Position numbers and translations under genes: made by a program. The notes under the pieces are model-generated. The model made no database searches, had not been told where the DNA came from, and saw only the letters and a list, made by a program, of their open reading frames with translations. Positions 1 through 64,000 of a stretch of DNA of 64,000 bases are shown here, piece by piece (the first letter of the stretch is position 1; the number at the start of each line of letters is the position of its first letter). The stretch spans positions 1-64,000 of the forward strand of contig JADYZZ010000082.1 in the NCBI GenBank assembly GCA_020852865.1. Direction: 5' to 3'. Source of the stretch: Rubrivivax sp. GTDB taxonomy: Bacteria > Pseudomonadota > Gammaproteobacteria > Burkholderiales > Burkholderiaceae_C.

Positions 1-3000
1 GCAGGTTGTCGCTGTAGGTGCTGTGGATGCCCCACTTCTGGTGCGGCGTGATGAAGTTGAGCACGACTTCCGGGTTGCCGTTGCCGCGCTGGCCGTGCAT
101 CGCCGCGGTGGCCTTGAGGTCGACCGGCGGGCGGTAGCTCGCCAGGCCCTCGCCGAAGGCCACCATCCAGGCGTGGTCCTGGTAGAACTGCTGGCGCCCG
201 CTGAGCGTGCGCCAGGGGATCAGCTCGTGCACGTTGGTGTAGCCGGCGTTGTACGAGACCTTCTCGCTCTCGAGCCCGCTCCAGGTCGGCGAGCTGATGA
301 TCTTGCGCGGCTGCGCCTGGATGTCGCGGAAGCGGATCTTCTCGTCCTCGCGGTGCAGCGCCAGGTGCACATGGTCGCGCCCGGTGGCCTTGCCCAGGGC
401 CTGCCAGGCCTTGACCGCGACATGGCCGTTGGTCTCGGGCGCGAGCTGCAGGATCACCTCGCAGGCGTCGATGTCGCTGTCGATGCGCGGCCGGCCCAGC
501 CGCACGCCGTTGAGCTCGCCGAGCTGCTGCACCTCGGTCTCGGTGTTCCAGGCGATGCCCTTGCCGCCGTTGCCGACCTTGGCCATCAGCGGCCCGAGCG
601 TCGTGTAGCGGTCGTGGACGTTCGGGTAGTCGCGCTCGATCACGCTGACGGCCGGCGCCGTCCTGCCGGGGACGAGCTCGCACTGGCCGCGCTTCCACTC
701 CTTGACGTCGAGCGGCTGGCCGAGCTCGCCCGGCGTGTCGTGCATGAGCGGCGTGAGCACCACCTCCTTCTCGACGCCGAGGTGCCCGACGCAGACCTCG
801 GCGAAGGCCTTGGCCAGGCCCTTGTAGATCTCCCAGTCGCTGCGCGCCTGCCAGACCGGATCGACCGCCGCCGACAGCGGGTGGATGAAGGGGTGCATGT
901 CGCTGGTGTTGAGGTCGTTCTTCTCGTACCAGCTCGCGCTGGGCAGCACGATGTCGCTGTACAGGCAGGTCGTGCTCATGCGGAAGTCGAGCGTCACCAG
1001 CAAGTCGAGCTTGCCTTCGGGCGCCTTTTCGTGCCACTTCACCTCGGCCGGGCGGGCGTCCTGCGGGCCCAGGTCCTTGCCCTGCACGCCATGCTCGGCG
1101 CCGAGCAGATGCTTGAGGAAGTACTCGTGCCCCTTGCCCGAACTGCCCAGCAGATTGCTGCGCCACACGAACAGGTTGCGCGGCCAGTTCTCGGGCGCGT
1201 CGGGATCCTCGCAGCTCAGGCGCAACGTGCCGTCCTGCAGCGCCTTGACGACGTAGTCGCGGGCGTCGAGGCCGGCGGCCTGCGCATCGGCGGCCACCCG
1301 GATCGGGTTGCGCGCGAGCTGCGGCGCGCTGGGCAGCCAGCCCATGCGCTCGGCGCGCACGTTGTAGTCGATCATCGCGCCGCCCCAGACCTTGCGGTCG
1401 GCCAGCGGCGAGGCGATCTCGGCCATGTCGAGCTTCTCGTAGCGCCACTGGTCGGTGTGGGCGTAGAAGAAGCTCGTGCTGGCCTGCTGGCGCGGCGGGC
1501 GCGCCCAGTCCAGCGCAAAAGCGAGCGCGGTCCAGCCGGTCTGCGGGCGCAGCTTCTCCTGGCCGACGTAGTGGGCCCAGCCGCCGCCGCTCTGGCCGAT
1601 GCAGCCGCACAGCATCAGCAGGTTGATCACGCCGCGGTAGTTCATGTCGGCGTGGTACCAGTGGTTCATGCCCGCGCCGATGATGATCATCGAGCGCCCC
1701 TGCGTCTTCTCGGCGTTGGCGGCGAACTCGCGCGCCACCGTCACGATCTGCGCGCGCGGCACGCCGGTCACGGCCTCGGCCCAGGCCGGGGTGTAGGGTG
1801 CGTTGTCGTCGTAGCTCCTGGGCTGGCCGTCGGCGACGCCGAACTGCGCGGCCTGCAGGTCGAACACCGTCGCCACGGCGGCGCTGCGGCCGCCGCCCAG
1901 ATCGAGCCGCGCCACCGGCACCTGGGCGATGCGCAGTTCGCCGCCGGGCTGCGGGTTGCTCTTGAAGTGCGGGTTGGCGATGCCGCCGAAGTACGGCAGC
2001 GCCACGGCCGCCGGCGCGGCCGCGCCGCCTTCGGCCAGCGACAGGCGCAGCGTGACGGCGCGGCGCTGCGCGTCCTTGGCCTCGAGGTTCCACTGACCGG
2101 CGTCGCTGCGGCCCTCGGGGCCCCAGCGGAAGCCGACCGAGCCCTGCGGCAGCACGGCGCGCCCGTTCTCGTCGAAGGCGACCGTCTTCCACTCGGGGTT
2201 GTTGTCCTGGCCGAGCCGGCCCTCGAAGTCGCTGGCGCGCAGGTAGCGCCCCGGCGCCAGTGCCTGCGTGCCGTCGGCCAGCGTGCGCTCCTCGAGCAGC
2301 ACCAGCATCGGCAGATCGGTGTAGCGGCGCGCGTAGTCCTCGAAGTACGGCACGCGGCGCTCGAAGTAGAACTCCTTCAGCACGACATGGGCCAGCGCCA
2401 TCGCCAGCGCCGCGTCGGTGCCCTGCTTGGGATGCAGCCACAGGTCGGCGAGCTTGGCGACCTCGGAGTAGTCGGGCGTCACCGCCACCGTCTTCGTGCC
2501 CTTGTAGCGCACCTCGGTGAAGAAATGCGCGTCGGGCGTGCGCGTCTGCGGCACGTTGCTGCCCCAGGCGATGATGTAGTTGCTGTTGTACCAGTCGGCA
2601 CTCTCGGGCACGTCGGTCTGCTCGCCCCAGACCTGCGGGCTGGCCGGCGGCAGGTCGCAGTACCAGTCGTAGAAGCTCAGACAGACGCCGCCGATGAGCG
2701 ACAGGTAGCGCGAGCCGGCGGCGTAGCTCACCATGCTCATCGCCGGGATCGGCGAGAAGCCCGCCACGCGATCGGGGCCCCAGGTCTTGACCGTGTAGAC
2801 GTTGGCCGCGGCGATGAGCTGGTTGACCTCGTCCCAGCTCGAGCGCACGAAGCCGCCCATGCCGCGTACCTTCTGCCAGTCGCGGCGCGCCTCGGGGTCC
2901 TCGACCAGCGCCGCCCAGGCGTCGACCGGGCTCTTGCTCCCCTTCAGCGCGGCGCGCCAGCGCTCGAGCAGGCGGCCGCGCACCATCGGGTACTTCACGC

Positions 3001-3322
3001 GGTTGGCGCTGTACAGGTACCACGAGTACGAGGCGCCGCGCGCGCAGCCGCGCGGCTCGTGGTTGGGCATGTCCCAGCGCGTGCGCGGGTAATCGGTCTG
3101 CTGCGTCTCCCAGGTGACGATGCCGCCCTTGACGTAGATCTTCCACGAGCACGAGCCCGTGCAGTTCACGCCATGCGTGCTGCGCACGATCTTGTCGTGC
3201 GCCCAGCGGTTGCGGTAGGCGTCCTCCCAGGTGCGGTCCTCGCCGGTGGTGCGGCCGTGGCCGCCGGCGAAGCTCTCCTTGGGCAGCGAGAAATGCGTGA
3301 GTCGGTCGAGGAAGTGGCTCAT
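1..3322 (-). CDS. narG: Respiratory nitrate reductase alpha subunit NarG, 3' end cut by window edge
   Basis: Catalytic molybdenum subunit of the membrane-bound nitrate reductase, which reduces nitrate to nitrite with quinol electrons on the cytoplasmic face of the inner membrane. The minus-strand frame starts at ATG 3322 (MSHFLDRLTHFSLPKESFAG) and stays open to base 1, giving about 1107 of the roughly 1240 residues usual in the family. Visible marks: the FS0 iron-sulfur region STHGVNCTGSCSW near residue 50 followed by EPRGCARGASYSW, and the region NYIIAWGSNVPQTRTPDAHF, which carries the Mo-ligand Asp in this family. It follows narK3 by 34 bases, so narK1-K2-K3-G look like one operon; narH, narJ and narI would lie left of the window. 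The start is fixed by family alignment because no strong ribosome binding site is seen. Confidence 0.96.
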   Translation of the reverse strand, partial: MSHFLDRLTHFSLPKESFAGGHGRTTGEDRTWEDAYRNRWAHDKIVRSTHGVNCTGSCSWKIYVKGGIVTWETQQTDYPRTRWDMPNHEPRGCARGASYSWYLYSANRVKYPMVRGRLLERWRAALKGSKSPVDAWAALVEDPEARRDWQKVRGMGGFVRSSWDEVNQLIAAANVYTVKTWGPDRVAGFSPIPAMSMVSYAAGSRYLSLIGGVCLSFYDWYCDLPPASPQVWGEQTDVPESADWYNSNYIIAWGSNVPQTRTPDAHFFTEVRYKGTKTVAVTPDYSEVAKLADLWLHPKQGTDAALAMALAHVVLKEFYFERRVPYFEDYARRYTDLPMLVLLEERTLADGTQALAPGRYLRASDFEGRLGQDNNPEWKTVAFDENGRAVLPQGSVGFRWGPEGRSDAGQWNLEAKDAQRRAVTLRLSLAEGGAAAPAAVALPYFGGIANPHFKSNPQPGGELRIAQVPVARLDLGGGRSAAVATVFDLQAAQFGVADGQPRSYDDNAPYTPAWAEAVTGVPRAQIVTVAREFAANAEKTQGRSMIIIGAGMNHWYHADMNYRGVINLLMLCGCIGQSGGGWAHYVGQEKLRPQTGWTALAFALDWARPPRQQASTSFFYAHTDQWRYEKLDMAEIASPLADRKVWGGAMIDYNVRAERMGWLPSAPQLARNPIRVAADAQAAGLDARDYVVKALQDGTLRLSCEDPDAPENWPRNLFVWRSNLLGSSGKGHEYFLKHLLGAEHGVQGKDLGPQDARPAEVKWHEKAPEGKLDLLVTLDFRMSTTCLYSDIVLPSASWYEKNDLNTSDMHPFIHPLSAAVDPVWQARSDWEIYKGLAKAFAEVCVGHLGVEKEVVLTPLMHDTPGELGQPLDVKEWKRGQCELVPGRTAPAVSVIERDYPNVHDRYTTLGPLMAKVGNGGKGIAWNTETEVQQLGELNGVRLGRPRIDSDIDACEVILQLAPETNGHVAVKAWQALGKATGRDHVHLALHREDEKIRFRDIQAQPRKIISSPTWSGLESEKVSYNAGYTNVHELIPWRTLSGRQQFYQDHAWMVAFGEGLASYRPPVDLKATAAMHGQRGNGNPEVVLNFITPHQKWGIHSTYSDNL

Positions 3323-3356
3323 GATGGCGCTTTCGGCTGGCAGAGACGGTTCGGGA

Positions 3357-4733
3357 TCAGCAGGGCAGCGCAGCGTAGCGGCGGCCGTAGTGCCACCAGG
3401 TCAGCGCGATGCAGCCGAGGTAGAAGGCGACGAAGAGCACGAGCGCGGCGGCCGGGCCGCCCGTGAGCGCGATCGAGCTGCCGCAGCTCTTGGGGATGAA
3501 GAAGCCGCCGTAGGCGCCGACGGCGCTGGCGAAGCCGAGCACCGCCGCCGCCTCGCGGCTGCCTTCGCGTCGCGCCTGCTCCTGCGCGGCACTGGTGCGC
3601 TCGGCGGCGCGCAGCCGCTCGGCGACGAAGACCACCGGGATCATGCGGAAGGTGCTGCCGTTGCCCAGCCCGGCGGCGGCGAACAGCACGAGAAAGGCGG
3701 CGAGGAAGCCGCCGAAGCGCCCGGCGCCGCCCGCCGCGCCGGGCAGGCAGGCCAGCGCCGCCAGCACGCCGAGCGCGAGCGCGGCGAACACCCATTGCGT
3801 GACGCGCGCGCCGCCCACGCGGTCGGCCAGCCAGCCGCCGAGCGGCCGCGCGAGCGCGCCGACGAGCGGGCCGATCCACGCATAGCGCAGCGCATCGACG
3901 CCCGGGAACTGGCTCGCCACGAGCAGCGGCAGCGCCGCGGCGAAGCCGATGAAGCTGCCGAAAGTGCCCAGGTACAGCCAGCACAGGATCCAGTTGTGCC
4001 GGCGCTTGAAGATCACCGCCTGCTCGGCGAGGCCGGCCTTGACGTCGGCCAGGTCGTTCATGCCGAACCAGCAGGCGAGCGTGGCCAGCGCAATGAACGG
4101 CACCCACACGAAGCCGGCGTTCTGCAGCCACATCGGGCCCTGCGGCCCGGGCTGCGGCGGCCCGCCGGCGGCACCGAAGAGGCCGACGCCGACCACGAGC
4201 GGCACCACCAGTTGCACCAGGCTCACGCCGAGGTTGCCCAGGCCCGCGTTCAGGCCGAGCGCGTAGCCCTGGCGCGCGCTCGGGAAGAAGAAGCTGATGT
4301 TCGCCATCGAGCTGGCGAAGTTGCCGCCGCCCAGCCCGCACAGCAGCGCGAGCGCCACCATCGCCTCGTAGGGCGTGGTCGGGTCCTGCACCGCCCAGCC
4401 GATCCCAAGCGCCGGCAGCAGCAGGCTCGCGGTGGCCAGCGTCGTGAAGCGCCGCCCGCCGAAGACCGGCACGGCGAAGGCGTAGCCGATGCGCAGCGTC
4501 GCGCCGGCAAAGCCCGGCAGCGCGGCCAGCCAAAACAGCTGGTTCGTCGAATAGCGAAAGCCCGCGGCCGGAAGCTGGACGACCACCGCCGACCACACCG
4601 TCCACACCGCGATGGCCAGCGCGAGCGCCGGGATCGAAAGCCGCAGGTTGCGCGCGGCCACGCGCCGGCCGTCGCGATCCCAGAACGTTCGGTCCTCGGG
4701 ATTCCAGTGGCGGATGACCTGGGCGGCGAGCAT
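3357..4733 (-). CDS. narK3: NarK-family nitrate/nitrite MFS transporter, third copy
   Basis: Major facilitator protein of 458 residues, the last of three tandem narK-type genes before narG. It shares with the preceding gene the N-terminal block WNPEDRTFWDRDGRRVAARN and the nitrate-signature-like segments GLGGGNFASSMANISFFFPS and GLGNGSTFRMIPVVF, and has about twelve hydrophobic segments. It is shorter than narK2, mainly in the loop in the middle of the protein. The family moves nitrate in and nitrite out of the cytoplasm; whether this copy is a symporter or an antiporter cannot be told from sequence. It lies 36 bases after narK2 and 34 before narG. The symbol only numbers the paralogue within this cluster. 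Confidence 0.88.
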   Translation of the reverse strand: MLAAQVIRHWNPEDRTFWDRDGRRVAARNLRLSIPALALAIAVWTVWSAVVVQLPAAGFRYSTNQLFWLAALPGFAGATLRIGYAFAVPVFGGRRFTTLATASLLLPALGIGWAVQDPTTPYEAMVALALLCGLGGGNFASSMANISFFFPSARQGYALGLNAGLGNLGVSLVQLVVPLVVGVGLFGAAGGPPQPGPQGPMWLQNAGFVWVPFIALATLACWFGMNDLADVKAGLAEQAVIFKRRHNWILCWLYLGTFGSFIGFAAALPLLVASQFPGVDALRYAWIGPLVGALARPLGGWLADRVGGARVTQWVFAALALGVLAALACLPGAAGGAGRFGGFLAAFLVLFAAAGLGNGSTFRMIPVVFVAERLRAAERTSAAQEQARREGSREAAAVLGFASAVGAYGGFFIPKSCGSSIALTGGPAAALVLFVAFYLGCIALTWWHYGRRYAALPC

Positions 4734-4769
4734 GCGGTCGAAGCGGCAGCGCGATTCGGGCGGAGGTCG

Positions 4770-6416
4770 TCAGGGGTTCTTCAGGTAGGCGTTGCGACGC
4801 AGGTAGAACCACCAGTTCAGCACCAGGCAGGCGGCGTAGAAGACGGCAAAGCCGTACATCGCGGCCTCGGGCGTGCCGGCCTTGATCTGGTTGCCGATCA
4901 CGATCGGCGCGACGAAGGCGCCGTAGGCCGCGACGGCCGAGGTCCAGCCCAGCACCGGGCCGGCCTGCGTGCGGTCGAAGATGACGCCGATCGTGCGGAA
5001 GGTCGAGCCGTTGCCGACCCCGCTGGCGGCGAACAGCACCATGAACAGGCCGAGGAAGGCCGGGAAGTACTGTTCGGGCGTGGCCGACGCGTAAGCCAGC
5101 TTCATCACGTAGCCCACCGCCACCGAGGCCGCCACCATCACCACCGAGATCACCTGCGTGACGATCGAGCCGCCCCACTTGTCGGAGATCCAGCCGCCGA
5201 TCGGCCGCACCGCGGCGCCGACGAAGGGGCCGATCCAGGCGTAGGCCAGGATCGGCAGTGCGTTCGGGTTGTGCTTCGTGTGCTGCATGACGCCGTTGGC
5301 GTCGGGCAGGTGCACGACGTCGAAGATCACCTTCATCGCCAGCGGCAGCGCCATCGAGAAGCCGATGAACGAACCGAAGGTGACGATGTACAGCGCCGTC
5401 ATCGACCAGGTGTGCTTGTCCTTGAAGATGGCGTACTGCTTGGTGACGGCTTCCTTCATCGGCCCGAAGGCGGCCAGCTTCATGATCGTGAGCGCCAGGA
5501 CGATGTCCAGCGGGATCGACACCCACATGCTGATCAGGCCGACGCCGGTGGGCGGCGGCAGGTACAGCCACAGCCCGAGGATCGCCGGGATGAAGGCCAG
5601 CGTGTACAGCCACGTGACCTTGGCGAAGGCGACGATGGGCGAGCCGGTGTCGGGCGACACCGTCTTCAGGTTGTTCATGCCGAACCAGCACAGGATCGAC
5701 AGCGGCACGAGCGAGAACACCCAGGCGAAGCCGGCGTTCTGGATCCAGGTCTGCGTGCCGGCGGGGATCTTGCCGAAGATCCAGCCGCTTTCCTTGACCA
5801 GCGTCTCGGGCGCACCGCCGAGCGCGCCCAGCAGCGGCACCGTCATCACGAGCGGAATCACGATCTGCATCGTCGTCACGCCGAAGTTGCCCAGACCGGC
5901 GTTGAGGCCGAGCGCCGTACCCTGCTGCCGCTTCGGAAAGAAGGTGCTGATGTTCGACATCGAGCTGGCGAAGTTGCCGCCGCCCACGCCGCACCACAGC
6001 GCCATCAGCTGGAAGCTCCACAGCGGCCAGTCCGGGTGCTGCAGCACGATGCCGGTGCCGATGGCCGGCGCCAGCAGCATCGCGGTGGTGAGGAAGATCG
6101 TGTTGCGCCCGCCGGCCAGCCGGATGAAGAACGACGACGGGATGCGCATCGTCGCGCCGGCGATGCCGGCGATCGCCGTCAGCGTGAACAGCTCCTGCTG
6201 GCTGAACGGGAAGCCCAGGTTCAGCATCTGCACCGTGATGATGCCCCACATGCCCCAGACCGCGAAGCCGCACAGCAGCGCCGGCACCGAGATCCACAGG
6301 TTGCGGTAGGCGACGCGCTTGCCCTCGCGCTCCCAGAAGGCTTCGTCTTCGGGCTGCCAGACGGCGATGTCGGCGCCGCGCTGCGGCGGGAGCAGACCGC
6401 CAGGGGGGGTGCTCAT
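4770..6416 (-). CDS. narK2: NarK2-type nitrate/nitrite MFS transporter
   Basis: Inner-membrane major facilitator of 548 residues, close to the size of NarK2/NarU-type nitrate/nitrite antiporters. Signature segments include WCGVGGGNFASSMSNISTFF and ASGVGNGSTFRTIGVIF, and the N-terminal soluble block has WQPEDEAFWEREGKRVAYRN. The start ATG at 6416 is preceded by a GGAGA ribosome binding site about 7 bases upstream; the open frame continues upstream but loses all family similarity there. In two-transporter systems the narK1 type is usually a nitrate/proton symporter and the narK2 type a nitrate/nitrite antiporter; applying that division here is inference. Confidence 0.92.
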   Translation of the reverse strand: MSTPPGGLLPPQRGADIAVWQPEDEAFWEREGKRVAYRNLWISVPALLCGFAVWGMWGIITVQMLNLGFPFSQQELFTLTAIAGIAGATMRIPSSFFIRLAGGRNTIFLTTAMLLAPAIGTGIVLQHPDWPLWSFQLMALWCGVGGGNFASSMSNISTFFPKRQQGTALGLNAGLGNFGVTTMQIVIPLVMTVPLLGALGGAPETLVKESGWIFGKIPAGTQTWIQNAGFAWVFSLVPLSILCWFGMNNLKTVSPDTGSPIVAFAKVTWLYTLAFIPAILGLWLYLPPPTGVGLISMWVSIPLDIVLALTIMKLAAFGPMKEAVTKQYAIFKDKHTWSMTALYIVTFGSFIGFSMALPLAMKVIFDVVHLPDANGVMQHTKHNPNALPILAYAWIGPFVGAAVRPIGGWISDKWGGSIVTQVISVVMVAASVAVGYVMKLAYASATPEQYFPAFLGLFMVLFAASGVGNGSTFRTIGVIFDRTQAGPVLGWTSAVAAYGAFVAPIVIGNQIKAGTPEAAMYGFAVFYAACLVLNWWFYLRRNAYLKNP

Positions 6417-6445
6417 CGTGGGTCTCCGGTGAGGTGGTGCTGCGT

Positions 6446-7750
6446 TCAGCGCGCGAAGCTGCGCGACAGCGGCGAGGGCGGCGCGTGCTCGCCCATGAGC
6501 TCGGTCTTGCGCACCTCGGTCCAGTACATCCAGATCAGCGAGACCCAGACCACGCCGTACATCAGCATGAAGGCGCTCGAGCGGATGCCGGTGAGATCCA
6601 TCAGCGCGCCGAACATGATCGGCAGGATGAAGCCGCCCAGGCCGCCGGCCAGGCCGACGATGCCGCTGATGGCGCCGATGTTCTTCGGGTACTCGTCGCT
6701 GATGTACTTGAACACGCTCGCCTTGCCGAAGGCCCAGGCCACGCCGAGCAAGGCCATCAGCGCGGTGAAGGCGTAGACATTGAGGCCGATGTGCAGCGTC
6801 ATCGGACCGTTGACGGTGACGATCGTCATCTGGGTCTGCGGGTACGACAGCAGGAACAGGCAGATCCAGCTCACCCACATCACCCACCAGGTGACCTGGT
6901 GCGCGCCGAAGCGGTCGGACAGCACGCCGCCGATGGCGCGCAGCACGCCGCCGGGCAGCGAGAAGCAGGCCGCGAGCAGCGCCGCGACGCGGATGTCCAG
7001 CCCGTACTCGCCGACGTAGTACTGCACCATCCACAGGCTGAGCGCGACATAGCCGCCGAAGACGATGCTGTAGTACTGGCAGTACTTGAGCACGACCGGG
7101 TCCTTGAGCGCCGCGAGCTGATCGGAGAACTTCGTGTTCGACGGCACCAGGTGCGCCGGGTCGTGGTGGCTGAAGAGCCAGAACAGGATCACCGTGCCGG
7201 CCATGATGGCGGCGTAGACCTGCGGCACCATCGCCCAGCCGAAGGCGACGACGAGCGCCGGGGCGACGAACTTGTTGACCGCGGCGCCCGAGTTGCCGGC
7301 GCCGTACACGCCCATCGCCATGCCCTGGCGCTGGCGCGGGAACCAGCGCGCCACGTAGGGCGTGCCGACCGAAAACGAGCCGCCGGCCAGGCCGACGAAC
7401 AGGCCGATCACGAGGAAATGCCAGTACTGCGTGGCGTAGGACATGAGCCAGATCGCCGGCACCGTGACGGCCATCAGCACGGCCATCACGATGCGCCCGC
7501 CGTACTTGTCGGTCCAGATGCCCAGCGGCACGCGGATCAGCGAGCCGGTGAGCACCGGCGTCGCCGTCAGCAGCCCGAACTCGGTGGCGTTGAGGTTGAG
7601 CGCCTTCTTGATCGGGATGCCGATCACGCCGAACATCATCCAGACCATGAAACAGACCGTGAAGCCGAGCGTGCTGACGATCAGCACGCTCCAGGCCTGG
7701 CGCGAGCGCGTCGAGGCGTCGACGGCGGGCGTGCGCGGGGCGGCAGGCAT
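6446..7750 (-). CDS. narK1: NarK1-type nitrate MFS transporter
   Basis: Major facilitator of 434 residues and the first gene of the nitrate respiration operon. It contains the nitrate-porter motif region GLFVGLAGGSFSVGTPYVAR and a second one, GIVGLAGGLGGFILPIMFG, in twelve hydrophobic segments. It is of a different subfamily from the two following genes and resembles NarK1/NasA-type nitrate/proton symporters. The start ATG 7750 has a strong AGGAGA site 5 bases upstream. No FNR-type palindrome (TTGAT-N4-ATCAA) was found in the 290 bases in front of it, so how the operon senses oxygen is not visible here. Confidence 0.92.
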   Translation of the reverse strand: MPAAPRTPAVDASTRSRQAWSVLIVSTLGFTVCFMVWMMFGVIGIPIKKALNLNATEFGLLTATPVLTGSLIRVPLGIWTDKYGGRIVMAVLMAVTVPAIWLMSYATQYWHFLVIGLFVGLAGGSFSVGTPYVARWFPRQRQGMAMGVYGAGNSGAAVNKFVAPALVVAFGWAMVPQVYAAIMAGTVILFWLFSHHDPAHLVPSNTKFSDQLAALKDPVVLKYCQYYSIVFGGYVALSLWMVQYYVGEYGLDIRVAALLAACFSLPGGVLRAIGGVLSDRFGAHQVTWWVMWVSWICLFLLSYPQTQMTIVTVNGPMTLHIGLNVYAFTALMALLGVAWAFGKASVFKYISDEYPKNIGAISGIVGLAGGLGGFILPIMFGALMDLTGIRSSAFMLMYGVVWVSLIWMYWTEVRKTELMGEHAPPSPLSRSFAR

Positions 7751-7904
7751 CGGTTCTCCTCGTTCGCGGCTTTATGGCACGCCCGCCATCGTGCGCACCG
7801 CCGGCCGCGCCGTACATCCTTCGCCGGCATGCGCCGGCTGCGCCGGACGAACGAGGGCGGCGCATGCGCCCTACTCCCAAAGGACGATGGCGGCCGGCGC
7901 CGAG

Positions 7905-7943
7905 GGCCGGGGCAGATGGCCGGGGCAGATGGCCGGGGCAGAT
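7905..7943. repeat. 13-base tandem repeat, three copies
   Basis: GGCCGGGGCAGAT occurs three times head to tail with no mismatch, followed by a partial fourth copy (GGCCGGA). It lies between the divergent narK1 and DUF2946 genes. Function unknown; it may be slippage DNA in a promoter region. Confidence 0.9.
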
Positions 7944-7990
7944 GGCCGGAGCGCCGATGGGCCGCACTGATGGGTGTTGCCGATGGCCCG

Positions 7991-8020
7991 TGTCGATCTC
8001 CTGTGTGTCGATCTCCTGTG
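7991..8020. repeat. 15-base perfect direct repeat in front of the DUF2946 gene
   Basis: TGTCGATCTCCTGTG is repeated exactly, head to tail, 24 bases before the ATG at 8045. A possible -10 hexamer TACACT sits at 8031-8036, so the repeat occupies the -35 and upstream region of that gene. It could be a pair of regulator sites; this is inference. Confidence 0.7.
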
Positions 8021-8044
8021 GGGCCTTGCTACACTGCGCCGCCC

Positions 8045-8428
8045 ATGAACGCCACCCACCTGCGCCGCGTCACCTGGCTCGCGATCTTCGCGATGCTGGC
8101 GCTGGCGCTGGTGCCCGGCGTGTCGCACGCGCTGGCGCGGCTGCGCGGCCAGGCTGCGTGGTCCGAGGTCTGCACCACCCAGGGCGCGCGGCTCGTCGCG
8201 CTGGCCGGCGGCGGCGCTGCACAGGCGCCGGGCACGGCCGCGACCGCCTACCTCGAACATTGCTCCTACTGCGCACTCTCGTTCGGCGGCCTGGGCTTGC
8301 CGCCGGCGCCGCCGGCGCTGCTGCCGGCCGTCGCGGCCGCCGCGCCGCCGGCGCTGCCGCTGCACGCGCCGTACACGCTGCACGCGTGGCGCAGCGCCCA
8401 GCCGCGCGCCCCGCCCGCGTTCTCCTGA
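8045..8428 (+). CDS. DUF2946-type small membrane-anchored metal-associated protein
   Basis: 127-residue protein. A Leu/Ala-rich hydrophobic N-terminal segment (residues about 9-28) is followed by SEVCTTQGARLVAL and the motif EHCSYCALSFGGLGLPP, then a Pro/Ala tail. The CxxC after a His and the CTTxGAR segment are typical of DUF2946 proteins, which occur beside copper handling genes and have no settled function. Here it lies 197 bases before the PCuAC copper chaperone gene on the same strand, which supports a role in copper or other thiophilic metal handling in the periplasm. The start is chosen because the hydrophobic segment begins right after it; the open frame continues far upstream without sense. 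Confidence 0.75.
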   Translation: MNATHLRRVTWLAIFAMLALALVPGVSHALARLRGQAAWSEVCTTQGARLVALAGGGAAQAPGTAATAYLEHCSYCALSFGGLGLPPAPPALLPAVAAAAPPALPLHAPYTLHAWRSAQPRAPPAFS

Positions 8429-8625
8429 CGCGCCGGCAGCCGGTTGCCCTGCACGCCAGGCCGCACGTCCGGCCCGGGCCGCATGGAAGAACCGCTTCGG
8501 CCTGGCCTGGCCCGGCCTCGACCTCATCGCCGTCGTCATCGACTGGCGGCGGCTGCGCCGCACTCACCCTTTCGCCCGCGGCGCACGCCGCGACCGTCTC
8601 CCCACGCTCCACCAGGAACCACGTC

Positions 8626-9096
8626 ATGAGAACCCTGCTTCGCACCGCCACCCTGCTCGCCGCGTTCGCGGCCCTGCCTGCCTGGGCCCAGACCAATGTC
8701 CAGAACGCCTGGATCCGCGCCACCGTGCCGCAGCAGAAGGCGACCGGCATGTTCGCCCGGATCACGTCCGCCGCCGGCGGCAGGCTCGTCGCCGCCAGCT
8801 CGCCGGTGGCCGGCCTGGTGGAGATCCACGAGATGAAGATGGACGGCAACATGATGAGGATGCGTGCGATGCCGGCACTCGAGCTTCCGGCCGGCAAGAC
8901 CGTGATGCTCGAGCCCGGCGGCTACCATCTGATGCTGCTCGAGCTCAAGCAGCCGCTCGAGCCCGGCGCCAGCGTGCCGGTGACCCTGGTCGTCGAGGAG
9001 GCCGGCGGCAAGCGCGCGAACATCGTCGTCAGTGCCCCGGTACGCCCGCTGGACGCCGGCGCACCGGGCGGCGCCCATGGCGCGATGAAACACTGA
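8626..9096 (+). CDS. PCuAC-type periplasmic copper chaperone
   Basis: 156-residue protein with a clear signal peptide (MRTLLRTATLLAAFAALPAWA, cleavage near residue 21). The mature part has the copper-binding pattern of the PCuAC (former DUF461) family: HEMKMDGNMMRMR, the H(M)x10MxM-like first half, and GGYHLMLLELKQPL, the second His-Met pair. The family carries Cu(I) in the periplasm and loads the CuA or CuB sites of cytochrome oxidases. A short Gly/His/Met tail (GGAHGAMKH) ends the protein. The preceding DUF2946 gene lies on the same strand. Confidence 0.92.
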   Translation: MRTLLRTATLLAAFAALPAWAQTNVQNAWIRATVPQQKATGMFARITSAAGGRLVAASSPVAGLVEIHEMKMDGNMMRMRAMPALELPAGKTVMLEPGGYHLMLLELKQPLEPGASVPVTLVVEEAGGKRANIVVSAPVRPLDAGAPGGAHGAMKH

Positions 9097-9126
9097 TTCC
9101 GGCGTCAGCGTGGCGCGCTGCCGGGC

Positions 9127-9249
9127 GCGTTGCCGACCGCGTTGCCGACCGCGTGCCCGACCGCGTGCCCGACCGCGTTGCCGACCGCGCGGTCGGGCAC
9201 GCGGTCGGGCACGCGGTCGGGCACGCGGTCGGGCGCGGTCGGGCAACGC
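9127..9249. repeat. Large imperfect palindrome built from 12-base repeats
   Basis: Five head-to-tail units of the GCGTTGCCGACC / GCGTGCCCGACC type (9127-9186) are followed by the inverse unit GCGGTCGGGCAC repeated about four times (9189-9249). The symmetry axis is at 9188/9189, so one strand could fold into a nearly perfect hairpin with arms of about 60 bases. It lies between the convergent ends of the PCuAC gene and cadR and may stop transcription from both sides. Confidence 0.9.
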
Positions 9250-9360
9250 CGCTGCAGGCCAGCGGCAGCGCATCGACAGCGCCGCGGCGCGCGTTACCGC
9301 CGGCGGCCGGGCCGCGGCGAGCCGGCGTCCGCGGTCACGGTGAGCCGCTGCGCCGGCGGA

Positions 9361-9822
9361 TCAATGCCGGTGCGTGCCATGCACATGCCGCCTGGGCGAA
9401 GCCGCCGGCGCGGCCGCGCCGGCCGGTGCCGCTGCGCCGTCGAGCTGCCGCAGGATGCCGCAGTCGGCGATCGGATGCGGCGACGCGCAGCGCGCGCGCA
9501 GCAGCTTCAGGTCCTTCTCGAGCGCGCGCAGCTCACGCATGCGCTGCGCGACATGCCCGATGTGGACGTCGAGCAGCGCGTTCACCTCGCCGCAGTCGCC
9601 GGCCGGCCCGTCGCGCAGGGCGAGCAGGGCACGCACTTCGTCGAGCGTCATGTCCAGATTGCGGCATTGGCGGATGAAGGCCAGCCGCTCGACGTGCAGC
9701 GGAAGGTACACGCGGTAGTTGTTGTGGGCACGCCGCGCCGGCGGCAGCAGGCCCTCGCGCTCGTAGAAGCGGATCGTCTCCACCGCGGTTCCGGTGGCTT
9801 CGGCGAGATTTCCGATGCGCAT
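9361..9822 (-). CDS. cadR: MerR-family Cd(II)/Pb(II)-responsive regulator, CadR/PbrR type
   Basis: 153-residue regulator with an N-terminal winged helix-turn-helix (MRIGNLAEATGTAVETIRFY) and a dimerisation helix at about 80-110. The metal-sensing cysteines expected for CadR/PbrR are present: Cys77 in GDCGEVN, Cys112 in RARCASPH and Cys121 in ADCGIL. The tail is His-containing (RHVHGTHRH), as in CadR of pseudomonads. The gene is divergent from the P1B ATPase, with a MerR-type promoter between them, so it most likely activates that gene on Cd, Pb or Zn. The choice between CadR and PbrR names is a matter of degree. Confidence 0.9.
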   Translation of the reverse strand: MRIGNLAEATGTAVETIRFYEREGLLPPARRAHNNYRVYLPLHVERLAFIRQCRNLDMTLDEVRALLALRDGPAGDCGEVNALLDVHIGHVAQRMRELRALEKDLKLLRARCASPHPIADCGILRQLDGAAAPAGAAAPAASPRRHVHGTHRH

Positions 9823-9847
9823 GTCCGTGGGCTTGCTTCGGGGTCGC

Positions 9848-9878
9848 TTGACTCTACACCGGCTTCATGGTCTGCAAT
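9848..9878 (+). promoter_or_regulatory. MerR-type promoter/operator of the cadmium ATPase gene
   Basis: A -35 hexamer TTGACT (9848-9853) and a -10-like hexamer TGCAAT (9873-9878) are separated by 19 bases, the stretched spacing typical of MerR-family promoters. The spacer holds an imperfect dyad (ACTCTAC ... CATGGT). The position between divergent cadR and the ATPase gene fits. It also means that the ATG at 9867 lies inside the promoter and cannot be the start codon used. Confidence 0.75.
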
Positions 9879-9905
9879 CGCGGCATGGTCGATCCGGACG
9901 CCCGC

Positions 9906-12179
9906 ATGACACGCGCTCAGGCTCACAGCCACGCCCACAGCCACGCCCACAGCCGGGCCTGCGGCGCCGCGCAGGACGGCTGCTGCGCCGCACCTCCGCC
10001 GGCGGCAGCGGACGCCGTCCTGCCGCCCGGCTGGAAGCTCTTTCGCATCGCCGCGATGGACTGCGCCGCCGAGGAGTCCGAGATCCGGCATGCGGTCCGG
10101 CGCGTCGCCGGCATCCGCGGCCTGCGCTTCGAGCTCGGCGCGCGCACGCTGGCCATCGACGCCGAGGCGCCCGCCGCGGTCGAGGCCGCGCTCGCCGCGA
10201 TCCGCAAGGCCGGCTTCGACCCGCAGCCCCTGCCCCGGGCCGCGGCGCCTGCGGCCGGCGACGGCCACGACCAGGGTTTCGACGCCGGCGGCCCGCGCCG
10301 CCTGGCTTCGGCGCTGCTGCTGGCGGCGGCGGCCGAGGCGATCGGCTCCCTCGCACCCGAAGCCCTGCCCTGGCTCGGCGCCGGCCTGGCGCTGGCTGCA
10401 GCCGCGATCTGGCTGGCGGGCCTCGACGTCTACAGGAAGGGCCTGGCCGCACTGGCCCGGGGCCGGCTCAACATCAATGCGCTGATGGCGGTGGCCGTGA
10501 CCGGCGCCTTCGCCATCGGCCGGTGGCCGGAGGCGGCGATGGTGATGGCGCTGTACGCCATCGCCGAAGCCATCGAGGCGCGCGCGGTGGACCGGGCACG
10601 CAAGGCCATCCGCAGCCTGCTGGCCATGGCGCCGGAACAAGCCTCGCTGCGCCAGGCCGACGGCAGCTGGGCCACGGTACCGGTGGCCGGCGTGACCGTG
10701 GGTGCGACGCTGCGCGTCAGGCCCGGCGAACGCGTGCCGATGGACGGCGTCGTGCGCGCCGGCAGCACCAGCATCAACCAGGCGCCGGTGACGGGCGAGA
10801 GCATCCCCGTCGACAAGGGCGTCGGCGACCCCGTGTTCGCCGGCACCATCAACGAATCGGGCACCTTCGAATTCGAGGTCGGCGCGCCGGCCGCCGACTC
10901 GACGCTGGCGCGCATCATCCACGCCGTCGAGCAGGCGCAAGCCACGCGTGCGCCGACGCAGGGCTTCGTCGACCGCTTCGCCGCGGTGTACACGCCGGCC
11001 GTTCTCGGCATCGCGCTGGCGCTGGCGGCAGCCGGGCCCTGGCTGTTCGGCTGGTCGGGGCTCGAGGCGGTCTACAAGGCGCTGGTGCTGCTCGTCATCG
11101 CCTGCCCCTGCGCGCTCGTGATCTCGACGCCGGTCACCCTCGTCAGCGGTCTGGCGGCTGCGGCGCGGCGCGGCATCCTGATCAAGGGCGGCATCCACCT
11201 CGAACAGGCGCGCAAACTCGAGGCCGTCGCGTTCGACAAGACCGGCACCATCACCGAGGGCAAGCCGCGCCTGGTCGACTGGACCGTCGTCGCGCCCGAC
11301 GCCGACGCCGCGCACATCGAGCACATGGCTGCGGCGCTGGCCGCGCACTCGGACCACCCGGTGTCACGCGCCATCGCGGCCGGCCTCGAGCCCGACGGTG
11401 TCGAGGCGAAGGACTTCAGGGCCATCGCCGGCCGCGGCGTGCAGGCCGATATCGCCGGCACGAGCTATGTGCTCGGCAACCACCGCCTGATCGAGGAACG
11501 CGGCCAATGCTCGCCGGCGCTGGAGGCGCGGCTGAAGACGCACGAGGACGCGGGGCGCACGGTGACGATGCTGGCCTCGGCGCAAGGTGTGCTGGCGCTG
11601 TTCGCGGTGGCCGACACCATCAAGCCGCATGCGCGCGAGGCGGTAGCCGCGCTGCGCGCGCTGGGCATCACGCCGGTGATGCTGAGCGGCGACAACCAGG
11701 CGACGGCCGACGCCATCGCACGCGCGGCCGGCATCACCGAGGCCCGCGGCAACCTGCTGCCCGAGGGCAAGCTGCAGGCCATCCGGGCGCTGCAGCAGGA
11801 GCACGGCCCGACGGCGATGACCGGCGACGGCATCAACGACGCGCCGGCGCTGGCGCGCTCCGACATCGGCGTGGCAATGGGCGCGGCCGGCACCGACACG
11901 GCGATGGAGGCGGCCGACGTCGTCGTGATGAACGACGACCTCAGGCGCATCGCCGAGCTGGTGCGCCTGTCGCGCGCCACGCACGCCGTGCTGTGGCAGA
12001 ACATCGCGCTCGCCCTGGGCATCAAGACGGTGTTCCTGCTGCTGGCCGTGTTCGGCAGCGCGACGATGTGGATGGCGGTGTTCGCCGACATGGGCGCCAG
12101 CCTGCTGGTGGTGTTCAACGGACTGCGCCTGCTCGCTCGGGCACGCGCGGCCGGGGCGGATGCAAGCAGCGAGCCGTGA
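9906..12179 (+). CDS. cadA: P1B-type heavy metal (Cd/Zn/Pb) exporting ATPase
   Basis: 757-residue inner-membrane pump that exports soft divalent cations at the cost of ATP. Order of parts: a His-rich N-terminus (AHSHAHSHAHS), one metal-binding domain with MDCAAEE at 51-57 (the variant with acidic residues in place of the second Cys, common in Zn/Cd/Pb pumps), the membrane motif CPC at 400-402, phosphorylation motif DKTGT with Asp444, the HP motif (SDHPVS), and the hinge GDGINDAP. The start is set at ATG 9906 rather than 9867 or 9885 because the MerR-type promoter covers the upstream ones. Divergent cadR is the likely regulator. Substrate preference among Cd, Zn and Pb cannot be fixed from sequence. 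Confidence 0.93.
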   Translation: MTRAQAHSHAHSHAHSRACGAAQDGCCAAPPPAAADAVLPPGWKLFRIAAMDCAAEESEIRHAVRRVAGIRGLRFELGARTLAIDAEAPAAVEAALAAIRKAGFDPQPLPRAAAPAAGDGHDQGFDAGGPRRLASALLLAAAAEAIGSLAPEALPWLGAGLALAAAAIWLAGLDVYRKGLAALARGRLNINALMAVAVTGAFAIGRWPEAAMVMALYAIAEAIEARAVDRARKAIRSLLAMAPEQASLRQADGSWATVPVAGVTVGATLRVRPGERVPMDGVVRAGSTSINQAPVTGESIPVDKGVGDPVFAGTINESGTFEFEVGAPAADSTLARIIHAVEQAQATRAPTQGFVDRFAAVYTPAVLGIALALAAAGPWLFGWSGLEAVYKALVLLVIACPCALVISTPVTLVSGLAAAARRGILIKGGIHLEQARKLEAVAFDKTGTITEGKPRLVDWTVVAPDADAAHIEHMAAALAAHSDHPVSRAIAAGLEPDGVEAKDFRAIAGRGVQADIAGTSYVLGNHRLIEERGQCSPALEARLKTHEDAGRTVTMLASAQGVLALFAVADTIKPHAREAVAALRALGITPVMLSGDNQATADAIARAAGITEARGNLLPEGKLQAIRALQQEHGPTAMTGDGINDAPALARSDIGVAMGAAGTDTAMEAADVVVMNDDLRRIAELVRLSRATHAVLWQNIALALGIKTVFLLLAVFGSATMWMAVFADMGASLLVVFNGLRLLARARAAGADASSEP

Positions 12180-12191
12180 GCTTCCCGGTGC

Positions 12192-12263
12192 GCGCGCTTG
12201 CGGGTCAGCGCGCGCTTGCGGGTCAGCGCGCGCTTGCGGGTCAGCGCGTGCTTGCGGGTCAGC
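12192..12263. repeat. 18-base tandem repeat, four copies
   Basis: GCGCGCTTGCGGGTCAGC is repeated four times (12192, 12210, 12228, 12246); the fourth has one change. It begins 12 bases after the cadA stop codon. No spacers are present, so this is not a CRISPR. Confidence 0.92.
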
Positions 12264-12350
12264 GCGGGCGTGCCCGGCACACGGGCGCGCCGGTCACGAC
12301 GCGCTTCACGCCGACGGCGGCTGTGCACCCGGCCCGGCAGCGGCGCCGAC

Positions 12351-12386
12351 CGCCGCCGATCGCCGCCGATCGCCGCCGATCGCCGA
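12351..12386. repeat. 10-base tandem repeat
   Basis: CGCCGCCGAT occurs three times in a row with a partial fourth copy. Together with the flanking repeats it fills the 375-base gene-free stretch 12180-12554, in which no coding sequence is apparent. Confidence 0.85.
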
Positions 12387-12481
12387 ACCGATCACGCGCA
12401 CAGGCCTGCGCTCACCTTCGGCTCGGGGTCGCCGATCCGCGGCTGCGGCGCGGCCGAGCTCGAACCCGCGCGCGCCGCTCG

Positions 12482-12535
12482 CTAGGAGCGTGGGCGACTC
12501 CTAGGAGCGTGGGCGACTCCTAGGAGCGTGGGCGG
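12482..12535. repeat. 19-base tandem repeat, nearly three copies
   Basis: CTAGGAGCGTGGGCGACTC is present at 12482 and 12501, and a third, shorter copy at 12520 forms the left arm of the hairpin that follows. Confidence 0.92.
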
Positions 12536-12559
12536 CAGAAATCCGCCCACGCTCCTAGG
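12519..12559. terminator. Perfect 17-bp hairpin at the end of the FAD oxidoreductase gene
   Basis: CCTAGGAGCGTGGGCGG (12519-12535) pairs without mismatch with 12543-12559 around a 7-base loop. The TAG stop codon of the minus-strand oxidoreductase (12557-12555) lies inside the stem. No T-run follows on either strand, so it is not a standard intrinsic terminator, but it may block or stabilise the 3' end of either convergent transcript. Confidence 0.6.
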
Positions 12560-13709
12560 CCCGGTGGGGCTGCAGCCAGCGGCGCAGCTCGGCTTCGCCA
12601 GCCTGCGCGGCGAGCTGCTCGGGTGCCGCCTCGCCGCGCAGCCAGGCTGCGGCCAGCACGCCCAGCGCCGGGCTGCTCTGGATGCCGTAGCCGCCGAGCG
12701 CGGCAGCCCAGAAGAAGGCCGGCAGACCGGGCTCGAAGCCCAGTACCGGCTCGCCGTCGGCGACGAACGAACGCAGCCCGGCCCAGGTGCGGCGCGGGCG
12801 GCGGATCGTCATCGTCGTCGCCTCTTCGATGCGCTGGATGCCGAGCGCGACGTCGAGCTCCTCGGCCACGACATCGTGCGCGTGCGTCGGGTCGGCATTG
12901 GCCGGCGAGCCCAGCAGCAGCCCGGCGTCGGGCTTGAAGTACCAGCTCTCGTCCAGTGCGATGACGGCCGGCCAGTCGGCGCTGGCCACGCCTGCAGGCG
13001 GATCGAACAGAAAGGCGCTGCGCCGGCGCGGCTCGACACCGGCGCGGCGCGCGCCGGCAAGGCCGGCCACCTCGTCGGCCCAGGCGCCGGCGGCGTTGAC
13101 CACGATGTGGGCAGCGAAGCGGCGCCCGTCGGCGACGCCGATGCGCCAGCGTCCGCCGTCGTGCGCCAGCGCGCTCACGCGCGCGTCGGGGGCGACGACG
13201 GCGCCTTGCGCGCGCGCACGGCGCAGGAAGCCCTGCAGCAGCGCGTCGACGTCGATGTCGAAGGCCGCCGGATCGCGCAGCGCCGCCGCCGCCGCCTCGG
13301 GCCGCAGCACCGGCACGAGGGCGCGCGCGGCGTCGGCGTCGAGCAGTTCGGCCGCGCCGCCTTCGTCCAGCAGCGTCGCGCACAGCGTTTCGGCGTCGCC
13401 GCGCCGGGCCGCCGTGCCGACGAACAGCGCGCCGCGCGCACGCAGCAGCGGCACCGGCGCGAAGCCGGCCGGCGGCGCGTCGAAGAAGGCGCGGCTGGCG
13501 CGCGTGAGCGCGCGCACCGCCGGCGGCCCGTAGCTCTGGGCGAACAGCGCCGCCGACCGGCCGGTGCTGTGGTACCCGGGCGCCGCCTCCGCCTCGAGCA
13601 GCAGCACGCGCGCGCGCGGCGCCGCGTGGCAGGCAATCGACGCGCCGACGATGCCGGCGCCGACGACGGCGATGTCGAAGGCCGGATCGTTCGTGGCTGC
13701 GTGGCTCAT
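12555..13709 (-). CDS. FAD-dependent oxidoreductase of the D-amino-acid oxidase (DAO) family
   Basis: 384-residue cytosolic flavoprotein. The N-terminus has the dinucleotide-binding motif AVVGAGIVGASIACHAA, followed by the FAD ribose-binding acidic end LLLEAEAAPGYHSTGRSAA; the C-terminal GGYGIQSSPALGVLAAAWL is the second FAD contact of the family. Members oxidise secondary amines, D-amino acids, glycine or related compounds; the substrate cannot be told here. The ATG at 13709 (MSHAATND) has a GGAG about 10 bases upstream and is preferred to one 16 codons earlier. The next genes on the strand encode a nickel permease 138 bases upstream; no functional link is obvious. Confidence 0.85.
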   Translation of the reverse strand: MSHAATNDPAFDIAVVGAGIVGASIACHAAPRARVLLLEAEAAPGYHSTGRSAALFAQSYGPPAVRALTRASRAFFDAPPAGFAPVPLLRARGALFVGTAARRGDAETLCATLLDEGGAAELLDADAARALVPVLRPEAAAAALRDPAAFDIDVDALLQGFLRRARAQGAVVAPDARVSALAHDGGRWRIGVADGRRFAAHIVVNAAGAWADEVAGLAGARRAGVEPRRRSAFLFDPPAGVASADWPAVIALDESWYFKPDAGLLLGSPANADPTHAHDVVAEELDVALGIQRIEEATTMTIRRPRRTWAGLRSFVADGEPVLGFEPGLPAFFWAAALGGYGIQSSPALGVLAAAWLRGEAAPEQLAAQAGEAELRRWLQPHRA

Positions 13710-13847
13710 GCGAGACTGCTCCAGGGAATCGGCCGCGCGCACCGCCGGATGCGGCACGCCGCGCCCATGCGTCCTGCGGCTGCTGCGCGCGCGGCGCCCG
13801 GCACCGGATGCACCGACCCGGCTCGGCGCGCAGGCCGATTCTCGCGC

Positions 13848-14696
13848 CTACGACGCAGGATCCGCAGCGGCCGCGGCGCGTACCGGCCGCGCCCGCGCCA
13901 CGCGGCAGGCCACGACGTAGCTCAGCGCCACGAGCGCGATCACGCCGATGCCGACGCCGAGTTCCGTACCCTCGCTCCACTGCTCGAAGCGCTCCGACAA
14001 GAGGCGCGTCGTACCGAGCGCGGCCACCAGCAGGCTGATGCCGGCCACCGCCGCCGTCATGACGCGCGAGGCGAGCACGGCCAGACGGTCGGTGCGCTCG
14101 ATCAGGCGGCTGATCCACCAGCCATTGGCGCCGTCGGCGACGAGCATGCCCAGAACGAACAACAGCCCGAGCGTGGCCGCGTGCTCGACGCCGCCGAAGC
14201 GCACCGCCATCACCGCGAACAGCGCCGACTGGCTGAGCGTGTCGAACGACAGCGCGAACAGTGCGCCCACGCCCATCACCACCAGCGGCCCGCTCCTGGG
14301 GCCGACGCCGGCGAGCAGGCGCTCGACCAGGCGGCCGCGCAGGCCCACCAGCGGCACCACCGCGCCGGGCGCGGCACGCAGCACGGCCTCGAGGTTGACG
14401 GCGCCGATGAGCGCGAGAAAGCCGATCGACACCACCGCACCGAGGGTCTCGAACCAGGCCGGCGGCATCCACTTCGAGCCCAGCAGACCGGCCAGCAGCG
14501 CGATCGCCATCACCACGGTGCCGTGGCCGAGCGAGAACAGCGCGCCGCTGTAGCGGGCGTGCGGGCGGCGCTGGCGCGCGCCGACGCGCGTCAGGCCGTC
14601 GATGGCCGCCAGGTGGTCGGCGTCGAGCCCGTGGCGCAGGCCCAGCAGCAGCACCAGCGCGCACAGCGCGCCCCAGTCGGCAGGAAGATCATGCAT
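13848..14696 (-). CDS. NiCoT-family nickel/cobalt permease (HoxN/NixA type)
   Basis: 282-residue inner-membrane transporter. It carries the helix-II signature of the NiCoT family as RHGLDADHLAAIDGLTR, where the His and Asp residues select Ni(II) or Co(II), a second motif region FSLGHGTVV and the third, ALSFDTLSQSALFA (normally LGFDTATE-like). Seven to eight hydrophobic segments are visible. The start is set at ATG 14696 (MHDLPADW) because the extension upstream is Arg-rich and outside the family. A nickel importer fits the hydrogenase maturation operon 6.5 kb away on the same strand; substrate choice of Ni over Co is inference. Confidence 0.86.
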   Translation of the reverse strand: MHDLPADWGALCALVLLLGLRHGLDADHLAAIDGLTRVGARQRRPHARYSGALFSLGHGTVVMAIALLAGLLGSKWMPPAWFETLGAVVSIGFLALIGAVNLEAVLRAAPGAVVPLVGLRGRLVERLLAGVGPRSGPLVVMGVGALFALSFDTLSQSALFAVMAVRFGGVEHAATLGLLFVLGMLVADGANGWWISRLIERTDRLAVLASRVMTAAVAGISLLVAALGTTRLLSERFEQWSEGTELGVGIGVIALVALSYVVACRVARARPVRAAAAADPAS

Positions 14697-14867
14697 TGCA
14701 GCACTCCGCGCAGGCGAAGCGGGAGTATGAGCTTCGACGAACTCTTCATACAAGGCCCGCAAACCCGCGCCGCCGCGGCCGCGCGCCCTGCCCTTGCGCA
14801 GGATCAATCGCACCCGGACGGCGCGGCCCACGGCCCACGGTCTGCGGCCCGCGGCCCGCCGCGCGGC

Positions 14868-15038
14868 TCAGCGCCGCTTGCACGCCGGCGCGGCCGCGCC
14901 GGCCTGCCCGAAGTGCGCGTGCCCGTGCGTGTGCCGCACCGCCATCGGCACCAGGCGCAGCCAGCCGTGGCTGACGCCGGTCTGCGCGACCACCGACTGC
15001 GCGGGCGCATGCATGCGCTCGGTGCGGGCGCGCCGCAT
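14868..15038 (-). CDS. Small His-containing hypothetical protein
   Basis: A 56-codon frame starting MRRARTERMHAPAQ and ending in AAAPACKRR. Nearly all codons end in G or C (about 55 of 57), as in true genes of this genome and unlike the other frames here. It contains the motif VRHTHGHAHFGQAG, which could bind a metal ion. A GAG lies a few bases before the ATG. It sits between the RRM gene and the nickel permease gene on the same strand. No family is recognised; it may be a small metal-binding protein, the end of a longer gene without a visible start, or not a gene. Confidence 0.35.
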   Translation of the reverse strand: MRRARTERMHAPAQSVVAQTGVSHGWLRLVPMAVRHTHGHAHFGQAGAAAPACKRR

Positions 15039-15132
15039 CACCGTCTCGAGGCACTGGGCGTGAAGCGTACGCCGTCCGCGCCTGCCGCCGCCGGCCCCGG
15101 CCCCGGCGCCGCAGGCGCGCGACGCCGCCCGT

Positions 15133-15423
15133 TCAGCGGTAGCGTGCGCGGCCGTAGCCGCCGCCGCCCTGCGGCTCGCGCGGGCGCGCTTCGTTGACGA
15201 CGAGTGCGCGGCCGTCGACCGACCGTCCGTGCAATTCGCGGATCGCCGCCTGCGCCTGTTGGTCGCTGCCCATCTCGACGAAGCCGAAGCCCTTGGAGCG
15301 GCCGCTGTCGCGGTCGATCATGACCTTGGCGGAAGTGACGGTGCCGCAGGCGGCGAAGTGCTGGTGCAGCGATTCGTCGGTGACGGAGTAGGCGAGATTG
15401 CCGACATAGAGCCTGTTGCCCAT
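15133..15423 (-). CDS. Single-RRM RNA-binding protein with Gly-rich tail
   Basis: 96-residue protein with one complete RNA recognition motif: RNP-2 is LYVGNL (residues 5-10) and RNP-1 is KGFGFVEM (about 44-51), followed by a short Gly/Arg tail (GGGGYGRARYR). Bacterial proteins of this type resemble cyanobacterial and proteobacterial Rbp proteins, which bind RNA and often rise in the cold. It follows the IF-1 paralogue by 79 bases on the same strand, suggesting a joint translation or cold-response unit. Confidence 0.92.
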   Translation of the reverse strand: MGNRLYVGNLAYSVTDESLHQHFAACGTVTSAKVMIDRDSGRSKGFGFVEMGSDQQAQAAIRELHGRSVDGRALVVNEARPREPQGGGGYGRARYR

Positions 15424-15502
15424 GGTGATCTTTCGGAGTACGGTGCAGCGCAGTGGAATTGCTGCGAGGGGGACGGACGAGCGCCTTGCCCGAGGGCGGC
15501 GC

Positions 15503-15769
15503 TCAGCGGACCGTCCGGCGGACCGGACGGGCGGCAGCGCTCGGGCGCTGCTCGAGGTGGCGGAACGTGATGCGGCCTTTGCTCAGGTCGTAGGGCGAGA
15601 GTTCGAGCAACACACGGTCGCCGGCCAGGATGCGGATATGGTGCTTGCGCATGCGGCCGGCCGTGTAGGCGACGAGGCTGTGGCCGTTTTCCAGCGTCAC
15701 GCGATAGCGCGAGTCGGGCAGCACCTCGTCGACCTGTCCGCGCATCTCGATCAGTTCTTCCTTGGCCAT
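15503..15769 (-). CDS. infA: Translation initiation factor IF-1, extended paralogue
   Basis: 88-residue S1/OB-fold protein: [20 protein letters not shown] at the start and the conserved core [41 protein letters not shown] cut here only by this description. IF-1 is usually 72 residues; this one has a basic C-terminal extension ([16 protein letters not shown]). Burkholderiales often carry a second infA outside the ribosomal protein operon, and this looks like that copy. It blocks the A site during initiation. A GGAG-like site precedes the ATG. The RRM gene follows. Confidence 0.93.
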
Positions 15770-16359
15770 CGGGGCTCCTCGAGCAAGTGAGTCTTTCGGC
15801 CGTCGACCTGCCGGCGCAGCCAGCGCATGCCTTCGGCGGACGCGCAGCGGCGTGTGCGCGCGGTTTGTGAAGCAGGGCACGACGCGCGACACGCGGTCGG
15901 GCGTGCCTGAGCCGTGTCGGTTTCGGCTGGACGCCGCGGCGGCGAAATCGCCCCTGTCGGCCGGTCGGGTGAGAGGGGAGACAAGGGGCAAGCTCACCGA
16001 AGGCGTGTCGCTCGGTTGGGGTTCATGGTCAAGGCCAGGCGCACGCAGCGCCTGGCCCGCAGGCCCGGGCCCGCAGGGAAGGAAAAGGGCCGCGGAGCAG
16101 CAGGCCGCCGGCGCGGCCGGGGGCCGGTCGGCGGGTCGAATGAAGGCGACCGGAGGAGAAAGCTCGCCGCTGTGGGTGAAGCTGACGGCCGGGACGACCG
16201 CGGCAGCGCTCAGAGGGGCCCGAAGCGCCGCGCGTGAGCGGCAGCGTGTCGTGTCAGGCGATCGTTGCGCCGCGCGTGAGCGTTGTGCGCGCAACGGGCA
16301 GATTCTACCACTCGTGCCGCGCTCGTCCGCTCGCGCGTGGTCACTCCGGTGCGGTCGAT
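15770..16359. other. 590-base gene-free stretch with a strong hairpin
   Basis: No frame here looks coding. It is the upstream region of the IF-1 paralogue (minus strand) and the downstream region of the aldehyde dehydrogenase. A perfect 10-bp stem (GGCCAGGCGC at 16033-16042, partner 16048-16057, loop ACGCA) lies in the middle. A long structured 5' leader, as in cold-induced messages, is possible but not shown. Confidence 0.5.
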
Positions 16360-17781
16360 TCAGCGGATCAGGAACGACAGCATGCGTTCGGCCAGCTTGC
16401 CGTACGGCGGGTACAGCAGCTTGGTGCCGGCCCAGCGCGCCTGGTGGAAGATCGGGCGCAGCTTGGAGAAGGTCTGGAAGCCCTCGTAGCCGTGGTAGTG
16501 GCCCATCCCCGACTCGCCGATGCCGCCGAAGGGCAGGTCGTGCTGGCCGACGTGGAACAGCGCGTCGTTGATCGACACGCCGCCCGACATCACGCGCTCG
16601 AGCAGCCGGTCGATGCGCCGGCCGTCGTGGCTGAACGGATACAGCGCGAGCGGCCGCGGCCCGGCGTTGATGCGCGCGATGACTTCGTCCAGCGTGTCGT
16701 AGGCGACGACGGGCAGGATGGGGCCGAAGATCTCGCGCTGCATCAGCGCGCAGTCGGGCGGCGCGTCGAGCACCAGGTGCGGCGAGATCTTGCGCGTGGC
16801 GGCGTCCCAGGCCGGGCCCGCAAGCAGGTTGATCACCTTGGCGCCGCGCGCGCCGGCATCGTCGAGCGCGGCAGTCAGGCGCTCGAACGAGCGCCGGTCG
16901 ACGACCGAGGTGTAGTCGTCGCAGTCCAGCCGCGGGTAGCGCTGCGGCACGATCGCCTGCGCCGCCTCGGTGAAGGCCGCCACCTGCGCGCGCGGCACGT
17001 AGACATGGTCCACCGTCGTGCAGATCTGGCCGGCGTTGAGCAGCTTCACGTAGAGGATGCGCTCGGCCGCCGTGCGCAGCGGGAAGTCGTCGCACAGCAC
17101 CGCCGGCGCCTTGCCGCCGAGCTCGAGCGTCACCGGGCACAGGTTGGCCGCCGCCGCCGCCATCACCGCGCGGCCGGTGGTGCCCGAGCCGGTGAACAGC
17201 AGGTGGTCGAACGGCAGCCGGCTGAACTCGACGCCGACTCCGCCGGTTTCGTCGAAGACCTGCAGCTTCTCGGACGCAAAGTACGCCGGGATGCGCTCGA
17301 CGAGCAGGCGCGCCAGATGGCGCGAGTTCTCGCTCATCTTCACCAGCGCGCGGTTGCCGGCGGCGAAGATGGCGGTAAGAGGCAGCACGCTCAGGTTGAG
17401 CGGGAAGTTCCAGGGCACGATCACGCCGACCACGCCCAGCGGCTGCGGCACGACGCGGTTGCTGGCCAGACCGAACACCATGCGGTCGACCTTGCGCCGC
17501 TCGGGCTTCATCCACTCGGCCAGGTGACGCAGCGTGGCGTCGATGCCGTCGACCGCAGGCAGGATCTCGGCCAGCAGCGTCTCGTGGCGCGAGCGGTGGC
17601 CGTAGTCGGCGCTGATGGCTGCGCAGATGGCGTCGGTGTTCTCGCGCACGAAGCGCTCGAGCGCGCGCAAATCGGCCTTGCGTTCCTTCAGCGTGGGCAC
17701 CGGGTGCTCGAGGTAGGCGCGGCGCTGCCGCGCCAGCGCGTCGTGCAGGGTCATCGCGATGTCTTCGCTGCTGCGTTCCAT
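16360..17781 (-). CDS. calB: NAD(P)-dependent aldehyde dehydrogenase, coniferyl-aldehyde dehydrogenase type
   Basis: 473-residue enzyme that oxidises aldehydes to acids. The catalytic Cys is in [17 protein letters not shown], the general base Glu in [10 protein letters not shown], and the Rossmann segment is [12 protein letters not shown]. The pattern [21 protein letters not shown] and the C-terminal [18 protein letters not shown] match the coniferyl aldehyde dehydrogenase (CalB) branch, whose members act on aromatic or long-chain aldehydes. The start at 17781 has an AGGA site 7 bases upstream; an ATG nine codons later is weaker. It is divergent from the acuI-like gene with 250 bases between. 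The substrate is inferred only from subfamily likeness. Confidence 0.8.
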
Positions 17782-18033
17782 GGCTTCCTCGCTTGCGCCG
17801 CCGGATGCGGCCGCTGCGCCGCGCGTTGTCCGGCGCAGCGCGCCCGGATTGTGCGGCTGCGTCGCCGCGCCGGTTCGACCGCGGCCCCTAACGCCGGCGC
17901 GGCCGCTCCATGATGCGGCCCGGGCGCACCCGGCAGCCGCGCAGCGTGCGGGCACGGCCTGCGCGGGCCGGCCGCCGCACCACCGGCCGGCGCGCTGCTA
18001 TCGTGCCGCGACCCCGACGCATGGAGCCAAGCG

Positions 18034-19029
18034 ATGAGCCCGACCGTCAAGGCCTACCTGATCGAAGAGGCCGCGGGCGCCGTGCGCGCGCGCTTCACGA
18101 GCCTGGCGCCCGAGGCGCTGGACGCCGGTGACGTCGAGCTGCGCATCGACTACGCCAGCGTCAACTACAAGGACGCGCTGGCCGCCACCGGACGCGGCCG
18201 GATCATCCGGCGCTTTCCCTGCGTCGGCGGCATCGACGCGGTGGGCGTGGTCGAGCGCTCGGGCAGCGCGCGCTTTGCCGCCGGCGACGCCGTCGTCGTG
18301 CATGGCTGGGGCTTCGGCGTGTCGCACCATGGCGGTTATGCCGAGCGTGCACGCGTGCCGGCCGAGTGGGTGAACCGGGTGCCCGCGGGGCTCACGCCGC
18401 TCGACGCGGTCACGCTGGGCACGGCCGGCTACACCGCGGCGCTGGCGGTGGAACTGATGCAGCTCAACGGCTGCCGGCCCGAACGCGGGCCGGTGCTCGT
18501 CAACGGCGCCACCGGCGGCGTCGCCGGCATCGCGATCGACCTGCTCGCCCGGCTGGGCTACGAGGTGGTGGCCGCCACCTCGAAGGCGGACGAGACCGAC
18601 TACCTGCTGCAGCTCGGCGCGCGCCGCGTCATCGCGGCCGCGCCGGCTCCGGGTGCGGCGCCGCGGCCGCTGGAAAGCGCGCAATGGGCCGCCGCCGTCG
18701 ATTCGCTCGGCGGCGAGCCGCTGGCCGCGCTCATCCCGCGCATGCACAAGGACGCGGTGATCGCGAGCATCGGCAACGCGGCCGGCATCGCGTTCACGAC
18801 CACCGTCATGCCCTTCATCCTGCGCGGCGTGCGGCTCGTCGGCGTCAACTCCGACAACGACGTGGCCACGCGCGAGCACCTGTGGCAGCGGCTGGCCGGC
18901 GATCTGCGGCCGCGCCACCTGGCGCGGCTGCGGCAGCTGGTGCCTTTCGACGAGCTGCCCGCCGTGATGGACGCGCTCGTCGCCGGGCGGCACCGCGGGC
19001 GCAGCGTCGTGCGCATCGGCGCGGCCTGA
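18034..19029 (+). CDS. acuI: AcuI/YhdH-type NADPH-dependent acrylyl-CoA reductase (MDR family)
   Basis: 331-residue quinone-oxidoreductase-like medium-chain dehydrogenase without zinc ligands. Marks of the YhdH/AcuI branch are SVNYKDALAATGRGRIIRRF, the glycine-rich NADPH motif VNGATGGVAGIAIDLLARLG and GVNSDNDVATREHLWQRLAG near the C-terminus. The branch reduces acrylyl-CoA to propionyl-CoA, which protects against this reactive intermediate (for example in DMSP or 3-hydroxypropionate use). No DMSP or propionate genes are nearby, so the physiological use here is open. Confidence 0.85.
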   Translation: MSPTVKAYLIEEAAGAVRARFTSLAPEALDAGDVELRIDYASVNYKDALAATGRGRIIRRFPCVGGIDAVGVVERSGSARFAAGDAVVVHGWGFGVSHHGGYAERARVPAEWVNRVPAGLTPLDAVTLGTAGYTAALAVELMQLNGCRPERGPVLVNGATGGVAGIAIDLLARLGYEVVAATSKADETDYLLQLGARRVIAAAPAPGAAPRPLESAQWAAAVDSLGGEPLAALIPRMHKDAVIASIGNAAGIAFTTTVMPFILRGVRLVGVNSDNDVATREHLWQRLAGDLRPRHLARLRQLVPFDELPAVMDALVAGRHRGRSVVRIGAA

Positions 19030-19063
19030 GCGGCAGCCGCCCGGGCGCAACGCGGCCGCGTCG

Positions 19064-19714
19064 TCAGGCCGGCTTGCGCCGCACCGCAACGCCCGTCAGT
19101 GCCAGACCGGCGAGCAGCATGGCCCAGGCTCCGGGTTCGGGCACCGGCAGTGCCTCGAAGCGCACGTTGTCGATGGGCGCGCTGACGTATTGGGTGAAGG
19201 TGCTGGCCACCGCGAAGTAGATCGGCACCAGATTCGCATTGCTCGACGGCGTGAAGAAGAGCGCGACCGGGCGCCAATCGAGTTGCGCGCCGAAACTCGA
19301 ACTTCCGTCCACGGTGGTCGTGTAGCCGCCGATCGAGGCGGTCAGGTTCCAGGTGAACGGTCCGTAGCCCGGCGCGCCGCTCGTCGGCGAGAAATCGAAG
19401 CTGAGCTTGTACGGCGTGCCGGCGACGAGGTTGAACAACGTCGTGCTCTTGATCGTGCCCGTGGGCCCCTGGCCGTAGGTGGTGTCGATACTCAGGACGA
19501 CGTAGCGATCGGTTGAAGCGCCCTTGGCGAAGTCATACGCGAGTCCCTGCACGACCTGGAAATCGCTGCCGGTGATCGCCTGGCCTGGAAGGTGGCCGCT
19601 GTTCGTCGACGTGCCGTCGAAGTTCTCGACCCAGGCCGCCTGCGCGGCACCGCTGGCGACGCTCAGCAGCAGCGCCACGGCCAGACCTGCGGATCCTTGG
19701 AAGGCATGCTTCAT
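19064..19714 (-). CDS. PEP-CTERM sorted exported protein
   Basis: 216-residue exported protein. Residues 1-26 form a signal peptide (MKHAFQGSAGLAVALLLSVA then AQA), the middle is a beta-rich domain starting AAWVENFDGTSTNSG, and the C-terminus is a textbook PEP-CTERM signal: VPEPGAWAMLLAGLALTGVA then RRKPA. Such proteins are cut and anchored by exosortase in bacteria that make exopolysaccharide. No exosortase is in the window. The start is set at ATG 19714, where the signal peptide begins. Confidence 0.88.
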   Translation of the reverse strand: MKHAFQGSAGLAVALLLSVASGAAQAAWVENFDGTSTNSGHLPGQAITGSDFQVVQGLAYDFAKGASTDRYVVLSIDTTYGQGPTGTIKSTTLFNLVAGTPYKLSFDFSPTSGAPGYGPFTWNLTASIGGYTTTVDGSSSFGAQLDWRPVALFFTPSSNANLVPIYFAVASTFTQYVSAPIDNVRFEALPVPEPGAWAMLLAGLALTGVAVRRKPA

Positions 19715-19968
19715 CGGGAATGCTCCTGCGATTGGGCTTTCGTCTCGCCGCGCGCCGGCGAGCTCCAGCCGTTGCAAAGCAAGAACCGCACCAGTTGGAC
19801 GGCCAGCCCAGAGCGCATGGCCTTCCTGCGAGGAACAAGCGCGACGGGGCGAAGGAGCCCCTGCGCCCGACCCGCCGCCGTCCGGCCGGCCTCGGCCACA
19901 CTGTGTAATCCCCGACAGGGATGCAAATGCACTAACGTCGAGCCATCCGCAGCTCCTGCCGGAACTCC

Positions 19969-20973
19969 ATGCACGCAGCCGCCACGTCCGGGCCGGGCGC
20001 CTTGCCCGATCACATGCCCCCGCCGGCGATCAACCGGGCGGTGCTCGATCTCTACCGCGCCAGCCGTGAGACTGCGCCGGGCCGCTTCCAGGAGCATGCG
20101 CTGACGATTGTCGAGACGCTGCTGCCTTTCGACTCCGCCTGGTGGGGCATGTCATCGCCGCTGCAGGTCCAGCGCCCCTACCTGCACCGCTGCGACGCGC
20201 GCATCTTCCAGGACTACGTGGCGCACATGGCACAGGACCTCCTTCGCGAGGCGCTCGTTGCGCGGCCCGGCACGACCATCGACCTGGATGCCCTCGTCGG
20301 GCGCGCGCGCCACCTGCGCACGCCGCTGTATCGGGCGTTCGGTCGCAAGTGGGCGATGGAACGCGTGCTCGGCACTCTGCAAGTCGAGCCGGTATCGGGG
20401 CTCTACGAGTCCATCGTGCTGTGGCGCCACGACGCACGCCGCCCCTTCACGGAGGACGAGCGGCGAACCAAGGAGTGGCTCGCGCCGCATCTGGCGCAGG
20501 CCCACCGCATCGGCCGTCTGCTGCACGTGCTGGGCGAGTCGCCCTCGGCGCCACGCGCCTGGGCACTGGTCGACGAATACGGCCATGTGCGCGAGGTGTC
20601 GCCCGCTTTCGTGCCTCTGCTGCGCAAGGAGTGGCCGCGCTGGCTGGGCGAGCGGCTGCCCGAGTCGCTCCCCTCCCTGGCGCAGCTGCGCGCGGGACGG
20701 GCCTGGGTCGGCGACAGCATCGCCTTGAATGCATCGGCGCGCGGCGCGTACGTGCTCGTCGTGGCACGCCACGCGTCGCCCATCCACCGACTCGGTGCGC
20801 GCGAACGCGAGGTCGCTCTGCGTTACGCGCGCGGCGAAAGCCATGCGGCCATTGCGGCGGCGCTGGGCCTGGCGCCGGCCACCGTGCGCAACCATGTCGC
20901 ACGCTGCTTCAGGCGCCTTGCCGTGCACAGCAAGATCGAACTCGCCCGCCGCCTTCTGGCCGAGTTCCCATGA
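19969..20973 (+). CDS. LuxR-family transcriptional regulator
   Basis: 334-residue regulator. The C-terminal 65 residues hold the LuxR/GerE helix-turn-helix (LGAREREVALRYARGESHAA, then GLAPATVRNHVARCFRRLAV). The N-terminal 250 residues are an unassigned sensor region with Trp-rich segments (DSAWWGMSS); it is not clearly an autoinducer-binding or a receiver domain. It is divergent from the PEP-CTERM gene with 254 bases between, so control of that gene is possible. Ligand unknown. Confidence 0.85.
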   Translation: MHAAATSGPGALPDHMPPPAINRAVLDLYRASRETAPGRFQEHALTIVETLLPFDSAWWGMSSPLQVQRPYLHRCDARIFQDYVAHMAQDLLREALVARPGTTIDLDALVGRARHLRTPLYRAFGRKWAMERVLGTLQVEPVSGLYESIVLWRHDARRPFTEDERRTKEWLAPHLAQAHRIGRLLHVLGESPSAPRAWALVDEYGHVREVSPAFVPLLRKEWPRWLGERLPESLPSLAQLRAGRAWVGDSIALNASARGAYVLVVARHASPIHRLGAREREVALRYARGESHAAIAAALGLAPATVRNHVARCFRRLAVHSKIELARRLLAEFP

Positions 20974-21146
20974 CGCACGTGCACGCCTGTGCGATCGCCC
21001 GCGGCGTCCACCGGCGGCAGCGGCGGCCGGCGGCCGGCGGCGACAACGTACCCGTTCGTCCCATCACACGCGCCGGCCCCGCCGAACGCAGCGCCGGCCC
21101 CCCCAGCACGGGCGCCCGGCCTGTGCTGCCCAGCCCGCCGGCGCGT

Positions 21147-22949
21147 TCAGCGCGGGGCGTCGGGTTGCGCCGCCGCCGGCGCGCGGTGCACGGCGAGGTG
21201 GCGCGGCGTCCAGGCCTGCGGCTTGCGCGCGACGAAATGGTGGCGCGCCACGTGGTAGCTCGGGTCGAAGCCGTAGAAGTTGCGCTGCATGCGCCCGAGT
21301 TCCTCGGCACGGTATTGCGCCAGCGGCTTGACGGCCTCGTCGGCGGCGCGCCGCCGGGCCTTGGCGGCGATGCGCCCGGCGAGCCCCGGTGCCGCGGCCA
21401 GCTCCAGCGCCGCGGCCTGTGCCGCGGCGTCGAACGAGGCCGCCTCGTCGGCCAGGCAGCGGTCGACGAGCCCGAGCGCGCGCGCCTCGTGCACGCCGAT
21501 GGGCAGCCGTCCCTGCATGATGCGGCGGCAGGCGCCGTCGTCGGGCGCGCCGCCCACGCGCCGCGGCAGCAGATAGGTCCAGTACTCGCTGCCGTACAGG
21601 TTTCCCATGTTCTTGTAGTGCGGGTTGAGCACGACGCCGGCGTGCGCCCATACCTCGTCGGCCGCCAGCGCGAGGAAGCAGCCGCCGGCACCGGCGTTGC
21701 CGCGCAGCGCGGCCACCACCAGACGGTCGGTGAGCCCGATCAGCGCCAGCGCCACGTCGTCGATGGCGTTGATGTTGCGCCACGAGGCGTCGGCGGCACT
21801 GTCGTCTTCGGCGTCGGCGGCGGCTTCGATGTCGTGCAGGTGGATGCCGTTGCCGAAAAAGCCCGCGCCGCCGGCGAGCACCAGCAGCCGTGTCGGGCGT
21901 GCGCGCACTTCGTCGAGCGCGGCGCGCAGGCGCTCGCATTGGCGCGTGCTCATCGCGCCGTTGTGGAAGTCGAACTCGAGCCAACCTACGCGAGCGCCGG
22001 CGGGCCCGAGCTCACAGTAGCGCAGCTCGTCCCATTCGTCGTCGGGGTGCTCGAGCGGCACGGCGAGCTCGGGCAGCGCCGCCGCCTCGGCGGCGAAGGC
22101 GCGCGTCGCGGCCAGCTTCAGCTCGGGTCGCCCGGGCGCGGCAGCGCCGGCACGCACATGGCCGATCCACAGCGCCGCGTCACGCGTGCGCACCAGCAGC
22201 GCCGGCCCACGCCGGGCAAGCAGCGCGCCCGGCGCGGCCTGCGACACGGCCGTCAGCACCGCACCCAACGTGGTCGCGCTCACGCGGTGCGCGTCGTACA
22301 GCCGGCAGGCACGCCCGGCGAGCTGCGCCTGCACGCCCGGGGCGCCATCGGCCGAGCGGATGCGGCGCAGCACGGTCTCGGTGTCGTCGCGTGCCCAATC
22401 GACGGCGCGCTCGGCCGCCGTCACCGGCGGCTGCCAGCATCCGCGCCGCGCCGGCAGCTCGGGCGAAGGCATCGGGGCGCTGCAGCCCGGGCGCCAGCGC
22501 GCGAGCGCCGCGCGCACCGCGCGCACGGCGGCGTCGACGACCTCGCGGCGATAGAGATCGCCCTTGCAGGCCTCGCGCATCGTGAAGGGCGACCAGGCCC
22601 AGACCGGGCCGGCATCGAGCTCGCCCGTGGCCTGCAGCACGGTGACGCCCCAGTCGCGCTCGCCGGCGAGGATGGCGTGGTCGAGCGCCGAGGGTCCGCC
22701 GTCGCCGGGCGGCCCCGGGTGCACGACCAGGCACAGATGCCGGCTCCACACGCTCTCGGGAATGCGCCGCTTCATGAAGGGCGCGAGCACGAGGTCGGGC
22801 CGCGCCAGCGTCACCGCCTCCTCGGTGACGGCGTCGGCGATGTCGAACTCCACCGTCACCTCGTGGCCCCATTCGCGCAGCTCGACGTGCAGCCGCTGCG
22901 CCAGGCTGTTGAACAGGTGCGTGAGCAGCAGGATCTTCACGCCTGCCAC
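21147..22949 (-). CDS. hoxX: Hydrogenase maturation factor HoxX
   Basis: About 600 residues in two halves. The N-terminal half (to about 280) is like formyl-tetrahydrofolate transferases/hydrolases (LLLTHLFNSLAQRLHVELRE at the start, VHPGPPGDGGPSALD), and the C-terminal half is an enoyl-CoA hydratase-like fold (AGGAGFFGNGIHLHDIEA, NAGAGGCFLALAADEVW). HoxX makes the active-site CO ligand of [NiFe]-hydrogenases from formyl groups under aerobic conditions. The frame begins at GTG 22949; a GTG three codons later (22940) fits the family start better. It is the last gene of the maturation operon, 202 bases after hypE. Confidence 0.93.
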   Translation of the reverse strand: MAGVKILLLTHLFNSLAQRLHVELREWGHEVTVEFDIADAVTEEAVTLARPDLVLAPFMKRRIPESVWSRHLCLVVHPGPPGDGGPSALDHAILAGERDWGVTVLQATGELDAGPVWAWSPFTMREACKGDLYRREVVDAAVRAVRAALARWRPGCSAPMPSPELPARRGCWQPPVTAAERAVDWARDDTETVLRRIRSADGAPGVQAQLAGRACRLYDAHRVSATTLGAVLTAVSQAAPGALLARRGPALLVRTRDAALWIGHVRAGAAAPGRPELKLAATRAFAAEAAALPELAVPLEHPDDEWDELRYCELGPAGARVGWLEFDFHNGAMSTRQCERLRAALDEVRARPTRLLVLAGGAGFFGNGIHLHDIEAAADAEDDSAADASWRNINAIDDVALALIGLTDRLVVAALRGNAGAGGCFLALAADEVWAHAGVVLNPHYKNMGNLYGSEYWTYLLPRRVGGAPDDGACRRIMQGRLPIGVHEARALGLVDRCLADEAASFDAAAQAAALELAAAPGLAGRIAAKARRRAADEAVKPLAQYRAEELGRMQRNFYGFDPSYHVARHHFVARKPQAWTPRHLAVHRAPAAAQPDAPR

Positions 22950-23104
22950 GCCGCGGCCATGGGCCGTGCCGGAAGGCGACGTGCTCGCCGTGCGCCCGCG
23001 CCGCAGCGGCAGGCGAGGATCGCAAGGCGGCCGACGACTTGTGCGCCCCGCGCGCCCGCGCCGCAGCCAAGCAGCCGCCGCGGAACCGGCTGCGCCGGGC
23101 CGCT

Positions 23105-23150
23105 GGCGGCGCCCCCCTGAGGGGGAGGCGCCGCAGGCGCTTCGGGGGGG
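23105..23150. repeat. Dispersed GC-rich palindromic element, copy 1
   Basis: A block of short inverted repeats (GGCGCCCCCCTGAGGGGGAG, then GCGCCGCAGGCGC, then TTCGGGGGGG) just after the hypE stop codon. Its reverse complement closely resembles the element at 56781-56831 between cbbS and cbbX. Similar intergenic elements are common in Burkholderiales. It could form RNA hairpins that separate hypE from hoxX expression. Confidence 0.7.
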
Positions 23151-23151
23151 A

Positions 23152-24225
23152 TCAACATATCCGCGGCAGCTGCTCGCCGCTCAGCCAGTCGACGACGCGC
23201 TGGCCGCCGAAGCGTGTGGCCATCTGCACGAAGCGGTGCGCATCGGCCACCACTTCGCCGATGCACGCGGCGTCGGCGCCGAGCGCATGTGCGCGCATCG
23301 CGGCAAGCACGGCGTCGGCGGCCTCGGGCGCGACGGCGGCGACGAGCTTGCCTTCGTTGGCGACGTACAGTGGGTCGAGCCCGAGCAGTTCGCAGGCGGC
23401 GTCGACCTGAGGCTTGACCGGGATCGCGGCTTCGACCAGGCGCATGCCGACGCCGCTCTGGCGCGCGATCTCGTTGAGCGTGGTCGCCAGGCCGCCGCGC
23501 GTGGGGTCGCGCAGCACATGCACCGCGCCCGGCGGCGCGGCGGCGAGCATCGTCGCCACCAGACCGTGCAGCGCGGCGCTGTCGCTTTCGATCGTGGTCT
23601 CGAACTCGAGCGACTCACGCCTGGACAGCACCGCGACGCCGTGGTCGCCGATGGTGCCCGAGAGCAGCAGCCGGTCGCCCGGCCTGGCCCTGGCGCCGCC
23701 GACGCCGCCGGCGCGTATCAGCGCCGCGCTCACCACGCCGACGCCGGTGGTGGCGATGAAGACGCCGTCGCCCTTGCCTTGCTCGACGACCTTGGTGTCG
23801 CCGGTGACCACCGGCACGCCGGCCGCGCGCGAGGCCGCGGCCATCGACGCGACGACGCGCCGCAGATCGGCCAGCGCGTAGCCCTCCTCGATGATGAAGC
23901 TGGCGGCCAGATACAGCGGCCGCGCGCCCAGCATCGCGACGTCGTTGACCGTGCCGTGCACCGCGAGCGAGCCGAGGTCGCCGCCGGGGAAGAAGATCGG
24001 CGTCACGACATGGCCGTCACAACTCATCACCAGGCGTCCGCCCTCCATCAGCTCGGGCACCGACGCGAGCAGCGCGCCGTCGTCGCCCTGGCGCAGGAAC
24101 TCGTTGTCGAAGGCCGGCGCGAACAGCTCCTCGATCAGCTGCGCCGCGGCGCGTCCGCCGGCGCCGTGGTTGAGGTCGACGCGACCGTGCCGGAAGTCGA
24201 TCGGGCGCAGGTAGTCCTTCTTCAT
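23152..24225 (-). CDS. hypE: Hydrogenase maturation protein HypE, carbamoyl dehydratase
   Basis: 357 residues. HypE turns a carbamoyl group on its C-terminal Cys into a thiocyanate, the source of the active-site CN ligands. The chain ends in LPRIC, with Cys357 as the carrier. ATP-binding PurM-like parts are visible: LNHGAGGRAAAQLI near the start, GDDGALLASVPEL, and LRDPTRGGLATTLNEIA. It starts at ATG 24225, whose ATGA overlaps the hypD stop codon, indicating translational coupling. Partners are HypF (carbamoyl donor) and HypCD. Confidence 0.97.
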   Translation of the reverse strand: MKKDYLRPIDFRHGRVDLNHGAGGRAAAQLIEELFAPAFDNEFLRQGDDGALLASVPELMEGGRLVMSCDGHVVTPIFFPGGDLGSLAVHGTVNDVAMLGARPLYLAASFIIEEGYALADLRRVVASMAAASRAAGVPVVTGDTKVVEQGKGDGVFIATTGVGVVSAALIRAGGVGGARARPGDRLLLSGTIGDHGVAVLSRRESLEFETTIESDSAALHGLVATMLAAAPPGAVHVLRDPTRGGLATTLNEIARQSGVGMRLVEAAIPVKPQVDAACELLGLDPLYVANEGKLVAAVAPEAADAVLAAMRAHALGADAACIGEVVADAHRFVQMATRFGGQRVVDWLSGEQLPRIC

Positions 24226-25397
24226 GCCGACTCCGCGGCGGGTACGGCCTGCGCGTCGGGGTTCGCGTCGCGTCCGGCGTCGCGAAAACGCCCATAGCTG
24301 TAGTGCGCCGCGCAGGCGCCTTCGCTGCTGACCATGCACGAGCCCATCGGATGCTCCGGCGTGCACACGGTGCCGAAGAGCTTGCAATCGGCCGGCTGCC
24401 TCATGCCGCGCAGGATGGCGCCGCATTCGCATTGCTTGTGATCGGGCACCGGCCGGTAGACCAGGCCGAAGCGTCGCTCGGCGTCGAAGCGCGCCCAGGC
24501 CGGGCGGATCTTCAGCGCGCTGTACGGCACCTCGCCCAGGCCGCGCCACTCGAACGACGAGCGCAGCTCGAACACCTCGGCCACCACCTTCTGCGCCGCC
24601 AGGTTGCCCGCGCGCGTGACGGCGCGGCTGAATTCGTTCTCCACCTCGGCGCGGCCCTCGTTGACCTGGCGCACCAGCATCAGGATGGCCTGCATCACGT
24701 CCAGCGGCTCGAAGCCGGCGATCACCACCGGCTTGCCGTACTCCTGGGCGAAATGCTCGTAGGGCTGGCTGCCGATGACGATGCTCACGTGCGCCGGGCC
24801 GACGAAGCCGTCGATCGGCACCGTGCCCCAGGCGCGCACCTCGGCGGCCTCGAGGATGTGCGTGATGGCGCTCGGCGTGAGCACATGGCAGCACAGGACG
24901 CTGAAGTTGGCGAGGTCCTGCCGCGCTGCGGCCTGGATCGCGAGCGCGGTCGGCGGCGTGGTGGTCTCGAAGCCGATGGCGAAAAAGACGACTTCGCGCG
25001 CCGGCTGGGCGGCGGCGATCTTCAGCGCATCGGCGGCCGAGTAGACCATGCGGATGTCGCCGCCGCGCGCTTTGGCCTTCAGCAGGCTGAGGCCCTGCGA
25101 AGCGGGCACGCGCATCGTGTCGCCGTAGGTGCAGACGATGGCGCCGCGCTCGAGCGCCAGGCCGATCGCGAGGTCGATGCGGCCGATCGGCAGCACGCAC
25201 ACCGGGCAGCCCGGGCCGTGGATCATGTGCAGCGCCGGCGGCAGCAGCTCGGCAATGCCGTAGCGCGAGATGGCGTGCGTGTGGCCGCCGCAGAACTCCA
25301 TGAAGCGGTACTGCCGGCCGGGCTGCACCTCGGCCGCGATGCGCGCCGCGATGCCGCGCGCGAGCGTGCCGTCTCGGAACTCGTCGACGTACTTCAA
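24222..25397 (-). CDS. hypD: Hydrogenase Fe(CN)2CO assembly scaffold HypD
   Basis: 391 residues, carrying a [4Fe-4S] cluster and, with HypC, the Fe(CN)2CO unit. Motifs: FMEFCGGHTH (Cys36), GPGCPVCVLP (Cys64, Cys67), GFETTTPPTA, and the C-terminal cluster-binding Cys set ECGAILRG, GTVCTPEHPMGSCMVSSEGA. The only sensible start is a TTG at 25397 (LKYVDEFRDG), which overlaps the hypC stop codon as TTGA; no in-frame ATG or GTG exists between that stop and the conserved N-terminus. Its 3' end overlaps hypE. Confidence 0.96.
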   Translation of the reverse strand: MKYVDEFRDGTLARGIAARIAAEVQPGRQYRFMEFCGGHTHAISRYGIAELLPPALHMIHGPGCPVCVLPIGRIDLAIGLALERGAIVCTYGDTMRVPASQGLSLLKAKARGGDIRMVYSAADALKIAAAQPAREVVFFAIGFETTTPPTALAIQAAARQDLANFSVLCCHVLTPSAITHILEAAEVRAWGTVPIDGFVGPAHVSIVIGSQPYEHFAQEYGKPVVIAGFEPLDVMQAILMLVRQVNEGRAEVENEFSRAVTRAGNLAAQKVVAEVFELRSSFEWRGLGEVPYSALKIRPAWARFDAERRFGLVYRPVPDHKQCECGAILRGMRQPADCKLFGTVCTPEHPMGSCMVSSEGACAAHYSYGRFRDAGRDANPDAQAVPAAESA

Positions 25398-25642
25398 GCC
25401 GACGCCTCCCGCGCCGTCTCCTGCTCGGCCGCGGCGAGTTCGGCGAACAGCGCCAGCGTGCGCTCGGCCTCGTCGGCGTCGAGCAGGCCGATGGCATGGC
25501 CGACATGCACGATGACGTAGTCGCCGATCCGCGCCTCGGGCACGAGGGCGAGCGAGACGCTCTTGCGCACGCCGGCCAGATCGACCAGCGCCTCGTCGTC
25601 GCCGCGACGTTCGACCAGGCGCGCGGGAATGGCTAGACACAT
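25394..25642 (-). CDS. hypC: Hydrogenase maturation chaperone HypC
   Basis: 82 residues beginning MCLAIPARLVE. Cys2, exposed after removal of Met1, binds the iron and the large-subunit precursor. The body GDYVIVHVGHAIGLLDADEA is typical of HypC/HybG. It overlaps the end of hypF by 10 bases and the TTG start of hypD by 2, as expected in a coupled hypFCD unit. Confidence 0.96.
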   Translation of the reverse strand: MCLAIPARLVERRGDDEALVDLAGVRKSVSLALVPEARIGDYVIVHVGHAIGLLDADEAERTLALFAELAAAEQETAREASA

Positions 25643-26766
25643 GCAGCACCCTCCTCGATCGGCGCCGGTGCTTCGGCCAGCCGCCGTTCCGCCACCCAGG
25701 CCTGGCCGAGCGCAAGACCGGCGTCGCCGCAGTTCACGCTCTGCGGCAGCAGGACCTCGAGGCCGCGCCGCTCGAGCAGCGTGCGCAGGCGCTGGGCGAG
25801 CAGGCGGTTGAAAAAGCAGCCGCCGGCGAGCACCACCTGCCCGACGCCGGCGGCGGCCGCGGCGTCGCCGGCGGCGCGCGCCAGCGCCTCGGCCAGCACG
25901 GCGTGGAACAGCGCCGCGCCCTCGCCTGCCTGCTGCGCGGCGCCGAGTTCGGCCAGGCGCGCGAACAGCGGCCGCAGGTCGATGCGGGCGCCGGCGTCGC
26001 GCGGCACGAGCGCATCGTATGCAGGCAGTTCGTGGCCTTGCAGCCAGCGCGTGGCGGCCTGCTCGAGCGCCTGCGCCGCCTCGGCCTCCTGCGCCTGGCG
26101 CAAGCCGAGGCCGAGGATGCCGGCCGCCGCGTCGAACCAGCGCCCGGCGCTCGTGGTGGGCGGACAGTGCAGACCGCGCGCGAGCATCTGCGCCACGCCG
26201 CGCGCCGGCGCCTCGCCTGCGGCCGGGCCCAGGCGCGGCGCGATCTCGTCGCCGCGGCCCAGCGCATGCAAGGCGGCGGCCGCCATCCGCCAGGGCTCGC
26301 GCGCGGCCCGGTCGCCGCCGGGCAGCGCCAGCGGCCACAAGTGCGCCAGGCGCTCGCAGCCGGCGCCTTGCACGCGCAGCAGCTCGCCGCCCCAGGCCGT
26401 GCCGTCGCGGCCCAGCCCGACGCCGTCGAGCGCCAGGCCGATGACCGGGCCCGCGAGCGCGCGCTCGGCGGCGACGACGGCGACATGGGCATGGTGGTGC
26501 TGCACGCCGAACGCGGGCACACCGAGCCTGGCCGCCAGCGCCCCCGCGACGCGCGTGCTGTGGAAATCGGGGTGCAGGTCGTGCGCCAGCGCATCGACGC
26601 GGCCGCCGGCCGAGTGCAGCAGCGCCTCGGCCGAAGCCTCGAGCGCCGCACAGGCCGTGGGCGTGCCGAGGTCGCCGTGCAGCGCCGACCACTGCACGCT
26701 GGCGTCCGCGCGCCGCAGGCAGGCGGCGTTCTTCAGGTACGCACCGAGCGCGAGGATCGTGGCCAT
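25633..26766 (-). CDS. hypF: Short-form HypF, carbamoyltransferase domain only
   Basis: 377 residues. Full HypF (about 750) has acylphosphatase, zinc-finger, YrdC and Kae1-like domains in that order. This protein begins exactly at the last one (LALGAYLKNAACLRRA) and keeps its metal motif VQHHHAHVAVVAAE, the ATP-site strand VIGLALDGVGLGRDGTAWGG, and LAGGCFFNRLLAQRL and NCGDAGLALGQAW. It resembles the short HypF1 of Cupriavidus necator, reported to be functional. The gene starts 3 bases after hypB and ends inside hypC, so it is not an accidental truncation in this cluster. Where the carbamoyl-adenylate comes from if no long HypF is encoded elsewhere is an open question. Confidence 0.93.
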   Translation of the reverse strand: MATILALGAYLKNAACLRRADASVQWSALHGDLGTPTACAALEASAEALLHSAGGRVDALAHDLHPDFHSTRVAGALAARLGVPAFGVQHHHAHVAVVAAERALAGPVIGLALDGVGLGRDGTAWGGELLRVQGAGCERLAHLWPLALPGGDRAAREPWRMAAAALHALGRGDEIAPRLGPAAGEAPARGVAQMLARGLHCPPTTSAGRWFDAAAGILGLGLRQAQEAEAAQALEQAATRWLQGHELPAYDALVPRDAGARIDLRPLFARLAELGAAQQAGEGAALFHAVLAEALARAAGDAAAAAGVGQVVLAGGCFFNRLLAQRLRTLLERRGLEVLLPQSVNCGDAGLALGQAWVAERRLAEAPAPIEEGAACV

Positions 26767-26769
26767 GAC

Positions 26770-27978
26770 TCAGCTGTGCCGGCTCGCCTCGACGCCCATG
26801 CGGGCCGCCGCGAGCGCCGCCTCGAGCTCCTCGATGCGCCGGCGCAGCGCGGCCTCGGTGGCAGCCGCTTCGGGCGACACCGTGCCCGGCGCTGCCTTGG
26901 CCGGCACGCCGCCATGGTGCGCGGTCTGGTGCGCGGCCTCGAGGATCCAGTCGAGCCAGGCGTCCAGGCCCTGGCCGCTGCGCGCCGAGACCAGCAGCAC
27001 CTCGATCGCCGGATTGACGCGGCGCGCGTATTCGATGCAGCGGGCCACGTCGAAGTCCACGTACGGCAGCAGGTCGACCTTGTGCAGCACCATCGCCCGC
27101 GCGGCGGCGAACATGTCGGGGTACTTGAGCGGCTTGTCCTCGCCTTCGGTCACCGACAGGATCACCACCTTGGCCGCCTCGCCCAGGTCCCACAGCGCCG
27201 GACAGACGAGGTTGCCGACGTTCTCGATGAACAGCAGCGCCGCCGGGTCGTGGTGGTGATGGCCCTGGCCGTGCTCGTGCGCGAGGCCTTGCGCGTGCGC
27301 CCGGTCGTGCGCCTGGCCCTGCATGCGGCCCTGAGCATGCGTGTGCGCGTGCGCATGGCCGTGCCCGTGATCAAGCCCATGGTCGTGCTCGTGGGGACCA
27401 TGCCCATGCGCGTGCTCGTGCGCGTGGCCATGCGCGTGCGCGTGTTCATGCGGATGCGGATGCGCATGCCCGTGGCCGTCGCCCGGCCCGTGCTCGTGCC
27501 CGTGCAGCGGCAGCCGCGCGAAGGCGGCGGCCACCATCGGCGCGTCGAGGTGGCAGCCCTTGCCGGTGTTGACCTGGATCGCCGGGGCGCCGGTGGCGCG
27601 GATGCGATCGGCATCGTTGCTGGTCTGCTGGTCGCCCTCGATCACGGCCACCGCCGTCGCCGGCGTGCGCCGACGCAGCGCCTCGATCGTCGCCGCCAGC
27701 AGCGTCGTCTTGCCCGAGCCGGGGCTGGAGACCAGGTTGAGTGCGGTCACGCCGTGGGCCAGGAAATGCGCGCGGTTGGCCGCGGCCTGGCGGTTGTTCT
27801 CGCCCAGCACGTCGGCCTCGAGCCGGATCGCGCGCTCGGCGCTCATGCCCGGCACCGACACGCGCGCCGCGCCGGCGCCGAAATGCAGATCGCCGGTACC
27901 CGGCGCCACCACCGGCGCCTCGCCCGCGACGCCGCCGGGCGCGCCTTCGGGTTGACCACAGCCGCAGACCACGCACAT
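26770..27978 (-). CDS. hypB: Hydrogenase nickel GTPase HypB with an internal His-rich insertion
   Basis: 402 residues; E. coli HypB has 290. HypB delivers nickel to the hydrogenase large subunit with HypA. The N-terminus MCVVCGCG carries the high-affinity Ni site (Cys2, Cys5, Cys7). The P-loop is SSPGSGKTT (84-92); EGDQQTSND follows; the G-domain metal ligands are Cys142-His143 (KGCHLD) and Cys259 (NLVCP). Residues about 159-243 are an insertion with roughly 33 His, mostly as HG/HA/HE pairs, placed between [15 protein letters not shown] and [13 protein letters not shown], that is, inside the GTPase fold near the metal site. Other His-rich HypB proteins carry such stretches at the N-terminus. 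A predicted coiled-coil tail ([15 protein letters not shown]) closes the protein. It overlaps nothing and leads into hypF after 3 bases. Confidence 0.96.
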
Positions 27979-28000
27979 CGCGCTCTCCTCGTGTTGCCGT

Positions 28001-28348
28001 CTATGCGTCGTGCACGATCAGCTCGCGCACTTTCAGTTCGGTGCCGCCGTTGGGCATCAGCTGGTGGCGGCCGCAGCGCGGGCAGGGGTCGACGCGCGAG
28101 GCGATCGGCACCGTTTCGCTGCAGGCCATGCACCAGGCGCTGCCCGGCGGTTCGTCGATCTCGATCGTCGCCCCTTCGAGCACGGTGCCCGGCGCGATCG
28201 CCTCGAGCGCGAAGCGCAGCGCGCGCACCTCGACGCCGGCGAGCACGCCTGCTTCGAGCGCCAGACACCGCACGCGCCCGAAGCGCTCGCGCGCCGCCGC
28301 GTCCTCGACGATACGCAGGATGCCGCCGGCCAGGCTCATCTCGTGCAT
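28001..28348 (-). CDS. hypA: Hydrogenase nickel chaperone HypA
   Basis: 115 residues beginning [13 protein letters not shown], in which His2 belongs to the nickel site. A structural zinc site is formed by CMAC (about 73-76) and CPRC (about 90-93). HypA accepts nickel from HypB and docks on the large subunit. The start overlaps the end of hoxV by 13 bases; hypB begins 22 bases downstream. Confidence 0.96.
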
Positions 28349-29457
28349 GGGCGCGCCGCCACGTCGAATTCGATGCAGGGATCGAGCGCCACCGCCGCCA
28401 GGCGCGCCTGCGCTTCGTCGAGCCGCTGCGCGCGCAGCGCCGCACCCAGGGCGCCGTCGGGGTGGAAGTTCCACTCGGTCGGCGCCAGCACGCGGTACGT
28501 CTCGGCGCGCGCCGCGTCGCGCGAGCGCGCTCCCGGCTCGAGGCGCACCCAGTGCACGAGCAGCCCGCGCGACATCTCGCTCCAGGCGATGCCCTCGCCC
28601 GGCTGCAGCTGCAGCGCGCCGTAGCCCAGCCGCGCGCCGAGCGCGATGCGCGCCAGGTCGGCCAGACGCGCGCCCAGGCGCTCCCAGGGCGTGGCCGGCG
28701 CCAGCGCGTGGCCGCGGCGCGTCCAGGGGCCGGTCTCGGCCGGCGCGCCATGCCAGCAGGGCCGCTCGGCGAAGTCGGCTTCGCCGGCCAGCGTCGCGCC
28801 CAGGCCGCGCAGACCGACCTCGCCTTCGTCGAGCAGGCCGAGCGGCCGGCAAGGCAGGGCGATCGCGCGCGCCGGCGCCGCTGCGGCCGCCAGCCAGCGC
28901 GCCACCGGATGCGCGCGGCCCTCGCACCACTGCTGCAGCCAGCCGGCCGGATCGGCCTGCCAGCTCTCGAGCCAGCGCGCCGCCGGCATGCCGAGCAGCC
29001 TGCGCTCGAGCCACGACGGCATGCCCGCCTGCACGTCGTCGAGCGCCAGGTCGCTCGGGCCTGGCCCCTGCGCCGGCAGCGCCAGCACGGGCGCGTCGCG
29101 CAGCCAGGCGGTGTCGGGCGCCGCGCCGGGCAGCGGCGCGCGCGCGGGCACGTCGAGCGCCAGGCGCTGCAGATGCTCGCGCGCGGTGTACAGCGCGAGC
29201 ATGCAGCCGTCGTGCGTGCGTGCGCGCGCGTCGTCGTGCGCACCCAGCGCGGCGCGCACCGCACGACGCGCGGTGGCGCGCTGCGCCGTGCCGCCGAGCG
29301 TGAAGACGGTGGCGATCAGATCGGGCAGCAGGTTCGCGCGCCGCCCGGCCGTGAGGCGGTGCATCAGCGCGGCGCGGACCATCGGGCGCTCGCAGATGAT
29401 CGGCGGCACGGCGCCGGGGCGCAGCGTGAGGCGGCCGACGAGCGCGTCGCCCGACAT
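28336..29457 (-). CDS. hoxV: Hydrogenase assembly protein HoxV/HupK
   Basis: 373 residues of the HupK/HoxV family, thought to be a scaffold that carries the Fe(CN)2CO unit to the large subunit. The C-terminal region resembles the large subunit: RVLAPTEWNFHPDGALGAAL and VALDPCIEFDV, where the second Cys of the DPCxxC motif is missing, as in the family. The start ATG 29457 touches the hoxT stop codon (TGATG), and the end overlaps hypA. Confidence 0.88.
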   Translation of the reverse strand: MSGDALVGRLTLRPGAVPPIICERPMVRAALMHRLTAGRRANLLPDLIATVFTLGGTAQRATARRAVRAALGAHDDARARTHDGCMLALYTAREHLQRLALDVPARAPLPGAAPDTAWLRDAPVLALPAQGPGPSDLALDDVQAGMPSWLERRLLGMPAARWLESWQADPAGWLQQWCEGRAHPVARWLAAAAAPARAIALPCRPLGLLDEGEVGLRGLGATLAGEADFAERPCWHGAPAETGPWTRRGHALAPATPWERLGARLADLARIALGARLGYGALQLQPGEGIAWSEMSRGLLVHWVRLEPGARSRDAARAETYRVLAPTEWNFHPDGALGAALRAQRLDEAQARLAAVALDPCIEFDVAARPCTR

Positions 29458-29999
29458 CAGGCCTCCCGAGCGAAGCCGGCGCTGCGGCCCAGCAGCAGCG
29501 CGCGCCGCGCCGGCTCGGGTGCCGGTCCGGGCGGCGTCGCGGGCCCGGGCGGCGGCCGGCGCAGCTCGGCCAGCACCGCCTGCGCCGTGGCCACCGCGGC
29601 GGCCTGGTCGACAAAGGCCGACATCGGCGAGAACAGCGAGCAGATCTCGTACGCGCCCAAGCCCGGGTCGTGCGCGCCGATGAAGTCGAGCCGCTCGCAG
29701 CCCACGGTGCGCGCGCAGCTGCGCCCGGGCAGCGCCATCGACGCGTCGGCCGCCAGCGGCAGGCGCACGAGGTTCATGAACCAGGGCGTGAGCAGCACTC
29801 CCCAGGCGCAGCGGCCGTCGGCCTCGGGCTCGAAGCCCTCGGCATGCACGGCCAGGCCCGCATGCAGCAGCGGCAGCCCCGCCATGCGTGTGCGCGCCAC
29901 ATGCTCGAACAGCGCGCACAGCGCCGCCACGCGGGCGCGCAGCGCGGCCGTGGCCGCCGTACCGTCAGCCACGCGTGATGGGGCGGCCGTCCCGTTCAT
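29457..29999 (-). CDS. hoxT: Hydrogenase assembly chaperone HoxT/HupJ (HybE family)
   Basis: 180 residues. The family signature LLTPWFMNLVRLPL and the GAHDPGLGAYEICSLFSPMSAF block are clear. In related operons this protein is found next to a rubredoxin (HoxR), sometimes fused to it, and protects or binds the small-subunit precursor. No rubredoxin gene is present: hoxO ends only 24 bases upstream. It is followed directly by hoxV. Confidence 0.88.
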   Translation of the reverse strand: MNGTAAPSRVADGTAATAALRARVAALCALFEHVARTRMAGLPLLHAGLAVHAEGFEPEADGRCAWGVLLTPWFMNLVRLPLAADASMALPGRSCARTVGCERLDFIGAHDPGLGAYEICSLFSPMSAFVDQAAAVATAQAVLAELRRPPPGPATPPGPAPEPARRALLLGRSAGFAREA

Positions 30000-30023
30000 C
30001 CTGCCTGGCTCGCTGCGCGCGAC

Positions 30024-30458
30024 TCAACCGCAGGCGCCGTTGCCGCCCGCAGCGACGACGGGAATCCCCACCGTCGGCGCGCGTGCGGCGGACGCGGCGA
30101 GCACCTGCGCCACCTCCTGCCGGTAGACGTCCCAGTCCTTCATGCCGCTGATCGCGCCCAGGTACCGGCCGTCGCGCAGGAAGACGAGCGAGGGCCAGCG
30201 CTGCACGCCCCAGCGCCGCGCCAGCGCCTCCTCGTCCTCGCGCGGCACGACGCCGATGGCGAAGCGCCCGCCGAACGCGGCGTGCAATTCCGGCAGCACG
30301 ACGGCGACGTCCAGCCCCTCGGCAAAGCGCACCGGGTCGCCGGCGAAGAACAGCACCTGCTCGCCGCCTTGCGCCAGCCAGGCGTCGAGCGTGTCGACCG
30401 TGACGGCCGCGGCGCCATGCTGCCGGAGCAGCCGCTCGACCAGCGGATGGAGTTTCAT
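30024..30458 (-). CDS. hoxO: Thioredoxin-like hydrogenase small-subunit chaperone HoxO/HupG (HyaE family)
   Basis: 144 residues with a thioredoxin-like fold lacking the CxxC active site: VLFFAGDPVRFAEGLDVAVV and RWGVQRWPSLVFLRDGRYLG. The HyaE/HoxO family binds the twin-arginine signal of the hydrogenase small subunit before export. Its ATG overlaps the hoxL stop codon (ATGA). Its presence implies a Tat-exported uptake hydrogenase somewhere in the genome. Confidence 0.9.
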   Translation of the reverse strand: MKLHPLVERLLRQHGAAAVTVDTLDAWLAQGGEQVLFFAGDPVRFAEGLDVAVVLPELHAAFGGRFAIGVVPREDEEALARRWGVQRWPSLVFLRDGRYLGAISGMKDWDVYRQEVAQVLAASAARAPTVGIPVVAAGGNGACG

Positions 30459-30796
30459 CGTCGGTCTCCGGGTTCGCGCTGCGGCGCGGGCTTGCCGTTG
30501 AGCGCGGCCAGTTGCTCGGCCGTCATCGCCGACGGCAAGGTGAATCCGGGGTCGGCGCCAGCGGCCGCGTAGTCGCCCGCCAGGCCCGCCTCGAGCAAGT
30601 CGAGAGCGGCGTCGATCTCGGCCGCGCGCCGCGCGTCGAGCAACTCGCGCGCAGCGCCCTGAAACACGAGCAGCCAGTCGCCGCACGCGCAGTCGCCGAC
30701 GAGCCGCGTATCGACCGTCTCGCTGCGCCCGCGACCCTGCACCAGCGCCTGCCCGGACCAGGCTTCGATGATCCGCATGGGAAACCCGATGCACAT
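30455..30796 (-). CDS. hoxL: HypC-like hydrogenase chaperone HoxL/HupF
   Basis: 113 residues beginning MCIGFPMRIIEAWSGQALVQ. Cys2 corresponds to that of HypC, and CGDWLLVFQGAARELLDARR is the family core; the C-terminal 30 residues exceed HypC. HoxL is a dedicated HypC paralogue of membrane-bound, oxygen-tolerant hydrogenases that brings the iron unit to the large subunit. It starts 5 bases after hoxM. Confidence 0.92.
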   Translation of the reverse strand: MCIGFPMRIIEAWSGQALVQGRGRSETVDTRLVGDCACGDWLLVFQGAARELLDARRAAEIDAALDLLEAGLAGDYAAAGADPGFTLPSAMTAEQLAALNGKPAPQREPGDRR

Positions 30797-30801
30797 GAGA
30801 T

Positions 30802-31488
30802 TCACCTCGACGTACTCGACAAGCCCGCGAGGAAGCGCACATCGCCGACGCGGCAGGCCTGGCCCGCGTCGGGCCGGCCGTCCTCGTAGGCGGCGAGCGC
30901 GAGCACCGGCGCGGTGAGAGCCTCCCCGGGCGCCGGCGGCGTGCCGCGCACGCGCGGCGCCGCACCCCAGGCGGCGAGCCGCTCGACGGCCAGCGCGACG
31001 GCGGGCGCAAGTGCGGCCCGGGTGCACGCGCGCAGGCTGCCGCCGTAGTCGTCGAGCACTTCGGGCTGGCAGCCGATTAGCAGCACCTCGCGCGGATAGC
31101 ACTCGGTCAGTTGCGCCAGCATCAGCACTTCCTGGAAGCCGGTCTGGTGCAGGCTCATCTTCTTGGCGCCGAGGAAGCGCGGCACCTCGTCGTTCTCCAC
31201 CAGGCGGATCGTGCCCGGCGCGAGGCCGTAGTCGACGGCGTCGAGGATCAACAGGCGCGTCGCCTGCTGCACCAGCGGCAGCAGGTACAGGCCCTGCGTG
31301 CCGCCGTCGACGAGCTGCACCTGCGGCGCGAAGTCCCAGCCCGCCTGCAGCGCCTCGACGGCGCGCACGCCGAAGCCCTCGTCGGCCCAGAGCAGGTTGC
31401 CGATGCCGAGCACGACGATGCGCTCGCCATCGGCCGGCAGGCCCGTCTTGTAACCCCCGGAGTTACGCGTGGAATCGGGTTGGGGCAT
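30802..31488 (-). CDS. hoxM: Hydrogenase maturation endopeptidase HoxM/HupD
   Basis: 228 residues. This protease removes the C-terminal peptide of the large subunit once nickel is in place. Nickel-sensing ligands by comparison with HybD are Glu37 (LGIGNLLWADEGFGVRAVE), Asp83 (LLILDAVDYG) and His114 (KKMSLHQTGFQE); the spacings of 46 and 31 residues match HybD exactly. The N-terminal 22 residues and about 40 C-terminal residues are extra. A GAGG site precedes the ATG. It is the first clear gene of the maturation operon; a HigA-like gene ends 24 bases upstream on the same strand. Confidence 0.94.
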   Translation of the reverse strand: MPQPDSTRNSGGYKTGLPADGERIVVLGIGNLLWADEGFGVRAVEALQAGWDFAPQVQLVDGGTQGLYLLPLVQQATRLLILDAVDYGLAPGTIRLVENDEVPRFLGAKKMSLHQTGFQEVLMLAQLTECYPREVLLIGCQPEVLDDYGGSLRACTRAALAPAVALAVERLAAWGAAPRVRGTPPAPGEALTAPVLALAAYEDGRPDAGQACRVGDVRFLAGLSSTSR

Positions 31489-31512
31489 CGAAGGGCCTCG
31501 CTCGCTCGGGAT

Positions 31513-31854
31513 TCAGGCGCGCGCCGGCGCCGCCGGCAGGCGCGGGTGGCGCACCGCGCGCATCGCCTGCCAGGTCTGCCAGGCGTCCCACTCGGCCTGC
31601 ATCGTGAGCCAGGCGGAGGCCGGCAGCCCGAAGGCCTGCGCACAGCGGATCGCGGTGTCGGGCGACATCGCGCGCTTGCCGAGCACGAGCTCGTTGACGC
31701 GCCGACGCGACACGCCCAGGCGTCTGGCCGTCTCGGTCTGCGTGATGCCGAGCGGACGCAGGTAGTGGTGCTCGAGAAAATGCCCGGGATGCACCGGACG
31801 GCGGCTGCGCATGCCGGCGGGCGGGACGATCGACGGGGGCAGGATGCGGCTCAT
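31513..31854 (-). CDS. HigA-type antitoxin / XRE-family regulator
   Basis: 113 residues. The core GHFLEHHYLRPLGITQTETA, then RRLGVSRRRVNELVLGKRAM, is the HigA-type helix-turn-helix with the usual SPDTAIRCAQAFG extension. No HigB-like toxin frame is visible on either side. It lies 24 bases in front of hoxM on the same strand, so it may be the first gene of the hydrogenase maturation operon or its regulator. The start is uncertain: in-frame ATGs at 31902, 31854 and 31812 all lack a good ribosome binding site. Confidence 0.8.
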   Translation of the reverse strand: MSRILPPSIVPPAGMRSRRPVHPGHFLEHHYLRPLGITQTETARRLGVSRRRVNELVLGKRAMSPDTAIRCAQAFGLPASAWLTMQAEWDAWQTWQAMRAVRHPRLPAAPARA

Positions 31855-31955
31855 GGGGACGGGGGCAACGCGCAGCGCCGACCGCCTTGCCGGCGGATGC
31901 ATCGGGCGATGGCTGCGTGCGCCGCCGATCGTCGGCGCACGCGCGTCCTGACGCC

Positions 31956-31969
31956 TTGATCGCAGTCAA
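31956..31969. promoter_or_regulatory. FNR-like palindrome upstream of the HigA-like gene and hox/hyp operon
   Basis: TTGATCGCAGTCAA matches the FNR/Anr/Dnr consensus TTGAT-N4-ATCAA at nine of ten positions. It is about 100 bases in front of the minus-strand HigA-like gene and 140 before the plus-strand remnant at 32110. Control of the hydrogenase maturation genes by oxygen would make sense, but the site is a prediction. Confidence 0.5.
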
Positions 31970-32109
31970 CCGGCCGGCCCGCGCGGTGCCGGGCCGCGGC
32001 GCGGCGCGGCGCGAAGCCGCGTAGCATGCGCGCGGCGCAGAGTTCCGGCGGCCACTGGAGCCGACGCAGCCGCCGGTGCCGCAAGCCGCCGCCGGGGACA
32101 GCCCAGCCG

Positions 32110-32307
32110 ATGAACGCACCCGCCAAGGCCTTCGCCAGCCAGGCCGATCTGCAGGACAGGAAGGTCGGCTTCACCAAGTTGTCCGAGCAAGCCCGGGCCT
32201 GCACTGCCGAGGGCGACCCCGACGCCGGCGTCGTGCTCGGCGACCGGCGCGTACGCGACGAGACCCTGGCCGCGGCGCGCGCCGGCCTCGATGCGCCCGC
32301 GCGCTGA
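32110..32307 (+). pseudogene. N-terminal remnant of an MBL-fold metallo-hydrolase
   Basis: 65 codons. Residues 1-46 (MNAPAKAFASQADLQDRKVG, FTKLSEQARACTAEGDPDAG) look like the N-terminus of a family of metallo-beta-lactamase-fold hydrolases found in Burkholderiales, in which the GDPN-GVVIGD segment leads into the fold. After VVLGD the frame reads unrelated Arg/Ala-rich sequence and stops; no HxHxDH metal motif follows before the fumarylacetoacetase gene. Recognition is from memory of the family, so moderate confidence. It could also be a small gene in its own right. Confidence 0.5.
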
Positions 32308-32351
32308 CGCGCGCAACGCCCGCTTCCATCACCCAACCCAGCCGCCTGCCG

Positions 32352-33662
32352 ATGCTCACCGACGCCACGCACGACCCGAACCTGCGCAGCTGGGTCGACA
32401 GCGCCAACGCGCCGGGCTGCCCGACGCCGATCCAGAACCTGCCGTACGCGCGCTTTCGGCGTGCCGGCAGCGACGAGGCCTGGCGCATCGGCGTCGCGAT
32501 CGGCGAGCAGATCCTCGACCTGGCGCTGGCGGCGCGGCAGGCGCCCTGGGGCGCGGACGTCGACCGGATGCTCGCGCCGCTGGCGCAGGGCGACCTCGCC
32601 GGCTTCATGGCGCTCGGCCGCGCGGCCTGGAAGGCGATGCGCGCCGCGCTGTCCGAAGCGCTCGCCGAGGGCAGCGTGCAGGGCCCGTTCCTCGAGCTGT
32701 GCCTGCTGCCGCAGGCCGAGGCCGAGTTCACGCTGCCCGCGGCGGTGGGCGACTACACCGACTTCTACGCCGGCATCCACCACGCGCGCGCCGCCGGCAG
32801 CCTGTTTCGGCCCGACCAGCCTCTGCTGCCCAACTACCAGTGGCTGCCGATCGGCTACCACGGCCGCGCATCGACCGTCGTCGTCGAAGGCGGCACCATC
32901 GTGCGCCCGAGCGGGCAGATGCGCCGCGACGGCGCCGGGCCGCCGCACTTCGGGCCGACGCGCCGCCTCGACTACGAGCTCGAGCTCGGTCTGTGGATCG
33001 GCGCGTCGAACCTGCTCGGCCAGCCGGTCACGATCGACGCGGCCGAGGAACGCCTGTTCGGCATCACGCTGCTCAACGACTGGTCGGCGCGCGACATCCA
33101 GGCCTGGGAATACCAGCCGCTCGGTCCCTTCCTGGCCAAGAGCTTCGCGACCTCGGTCTCGCCCTGGGTCGTGACGTTCGAGGCGCTCGCGCCGTACCGC
33201 CGGCCCTTCGCGCGCCCGGCCGGCGATCCGGCGCCGCTGCCCTATCTCGACGGTGCGTTCAACCGCGCCCATGGCGCGCTCGACATCCGGCTCGAAGCCT
33301 GGCTGCAGACGGCGCGCATGCGCGCGGCTCGCATCGGGCCGGTGCGGCTGTCGCAGAGCAACGCGCTCGACGCGTACTGGACGGCGGCGCAGCTCGTCAC
33401 GCACCACACGAGCAACGGCTGCCGGCTCGCCATCGGCGACCTGTTCGGCACCGGCACGCTGTCGGGGCCCGAGGCCGGGCAAGGCGGCTGCCTGCTCGAG
33501 CTCACGCGCGGCGGGCGCGTGCCGATCGCGCTGCCCGCGGGCGAGCAGCGCGCCTTCCTCGAAGACGGCGACACCGTCATGCTGCGCGCCTGGTGCGAAG
33601 GGCCGGGCGCCGCGCGTATCGGGCTCGGGGCCGTCGGCGGCACCATCGTCGCGGCCGGTTGA
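32352..33662 (+). CDS. fahA: Fumarylacetoacetase
   Basis: 436 residues, the usual length. It cleaves fumarylacetoacetate to fumarate and acetoacetate, the last step of tyrosine and homogentisate breakdown. Active-site and metal segments: DYTDFYAGIHHARAAGSLFR (metal Asp and catalytic His), YHGRASTVVVEG, LDYELELGLWIG (two metal Glu), and LLNDWSARDIQAWEY (metal Asp). homogentisate dioxygenase (hmgA), its usual neighbour, is not in the window. Confidence 0.96.
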   Translation: MLTDATHDPNLRSWVDSANAPGCPTPIQNLPYARFRRAGSDEAWRIGVAIGEQILDLALAARQAPWGADVDRMLAPLAQGDLAGFMALGRAAWKAMRAALSEALAEGSVQGPFLELCLLPQAEAEFTLPAAVGDYTDFYAGIHHARAAGSLFRPDQPLLPNYQWLPIGYHGRASTVVVEGGTIVRPSGQMRRDGAGPPHFGPTRRLDYELELGLWIGASNLLGQPVTIDAAEERLFGITLLNDWSARDIQAWEYQPLGPFLAKSFATSVSPWVVTFEALAPYRRPFARPAGDPAPLPYLDGAFNRAHGALDIRLEAWLQTARMRAARIGPVRLSQSNALDAYWTAAQLVTHHTSNGCRLAIGDLFGTGTLSGPEAGQGGCLLELTRGGRVPIALPAGEQRAFLEDGDTVMLRAWCEGPGAARIGLGAVGGTIVAAG

Positions 33663-33852
33663 GCCGGCGCAGGGCAGCGCCGGCAGGCCCGCCGGCGCCG
33701 CCGCGCCGGCGCGGATTTGGCGACCGGCTGATCGCGATCGACCGCGGCATCGCCGGCGCCGCCGCTCCGGCGGGCCGGCGCAGATTTGATCGCGCCCGAC
33801 CGGCCAATTCGCCGGCTCGCCCGCAGCCCGCGCCGGGAAGAATCGGCGCATC

Positions 33853-35271
33853 GTGGCAGACGAGCGTCCCCAGGATCTGGCCGCACGCGTGGTGGCGTGG
33901 CACAACCGCCACCCGCTGGCCCGGCGCATCACGCTGCAGCAGGTGCACGCGATGGGCTGGGTCGCGCTGCCGTTCCGCGCGCCGGCCGATGCACCCGCTG
34001 CGGCGGCAGCCGTGCCGCGCGATGCAGCCGGGGCCGCAGCCGCCGCGCCGGCCGACGCCGCTGCACCGATCGCGCCGCGCCGCGGCTGGCGGCCGGCGTT
34101 CACCGAGGACTTCATCGCTCCGCTCGCGCCCGGCCGCGTCGCGCGCTTCGCGGCCCGGCACGGCACCGCGGCAGCGCCGCACGACGGACTGCCGGTGCGG
34201 CAGGTGCGCATCGCGCTGCCGCTCACGGCCGAAGGCGCGGCGGCAACGCTGTGGCTCGAAACCGCCGCGATCGAGCTCGGCGCACGCCGCGTGCGCGTGC
34301 TGGTCGCGCCGCTGCACGCGCCGCGCGCCATCGGGCCGCGCCTGTGGAGCCGGCCGCGCAGCGCAGCGGCCGCCGCCGCGTCCGCGCTCGCCCTCGCCTC
34401 GGTTGCGGCGCTCGTGCTCGCACCCGCCAGCGCGCCCGCGCCGGCAGCGATACGCGCCAGCGCGGCGGCGTCTGCAGCGACAGCGGTCTCGGCCACGGCA
34501 AGCTCGGCCACGGCAGCCTTGGCAATGGCAGCGTCGGCAGCCGATGCGTCGGCGGCCTCGACAACGGCGACCGCAGCCGCGCCGGCCACGGCAGGCGCGG
34601 CAGCAACCGCAGCCATGGCGACCGCGAGGAGTACGGCCGGCCGCGCGCTCGTGCCGAATGCCCCGGCCGCGCTGCCCGGGCTTTCCGGCCGCGAGGCGGT
34701 CGTCGCCGCGGTCGGGGCAACGCAGCATGCGCCTCACGGCGCGCGCAGCAGCGCCGCCGAGCCCACCCGCGCGCCGCGCGCCCTTGGCGGCGCCGCGCCC
34801 TCGGCCGCGCCGGGGGCAAAGCCGCCCTCACTCCCGACGCGGCGCAAGCTGCCCGACTACGGCGTACGCCCGCACCTGGCACCGGCGCTGAACGAGACCG
34901 CCAAGGCACAGGCCCGCGCCCTGCTGGCAGCGGCACGCCAGGCCCGCAGCGCGGACCGGGCGACCCAGGGCGCGGCCGCCGGCGCCGCGCCGGTGCCCGC
35001 CGCGGCAGAGCCCACAGCGCCGCCGCCGCCGTCGGCCTGGGCGCTGTCCACGCGCAGCCTGCGCACGCGCTTCGAGTCCGAGCAGGTGCTGGTGGCGATG
35101 CGCGACGTCGCCGCGCGCGCCGAGCAGGCCGCGGCGCTGCGCTACGAAGTACTGCCGGTCGGCAGCGACTGGCGCGCCGTCAGCTGGCCCTATGCCGACC
35201 GCCGTGACGCCGAACGGCTGCGCGCCGAACTGCTCGCGCGCGGGCTGCGCGTCGAAGTCGTGCCGTTCTGA
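33853..35271 (+). CDS. Ala-rich membrane protein with SPOR-like C-terminus
   Basis: 472 residues from GTG 33853. The N-terminus (DLAARVVAWHNRHPLARRIT) looks like a conserved block in Burkholderiales hypothetical proteins. A single hydrophobic segment lies at about 170-195 (ASALALASVAALVLAPA), followed by a long Ala/Ser/Thr linker, and the last 45 residues (LRYEVLPVGSDWRAVSWPYA to LARGLRVEVVPF) resemble a SPOR fold. A cytoplasmic domain, one membrane pass and a periplasmic SPOR-like end is the likely layout. Function unknown; binding of denuded peptidoglycan glycans is a guess from the SPOR likeness. Confidence 0.7.
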   Translation: MADERPQDLAARVVAWHNRHPLARRITLQQVHAMGWVALPFRAPADAPAAAAAVPRDAAGAAAAAPADAAAPIAPRRGWRPAFTEDFIAPLAPGRVARFAARHGTAAAPHDGLPVRQVRIALPLTAEGAAATLWLETAAIELGARRVRVLVAPLHAPRAIGPRLWSRPRSAAAAAASALALASVAALVLAPASAPAPAAIRASAAASAATAVSATASSATAALAMAASAADASAASTTATAAAPATAGAAATAAMATARSTAGRALVPNAPAALPGLSGREAVVAAVGATQHAPHGARSSAAEPTRAPRALGGAAPSAAPGAKPPSLPTRRKLPDYGVRPHLAPALNETAKAQARALLAAARQARSADRATQGAAAGAAPVPAAAEPTAPPPPSAWALSTRSLRTRFESEQVLVAMRDVAARAEQAAALRYEVLPVGSDWRAVSWPYADRRDAERLRAELLARGLRVEVVPF

Positions 35272-35729
35272 CCCGGGCAGCCGGCGCGCGCCCAGGCCGG
35301 TTCCCTCAGCGCGGGCTGCCACGACGTCGCTCGCATCGCGAGCCTCCGGTTCGACCCCCTGGAACCGCGCCACGGACGCGGCGACCTTGCCCATCGACGG
35401 CTTGCCGATCGAACCGGGGTGACTCGCCCGCGTGCCGCCCCGGGAGGGGCTCCTTGCACCGGTGCTCGAGCGCCGATGCCGGGCTTCGGGCGCCGGCACC
35501 CCGCAAACGCCTGCCTCATGCGGCCACGGCAGCGGCGCAGCCGCATCGGCATCGCGTGCTTTCGCTGCGCCGCAGAGCCATTGCAGAATCGGCGGCACGA
35601 TGCCAGGGTCGGACAGAGGCGGTCGGAGGAGTTCGCCACGATGCTCGGGTGCACGCGTCTTCGCCGGGCGGAGGTGAACGCCGGCATCCCGCCGCCGGCC
35701 GGGCGGCGCCGCAGCCCGCGCTGCACACC
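35272..35729. other. 458-base gene-free stretch upstream of the SARP-type regulator
   Basis: No reading frame has sensible composition. The frame of the regulator stays open upstream to an ATG at 35454, but that part is Arg/Ala/His-rich and without family likeness. Promoter and leader of the regulator are presumably here; no clear operator was seen. Confidence 0.4.
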
Positions 35730-38721
<2,992 letters not shown>

Positions 38722-38738
<17 letters not shown>

Positions 38739-39681
38739 GCGGCTCCTGGGCCGCGACGGCGACCGCGAGCTCGGCCCCGGCCAGCGGGCGCGTCAGGCGC
38801 GAGCAGCACTTGTCGCCGTCCTCCGGCGGCAGCAGCGTACCGGGCGGCGCGCAGTACAGGGTGAACTCCACCGTCCCGCTTCGGTTGCCGCGCGCGAAGT
38901 CCACGCGCCGTGCCCAGGACAAGCCCTTGGTCGTCAGCCGCACGGCCTTGTTCCAGGCGGCGGTGCACACCGGGTTGCCGGAGGCCTCGAGCATGCGCGC
39001 GGGGTCGAGCTCGCACCAGGCGACATGGCGGTTGCGGAAGCAGCACTCGTCGTGCTCCCAGCTGCCGCCATTGATGAAGCAGGTGCCGGCAGCACATGCC
39101 GCGGTGGCCGGCAAGCCGGTCTGCGGCTGGCCGCATTGGGCACCGACGGCGCCGAAGCAGAACTCGGTGCGCGCCTGCGTGACCGTCGGCGGCGGCGGCA
39201 GCGTCGGCGCATTGCGCAGCCGCTCGATGGCCTCGGACTGGATCGTGCCGGTGGCGGGCCCGATCGGCGGGGCGCCGCCGGCCGTAGCCGGCACGCACGA
39301 GGGTCCACCCGAAGCCGGCAGCACCAGTCTGACGTCGAGTATCGGCACGTTCGGCGATACGGCAGCCAACGCGGCCTGGCCGCCGCGACCGGCCAGACTG
39401 GCGGTGACCACGAAGGGCTGCTGCGGAATCGAAGCGAACCGGACGCTGCCCCGGCTGTCGGTCTGCCCGTGGTGAAACTGGGCAAGACTGCCGGCGGTTC
39501 CGACGCACACGATCGCGTTGGCCACCGGGGCGCCGCTGCCCGCACTCGTCACGCGAACCCGTAGCGGCCCCAGGGCGTTGGCCGACGGCGCCTGCGCGAA
39601 GCTGGGCTGCGGCGCGAGCAGCAGCATGGCCAGCAGGCAGACGGCGCTCCGCCCGGTCGCTCGTATCCGTGCAGCGTTCAT
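38722..39681 (-). CDS. Secreted Cys-rich hypothetical protein with a carboxypeptidase-regulatory-like N-terminus
   Basis: 319 residues. A signal peptide (AVCLLAMLLLAPQPSFAQA) ends near residue 30. Residues 38-122 resemble a small beta-sandwich regulatory fold (LRVRVTSAGSGAPVANAIVC, QTDSRGSVRFASIPQQPFVV). The second half has many Cys (CFGAVGAQCG, GTCFINGGSWEHDECCFRNR, DKCCSRL), probably disulfide bonded. No enzyme family is recognised. Convergent with the SARP-type regulator gene. Confidence 0.7.
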
Positions 39682-39972
39682 GGGTCACACCTCGAAGGTT
39701 GGAGGGGAAGGGAGGCGCGGCGCCAGGCTGCGGCCCCGACGCCGCAACGGCCCGCGTGACGGAACCTGGCGGACGGGCGTTTGCCGGCCATGGCCGCCAC
39801 CGGCGGGCCGTGGCGGCCACGGCCGGCCCGAACCGCAGCAGGCGCCGCAGCCGGCGCCCCAGCAGGCGCCGCACGGGCGCCGCACGGGCGCCGCACAGGC
39901 CCCGGGCCGGCGGGGCGACACCCGTGCTGCGAAAGCGCACGGGCCGGCGCGCAGCGTCGTGTCGATCACGGC

Positions 39973-40182
39973 CTACGCGCCCTCCGGTGGATTGCGACCG
40001 TCGTCCGGCACGGGCGCCGCGGGCTGCGCCGCTGCGGCCACGGCCGCCGCGCGCAGGAATTCGCCCAGCGCCCGGGCGTCGAGGAACGACCGCAGCTCGT
40101 CGCCGCCGACCCGGCGCACCGAGGCGCGGAACTGGCTCGAACAGCACCACACGCGCACGAGAAAGAACTGCACCTCGCCCAT
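39973..40182 (-). CDS. Small hypothetical protein
   Basis: 69 residues starting MGEVQFFLVRVWCCSSQFRA and continuing SVRRVGGDELRSFLDARALG. The compact pattern (strand, Arg-rich turn, LGEFL helix) resembles short conserved proteins seen in this order, with an Ala/Pro tail. The start is where the ordered part begins; the frame is open further upstream. In the 290 bases between this gene and the secreted protein gene at 39681 only short GC-rich repeats (GGGCGCCGCAC, near 39875) are seen. Confidence 0.5.
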   Translation of the reverse strand: MGEVQFFLVRVWCCSSQFRASVRRVGGDELRSFLDARALGEFLRAAAVAAAAQPAAPVPDDGRNPPEGA

Positions 40183-40417
40183 AAACGGATGCCTCACCGC
40201 CGGGGGCGGCATCGCCGTCAAGGTACGCCCATGCCGTTTGCCGAGCGTTTGGCCGACGCGGCGCGGGCAAGCAGCGGGCTGCGGCGCCGGCGCCGTGGCA
40301 GGCCCGGCAAACCGAGGCCAAACGCCAGGCAAACGCCTGTGCCCTAGCCTGTGCTCCGGTGCCGATGCCCGCAACGGCATCACGGCCTCGATCCACCAGC
40401 CGAACCAGGGGACCATC

Positions 40418-41263
40418 ATGGAACGAACCCACCTCTACGCGCTTGGCGTCGTCGGGACGATGCTGTGTGCTGCCGACGCAGGCGCCAGCAAACGCGACGG
40501 CGTCGCATGTCCGAGCGGCGCCGACGCCGTGGTTCAGCAAGGGGTCCTGAAGTGCTCGGTCAGGCTCGAACATGTGCGCATGTCGATCTGCCCGCGCCTG
40601 GACTACCCGAACTACACGCAGATCGAGATCAAGGAGCTGGATCAATGCAAGCCGCAGGTCATGCCCTTGCGCGGCCGGGCTTCGGTCGACTCCGGAATGA
40701 CGCCGCTGCCGCAGACGCGGCTCGCCGGTTCGAACCGGCCGGTCACGGATCCAACGGTCATCAGCGCATACGGCGTGCTCGCCGTCGTTCCGCCGCCCGA
40801 CTCGGCGTATCGGCGCCAGGTCGATCGCGTCAGCCAGGACCGCTTCACCGCGCTCCAGGTCGTCTTCGTCTGGCCGCAGGGAATGCCGCTGCCGGCGACG
40901 GTGGGCCACGATCCGAAGAACGGGGTCAGCTGCCCGCCCGGGTACGACGCCACGGTGCTGAACGGCCGCGGCCTGCGCTGCAGCGACACCGTGGTCCGCA
41001 AAGCCGGCTGCGACATCGTGAATCCGCTCAACCCGCTGTCGCCATGGACGATCGAACGGCGCACCGGGCGCGACCTGTGCGTGAGCAAGGACCTCACCGG
41101 CAATCGCGTCACCGGCCAGTACACGATACCGACCGATGCGGGCTACGTCGGAGCCATGGGCAACCCGAGCCAGAACGGCTGGCGTCTGGACACCGACCGC
41201 AGCGGCAACGTCGACTACTGGATCAAGGACGGCACCTCGTACGAGTATCCGGTGGCACGTTGA
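40418..41263 (+). CDS. Exported Cys-containing hypothetical protein
   Basis: 281 residues. A signal peptide (MERTHLYALGVVGTMLCAAD) precedes a mature part with paired Cys segments that recur: GVACPSGADAVVQQGVLKCS at about 28-47 and GVSCPPGYDATVLNGRGLRC at about 168-187. This internal likeness suggests two copies of a small disulfide-bonded module. The GC content is a little lower than in neighbouring genes. A secretin gene follows after 19 bases, so the protein may be its substrate or partner. No family recognised. Confidence 0.7.
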   Translation: MERTHLYALGVVGTMLCAADAGASKRDGVACPSGADAVVQQGVLKCSVRLEHVRMSICPRLDYPNYTQIEIKELDQCKPQVMPLRGRASVDSGMTPLPQTRLAGSNRPVTDPTVISAYGVLAVVPPPDSAYRRQVDRVSQDRFTALQVVFVWPQGMPLPATVGHDPKNGVSCPPGYDATVLNGRGLRCSDTVVRKAGCDIVNPLNPLSPWTIERRTGRDLCVSKDLTGNRVTGQYTIPTDAGYVGAMGNPSQNGWRLDTDRSGNVDYWIKDGTSYEYPVAR

Positions 41264-41282
41264 GCCGGCGCGGGAGGCCATC

Positions 41283-43040
41283 GTGCAGCCCCACCTCATC
41301 CTTGCACGCCGCCGGCGCGAGCAGCGGTGCTGCGCCGGCGCGCCGGCGACCGCGGTCCCGCTGGCCGGCCTGGTGCTGGCGCTCCTGCTGGGCGCCTGCG
41401 CGAGTGCGGGTCCGGAACCGATGTCGCCGGCGATGGCACGCGGCGGCGCGGCAGGCATCGGCGCGGCTTTGCGCGAGGGCCGGCCCGACGCCGCGCGCGC
41501 GCTGCTGGCCTCGGCCTTGCGCACGCAGCCGCAGAACGGCTACCTGCACCTGCTCAACGGCTTGAGCTACCAGCTCGCCGATGCCTCGAAGCAGTCGTCC
41601 GAGCTGGCGCAGGTGGGCTACGACGCCGCGGTCAAATTCGCCCCCGGCTACTACTGGTCGCACTACTACTCCGCCCTTGCGCGCTTCGGCCGCCAGGACT
41701 ACGCCGGTGCCGCCGAGGACTTCTCCTGGGCGATCCTGGATCGCCCCGACGCAGCGCCGGCGCTGGCCGGCCTGGCCGCGTGCGCCTACTACGCGGGAGA
41801 CCTCCCCTTGGCGCGCCTGGCGGCGGAACGCGCCCGGGCCCTGGCCCCGCACGACCCGACCAGGTGGCGCGCCGCCGCCTACATTCGAGCGGCCAGCGGC
41901 GATCGGGCGGGACTCGCGCCCTTGCTGGCGCAGGCCAAGACGCTGGCCTCGCCCGCGGGCGAGCCGGTCGTCGACGACGCGCGCGTGGCGCAGTTGCTGC
42001 GCGCCGCGGTCATCGCGCAGAGCGCCCAGTCCGGCAGCGGCGCCGCGCAAGGCAACGAGAACGGCGCAGCGCCGGCGGCAGCGCCGCCCGACGCCGCCGG
42101 GCCGCCGCCGGGCTCCGAGCTGCAGCAGGTCATGGTCGAGGTGACGCTGCTGCTGAGCCAGGACGTCACGAAGAACAGCGTCGGCATCAACTTGCTGGAC
42201 GGCCTGAAGCTGCAGTTCGGCGGCGAGAACAGGTTCGAGCGCACCCGCAGCTCGGGCGCGGAAACGACCTTCAGCCGCGTCGTCACGGCCGCATTGACGG
42301 TGCCGCAGATCACCTACAGCCTGAACCTGTTCAACACGCACGACGACTACTATGACGTCGTGGTCCGCCCTTCGCTGGTGGCGATGCTGGGTCAGCAGTC
42401 GGAGTTCTTCATCGGCCGCACGCTGACGGTGGGGGTGGGCGGCGTCAATACCGCCACCGTGCAGACGATCGACGTAGGCACCTCGGTGAAGCTGACGCCC
42501 ATGGAGATCACGCCCGAACGCACGCGGTTCCGGATCGACACCGTGCGCTCGTTCTTCGTTCCCACGCCGGGCGGCACGTTCGCGCAGGCCGTCACGACCT
42601 TCAAGCAGACCGTCGGTGCCACGGCCGAGGTGGAATTCGGCAAGACGCTGATCCTGTCGGGGCTGTACGAGGCCGTGAACGTCGGCTGGACATCGAAAGT
42701 TCCCGTGCTCGGCGACATCCCCGTGGCCAACGTCCTGTTCAACGAACGTTCCAGGTCGCAAAGCCGCGATGCCGCGATCGTGCTCGTCACGCCGCGCCTG
42801 GCCGGGACGATCGAGACCGACACGCGCGCGTTTCGCGGCGAGACGCTCGCACGCCTGCTGTCGCTGTGGAACGAACTGGTGGATCCGCTGACCGACATGG
42901 ACGCGGTAAACGACAAGCTGCGCCGCAAGATCACGAGGTACTTCCTGCCTCAGCCCGGCGACCTGCGCCTGCCCGCGCCGTCCGATGCGGCCGTTGCCGG
43001 ACAGGCGATCAACGAGACCTTGCGGCGGATGCCCGATTGA
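41283..43040 (+). CDS. Lipoprotein secretin with TPR-like N-terminal region
   Basis: 585 residues from GTG 41283, fixed by a GGGAGG ribosome binding site 6 bases upstream. Lipobox LLGAC with acylated Cys39. Residues 55-245 are helical with TPR-like repeats (RFGRQDYAGAAEDFSWAILD); a Pro/Ala linker follows; residues 280-515 are a secretin channel domain with the signature VPVLGDIPVANVLF (473-486) and AAIVLVTPRL. The usual N0/N1 domains are not visible and their place is taken by the TPR part. Secretins form outer-membrane pores in type II secretion, type IV pili and related machines, but no other component of such a machine is nearby. Confidence 0.85.
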   Translation: MQPHLILARRRREQRCCAGAPATAVPLAGLVLALLLGACASAGPEPMSPAMARGGAAGIGAALREGRPDAARALLASALRTQPQNGYLHLLNGLSYQLADASKQSSELAQVGYDAAVKFAPGYYWSHYYSALARFGRQDYAGAAEDFSWAILDRPDAAPALAGLAACAYYAGDLPLARLAAERARALAPHDPTRWRAAAYIRAASGDRAGLAPLLAQAKTLASPAGEPVVDDARVAQLLRAAVIAQSAQSGSGAAQGNENGAAPAAAPPDAAGPPPGSELQQVMVEVTLLLSQDVTKNSVGINLLDGLKLQFGGENRFERTRSSGAETTFSRVVTAALTVPQITYSLNLFNTHDDYYDVVVRPSLVAMLGQQSEFFIGRTLTVGVGGVNTATVQTIDVGTSVKLTPMEITPERTRFRIDTVRSFFVPTPGGTFAQAVTTFKQTVGATAEVEFGKTLILSGLYEAVNVGWTSKVPVLGDIPVANVLFNERSRSQSRDAAIVLVTPRLAGTIETDTRAFRGETLARLLSLWNELVDPLTDMDAVNDKLRRKITRYFLPQPGDLRLPAPSDAAVAGQAINETLRRMPD

Positions 43041-44052
43041 GCACGAGGCGTCCGTGACCGCACGACCCCGGGCGCGCGCCGGGCCGGCCGACGTCCGGAC
43101 CGCAGCGACGCAGCCGTTCGGGATCGTGCCCGACAGCGACGGGGGGCTGTGCGCAGCGTCACCAGCTGTTGCGCCGACCACGCGGTTGCCGGCCGACGGA
43201 TCCCCTGCCCCGCCGCAAGCGTGATCGAAAGCGCCGGGTGCTCGCGTCGCTCGGGCACCGGACGCCAAAGCCGACATCGTTCAGGATCGACGGCGAGACA
43301 GCGCGGCCGGTCACGCGCCCGGTGACCACGCGGGCCGTCAGCCCTTCGCCCGTCCGGAAGCGCGCGGGCGCCCCCACGCCGTGGCAGGAGCCTCGACCGC
43401 CGCTGCAGCGTCGGCGCGCGACAGCGTCTTCGTGCCTGCGGTCTTGACCAGTGCCGAAGCCATTTCGACGCGGCTCACGATCACGCGGCACCCATCGGTC
43501 GGCAGCCCGCATCGCCCAGCGGGTGGCGCATGTGCGGGCGACATTCGCACCCGGGTTCGTGGGCGTCCGACGCGAGTTGCAGGAAGCGCAAGCGCGGGCC
43601 GCGCCGGCTCGCGCGCGGTCGCGGACGGACACGCCTTCGTCGTGGCCGAGGAGCTCGTCCGCCGGCGCAGCGTCTCGGCCAACATCGAGCCCTCGCCGCG
43701 GTTCTGGCTCGGGAATGCCCGGAGACCAGCGTCGCGATCGTCGCCGCAGGCGCCGTTCGCGTCCTCGAGGTCGTGGTCGACGCCGACGCTCAGGACTGTG
43801 CGGCGCCGTTCGGGCTCTTCGTCCTTGTCGACACCTCGGGCAGCTTCCGGGCACGACCAAGCGGCGTGTGTACGAACCACTTTCGTCCGGGGTCTTGACC
43901 GATTCTTGATGCGTGCCACGCGAATCTTGGCGGCGTCTTGATCGCGGCCCGCGCAGCATCGGATCTTCCACAACCCGACCCGAGCAGGGCCGCATGCGGA
44001 TGAACACGCCCCTTCTTCTTCGCGCGCACGACTCGACCTACGGAGCACGGCC
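43041..44052. other. About 1 kb without a convincing gene between the secretin and kdp genes
   Basis: Open frames exist on both strands, but none keeps the high third-position GC of true genes over its length. Two short stretches in different plus-strand frames look briefly protein-like (about 43530-43600 and 43730-43850, the latter ETSVAIVAAGAVRVLEVVVD), which would fit a decayed, frameshifted gene. The last 160 bases hold the kdp promoter region. Confidence 0.45.
43893..43941 (+). promoter_or_regulatory. Two pairs of 11-base-spaced direct repeats, candidate KdpE operator
   Basis: TCTTGA at 43893 and 43904, then TCTTGG at 43925 and TCTTGA at 43936. The steps are 11, 21 and 11 bases, so all four face the same side of the helix. 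OmpR/PhoB-family regulators such as KdpE bind direct repeats with 11-base steps. The array lies 112 bases before kdpF, and the regulator is encoded by the same cluster. Confidence 0.6.
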
Positions 44053-44151
44053 ATGAGTTCGCTCGCCTTCATCTACTGGGCCAGCGGCGCGGTGGCGCTG
44101 GCCCTGTTCGTCTACCTCGGCTACGCCTTGCTGCGGCCCGAGGACTTCTGA
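44053..44151 (+). CDS. kdpF: KdpF, small stabilising subunit of the K+-transporting ATPase
   Basis: 32 residues with one hydrophobic helix (FIYWASGAVALALFVYLGYA) and the typical end LLRPEDF. E. coli KdpF has 29 residues and stabilises the KdpABC complex. A GGAG site sits 8 bases before the ATG. It is the first gene of the operon. Confidence 0.9.
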   Translation: MSSLAFIYWASGAVALALFVYLGYALLRPEDF

Positions 44152-44163
44152 GGGGCTCGCACC

Positions 44164-44247
44164 ATGACGGACCTGATCTTCGTGGCGCTGACGCTGCTCT
44201 TCTTCGCCGCCACCGCCGCGCTGGTGCTGGCGTTGCGCCGCCTGTGA
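44164..44247 (+). CDS. Second small membrane peptide between kdpF and kdpA
   Basis: 27 residues: one hydrophobic helix starting MTDLIFVALTLLFFAATAAL and ending in LRRL. A GAGGGG ribosome binding site lies 9-14 bases before the ATG, and all codons follow the genome's usage. Similar short frames occur in front of kdpA in other bacteria and are rarely annotated. It could be an extra KdpF-like subunit. Cut off from kdpA by 30 bases. Confidence 0.7.
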   Translation: MTDLIFVALTLLFFAATAALVLALRRL

Positions 44248-44277
44248 CCCCTGCGCGCTTCGGGCAAGGACCGGAAG

Positions 44278-45984
44278 ATGACACTGATAGTTCTCGAGTA
44301 CGGCGCCGTGCTGGCGCTCATGACCGTGCTGGCGGTGCTGATGGGCCGCTGGCTCGCGCACGCGTTCACCGACACCGGCCACTGGCGCCTCGAGCGCCTG
44401 AGCTACCGGGCGCTGGGCGTGGACCCCGGCGAGCGCATGGGCTGGCCGCGCTACGGGCTGGCGCTGCTGCTGTCCAACGCCGCGATGATGCTGCTGGCCT
44501 ACGCCGTGCTGCGCCTGCAGGGGCTGCTGCCGCTGGGTGAGCTCGGCAACGCGGCGCAGGCGCCGGACCTGGCCTTCAACACCGCGGCCTCGTTCATCAC
44601 CAACACCAACTGGCAGGCGTACGCGGGCGAGGCCAGCCTCTCCAACGCGACGCAGATGCTGGCGATCACGTTCCTGATGTTCTGCGGCGCGACCGCGGGC
44701 GTCGCCGCGGCGGCTGGCTTCATCCGCGCGCTTGCGCGCGGCAACGCGGCCGACCTCGGCAACTACTGGGTCGACTTCATGCGCGTGCTGTGGCGGGTGA
44801 TGCTGCCGCTGTGCTTCGTGCTCGCCTTGGTCTACGTCTGGCAGGGCATGCCCCAGACACTGGACAGCGTGGCCGTGGCGACGACGTTGGAGGGCGCACG
44901 CCAGCCGCTGGTGCTGGGCCCCGTCGCCAGCTTCGAGACGATCAAGCACATCGGCACCAACGGCGGCGGCTTCTACAGCATGAATGCCGCGCACCCGTTC
45001 GAGAACCCGACGCCGCTCACCAACACCCTGCACATCCTGTCGATGCTGCTCATCCCCTCGGCGCTGACGGTGGCCTTCGGCCACGTGCTGGCGCGGCGGC
45101 GGCAGGGCTGGGTCTTCTTCGGCGCCTTCCTGATCATGTTCGTCGGCTTCCTCTCGCTGGTCTTCGCCGCCGAGCAGGCCGGCAACCCGATGCTCGAGCG
45201 CGCGGGCGCCGATGCGCGGATCGGCGCGAGCCAGGCCGGCGGCAACATGGAGGGCAAGGAGCTGCGCTTTGGCATCGCCGACAGCGCGCTCTTCGTGGCC
45301 ACGACGACGGCGGCGACGACCGGCTCCGTCAACACCATGCACGACTCGCTCACGCCGCTGGGCGGCTTCGTGCCGCTGGCGCAGATGATGCTCAACAGCG
45401 TCTTCGGCGGCGATGGCGTGGGCTTCATCAACCTGATCCAGTACGCCATCCTGACGGTGTTCCTCGCCGGCATGATGATCGGCCGCACGCCGGAGTTCCT
45501 GGGCAAGAAGATCGAGGCGCGCGAGATCAAGCTGGTGATGCTCTCGGTGCTGGCGCACCCGGCGTCCATCCTCGGCTTCACCGCGCTGGCCATGCTCTGG
45601 CCCGACACCGCCGCGAGCCTCGCCAACCGCGGCGCGCACGGCTTCTCCGAGGTGCTCTACGCCTACACCTCGGGCACGGCCAACAACGGTTCGGCCTTCG
45701 CCGGCTTCAACGCCAACACGCCCTTCTTCAACACCACCATCGGCCTGGCGATGCTGGTGGGGCGCTACCTCACGCTGCTGCCCATGCTCGCCGTGGCCGG
45801 TTCACTGGCGGCCAAGAAGAGCGTGGCCGCGGGCGCCGGGACCTTCCCGACCGCCACGCCGCTCTTCATGGGGCTGCTGGTCTTCGTGGTCCTGGTCGTC
45901 GGCGGCCTGACCTTCCTGCCGGCGCTTGCGCTGGGCCCGCTGGTGGAGCAGTTGCAGATGCTCTCCGGCCACCTCCAACCCTGA
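44278..45984 (+). CDS. kdpA: KdpA, K+-translocating subunit
   Basis: 568 residues with about ten hydrophobic segments. KdpA is the channel-like subunit of the high-affinity potassium pump. The four selectivity-filter-like loops are visible, among them [36 protein letters not shown], and [19 protein letters not shown]. An AAGGA site precedes the ATG. kdpC follows 17 bases later, in place of kdpB. Confidence 0.97.
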
Positions 45985-46001
45985 ATCCGCCTCGAGCCAT
46001 C

Positions 46002-46724
46002 ATGCCGAACACATCCTCCGCACGCCCTGCGCCGCAGCCTGCCGCGAGCGCAGGCGTGGCCCAGGCCCAGGCCCCGGGCCCGCTTCCCGCCTCGAACGTG
46101 GCGCCGCTGGCCGGCCTGCTCGCGCCCTGCCTGCGCGGCGCGGTCTTCGTGCTGCTGGTCACGGGGCTGGCCTATCCGCTGGCCACCACCGGGCTTGCGC
46201 GGGTGCGCTTCCCGCAGCAGGCCCAAGGCAGCCTGCTGCAGGTCGACGGCGCGCTGCGCGGCTCGCTGCTGATCGGGCAGTCGTTCACCGAGCCGCGCTA
46301 CTTCCACCCCCGGCCCAGCAGCACCAGCGCGCCCGACCCCCAGGATCCGTCGCGCACGGTCGCCTCGCCCTACAACGCCGCCTTGTCGGCCGGCAGCAAC
46401 CTCGGCCCCACCAGCCAGGCGCTGGCCGAGGTAGTGGCCGCGCGCGTGGCCGACTACCGCCGCGTCAACGGCCTGCCGCCCGAGGCCCGCGTGCCGGTGG
46501 ATGCGGTGACGGCCTCGGCCTCGGGGCTGGACCCGCATATCTCGCCGGCCAACGCGCGCGCTCAGCTGGCCCGCGTCGCGGCCGTGCGCGGGCTTGCCCC
46601 GGCGGCCGTGCAGGCGCTGGTCGACGCCCACACCGAGCCGCGCGTGCTCGGCCTGCTGGGCGAGCCGCGCGTGCACGTGCTGCGCCTGAACCTCGCGCTC
46701 GACGGCCTTGTCGCGCGCCCCTGA
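46002..46724 (+). CDS. kdpC: KdpC subunit, long form, encoded before kdpB
   Basis: 240 residues; KdpC usually has about 190. The extra length is an N-terminal Ala/Pro tail of about 40 residues before the membrane helix ([20 protein letters not shown]). Family blocks are [34 protein letters not shown] and [20 protein letters not shown]. KdpC assists K+ and ATP binding by the complex. The position between kdpA and kdpB breaks the usual kdpABC order. Confidence 0.96.
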
Positions 46725-46747
46725 GTCACGTCCGGAGAGTCTCGATC

Positions 46748-48877
46748 ATGTCGGAGAACCAGTCGGTGAAGAAGGCGCTCGCGCTGTTCGACCGCACGCT
46801 GCTGCGCACGGCCCTGTGGGACGCGCTGCGCAAGCTCTCGCCGCGCGCGCAGTGGCGCAACCCGGTGATGTTCGTCGTCTACCTGGGTTCCATCCTGACC
46901 ACGCTGCTGTTCGTGCAGGCCCTCGTCGGCCCGGGCGAGGCGCCGCCGTCCTTCATCCTGGCGATCGCGCTGTGGCTGTGGTTCACCGTGCTCTTTGCCA
47001 ACTTCGCCGAGGCACTGGCCGAGGGGCGCGGCAAGGCGCAGGCGGCCAGCCTGCGCGGGCTCAAGCAGAAGACCTGGGCCAAGCGGATCGAGGGCGGACC
47101 GGAAGCCGCAGGCCAGCGCGAGCATCGCGCGCGCAGCGAGCTGAAGTGGACGCCGCTCGAGGCCGAGAGTCTGCGCAAGGGCGAGCTCGTGCTGGTCGAG
47201 GCCGGCGACGTGATCCCCGCCGACGGCGAGGTCGTCGACGGCGTCGCCTCGGTCGACGAGAGCGCCATCACCGGCGAGTCGGCACCGGTCATCCGCGAAT
47301 CCGGCGGTGACTTCAGCGCCGTCACCGGCGGCACGCGCGTGCTCTCGGACTGGATCGTCGTGCGCGTGGCGGTGAACCCCGGCGAGACCTTCGTCGACCG
47401 CATGATCGCCATGGTCGAGAACGCCAGCCGCCGCAAGACGCCCAACGAGATCGCGCTCACCATCCTGCTGGTCGGGCTCACGCTGGTGTTCCTGCTCGTC
47501 ATCGTCACGCTCGGGCCGTTCTCGGCCTTCGCGGTGGCGCAGTCGCTGGCCGCCGGGGGCGGCGGCGTGGTGGTCAGCGCGACGGTGCTGGTGGCGCTGC
47601 TGGTGTGCCTGATCCCGACCACCATCGGCGGGCTGCTCAGCGCCATCGGCGTGGCCGGCATGAGCCGCATGATGCAGGCCGGCGTGATCGCCACCTCGGG
47701 CCGCGCGGTCGAGGCCGCGGGCGACGTCGACGTGCTGCTGATGGACAAGACCGGCACCATCACCCTGGGCAACCGCCAGGCCAGCGCCTTCCTGCCGGTG
47801 CCGGGCGTGAGCGCGGCCCAGCTCGCCGACGCCGCGCAGCTCGCCTCGCTGGCCGACGAGACGCCCGAGGGGCGCAGCATCGTCGTGCTCGCCAAGCAGC
47901 AGTTCGAGCTGCGCGGGCGCGAGGTCGAGGCCCTCGGCGCGCACTTCGTTCACTTCACGGCGCAGACGCGCATGAGCGGCGTCGACCTCGGCGACGGCCG
48001 CCGCATCCGCAAGGGCGCGGCCGAGGCGCTGCGCGCGCATGTCCAGACGCAGGGCGGCCAATTCCCGGCCGCGCTGCAGCAGACGGTGGAGGAGGTCGCG
48101 CGCCGCGGCAGCACGCCGCTGGTGGTGGCCGACGGCGCACGGGCGCTGGGCGTGGTCGAGCTCAAGGACATCGTCAAGGGCGGCATCAAGGAGCGCTTTG
48201 CCGAGCTGCGCCGCATGGGCATCAAGACCGTCATGATCACCGGCGACAACCGGCTCACCGCAGCCGCCATCGCCGCCGAAGCCGGCGTCGACGACTTCCT
48301 CGCCGAAGCCACGCCCGAGGCCAAGCTGGCGCTCATCCGCGAGCACCAGGCGCGCGGGCAACTGGTGGCCATGACCGGCGACGGCACCAACGACGCCCCG
48401 GCGCTGGCGCAGGCCGACGTCGCGGTGGCGATGAACACCGGCACGCAGGCGGCCAAGGAGGCCGGCAACATGGTCGACCTCGACAGCAATCCGACCAAGC
48501 TGATCGAGATCGTCGAAACCGGCAAGCAGATGCTGATGACGCGCGGCTCGCTGACCACCTTCAGCGTGGCCAACGACGTCGCCAAGTACTTCGCCATCAT
48601 TCCGGCGGCCTTCGTCGGCACCTACCCGCAGCTCGCCGCGCTCGACGTGATGGGGCTCACGAGCCCGTCCTCGGCCATCCTCTCGGCGGTGATCTTCAAT
48701 GCGCTCATCATCGTCGTGCTGATCCCGCTGGCGCTGCAGGGCGTGAAGTACCGCGCCGTCGGCGCCGCCGCGCTGCTGCGCCGCAACCTGCTGGTCTATG
48801 GCCTGGGCGGGCTGCTCGTGCCCTTCGTCGGCATCAAGGCGATCGACCTCGCGCTGGCTGCGCTCGGGCTCGTGTGA
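46748..48877 (+). CDS. kdpB: KdpB, P-type ATPase catalytic subunit
   Basis: 709 residues. The phosphorylated Asp333 is in [10 protein letters not shown], the actuator loop is AITGES with Ser178 (the residue phosphorylated for inhibition in E. coli is the matching Ser), and the hinge is [23 protein letters not shown] hydrolysis here drives K+ uptake through KdpA. The gene starts 23 bases after kdpC and ends 31 before a small membrane protein gene. Confidence 0.97.
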
Positions 48878-48908
48878 TGCGCGCCGAGCGCGCGCAGGAG
48901 CCACCGGC

Positions 48909-49109
48909 ATGACGCAGCAGGACCTCTACGTCGCGCTCACCGCCCTTGCCGTCGTGGCGGTGCCGCTGGCGCTGGCCTGGCTGCTGCTGCGGCGTGGCGA
49001 GGAGCGTGAGCCCCCGTCGCAGCAGCAGCGGCAGGCGCAGGCACCGTCGCGATCGTCGTCGGTGTCGTCATCGCGGTCGTCATCGCGCGAGCGCCATCCC
49101 CGTCGCTGA
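48909..49109 (+). CDS. Small membrane protein with Gln/Ser/Arg tail in the kdp operon
   Basis: 66 residues. One hydrophobic helix (LYVALTALAVVAVPLALAWLLL) is followed by a charged stretch and a low-complexity tail of Gln, Ser and Arg (SVSSSRSSSRERHPRR). An AGGAG site lies 9 bases before the ATG. The position directly after kdpB, on the same strand, suggests a part in the pump or its regulation. No family recognised; the tail codons are built from TCG/TCA repeats and may be slippage derived. Confidence 0.6.
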   Translation: MTQQDLYVALTALAVVAVPLALAWLLLRRGEEREPPSQQQRQAQAPSRSSSVSSSRSSSRERHPRR

Positions 49110-49181
49110 ACCAGGGCGCCTGCGCGGCGCGCAGGCCCCATGCCAAGCCCCATCCCAATCCTTCACCGCACCGAGTTCATC

Positions 49182-50009
49182 ATGCACCGTTCATCGCGTT
49201 CCATCCTGTGGACGATCGTGCTCGCGGGCGCTGCGGCCTTGCCCGTGCAGGCCGACGCGGGCTGGAGCGGCAACGCCAGCCTCGCGAGCCACTATCGCTT
49301 CCGCGGCATCGACCAGACCTGGGGCCGCCCGGCCCTGCAGGCGGGCATCGACTGGAGCCACGCCTCGGGCTGGTATGCCGGTGCCTGGGGTTCCAACGTG
49401 AGCCGGCGCTCCTACCCTGGAGGCAGCGTCGAGCTCGACCTCTACGGCGGCTTCAACGGCAGGCTCGACGACGACTGGAACTACACCTTCGGCGTCTACG
49501 GCTACGCCTATCCGGGTGCGAACCTGCGCCACGCGCGTTGCCCGTCGGCCGCCTTCGAAGCGCCGTGCAGCGCCCTGGACGGCCAGCGCTACGAGACTGT
49601 CGAGATCAACGCCGGCGCAAGCTGGCGATGGCTGACCTACAAGCTCTCGCTGGCGGCAACCGACTACTTCGGTGCCAGCACACGCAGCGGCTACGGCGGC
49701 AGCACGCGCGGCACCCGCTACCACGACTTCAGCGCCACCGTTCCGCTGCACGACGCGCTCAGCCTGAGTCTGCACGTCGGCCTGACCGATCTGCCGCAGC
49801 GCTACGGCGCCCACAAGGCCGACTACGTCGACTGGCGCCTTGCCGTGGGCGGCAGCTTCGAAGGCGGCTGGACGGCGTCCATCGGCGTCGTCGGCGCCAG
49901 CAACGACCGCCTTTATCGGCCGCCGGGCGGAGGGCTCTCGGCGACCGACGGCGCCCGCCGCGCTCTCAATCGCAACGCCCTCGTGGTGCAGGTCGGCCGG
50001 ACGTTCTAG
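49182..50009 (+). CDS. TorF-family putative outer-membrane porin
   Basis: 275 residues. A signal peptide (SILWTIVLAGAAALPVQADA) is followed by GWSGNASLASHYRFRGIDQT, the N-terminal mark of the TIGR02001/TorF family, then alternating aromatic beta strands (YAGAWGSNVSRR, YNYTFGVYGYAYPG-like) and a C-terminal VVQVGRTF ending in Phe, as needed for outer-membrane insertion. It lies between kdpB and kdpD, which suggests an outer-membrane route for potassium or a related solute. The ATG 14 codons upstream is less likely as the signal peptide begins here. Confidence 0.82.
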   Translation: MHRSSRSILWTIVLAGAAALPVQADAGWSGNASLASHYRFRGIDQTWGRPALQAGIDWSHASGWYAGAWGSNVSRRSYPGGSVELDLYGGFNGRLDDDWNYTFGVYGYAYPGANLRHARCPSAAFEAPCSALDGQRYETVEINAGASWRWLTYKLSLAATDYFGASTRSGYGGSTRGTRYHDFSATVPLHDALSLSLHVGLTDLPQRYGAHKADYVDWRLAVGGSFEGGWTASIGVVGASNDRLYRPPGGGLSATDGARRALNRNALVVQVGRTF

Positions 50010-50031
50010 CCGCACGACCTTACGATCGATC

Positions 50032-52833
50032 ATGCCCATTCCTTCCGACGAGCGCGACGAGGAGCAGCGGCCCGACCCCGATGCGCTGCTGCTGCGGGTG
50101 CAGGACGAGCAGGCGCATGCGCAGCGCGGGCGGCTGAAGATCTTCTTCGGCGCCTCGGCCGGCGTCGGCAAGACCTACGCCATGCTCTCGGCGGCGCACA
50201 GCGCGCGGGCGCAGGGCGTGCCGCTGGTGGTGGGTCTGGTCGAAACCCACGGCCGCAGCGAGACCGAGGCGATGGCCGCCGAGCTGCCGCGGCTGCCGCT
50301 CGAGCGCATCGAGTACCGCGGGCGCGAACTTCAGGAGTTCGACCTCGACGCGGCACTCGCCTTCGGCGCATCGAACACGCACGGCGCCCACGACGCGCAA
50401 GCCGGTCATGACGCGCCGCGGCCGCTGCTGCTGCTGGACGAGCTGGCGCACAGCAACGCGCCGGGCTCGCGCCACCCTAAGCGCTGGCAGGACGTGCAGG
50501 AGCTGCTGGATGCGGGCATCGACGTCTGGACGACGATGAACGTGCAGCACCTGGAGAGCCTCAACGACATCGTTGGCGGCATCACCGGCATCCGCGTCTG
50601 GGAGACGGTGCCCGACACGCTGTTCGATGCCGCCGACGAAGTGGTGGTGGTCGACCTGCCGCCCGACGAACTGCTGGCACGGCTGAAGGAGGGCAAGGTC
50701 TACATCCCCGCGCAGGCCGAGCGCGCCGCCGCCAACTTCTTTCGCAAGGGAAATCTGATCGCGCTGCGCGAGCTTGCCCTGCGGCGCACCGCCGACCGCG
50801 TCGACAGCCAGATGCAGCACTGGCGCCGCAACGATGGCGAGAAGGCCGCCGGACAGCCGCGCTGGTCCACGCGCGACGCGCTGCTGGCCTGCGTGGGCCC
50901 GGGCGACGGTGGCGAAGCGGTCGTGCGCAGCGCCGCCCGCCTGGCGGCACAGATCGGCCTGCGCTGGCATGCGGTGTTCGTCGATGCGCCCTCGCGCCAG
51001 CGCGTGGACGAGGCGCAGCGGCGCCAGGCCTTGCGCGCGCTCGATCTCGCGCGCGAGCTGGGCGCCATCACCGCCACGCCCTCCGGCGCCGAGGTGGCGC
51101 AGACGCTGGCCCGCTACGCGCGCGAGCATGACCTCTCGCGCCTAGTGCTCGGGCGGCGCAGCGGGCGCTGGCGCTGGCGTCTCTCGCTGACCGAACGCGT
51201 GGCCGAGCTCACGCCCGAGATGGACGTGCTTCAGGTGCCGCTGCCGCGCGCCGCGGCCAAGAGCTGGCGCGCGCGGCTGCCGCAGCTCGATGAATCCGGC
51301 CGGCGCTGGCAGGGCTACGTCGCCGCCGTGACGGCCTGCGCCGCGGTGGCGCTGCTGGCCTCGGCCTTGCACGGCGTGCTCGAGCTGACCAACATCGTCA
51401 TGCTCTTCCTGCTCGCGGTGGTCGGCGTGGCGCTGCGCCACGGGCGCGTGCCGGCGATGCTGGCCGCCTTCCTCGGCGTCGTCCTGTTCGACTTCTTCTT
51501 CGTGCCGCCGCGCATGTCGCTCAACGTCAGCGACGTGCAGTACCTGATCACCTTCGCCGTCATGCTGGTCGTGGCGCTGGTGATCGGCCAGCTCACCGCC
51601 GGCCTGCGCGCGCAGGCGGCGGCGGCCAGCGAGCGCGAGCGGCGCGTGCGCGCGCTCTACCGGCTGGCGCGAGAGCTCTCGGCAGCCCTCCTGCCCGAGC
51701 AGGTGGCCGAAGTCGGCGTGCGCGTGCTGGCCAGCGAGTTCGACGCGCGCGCGGCGCTGCTGGACCTGGACGACGCGGACCGGCTGCGCGTGCTGCCCGG
51801 CGCCAGCGCCGAGGTCGATCTTGCCGTCGCGCAGTGGACCTACGACAGGCGCGAAGCTGCGGGCCTGGGAACGCACACCTTGCCCGCCAACCCCTGCCTG
51901 ATGCTGCCGCTCTCCGCGCCCATGCGCGTGCGCGGGGTGCTCGCCGTGCAGCCCGCGCGCGGCGCGCTGCTCACGCCCGAGCAGCGGCAACTGCTCGACA
52001 CCTGCGCCTCGCTGCTGGCGACCTCGCTGGAGCGCATCCACTACATCCAGGTCGCGCAGGCGAGCACGGTGCAGATCGAGTCGGAGCGGCTGCGCAATTC
52101 GCTGCTGGCCACCATCTCGCACGACCTGCGCACGCCGCTGGCGGCGCTGGTCGGTCTTTCGGACACGCTGGTGCTGGCGCCGCCGCCGCTGTCCGCCGCG
52201 CAGTCCGAGATCGCCGCGGCGATCCGGCACTCGGCGCTGCGCATGAACGAGATGCTCGGCAAGGTGCTCGACATGGCCCGGCTGGAGTCGGGCGCGGTGC
52301 GCCTGCGTCGCGACTGGATGCCTCTGGACGAGATCCTCGGCAGCGCGCTGGCCGAATGCGCCGCCGCCCTGCGCGCGCACCCCGTGCAACTGGCGCTGGC
52401 CGAGGACCTGCCGCTGCTGCATCTGGATGCGATGCTGTTCGAGCGCGTGTTCGTCAACCTGCTCGAGAACGCCGCCAAGTACACCGCCGCCGGCACGCCG
52501 ATCCGCATCAGCGCCGCGTTGCGCGAGCGCGGGCGCGAGCTCGAGCTGTGCATCGACGACGAAGGCCCGGGCCTGCCGCCTGGGCGCGAGGACGCGGTGT
52601 TCGAGAAGTTCGAGCGCGGCGGCAAGGAGTCGGCGACGCCTGGCGTTGGCCTGGGCCTGGCGATCTGCCGTGCCATCGTGCAGGCGCACGGCGGTCGCAT
52701 CGAAGGCATGAACCGGCTGGCCGAGGGCCGCGTGCTCGGCACGCGCATGCGCATGACGCTGCCCTGCGCCGATCCCCCGCCGGGCGACGGCAGCGAGCTG
52801 CCGACCCCGCTCACCGAGAATCGCGCGTCATGA
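50032..52833 (+). CDS. kdpD: KdpD, potassium/turgor sensor histidine kinase
   Basis: 933 residues. N-terminal KdpD domain with a Walker-type motif (FFGASAGVGKTYAMLSAAHS) and LLLDELAHSNAPGSRHPKRW, a UspA-like domain, four membrane helices at about 425-525, a GAF-like region, then HisKA with phosphorylated His in TISHDLRTPLAALVGL and an ATPase domain (NLLENAAKYTAAG, DEGPGLPPG, GVGLGLAICRAIVQAHGG). It senses low K+ and ionic conditions and phosphorylates KdpE. Its stop codon overlaps the kdpE start as ATGA. Confidence 0.96.
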   Translation: MPIPSDERDEEQRPDPDALLLRVQDEQAHAQRGRLKIFFGASAGVGKTYAMLSAAHSARAQGVPLVVGLVETHGRSETEAMAAELPRLPLERIEYRGRELQEFDLDAALAFGASNTHGAHDAQAGHDAPRPLLLLDELAHSNAPGSRHPKRWQDVQELLDAGIDVWTTMNVQHLESLNDIVGGITGIRVWETVPDTLFDAADEVVVVDLPPDELLARLKEGKVYIPAQAERAAANFFRKGNLIALRELALRRTADRVDSQMQHWRRNDGEKAAGQPRWSTRDALLACVGPGDGGEAVVRSAARLAAQIGLRWHAVFVDAPSRQRVDEAQRRQALRALDLARELGAITATPSGAEVAQTLARYAREHDLSRLVLGRRSGRWRWRLSLTERVAELTPEMDVLQVPLPRAAAKSWRARLPQLDESGRRWQGYVAAVTACAAVALLASALHGVLELTNIVMLFLLAVVGVALRHGRVPAMLAAFLGVVLFDFFFVPPRMSLNVSDVQYLITFAVMLVVALVIGQLTAGLRAQAAAASERERRVRALYRLARELSAALLPEQVAEVGVRVLASEFDARAALLDLDDADRLRVLPGASAEVDLAVAQWTYDRREAAGLGTHTLPANPCLMLPLSAPMRVRGVLAVQPARGALLTPEQRQLLDTCASLLATSLERIHYIQVAQASTVQIESERLRNSLLATISHDLRTPLAALVGLSDTLVLAPPPLSAAQSEIAAAIRHSALRMNEMLGKVLDMARLESGAVRLRRDWMPLDEILGSALAECAAALRAHPVQLALAEDLPLLHLDAMLFERVFVNLLENAAKYTAAGTPIRISAALRERGRELELCIDDEGPGLPPGREDAVFEKFERGGKESATPGVGLGLAICRAIVQAHGGRIEGMNRLAEGRVLGTRMRMTLPCADPPPGDGSELPTPLTENRAS

Positions 52834-53525
52834 AGGCCGCCCGCATCCTGATCGTCGAGGACGAGGCCGACATCCGCCGCTTCGTCCGCCTGGCCTTGCA
52901 GAGCGAGGGCCACGAGGTCTTCGAGGCCGAGACGGTTCAGCGCGGGCTGATCGAGGCCGGCACGCGCCAGCCCGACGCGCTGGTACTGGACCTCGGCCTG
53001 CCCGACGGCGACGGCCTGGAGCTGATCCGCGAGGTGCGCGCCTGGTCGGCCATGCCCATCCTTGTGCTCTCGGCACGCGGGCGCGAGCTGGACAAGATCG
53101 CGGCCCTCGACCTCGGCGCCGACGACTACCTCGTCAAGCCCTTTGGCGCCGGCGAGCTTCTGGCGCGGCTGCGGGCCCAGCTTCGGCGCGGCCGCGCCCT
53201 GGGTCAGCCCGGCGAGCCGGTGCTCGTCTTCGGCGACGTGCAGCTCGACCTGGCGCGGCGCAGCGTCACGCGCGCGGGCCAGCCGCTGCACCTGACGCCC
53301 ATCGAGTACCGGCTGCTGACGCAACTCGTCGGCCAGCCCGACCGCGTGCAGACCTACCGCCAGCTGCTGCAGGCCGTCTGGGGCCCCGGCCACGCCGAGG
53401 ACACGCACTACGTGCGCGTGCACATGGCCAACCTGCGCAAGAAGATCGAAGCCGACCCCGCCCGCCCGCACCACCTGCTGACCGAAGCCGGCGTCGGCTA
53501 TCGATTCGTCGGGGCAAGGGAATGA
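52830..53525 (+). CDS. kdpE: KdpE, OmpR-family response regulator
   Basis: 231 residues. Receiver domain with acidic pocket VEDEAD, phosphorylated Asp in LVLDLGLPDGDG, and Lys in DYLVKPFGAGELLAR; C-terminal winged helix with LTPIEYRLLTQLVGQPDRVQ and YVRVHMANLRKKIEADP. It activates the kdp genes when phosphorylated by KdpD; the direct-repeat array at 43893-43941 is the likely binding place. Confidence 0.96.
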   Translation: MKAARILIVEDEADIRRFVRLALQSEGHEVFEAETVQRGLIEAGTRQPDALVLDLGLPDGDGLELIREVRAWSAMPILVLSARGRELDKIAALDLGADDYLVKPFGAGELLARLRAQLRRGRALGQPGEPVLVFGDVQLDLARRSVTRAGQPLHLTPIEYRLLTQLVGQPDRVQTYRQLLQAVWGPGHAEDTHYVRVHMANLRKKIEADPARPHHLLTEAGVGYRFVGARE

Positions 53526-53752
53526 CAGGCGCACCGGCTTGATCGTGCCGCGCCTCTCGCCCCGGTTGCGGCTGCGCGGGGCCGGGGCCACGGCCGGTCC
53601 GGGATCCGCCGAAGCGGCGGGGCCGGCAGTCTGCGAGAGCCCAACCGGAAGCGTGGCACAACGCGCGCCGCGCCGGCGCAAGCCGGGGCGAGGGAGTCTG
53701 TCGACGCCGCGCGGCGCACGCTGCTGCCCCGTCTGATGCCGCCGCCGCACGC

Positions 53753-56279
<2,527 letters not shown>

Positions 56280-56337
56280 GCCGGTGACGGCAGGAATCGC
56301 GCATTGCCTTTTCCCAGGCTTCGAGGAGCACCGCACC

Positions 56338-56772
56338 ATGATGACCAACCCCACCGGCCGCCTGACGCAGGGCCAGTTCAGCTTCCTGCCCGACCTCACG
56401 GACGACGAGATCCGCGCCCAGGTCGAGTACGGCCTCGGCAAGGGCTACGCCTGGAGCGTGGAGTACACCGACGATCCGCATCCGCGCAACACCTACTGGG
56501 AGATGTACGGCATGCCGATGTTCGACCTGCGCGACGCCGCCGGCGTGCTGCGCGAGATGGCCGAGTGCCGCAAGACCTTCGCACAGCACTACATCCGCCT
56601 CGTCGCCTTCGACAGCACGCGCGGCGTCGAGTCGATCGCGATGAGCTTCATCGTCAACCGCCCGGCCAAGGAGCCCGGCTTCGGACTGGCGCGCCAGGAG
56701 GCGGCGGGCCGAACGCTGCGCTACACGGTGGTGAGCTACGCCACCGACCGGCCCGAAGGCGAGCGCTGCTAG
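56338..56772 (+). CDS. cbbS: RuBisCO small subunit, red type
   Basis: 144 residues, starting at [20 protein letters not shown]. Block [20 protein letters not shown] is the conserved contact to the large subunit, and the long C-terminus ([36 protein letters not shown]) is the extra hairpin found only in red-type small subunits. A GAGGAG site is upstream of two adjacent ATG codons; the second (56341) is equally possible. Confidence 0.97.
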
Positions 56773-56780
56773 GCCCACCC

Positions 56781-56831
56781 GCGAAGCGCCTTCGGCGCCG
56801 CCCCTCGAGGAGGAGGAGGAGGCGCCCGCTG
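56781..56831. repeat. Dispersed GC-rich palindromic element, copy 2
   Basis: CGCGAAGCGCCTTCGGCGCC, then CCCCTCGAGG and a run of AGG triplets, between cbbS and cbbX. It resembles the reverse complement of 23105-23150. The hairpin GCGCC-TTC-GGCGC could set the 3' end of a stable cbbLS message and lower cbbX-F-P-T. Confidence 0.7.
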
Positions 56832-56851
56832 GCACAAGACCGCTGCCGCAC

Positions 56852-57805
56852 ATGCCGATGAACGCCCCGACCTACGCCATCCCCGGCTCGGTGCCGGCGC
56901 CTCCCGCCGTGTCGGCGCCGGCGAGCGCCGACGCCCAAAGCGCGCCGCGCACCGTCGCCGACGTGCTGCGCGCCAGCCAGGTCGAGGCCGTGCTCGAGGA
57001 GCTCGAGCGCGACCTGGTGGGCCTGGCGCCGGTCAAGCAGCGCATCCGCGACATCGCCGCGCTGCTGGTGATCGACCGTCTGCGCGTCGCGCACGGCCTC
57101 GCGGCGGCCAGTCCGAGCCTGCACATGTGCTTCACCGGCAACCCCGGCACCGGCAAGACGACGGTGGCGATGCGCATGGCCGAGATCCTGCACCGCCTGG
57201 GCTACCTGCGCAAAGGCCACCTCGTCGCGGTGACGCGCGATGACCTCGTCGGCCAGTACATCGGCCACACCGCACCCAAGACCAAGGAAGTGCTCAAGAA
57301 GGCGATGGGCGGCGTGCTCTTCATCGACGAGGCCTACTACCTGTACCGGCCCGAGAACGAGCGCGACTACGGCCAGGAGGCGATCGAGATCCTGCTGCAG
57401 GTGATGGAGAACCGGCGCGACGACCTGGTGGTGATCCTGGCCGGCTACAAGGACCGCATGGACCGCTTCTTCCAGAGCAACCCGGGCCTGAGCAGCCGCA
57501 TCGCGCACCACATCGACTTCCCCGACTACACGCCGGCCGAGCTCGAGGCCATCGCGCGCACGATGCTCGCGGCGATGAGCTACCGCTTCGCGCCCGAGGC
57601 CGAGCACGCCTTCGCCGAGTACCTCGCGCGGCGCATCGCGCAGCCGCACTTCGCCAACGCGCGCAGCGTGCGCAACGCGCTCGACCGCGCGCGGCTGCGC
57701 CAGGCCTCGCGCCTCTTTGCCGAACGCGAGCGCGTGCTCGACGCCGAGGCGCTCGCGACCATCGTCGAGAGCGACATCCGCGCCAGCCGCGTGTTCGCGC
57801 CCTGA
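56852..57805 (+). CDS. cbbX: CbbX, red-type RuBisCO activase (AAA+)
   Basis: 317 residues. Walker A is [16 protein letters not shown], Walker [16 protein letters not shown], and the pore loop region [20 protein letters not shown]. It pulls on the C-terminus of red-type CbbL to release inhibitory sugar phosphates, and is itself activated by RuBP. The first 35 residues are a variable Pro/Ala lead; the second ATG (56858) could also be used. Confidence 0.97.
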
Positions 57806-57834
57806 GCCGATCCCGATCCCGACGAAAGCCCGCC

Positions 57835-58938
<1,104 letters not shown>

Positions 58939-58950
58939 GAGTGCCCTGCC

Positions 58951-59835
58951 ATGTCCGAACGCCACCCCATCATCGCCATCACCGGCTCCAGCGGCGCCGG
59001 CACCTCGAGCGTGACGCGCACCTTCGAGGCCATCTTCCGGCGCGAGAACGTCAAGGCCGCCGTCATCGAAGGCGACAGCTTCCACCGCTACGACCGCAAG
59101 GAGATGCGCGTACGCCAGGCCGAGGCCGAGCGCGCGGGCAACAAGCACTTCAGCCACTTCGGCGCCGAGAACAACCTGTTCGCCGAGCTCGAGGCGCTGT
59201 TCCGCAGCTACGCCGAGAGCGGCGGCGGGCGCCGCCGCAAGTACCTGCACGACCCGGGCGAGGCCGCGCCCTACCGGCAGGAGCCGGGCACCTTCACGCC
59301 CTGGGAGGACCTGCCCGCCGACACCGACATGCTGTTCTACGAAGGCCTGCACGGCGCGGTGTGCACGTCCGAGGTCGACGTGGCGCGCTGGCCCGATCTG
59401 CTCATCGGCGTGGTGCCGGTCATCAACCTCGAGTGGATCCAGAAGCTGTACCGCGACAAGAACGTGCGCGGCTACAGCACCGAGGCGGTGACCGACACCA
59501 TCCTGCGCCGCATGCCCGACTACGTGAACTACATCGTGCCGCAGTTCGGCCGCACGCATGTCAACTTCCAGCGCGTGCCGGTGGTCGACACCAGCAACCC
59601 CTTCATCGCGCGCGACATCCCGAGCGCCGACGAATCGATCTGCGTCATCCGCTTCGCCAACCCGAAGGGCATCGACTTCCCTTACCTGCTCGGCATGATC
59701 CACAACTCCTGGATGAGCCGCGCCAACACCATCGTCGTGCCGGGCGGAAAGATGGAGCTGGCGATGCAGCTCATCTTCACGCCCTTCATCTGGCGCATGC
59801 TCGAGCGGCGCCGGCGCGCGCTGGGCGCGCTCTGA
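58951..59835 (+). CDS. cbbP: Phosphoribulokinase, proteobacterial class
   Basis: 294 residues. The P-loop is [16 protein letters not shown], followed by [17 protein letters not shown] with the catalytic Asp, [18 protein letters not shown] and [14 protein letters not shown]. It makes RuBP from ribulose-5-phosphate and ATP; this class is usually octameric and NADH-activated. Confidence 0.97.
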
Positions 59836-59932
59836 GCGCGCCGCCGCCGAGCGCGCCGTTCCGCCCCGCCGCCGCGCGCCCCTCCGCGCCCAAGGCCGAC
59901 CGCACCGCCTCACTGGCCCAGGAGCCCCGCAC

Positions 59933-61984
59933 ATGGACAGCCCGTTCACCGAAACCGCCGCCCCTTCGCCCAAGCCGCCGCAGGCCCGCGCGCTGCCGCT
60001 GGCCGACGCGCTGCGCTTCCTCGCCGCCGACGCGGTGCAGGCCGCCGCCAGCGGCCACCCGGGCGCGCCGCTCGGCATGGCCGAGATGGCCGAGGCGCTG
60101 TGGCACCGGCACCTGAAGCACGACCCCGCCTTCCCGTCCTGGCCCGACCGCGACCGTTTCGTGCTCAGCAACGGCCACGCGTCGATGCTGCTGTATGCGC
60201 TGCTGCATCTCACGGGCTACGCGCTGCCGCGGCGCGAGCTCGAGCGCTTCCGCCAGTTCGGCAGCCGCACGCCGGGCCATCCCGAGCACGGCATGACGCC
60301 CGGCGTCGAGACCACCACCGGCCCGCTCGGCCAGGGCCTGGCCAACGCGGTGGGCATGGCGCTGGCCGAGAAGCTGCTCGCCGGTGAATTCAACCGCCCG
60401 GGGCACGGCATCGTCGACCACCACACCTACGTCTTCGCCGGCGACGGCTGCCTGATGGAAGGCGTGGCGCAGGAGGCGATCAGCCTGGCCGGCACACTCG
60501 GCCTGTCCAAGCTGATCGTGCTGTACGACGACAACGGCATCTCGATCGACGGCGACGTGCGCGGCTGGTTCCGCGACGACACGCCCTCGCGCTTCGCGGC
60601 CTGCGGCTGGCGCGTCATCGGGCCGCTCGACGGCCACGACAGCGAGCGCGTGGCCGCCGCCATCGCCGCCGCCAAGACCGAGGCCGCGCGCGAGGACGGA
60701 AGGCCGACGCTGATCGATTGCCGCACCGAGATCGGGCATGGCGCGCCCGGCAAGGCCGGCAGCGCCGACACGCACGGCGCGCCGCTCGGCGCCGAGACGC
60801 TGGCCGCCATGCGCGCCGCGCTCGGCTGGCCGCACGCGCCCTTCGAGGTGCCCGAGGACCTGCGTCGCGCCTGGGACGCGCGCGAACGCGGCGGCGCCGC
60901 GCGCGCCGCCTGGGAAGCACGTTTCGTCGCCTACCGCGCGGCCTTCCCGGCGCTGGCCGAGGAGTTCGAGCGCCGCGTCGCCGGCCGGCGCAGCGCCGAC
61001 TTCGACGCCCTCGTCGCCGACGCCGTGCGCCAGCTCGCCGGCGCGGGCAAGGTGGCCACGCGCAAGGCCTCGCAGCTCGTGCTCGACGCGATCGCGCCGC
61101 GCCTGCCCGAGCTGCTGGGCGGCAGCGCCGATCTCACCGGCAGCAACCTCACCGACTGGAAAGGCTGCGTCGCGCACCGGCCCGGGCAGCCCGGCCGGCA
61201 CCTGAGCTGGGGCGTGCGCGAGTTCGGCATGGCCGCGGCGATGAACGGCATCGCGCTGCACGGCGGCTTCGTCCCCTTCGGCGGCACCTTCCTCGTTTTC
61301 AGCGACTACAGCCGCAACGCCATCCGCATGGCGGCTCTGATGAAGCAGCGCGTCGTCCACGTCTTCACGCACGACAGCATCGGCCTGGGCGAAGACGGCC
61401 CGACGCACCAGGCCGTCGAGCAGCTGCCTGCGCTGCGCCTCATTCCCAACCTCGACGTCTGGCGCCCCGCCGACGGCGTCGAGACCGCGGTGGCCTGGGG
61501 CGCGGCGCTGGCGCGCGAAGGCGAGACGGCGGGCCCGAGTGCACTGGCGCTGTCGCGCCAGGCGCTGCCGGCGCTGGTGGGCGCCGAGCGCGCGGCCGAA
61601 GTGGCGCGCGGCGGCTACGTGCTCGCCGAGGAAAGCGCCGCACGCGCCACGCTCATCGCCACCGGATCGGAGCTGGCGCTCGCGGTCCAGGCGCAGGAGC
61701 TGCTGCGCACGCGCGGCATCGCGGTGCGCGTGGTGTCGATGCCCTGCACCTCGGTGTTCGACCGCCAGCCGCGCGCCTGGCGCGAGCAGGTGCTGCGCCC
61801 GCAGCTGCCGGCGCTCGCGATCGAGGCCGCGCAGCCGGACTACTGGCGCAAGTACGTCGGCCTGGCCGGCGACGTGATGGGCATCGGACGCTTCGGCGAG
61901 AGCGCACCCGCGGCCGAACTGTTCCGCCACTTCGGGCTCACGGCCGAGCGCGCGGCGGCGCGGGTGGAACGGCTGCTCGGCTGA
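59933..61984 (+). CDS. cbbT: Transketolase (Calvin cycle)
   Basis: 683 residues. Thiamine diphosphate binding by [20 protein letters not shown] and [15 protein letters not shown]; the pyrimidine half has the catalytic Glu region [20 protein letters not shown] and [15 protein letters not shown]. It moves two-carbon units in RuBP regeneration. It is the last cbb gene here, 97 bases after cbbP; cbbE, cbbG, cbbK and cbbA are not in the window. Convergent with an MFS gene 70 bases on. Confidence 0.96.
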
Positions 61985-62054
61985 GCCTGTGCAGGCGTGA
62001 ATCGCGCCCGCGCGGGGCCGTCGCCGGGCGCCGGCATGTGCCGCGCCAGCGGCT

Positions 62055-63482
62055 TCAGCGCGGCGAAGACGAGCGCACACGCAGCGCGAGCAGCGCCGCG
62101 AGCGAAGCCGACGCGAGCACGATCGACAGCGCCAGCGCGGCAGCCGCCGAGCGCTCCAGCACCAGCCCGAACAGCCACGGCGCCAGCGCCTGCAGCGCGA
62201 GCGAGGGCATCGTCAGCCAGGCCTGGCGCGCGCCGTAGCCCTGCACGCCGAAGAGCGCCAGCGGCAGCGTGCCCTTGGCGATCGTCACGATGCCGTTGCC
62301 GGCGCCGTGCAGCAGCGCGAAAGGCACCGCCGCAGGCATGCCGAACACCAGCAGCGCGAGCGCGCCGAGCGGGTGACCGAGCGAGGCCAGCCGCGCCGAA
62401 AGCAACGGATGCACGCGGCGCAGGAAGCCGAATTCGAGCAGCCGTCCGCCGACCTGTGCCGGGCCGACCAGAGCGCCGGCGGCCACCGCCGCCGCCAGGC
62501 TGCCGCCCAGCGCCAGCAGCAGGCCCGGCAGATGGGCGCCGTAGGCGGTGGCGACGAAGCGCATCGCCGCGAACGCGAAGGCGAGGATCCACAGCGTTCT
62601 CCAGCTCGCGGGGGCCGGCCGCGGCCGGGTTGCCGGCGCCGCGATGCAGGCGGTCGGGCGCGCACCGGCACCGGCATCGGCGCGGGTCGTGATCGGCGCG
62701 TTGTCGCTCTGCGCCTGGCGCCGCATCGACGGCGCCACGTCATCGACTTCGGCGGCGGTCATGACCGGCGATGGTGCGGCGGCGCGCGCTCCGGCGGCGG
62801 CACGCGGCAGCCGCAGATGCAGCGGCAGCCCCAGCAGCAGATGCAGCGCGGCCCAGCCGAAGCAGGCGCCGCGCCAGCCCCAGGCCTCGTTCATCCAGGC
62901 CGACAGCGGCCAGCCCACCGTGCTGGCGAAACCGGCGATCAGCGTGACGCCGGTGATCGCATCACGCGACGCGCTGCCGTACAGGCGCACCAGCGTCGCG
63001 AAGGCTGCCTCATACAGGCCCGCGCCCATGGCCACGCCGATCACGAGCCAGGCCAGCACCAGCGTCCAGGGCCCGACAGCGGCACCGAGCGCCGCGAGAC
63101 CGAGCGCGAAGGCCAGGCTCGTGAGCACGAGCAGGCCGCGGCCGCCGGCGCGGTCGATGCGCCGCCCGGCCAGCGGACCGACCAGGCCCGACACGCCGAG
63201 CGCCACCGAGAATGCCGCGTACACGGTCGAGGTGGCCAGGCCCAGCCCGCGCGCCATCGGCGCGGCCCGCACCGCCGGCAGGTAGAACGACGAGGCCCAG
63301 GCGAGCGTCTGCGCCGTGCCCAGCGCAAGCACGGTGCCGCGGCGACCCGGCTTCACCGCAAGGCCAGGGCGGCGCCGCGGCGCCGCGCTGGCGGCCGATG
63401 AACCTGCGCACGACGCTGCGCCATCGGGATCATTGCTCCTTCGCGACCACCCGGCTTGCGGCGCGGCCGGCTGCGCCGGCAT
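62055..63482 (-). CDS. MFS transporter of unknown substrate
   Basis: 475 residues with about twelve hydrophobic segments in two halves, split by a long loop (about residues 240-300) rich in Ala, Pro and Arg. Opening of the membrane part is LALGTAQTLAWASSFYLPAV, and GRRIDRAGGRGLLVL is the loop 2-3 motif of the superfamily. The likely start MPAQPAAPQ (63482) leaves a 45-residue cytosolic lead. It resembles transporters annotated as oxalate/formate-type or monocarboxylate MFS; the substrate is unknown. Confidence 0.8.
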   Translation of the reverse strand: MPAQPAAPQAGWSRRSNDPDGAASCAGSSAASAAPRRRPGLAVKPGRRGTVLALGTAQTLAWASSFYLPAVRAAPMARGLGLATSTVYAAFSVALGVSGLVGPLAGRRIDRAGGRGLLVLTSLAFALGLAALGAAVGPWTLVLAWLVIGVAMGAGLYEAAFATLVRLYGSASRDAITGVTLIAGFASTVGWPLSAWMNEAWGWRGACFGWAALHLLLGLPLHLRLPRAAAGARAAAPSPVMTAAEVDDVAPSMRRQAQSDNAPITTRADAGAGARPTACIAAPATRPRPAPASWRTLWILAFAFAAMRFVATAYGAHLPGLLLALGGSLAAAVAAGALVGPAQVGGRLLEFGFLRRVHPLLSARLASLGHPLGALALLVFGMPAAVPFALLHGAGNGIVTIAKGTLPLALFGVQGYGARQAWLTMPSLALQALAPWLFGLVLERSAAAALALSIVLASASLAALLALRVRSSSPR

Positions 63483-63595
63483 GAACCCGGATTCCCGCCC
63501 ACGCCGGGCTTGCAGTGTCGCATCGCGACGCGCTTGCGCATCGAGGCGCACCTTCACACCGCGTCGCACGCCGCACCGCACCGCGCCAGGCCAGG

Positions 63596-63695
63596 CCGTG
63601 CCGTGCCGTGCCGTGCCGTGCCGTGCCGTGCCGTGCCGTGCCGTGCCGTGCCGTGCCGTGCCGTGCCGTGCCGTGCCGTGCCGTGCCGTGCCGTG
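63596..63695. repeat. (CCGTG)20 pentanucleotide microsatellite
   Basis: Twenty perfect copies of CCGTG in a row, between the divergent MFS and feoA genes: 113 bases before the MFS start and about 50 before the FNR box of feoA. Length changes by slippage would alter promoter spacing rather than coding frame. Confidence 0.97.
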
Positions 63696-63748
63696 GCCGC
63701 GCCGAACCGTCCGGACAGGCCCGAGCGCCCGAGCGCCACGGTCCGGAA

Positions 63749-63762
63749 TTGATCTGGATCAA
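63749..63762 (+). promoter_or_regulatory. Perfect FNR-type box upstream of feoA
   Basis: TTGATCTGGATCAA matches TTGAT-N4-ATCAA at all ten positions. Its centre is about 45 bases before the likely transcription start, close to a class II activator position; a possible -10 is TAGGAT at 63789-63794. Activation of ferrous iron uptake under low oxygen fits. Confidence 0.8.
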
Positions 63763-63764
63763 TC

Positions 63765-63785
63765 ATTGCGAATGATTCGCATTCG
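63765..63785 (+). promoter_or_regulatory. Fur-like iron box overlapping the feoA promoter
   Basis: ATTGCGAATGATTCGCATTC resembles the Fur consensus (GATAATGATAATCATTATC) with the core GAATGATTCGCATTC. It lies between the FNR box and the -10 region, so Fur with iron would block the promoter. Confidence 0.7.
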
Positions 63786-63803
63786 GTGTAGGATCGATTC
63801 ATC

Positions 63804-64000
63804 ATGAAAGTCGGCCAGCCAACGCTCGGCGTCGCACTCGATCGCCTGCCGGCGCACCGCGGTGCGCTGGTCGAGCGCGTCGATGCCGCAGGCGCGCACC
63901 AGCCCGCGGAACGCGCTGCCCAGCTGGCCGACATCGGCTTCGTGCCGGGCGAGATCGTCAGCGTGCTGGCGCGTGCCTGGCCCGGCGGCGACCCGCTCGT
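63804..64000 (+). CDS. feoA: Ferrous iron transport protein FeoA, 3' end cut by window edge
   Basis: First 65 residues: MKVGQPTLGVALDRLPAHRG, then QLADIGFVPGEIVSVLARAW. This SH3-like pattern (AQLADIGF, PGEIVSVL) is that of FeoA, the small cytoplasmic partner of the FeoB Fe(II) transporter. FNR and Fur-like sites lie directly upstream. feoB is expected to the right of the window. Confidence 0.88.
   Translation, partial: MKVGQPTLGVALDRLPAHRGALVERVDAAGAHQPAERAAQLADIGFVPGEIVSVLARAWPGGDPL

What the first reader, a model, noticed from the sequence alone, without database searches (positions are those of the whole stretch)
27245..27505. His-rich metal-store segment inserted inside the HypB GTPase domain
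HypB residues about 159-243 hold roughly 33 His in HG/HA/HE pairs. The insertion separates the LDAPMV helix from [13 protein letters not shown], so it sits beside the G-domain metal site (Cys142-His143, Cys259). In known His-rich HypB proteins the stretch is N-terminal. Here the N-terminus instead keeps the CxxCGC high-affinity site. One protein would thus combine both nickel sites with a large buffer placed where nucleotide state could alter it. The placement is read directly; the role in storage is inference.
Basis: partly seen in the sequence, partly recalled or inferred. Interest (0 to 1): 0.75.

Follow-up and report, generated by a model that had tools for sequence, protein, structure and literature searches.

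The report
HypB with internal histidine-rich loop
A helper protein that loads nickel into hydrogenase carries its histidine-rich, probably nickel-holding stretch in the middle of its GTP-binding domain instead of at its front end, a placement shared by a lineage of related bacteria rather than unique to this genome.

Summary
In detail: the 402-aa HypB at 26770-27978 (-) holds 33 His in residues 159-243, between [17 protein letters not shown] and [13 protein letters not shown]. It is not unique. The CHLDA-to-IENVGN interval is 23-25 aa in 119 of 123 readable loci outside the window's family, but 26-108 aa and usually His-rich in 59 of 83 inside it, and 60 aa in Cupriavidus necator H16 HypB. Insert-bearing proteins cluster on the tree (3 changes against 61 shuffled; one clade not rejected), have fewer N-terminal His (median 3 against 14) and keep His codons better than spacers. 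Best reading: the known HypB nickel buffer, moved to a surface loop. No passage that I read after nine paper searches describes the internal position, but the original HypB papers were not readable. The window has the longest interval measured (108 aa), one residue over an incomplete Rhodoferax gene.

The parts
26770..27978 (-). hypB, 402 aa nickel-insertion GTPase
   Evidence: ORF; TIGR00073 264.8 bits (cut-off 121.2); PF02492; one search matches 4LPS, 2HF8, 2WSM
27250..27504 (-). His-rich insert, residues 159-243, 33 His of 85, HxHx pattern
   Evidence: one search count; 23-aa baseline interval elsewhere; tandem-repeat DNA
27958..27975 (-). N-terminal CVVCGC (residues 2-7), counterpart of the CxxCGC site
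   Evidence: C2, C5, G6, C7 at least 90% conserved; that it is the high-affinity Ni site is recalled from E. coli work
27703..27729 (-). P-loop, residues 84-92 SSPGSGKTT
   Evidence: invariant S84 P86 G87 G89 K90 T91
27550..27555 (-). C142-H143 of the G-domain metal motif, start of the stretch (presumed helix) that ends at the insert
   Evidence: invariant; helix is inferred
27202..27204 (-). C259, second part of the G-domain metal motif
   Evidence: invariant
28001..28345 (-). hypA, 114 aa
   Evidence: TIGR00100 80.1 bits, just under its cut-off of 88.1
25633..26766 (-). short hypF: only the C-terminal part of the profile (392-739 of 741)
   Evidence: TIGR00143 218.1 bits, below its cut-off of 466.1
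25394..25636 (-). hypC
   Evidence: PF01455
24222..25373 (-). hypD (start approximate)
   Evidence: PF01924, on a piece that begins inside the gene
23152..24219 (-). hypE (start approximate)
   Evidence: PF00586/PF02769; the name is by these domains and operon position
21147..22949 (-). hypX-like protein: formyl transferase plus enoyl-CoA hydratase parts
   Evidence: PF00551 (below its cut-off)/PF02911/PF00378; the name hypX is recalled
28336..31488 (-). upstream maturation genes: weakly hydrogenase-large-subunit-like protein (HoxV/HupK type), HybE, HyaE, HypC-like, HyaD-type protease
   Evidence: PF00374 in the first is below its cut-off; the HoxV name is by operon position in annotated relatives

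Best explanation
The segment is the HypB nickel buffer, relocated. In an ancestor of one Burkholderiales HypB lineage, a short His-containing sequence was inserted or grew in the loop between the helix that follows CHLDA and the strand LLFIEN of the G domain; it then expanded and contracted by repeat slippage. The disordered HxHx loop would bind several Ni(II) (and other divalent) ions weakly through imidazoles and feed them to the sites that do the insertion (CxxCGC, then C142/H143/C259 and HypA). It largely took over from the N-terminal His stretch of other HypB. Shown here: the position, the clustering in one lineage, the His enrichment, the relative constraint on His codons, and the lower N-terminal His content. 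Inferred: metal binding, disorder, hand-over, and the order of events.
For: Position and count. Outside the family the interval is 23 aa in 27 of 28 order loci (the 28 best-matching loci fetched, of 160 genomes with any match; L004 is the exception) and 23-25 aa in 92 of 95 readable class and phylum loci (97 fetched; 97 and 84 genomes were over the cut-off). Family: 59 of 83 readable loci inserted, median interval 44 aa, median 12 His in it (the His of CHLDA counted), 50 of 59 with 8 or more. Trade-off: N-terminal His median 3 (137 inserted) against 14 (126 not); Spearman -0.44 among the inserted, not corrected for kinship. Tree: 3 changes against 61.2 shuffled; one clade of inserted rows not rejected, p-AU 0.83. 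Selection: pN/pS 0.23 at His codons (95% 0.14-0.35) against 0.47 at spacers (0.33-0.67) in 10 pairs (105 and 158 codons), core 0.15. His two residues after His: 0.71 against a base of 0.41. By analogy: the N-terminal His HypB of B. japonicum binds 9 Ni per monomer and that of R. leguminosarum 4 (PMC7055735, passages); C. metallidurans CobW2, a related GTPase with a large internal His-rich region, binds about 7 Zn(II) in one conformation and is proposed as a zinc store (PMC11340326, section 16).
Against: No metal-binding data for any HypB with an internal insert. A same-genus relative, G719, has an insert of only 3 aa, with 2 His in the interval (one of them that of CHLDA) and 1 N-terminal, so a His store is dispensable for some. 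Independent-pairs tests of the trade-off, at several thresholds (output partly cut), are not significant in any that I could read: the strongest has about 3 of 6 pairs opposite and 0.1 the same way, median p 0.25; with N-terminal His of 8 or more the median p is 1. The pN/pS pairs were chosen for equal insert length, at least 60% insert identity and 80% core identity. Several proteins are His-rich at both places (L045, L063, L070, L198).
Confidence: 0.62

Rival explanations
1. Nucleotide-gated buffer: because it sits inside the G domain next to the metal motif, GTP or GDP state changes the loop and so releases or takes up nickel.
For: Sequence adjacency to C142-H143 and C259; H. pylori HypB couples nucleotide and nickel ligation (PMC7055735, passage); CobW2 with an internal His region is reported in two conformations with 0.5 or about 7 Zn (PMC11340326).
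Against: Fold topology (inference): the loop ends at the N-terminal end of the strand LLFIEN, whereas nucleotide, switch and metal loops follow the C-terminal ends of strands, so the anchors lie about a 14-residue helix (roughly 20 A) away. Insert length runs from 3 to 85 aa, unlike a coupled element. Binding to the His-rich regions of CobW2 and CobW3 is said not to be controlled directly by MgGTP.
Confidence: 0.12
2. Nearly neutral repeat expansion in a tolerant surface loop; His content is a by-product of slippage of CAC/CAT-rich units.
For: Degenerate tandem arrays; insert length differs greatly inside one genus: 3, 69 and 85 aa in G719, G486 and the window.
Against: His codons are mixed (CAC 1091, CAT 592) and more constrained than spacers; 50 of 59 family inserts have 8 or more His in the interval; His alternates with varied spacers.
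Confidence: 0.15
3. A docking or sink element rather than a store for hydrogenase: the loop binds a partner (HypA, SlyD) or soaks up excess nickel or zinc for detoxification.
For: The host also codes a UreE-like protein with a His-rich C-terminus, so His-rich tails are not special to hydrogenase in it; His-rich HypB of B. japonicum and R. leguminosarum also take other metals such as Zn, Cu and Co (PMC7055735).
Against: I see no shared non-His sequence in the loops that a partner could read (by eye); the gene lies in a hyp operon.
Confidence: 0.11

Closest known systems
HypB of Cupriavidus necator H16 (WP_011153938.1, pHG1)
   Same: Same family, similar operon, His-rich insert at the same site: 60-aa interval with 16 His, 9 His in the 106 aa before the P-loop
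   Different: Insert about 37 aa against 85 in the window
His-rich HypB of Bradyrhizobium japonicum and Rhizobium leguminosarum (N-terminal stretch)
   Same: HypB GTPase with a His stretch; reported to bind 9 and 4 Ni per monomer (PMC7055735, passages)
   Different: Stretch is N-terminal there, internal here; their positions are taken from the paper, not aligned here
CobW2 of Cupriavidus metallidurans (COG0523)
   Same: GTPase of the same G3E family with a large internal His-rich region, proposed zinc store (PMC11340326, section 16)
   Different: Different subfamily, zinc rather than nickel; exact place of its His region not compared
UreE with a C-terminal His tail (UreE-like protein in the same genome, contig C55)
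   Same: Nickel accessory protein with an HxHx tail (named by the neighbouring urease gene and recall, no profile match run)
   Different: Other protein family and place
HypB of Escherichia coli
   Same: PRK10463-type HypB (profile match); CxxCGC and operon neighbours recalled
   Different: No His stretch (PMC2770081, passage)

Membership tests
HypB (hydrogenase nickel-incorporation GTPase) | Family profile over its curated cut-off | tested here: met
   TIGR00073 264.8 bits against 121.2; PRK10463 349.9 is below its own 385, its match also coming in two stretches
HypB (hydrogenase nickel-incorporation GTPase) | P-loop, CHLDA and [10 protein letters not shown] motifs with invariant C-H...C | tested here: met
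HypB (hydrogenase nickel-incorporation GTPase) | In a hyp gene cluster | tested here: met
   hypA, hypF, hypC, hypD, hypE around it
HypB (hydrogenase nickel-incorporation GTPase) | GTP hydrolysis and nickel insertion | not testable with these tools
   needs the protein
His-rich HypB with N-terminal stretch (B. japonicum type) | His stretch in the N-terminal region | tested here: not met
   3 His in the 86 residues before the P-loop; it may work like one, it does not have that architecture
His-rich HypB with N-terminal stretch (B. japonicum type) | Several Ni(II) bound per monomer | not testable with these tools
   needs the protein
Internal-insert HypB lineage of Burkholderiales (defined in this report) | CHLDA-to-IENVGN interval over 25 aa and a place among the inserted rows of the tree | tested here: met
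   108 aa; inside a 34-row all-inserted starred set
COG0523/CobW2-like GTPases | GCxCC metal motif | tested here: not met
   read directly: no GCxCC in the 402 residues (sequence); motif as named in PMC2770081 and PMC11340326

The most novel reading that the evidence does not exclude
The insert makes HypB a self-loading machine: nickel parked on the internal loop is released or taken up in step with GTP binding and hydrolysis and dimerisation, and this coupling is why the stretch moved from the N-terminus into the G domain in this lineage, much as CobW2 is said to switch between low- and high-zinc forms.
Probability: 0.1. Interest if true: 0.72.

Novelty: new variant of a known kind. Interest (0 to 1): 0.36.

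Why it matters
The role of His stretches in HypB has stayed at 'suggested storage' (PMC7055735). A lineage in which the stretch sits at another place in the protein, with natural insert lengths from 3 to 85 residues and a laboratory member (C. necator H16), gives a natural series to test whether the stretch is only a local nickel reservoir (position should not matter) or part of the GTPase cycle (it should). It also warns against reading HypB as 'not His-rich' from its N-terminus alone.

Tried and rejected
Uniqueness of the window: rejected. Sequencing error or frameshift: rejected, frame open and relatives alike. Several independent gains: the trees need 3 changes and their starred branches force at least 2, yet holding all 79 inserted rows as one clade is not rejected and gave a higher likelihood than the free search (p-AU 0.83); so I claim neither two losses (L005, L091) with a return to N-terminal His, although the free trees draw two uninserted rows inside the group, nor a proven single origin. 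Metformin/guanidine nickel enzymes as the context of the Pseudomonas copies: rejected for two loci, L304 and L166, where I recognised by eye, without a profile search, hydrogenase-type ORFs a few kb from hypB. Trade-off between the two His places by independent pairs: too few pairs to decide. Five of 119 pattern hits (L114, L127, L158, L209, L212) were chance, not HypB.

Literature: (9 of 10 searches). Passages read: PMC11247825, PMC7055735, PMC12134894, PMC2770081 (12 of 16 places shown), PMC4257681, PMC11340326 (69, and its section 16 whole). None of these describes an internal His stretch in HypB; of the other papers listed I saw only listings and starts of abstracts. The original papers on the B. 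japonicum and R. leguminosarum proteins are not held, and none on the first description of C. necator hypB was found or read, so earlier notice cannot be excluded.

Of 127 plasmid records with a match I read 5, all from the best 7. L107 (Rhodoferax, 107 aa, 39 His) and other genes cut at either end were dropped from the 263-protein set; that set mixes unbiased samples with hits selected for the insert, so its proportions are not prevalences. His counts in intervals include the His of CHLDA. Phyla other than Pseudomonadota were seen only through the pattern scan.

Full report
What is there. The minus-strand ORF 26770-27978 codes a 402-aa HypB: TIGR00073 at 264.8 bits over a cut-off of 121.2, PF02492, and matches to the solved HypB 4LPS, 2HF8 and 2WSM. 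HMMER breaks these three matches at the same point: the first stretch ends at query residue 150-157 and the second begins at 244-247. Residues 159-243 (27250-27504) hold 33 His of 85; the rest of the protein holds 9. The G-domain metal residues C142, H143 and C259 are invariant, and the N-terminal C2, C5 and C7 at least 90% conserved, in an alignment of 63 HypB and in its 60-row subset. The DNA is a degenerate tandem array with 6-, 12-, 18- and 30-base periods.

Is it unusual? I measured, in every HypB that my script could extract, the interval from the C of CHLDA to the start of the IENVGN motif (baseline 23 aa). Outside the window's family, 27 of 28 order loci have 23 aa (L005-L031; the exception is L004 with 38); these are the 28 best-matching loci fetched, where 160 of 399 genomes had some match, many of them weak and not read. 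In class and phylum samples 97 loci were fetched (97 and 84 genomes were over the cut-off); 92 of the 95 readable ones have 23-25 aa, and the three exceptions are two incomplete genes at contig ends (L284, L285) and one locus close to a Pseudomonas one (L287, 95% core identity to L166). Inside the family, 86 loci from 85 of the 89 matching genomes gave 83 readable genes: 59 with an insert (interval 26-108 aa, median 44, median 12 His) and 24 without; N-terminal His are 3 and 18.5 in the median. Five plasmid records that I read of 127 with a match carry it too: C. necator H16 60 aa with 16 His, Paraburkholderia aromaticivorans 54/17, Acidovorax temperans 35/11, Variovorax paradoxus 31/6, C. taiwanensis 37/4. 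The window's 108 aa is the longest interval found, one residue more than an incomplete Rhodoferax protein with 39 His (L107); L202 has 36 His in 95 aa, against 34 in the window's interval.

Origin. On a tree of 192 HypB cores with the interval left out, 79 insert-bearing rows need 3 changes of state against 61 in shuffles; starred branches force at least 2. That tree puts two uninserted rows with long N-terminal His stretches (L005, L091) inside the group. In a 100-row tree a single clean clade is not rejected (p-AU 0.83, and a higher likelihood than the free search), so losses are not shown and one origin is the simplest reading, though not proven. The three Pseudomonas rows in the tree group with C. 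necator H16; by eye, L304 and L166 show hydrogenase-type ORFs a few kb from hypB, consistent with transfer of the operon. The window protein is nearest to Rubrivivax gelatinosus DSM 1709, which shares 87% of its core, and to same-genus genomes; G486 of its genus has a 69-aa insert, G719 one of 3 aa with 2 His in the interval.

Is the His content kept by selection? In 10 pairs with inserts of equal length, pN/pS is 0.23 at His codons (bootstrap over pairs 0.14-0.35), 0.47 at spacer codons (0.33-0.67) and 0.15 in the conserved core; His is lower than spacer in 98.8% of resamplings. The probability of His two residues after a His is 0.71 against a base of 0.41, and both His codons are used (CAC 1091, CAT 592). 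This favours a kept metal ligand array over neutral slippage, with the caution that pairs were picked for alignable, similar inserts.

How it probably works. N-terminal His HypB of B. japonicum and R. leguminosarum bind 9 and 4 Ni(II) per monomer, and a role in storage has been suggested (PMC7055735, passages). HypB with the internal insert mostly lack that stretch: median 3 N-terminal His in 137 inserted against 14 in 126 others, 31 of 137 against 88 of 126 with 8 or more, and Spearman -0.44 within the inserted; tests by independent pairs are too small to decide. The simplest account is a relocated buffer. In the related GTPase CobW2 of C. metallidurans a large internal His-rich region goes with about 7 Zn(II) in one conformation and a proposed store, and binding to such regions was said not to be controlled directly by MgGTP (PMC11340326, section 16).

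Is it beside the metal site? In sequence yes. In the P-loop fold (general knowledge, not computed here) nucleotide, switch and metal loops follow the C-terminal ends of the strands; this insert lies between a presumed helix that starts at C142-H143 and runs about 14 residues away, and the N-terminal end of the strand that leads to C259. Its anchors should then be on the opposite face, roughly 20 A off, although an 85-residue loop could reach back.

Context. The gene lies in an accessory cluster HyaD-type protease, HypC-like, HyaE, HybE, HoxV-like, hypA, hypB, short hypF, hypC, hypD, hypE, hypX-like, similar to the annotated relatives. The full-length hydrogenase large subunit of this genome is on another contig (C54), and the genome has a urease with a His-tailed UreE-like protein.

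Verdict. A real placement shared by a lineage, not described in what I could read, of a known kind of element. The window is its longest example so far measured. Interest is moderate; the bold reading, a buffer gated by the GTPase cycle, is open but has little behind it.

Noticed in passing
window 26770-26930 and relatives: A C-terminal tail with a coiled-coil-like heptad motif ([15 protein letters not shown] in the window) is commoner in insert-bearing HypB: 72 of 137 against 16 of 126 by a crude motif.
   Followed up: partly
G000:C54:163155-164741 (L330): The full-length [NiFe]-hydrogenase large subunit, with ORFs that look by eye like the small subunit and cytochrome b next to it, lies on another contig than the hyp cluster; in two annotated relatives structural and hyp genes lie together.
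   Followed up: partly
window 29999-30024; G000:C54:242125-242796: HyaE and HybE lie about 25 bases apart, with no HoxQ/HyaF-type or rubredoxin gene between them, where four annotated relatives have an 'expression/formation protein' and a rubredoxin next to HybE. A HupH_C domain protein lies on C54; a rubredoxin gene elsewhere was not sought.
   Followed up: partly
G000:C55 (L331, about 7300-7930): UreE-like protein with a His-rich C-terminal tail beside a urease gene; it is what the weak second hit points at.
   Followed up: partly
whole genome G000 (95.7% complete): No HupE/UreJ-type nickel permease found at E 0.001; the nickel importer of this genome is not identified.
   Followed up: no
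L130, L166, L186, L201, L287/L304: Pseudomonas HypB (L287/L304 by similarity to L166) carry the same internal insert; the three in the tree group with C. necator H16, suggesting transfer of the hydrogenase operon.
   Followed up: partly
window 25633-26766: HypF is short (377 aa) and matches only the last half of the HypF profile (392-739 of 741); two annotated relatives show a HypF of about 391-394 aa.
   Followed up: no
L069 (G719, same genus): HypB with almost no His at either place (2 in the interval, 1 N-terminal): a natural store-less control. Three other same-genus genomes listed (G583, G656, G777) have no HypB match at 1e-20.
   Followed up: no
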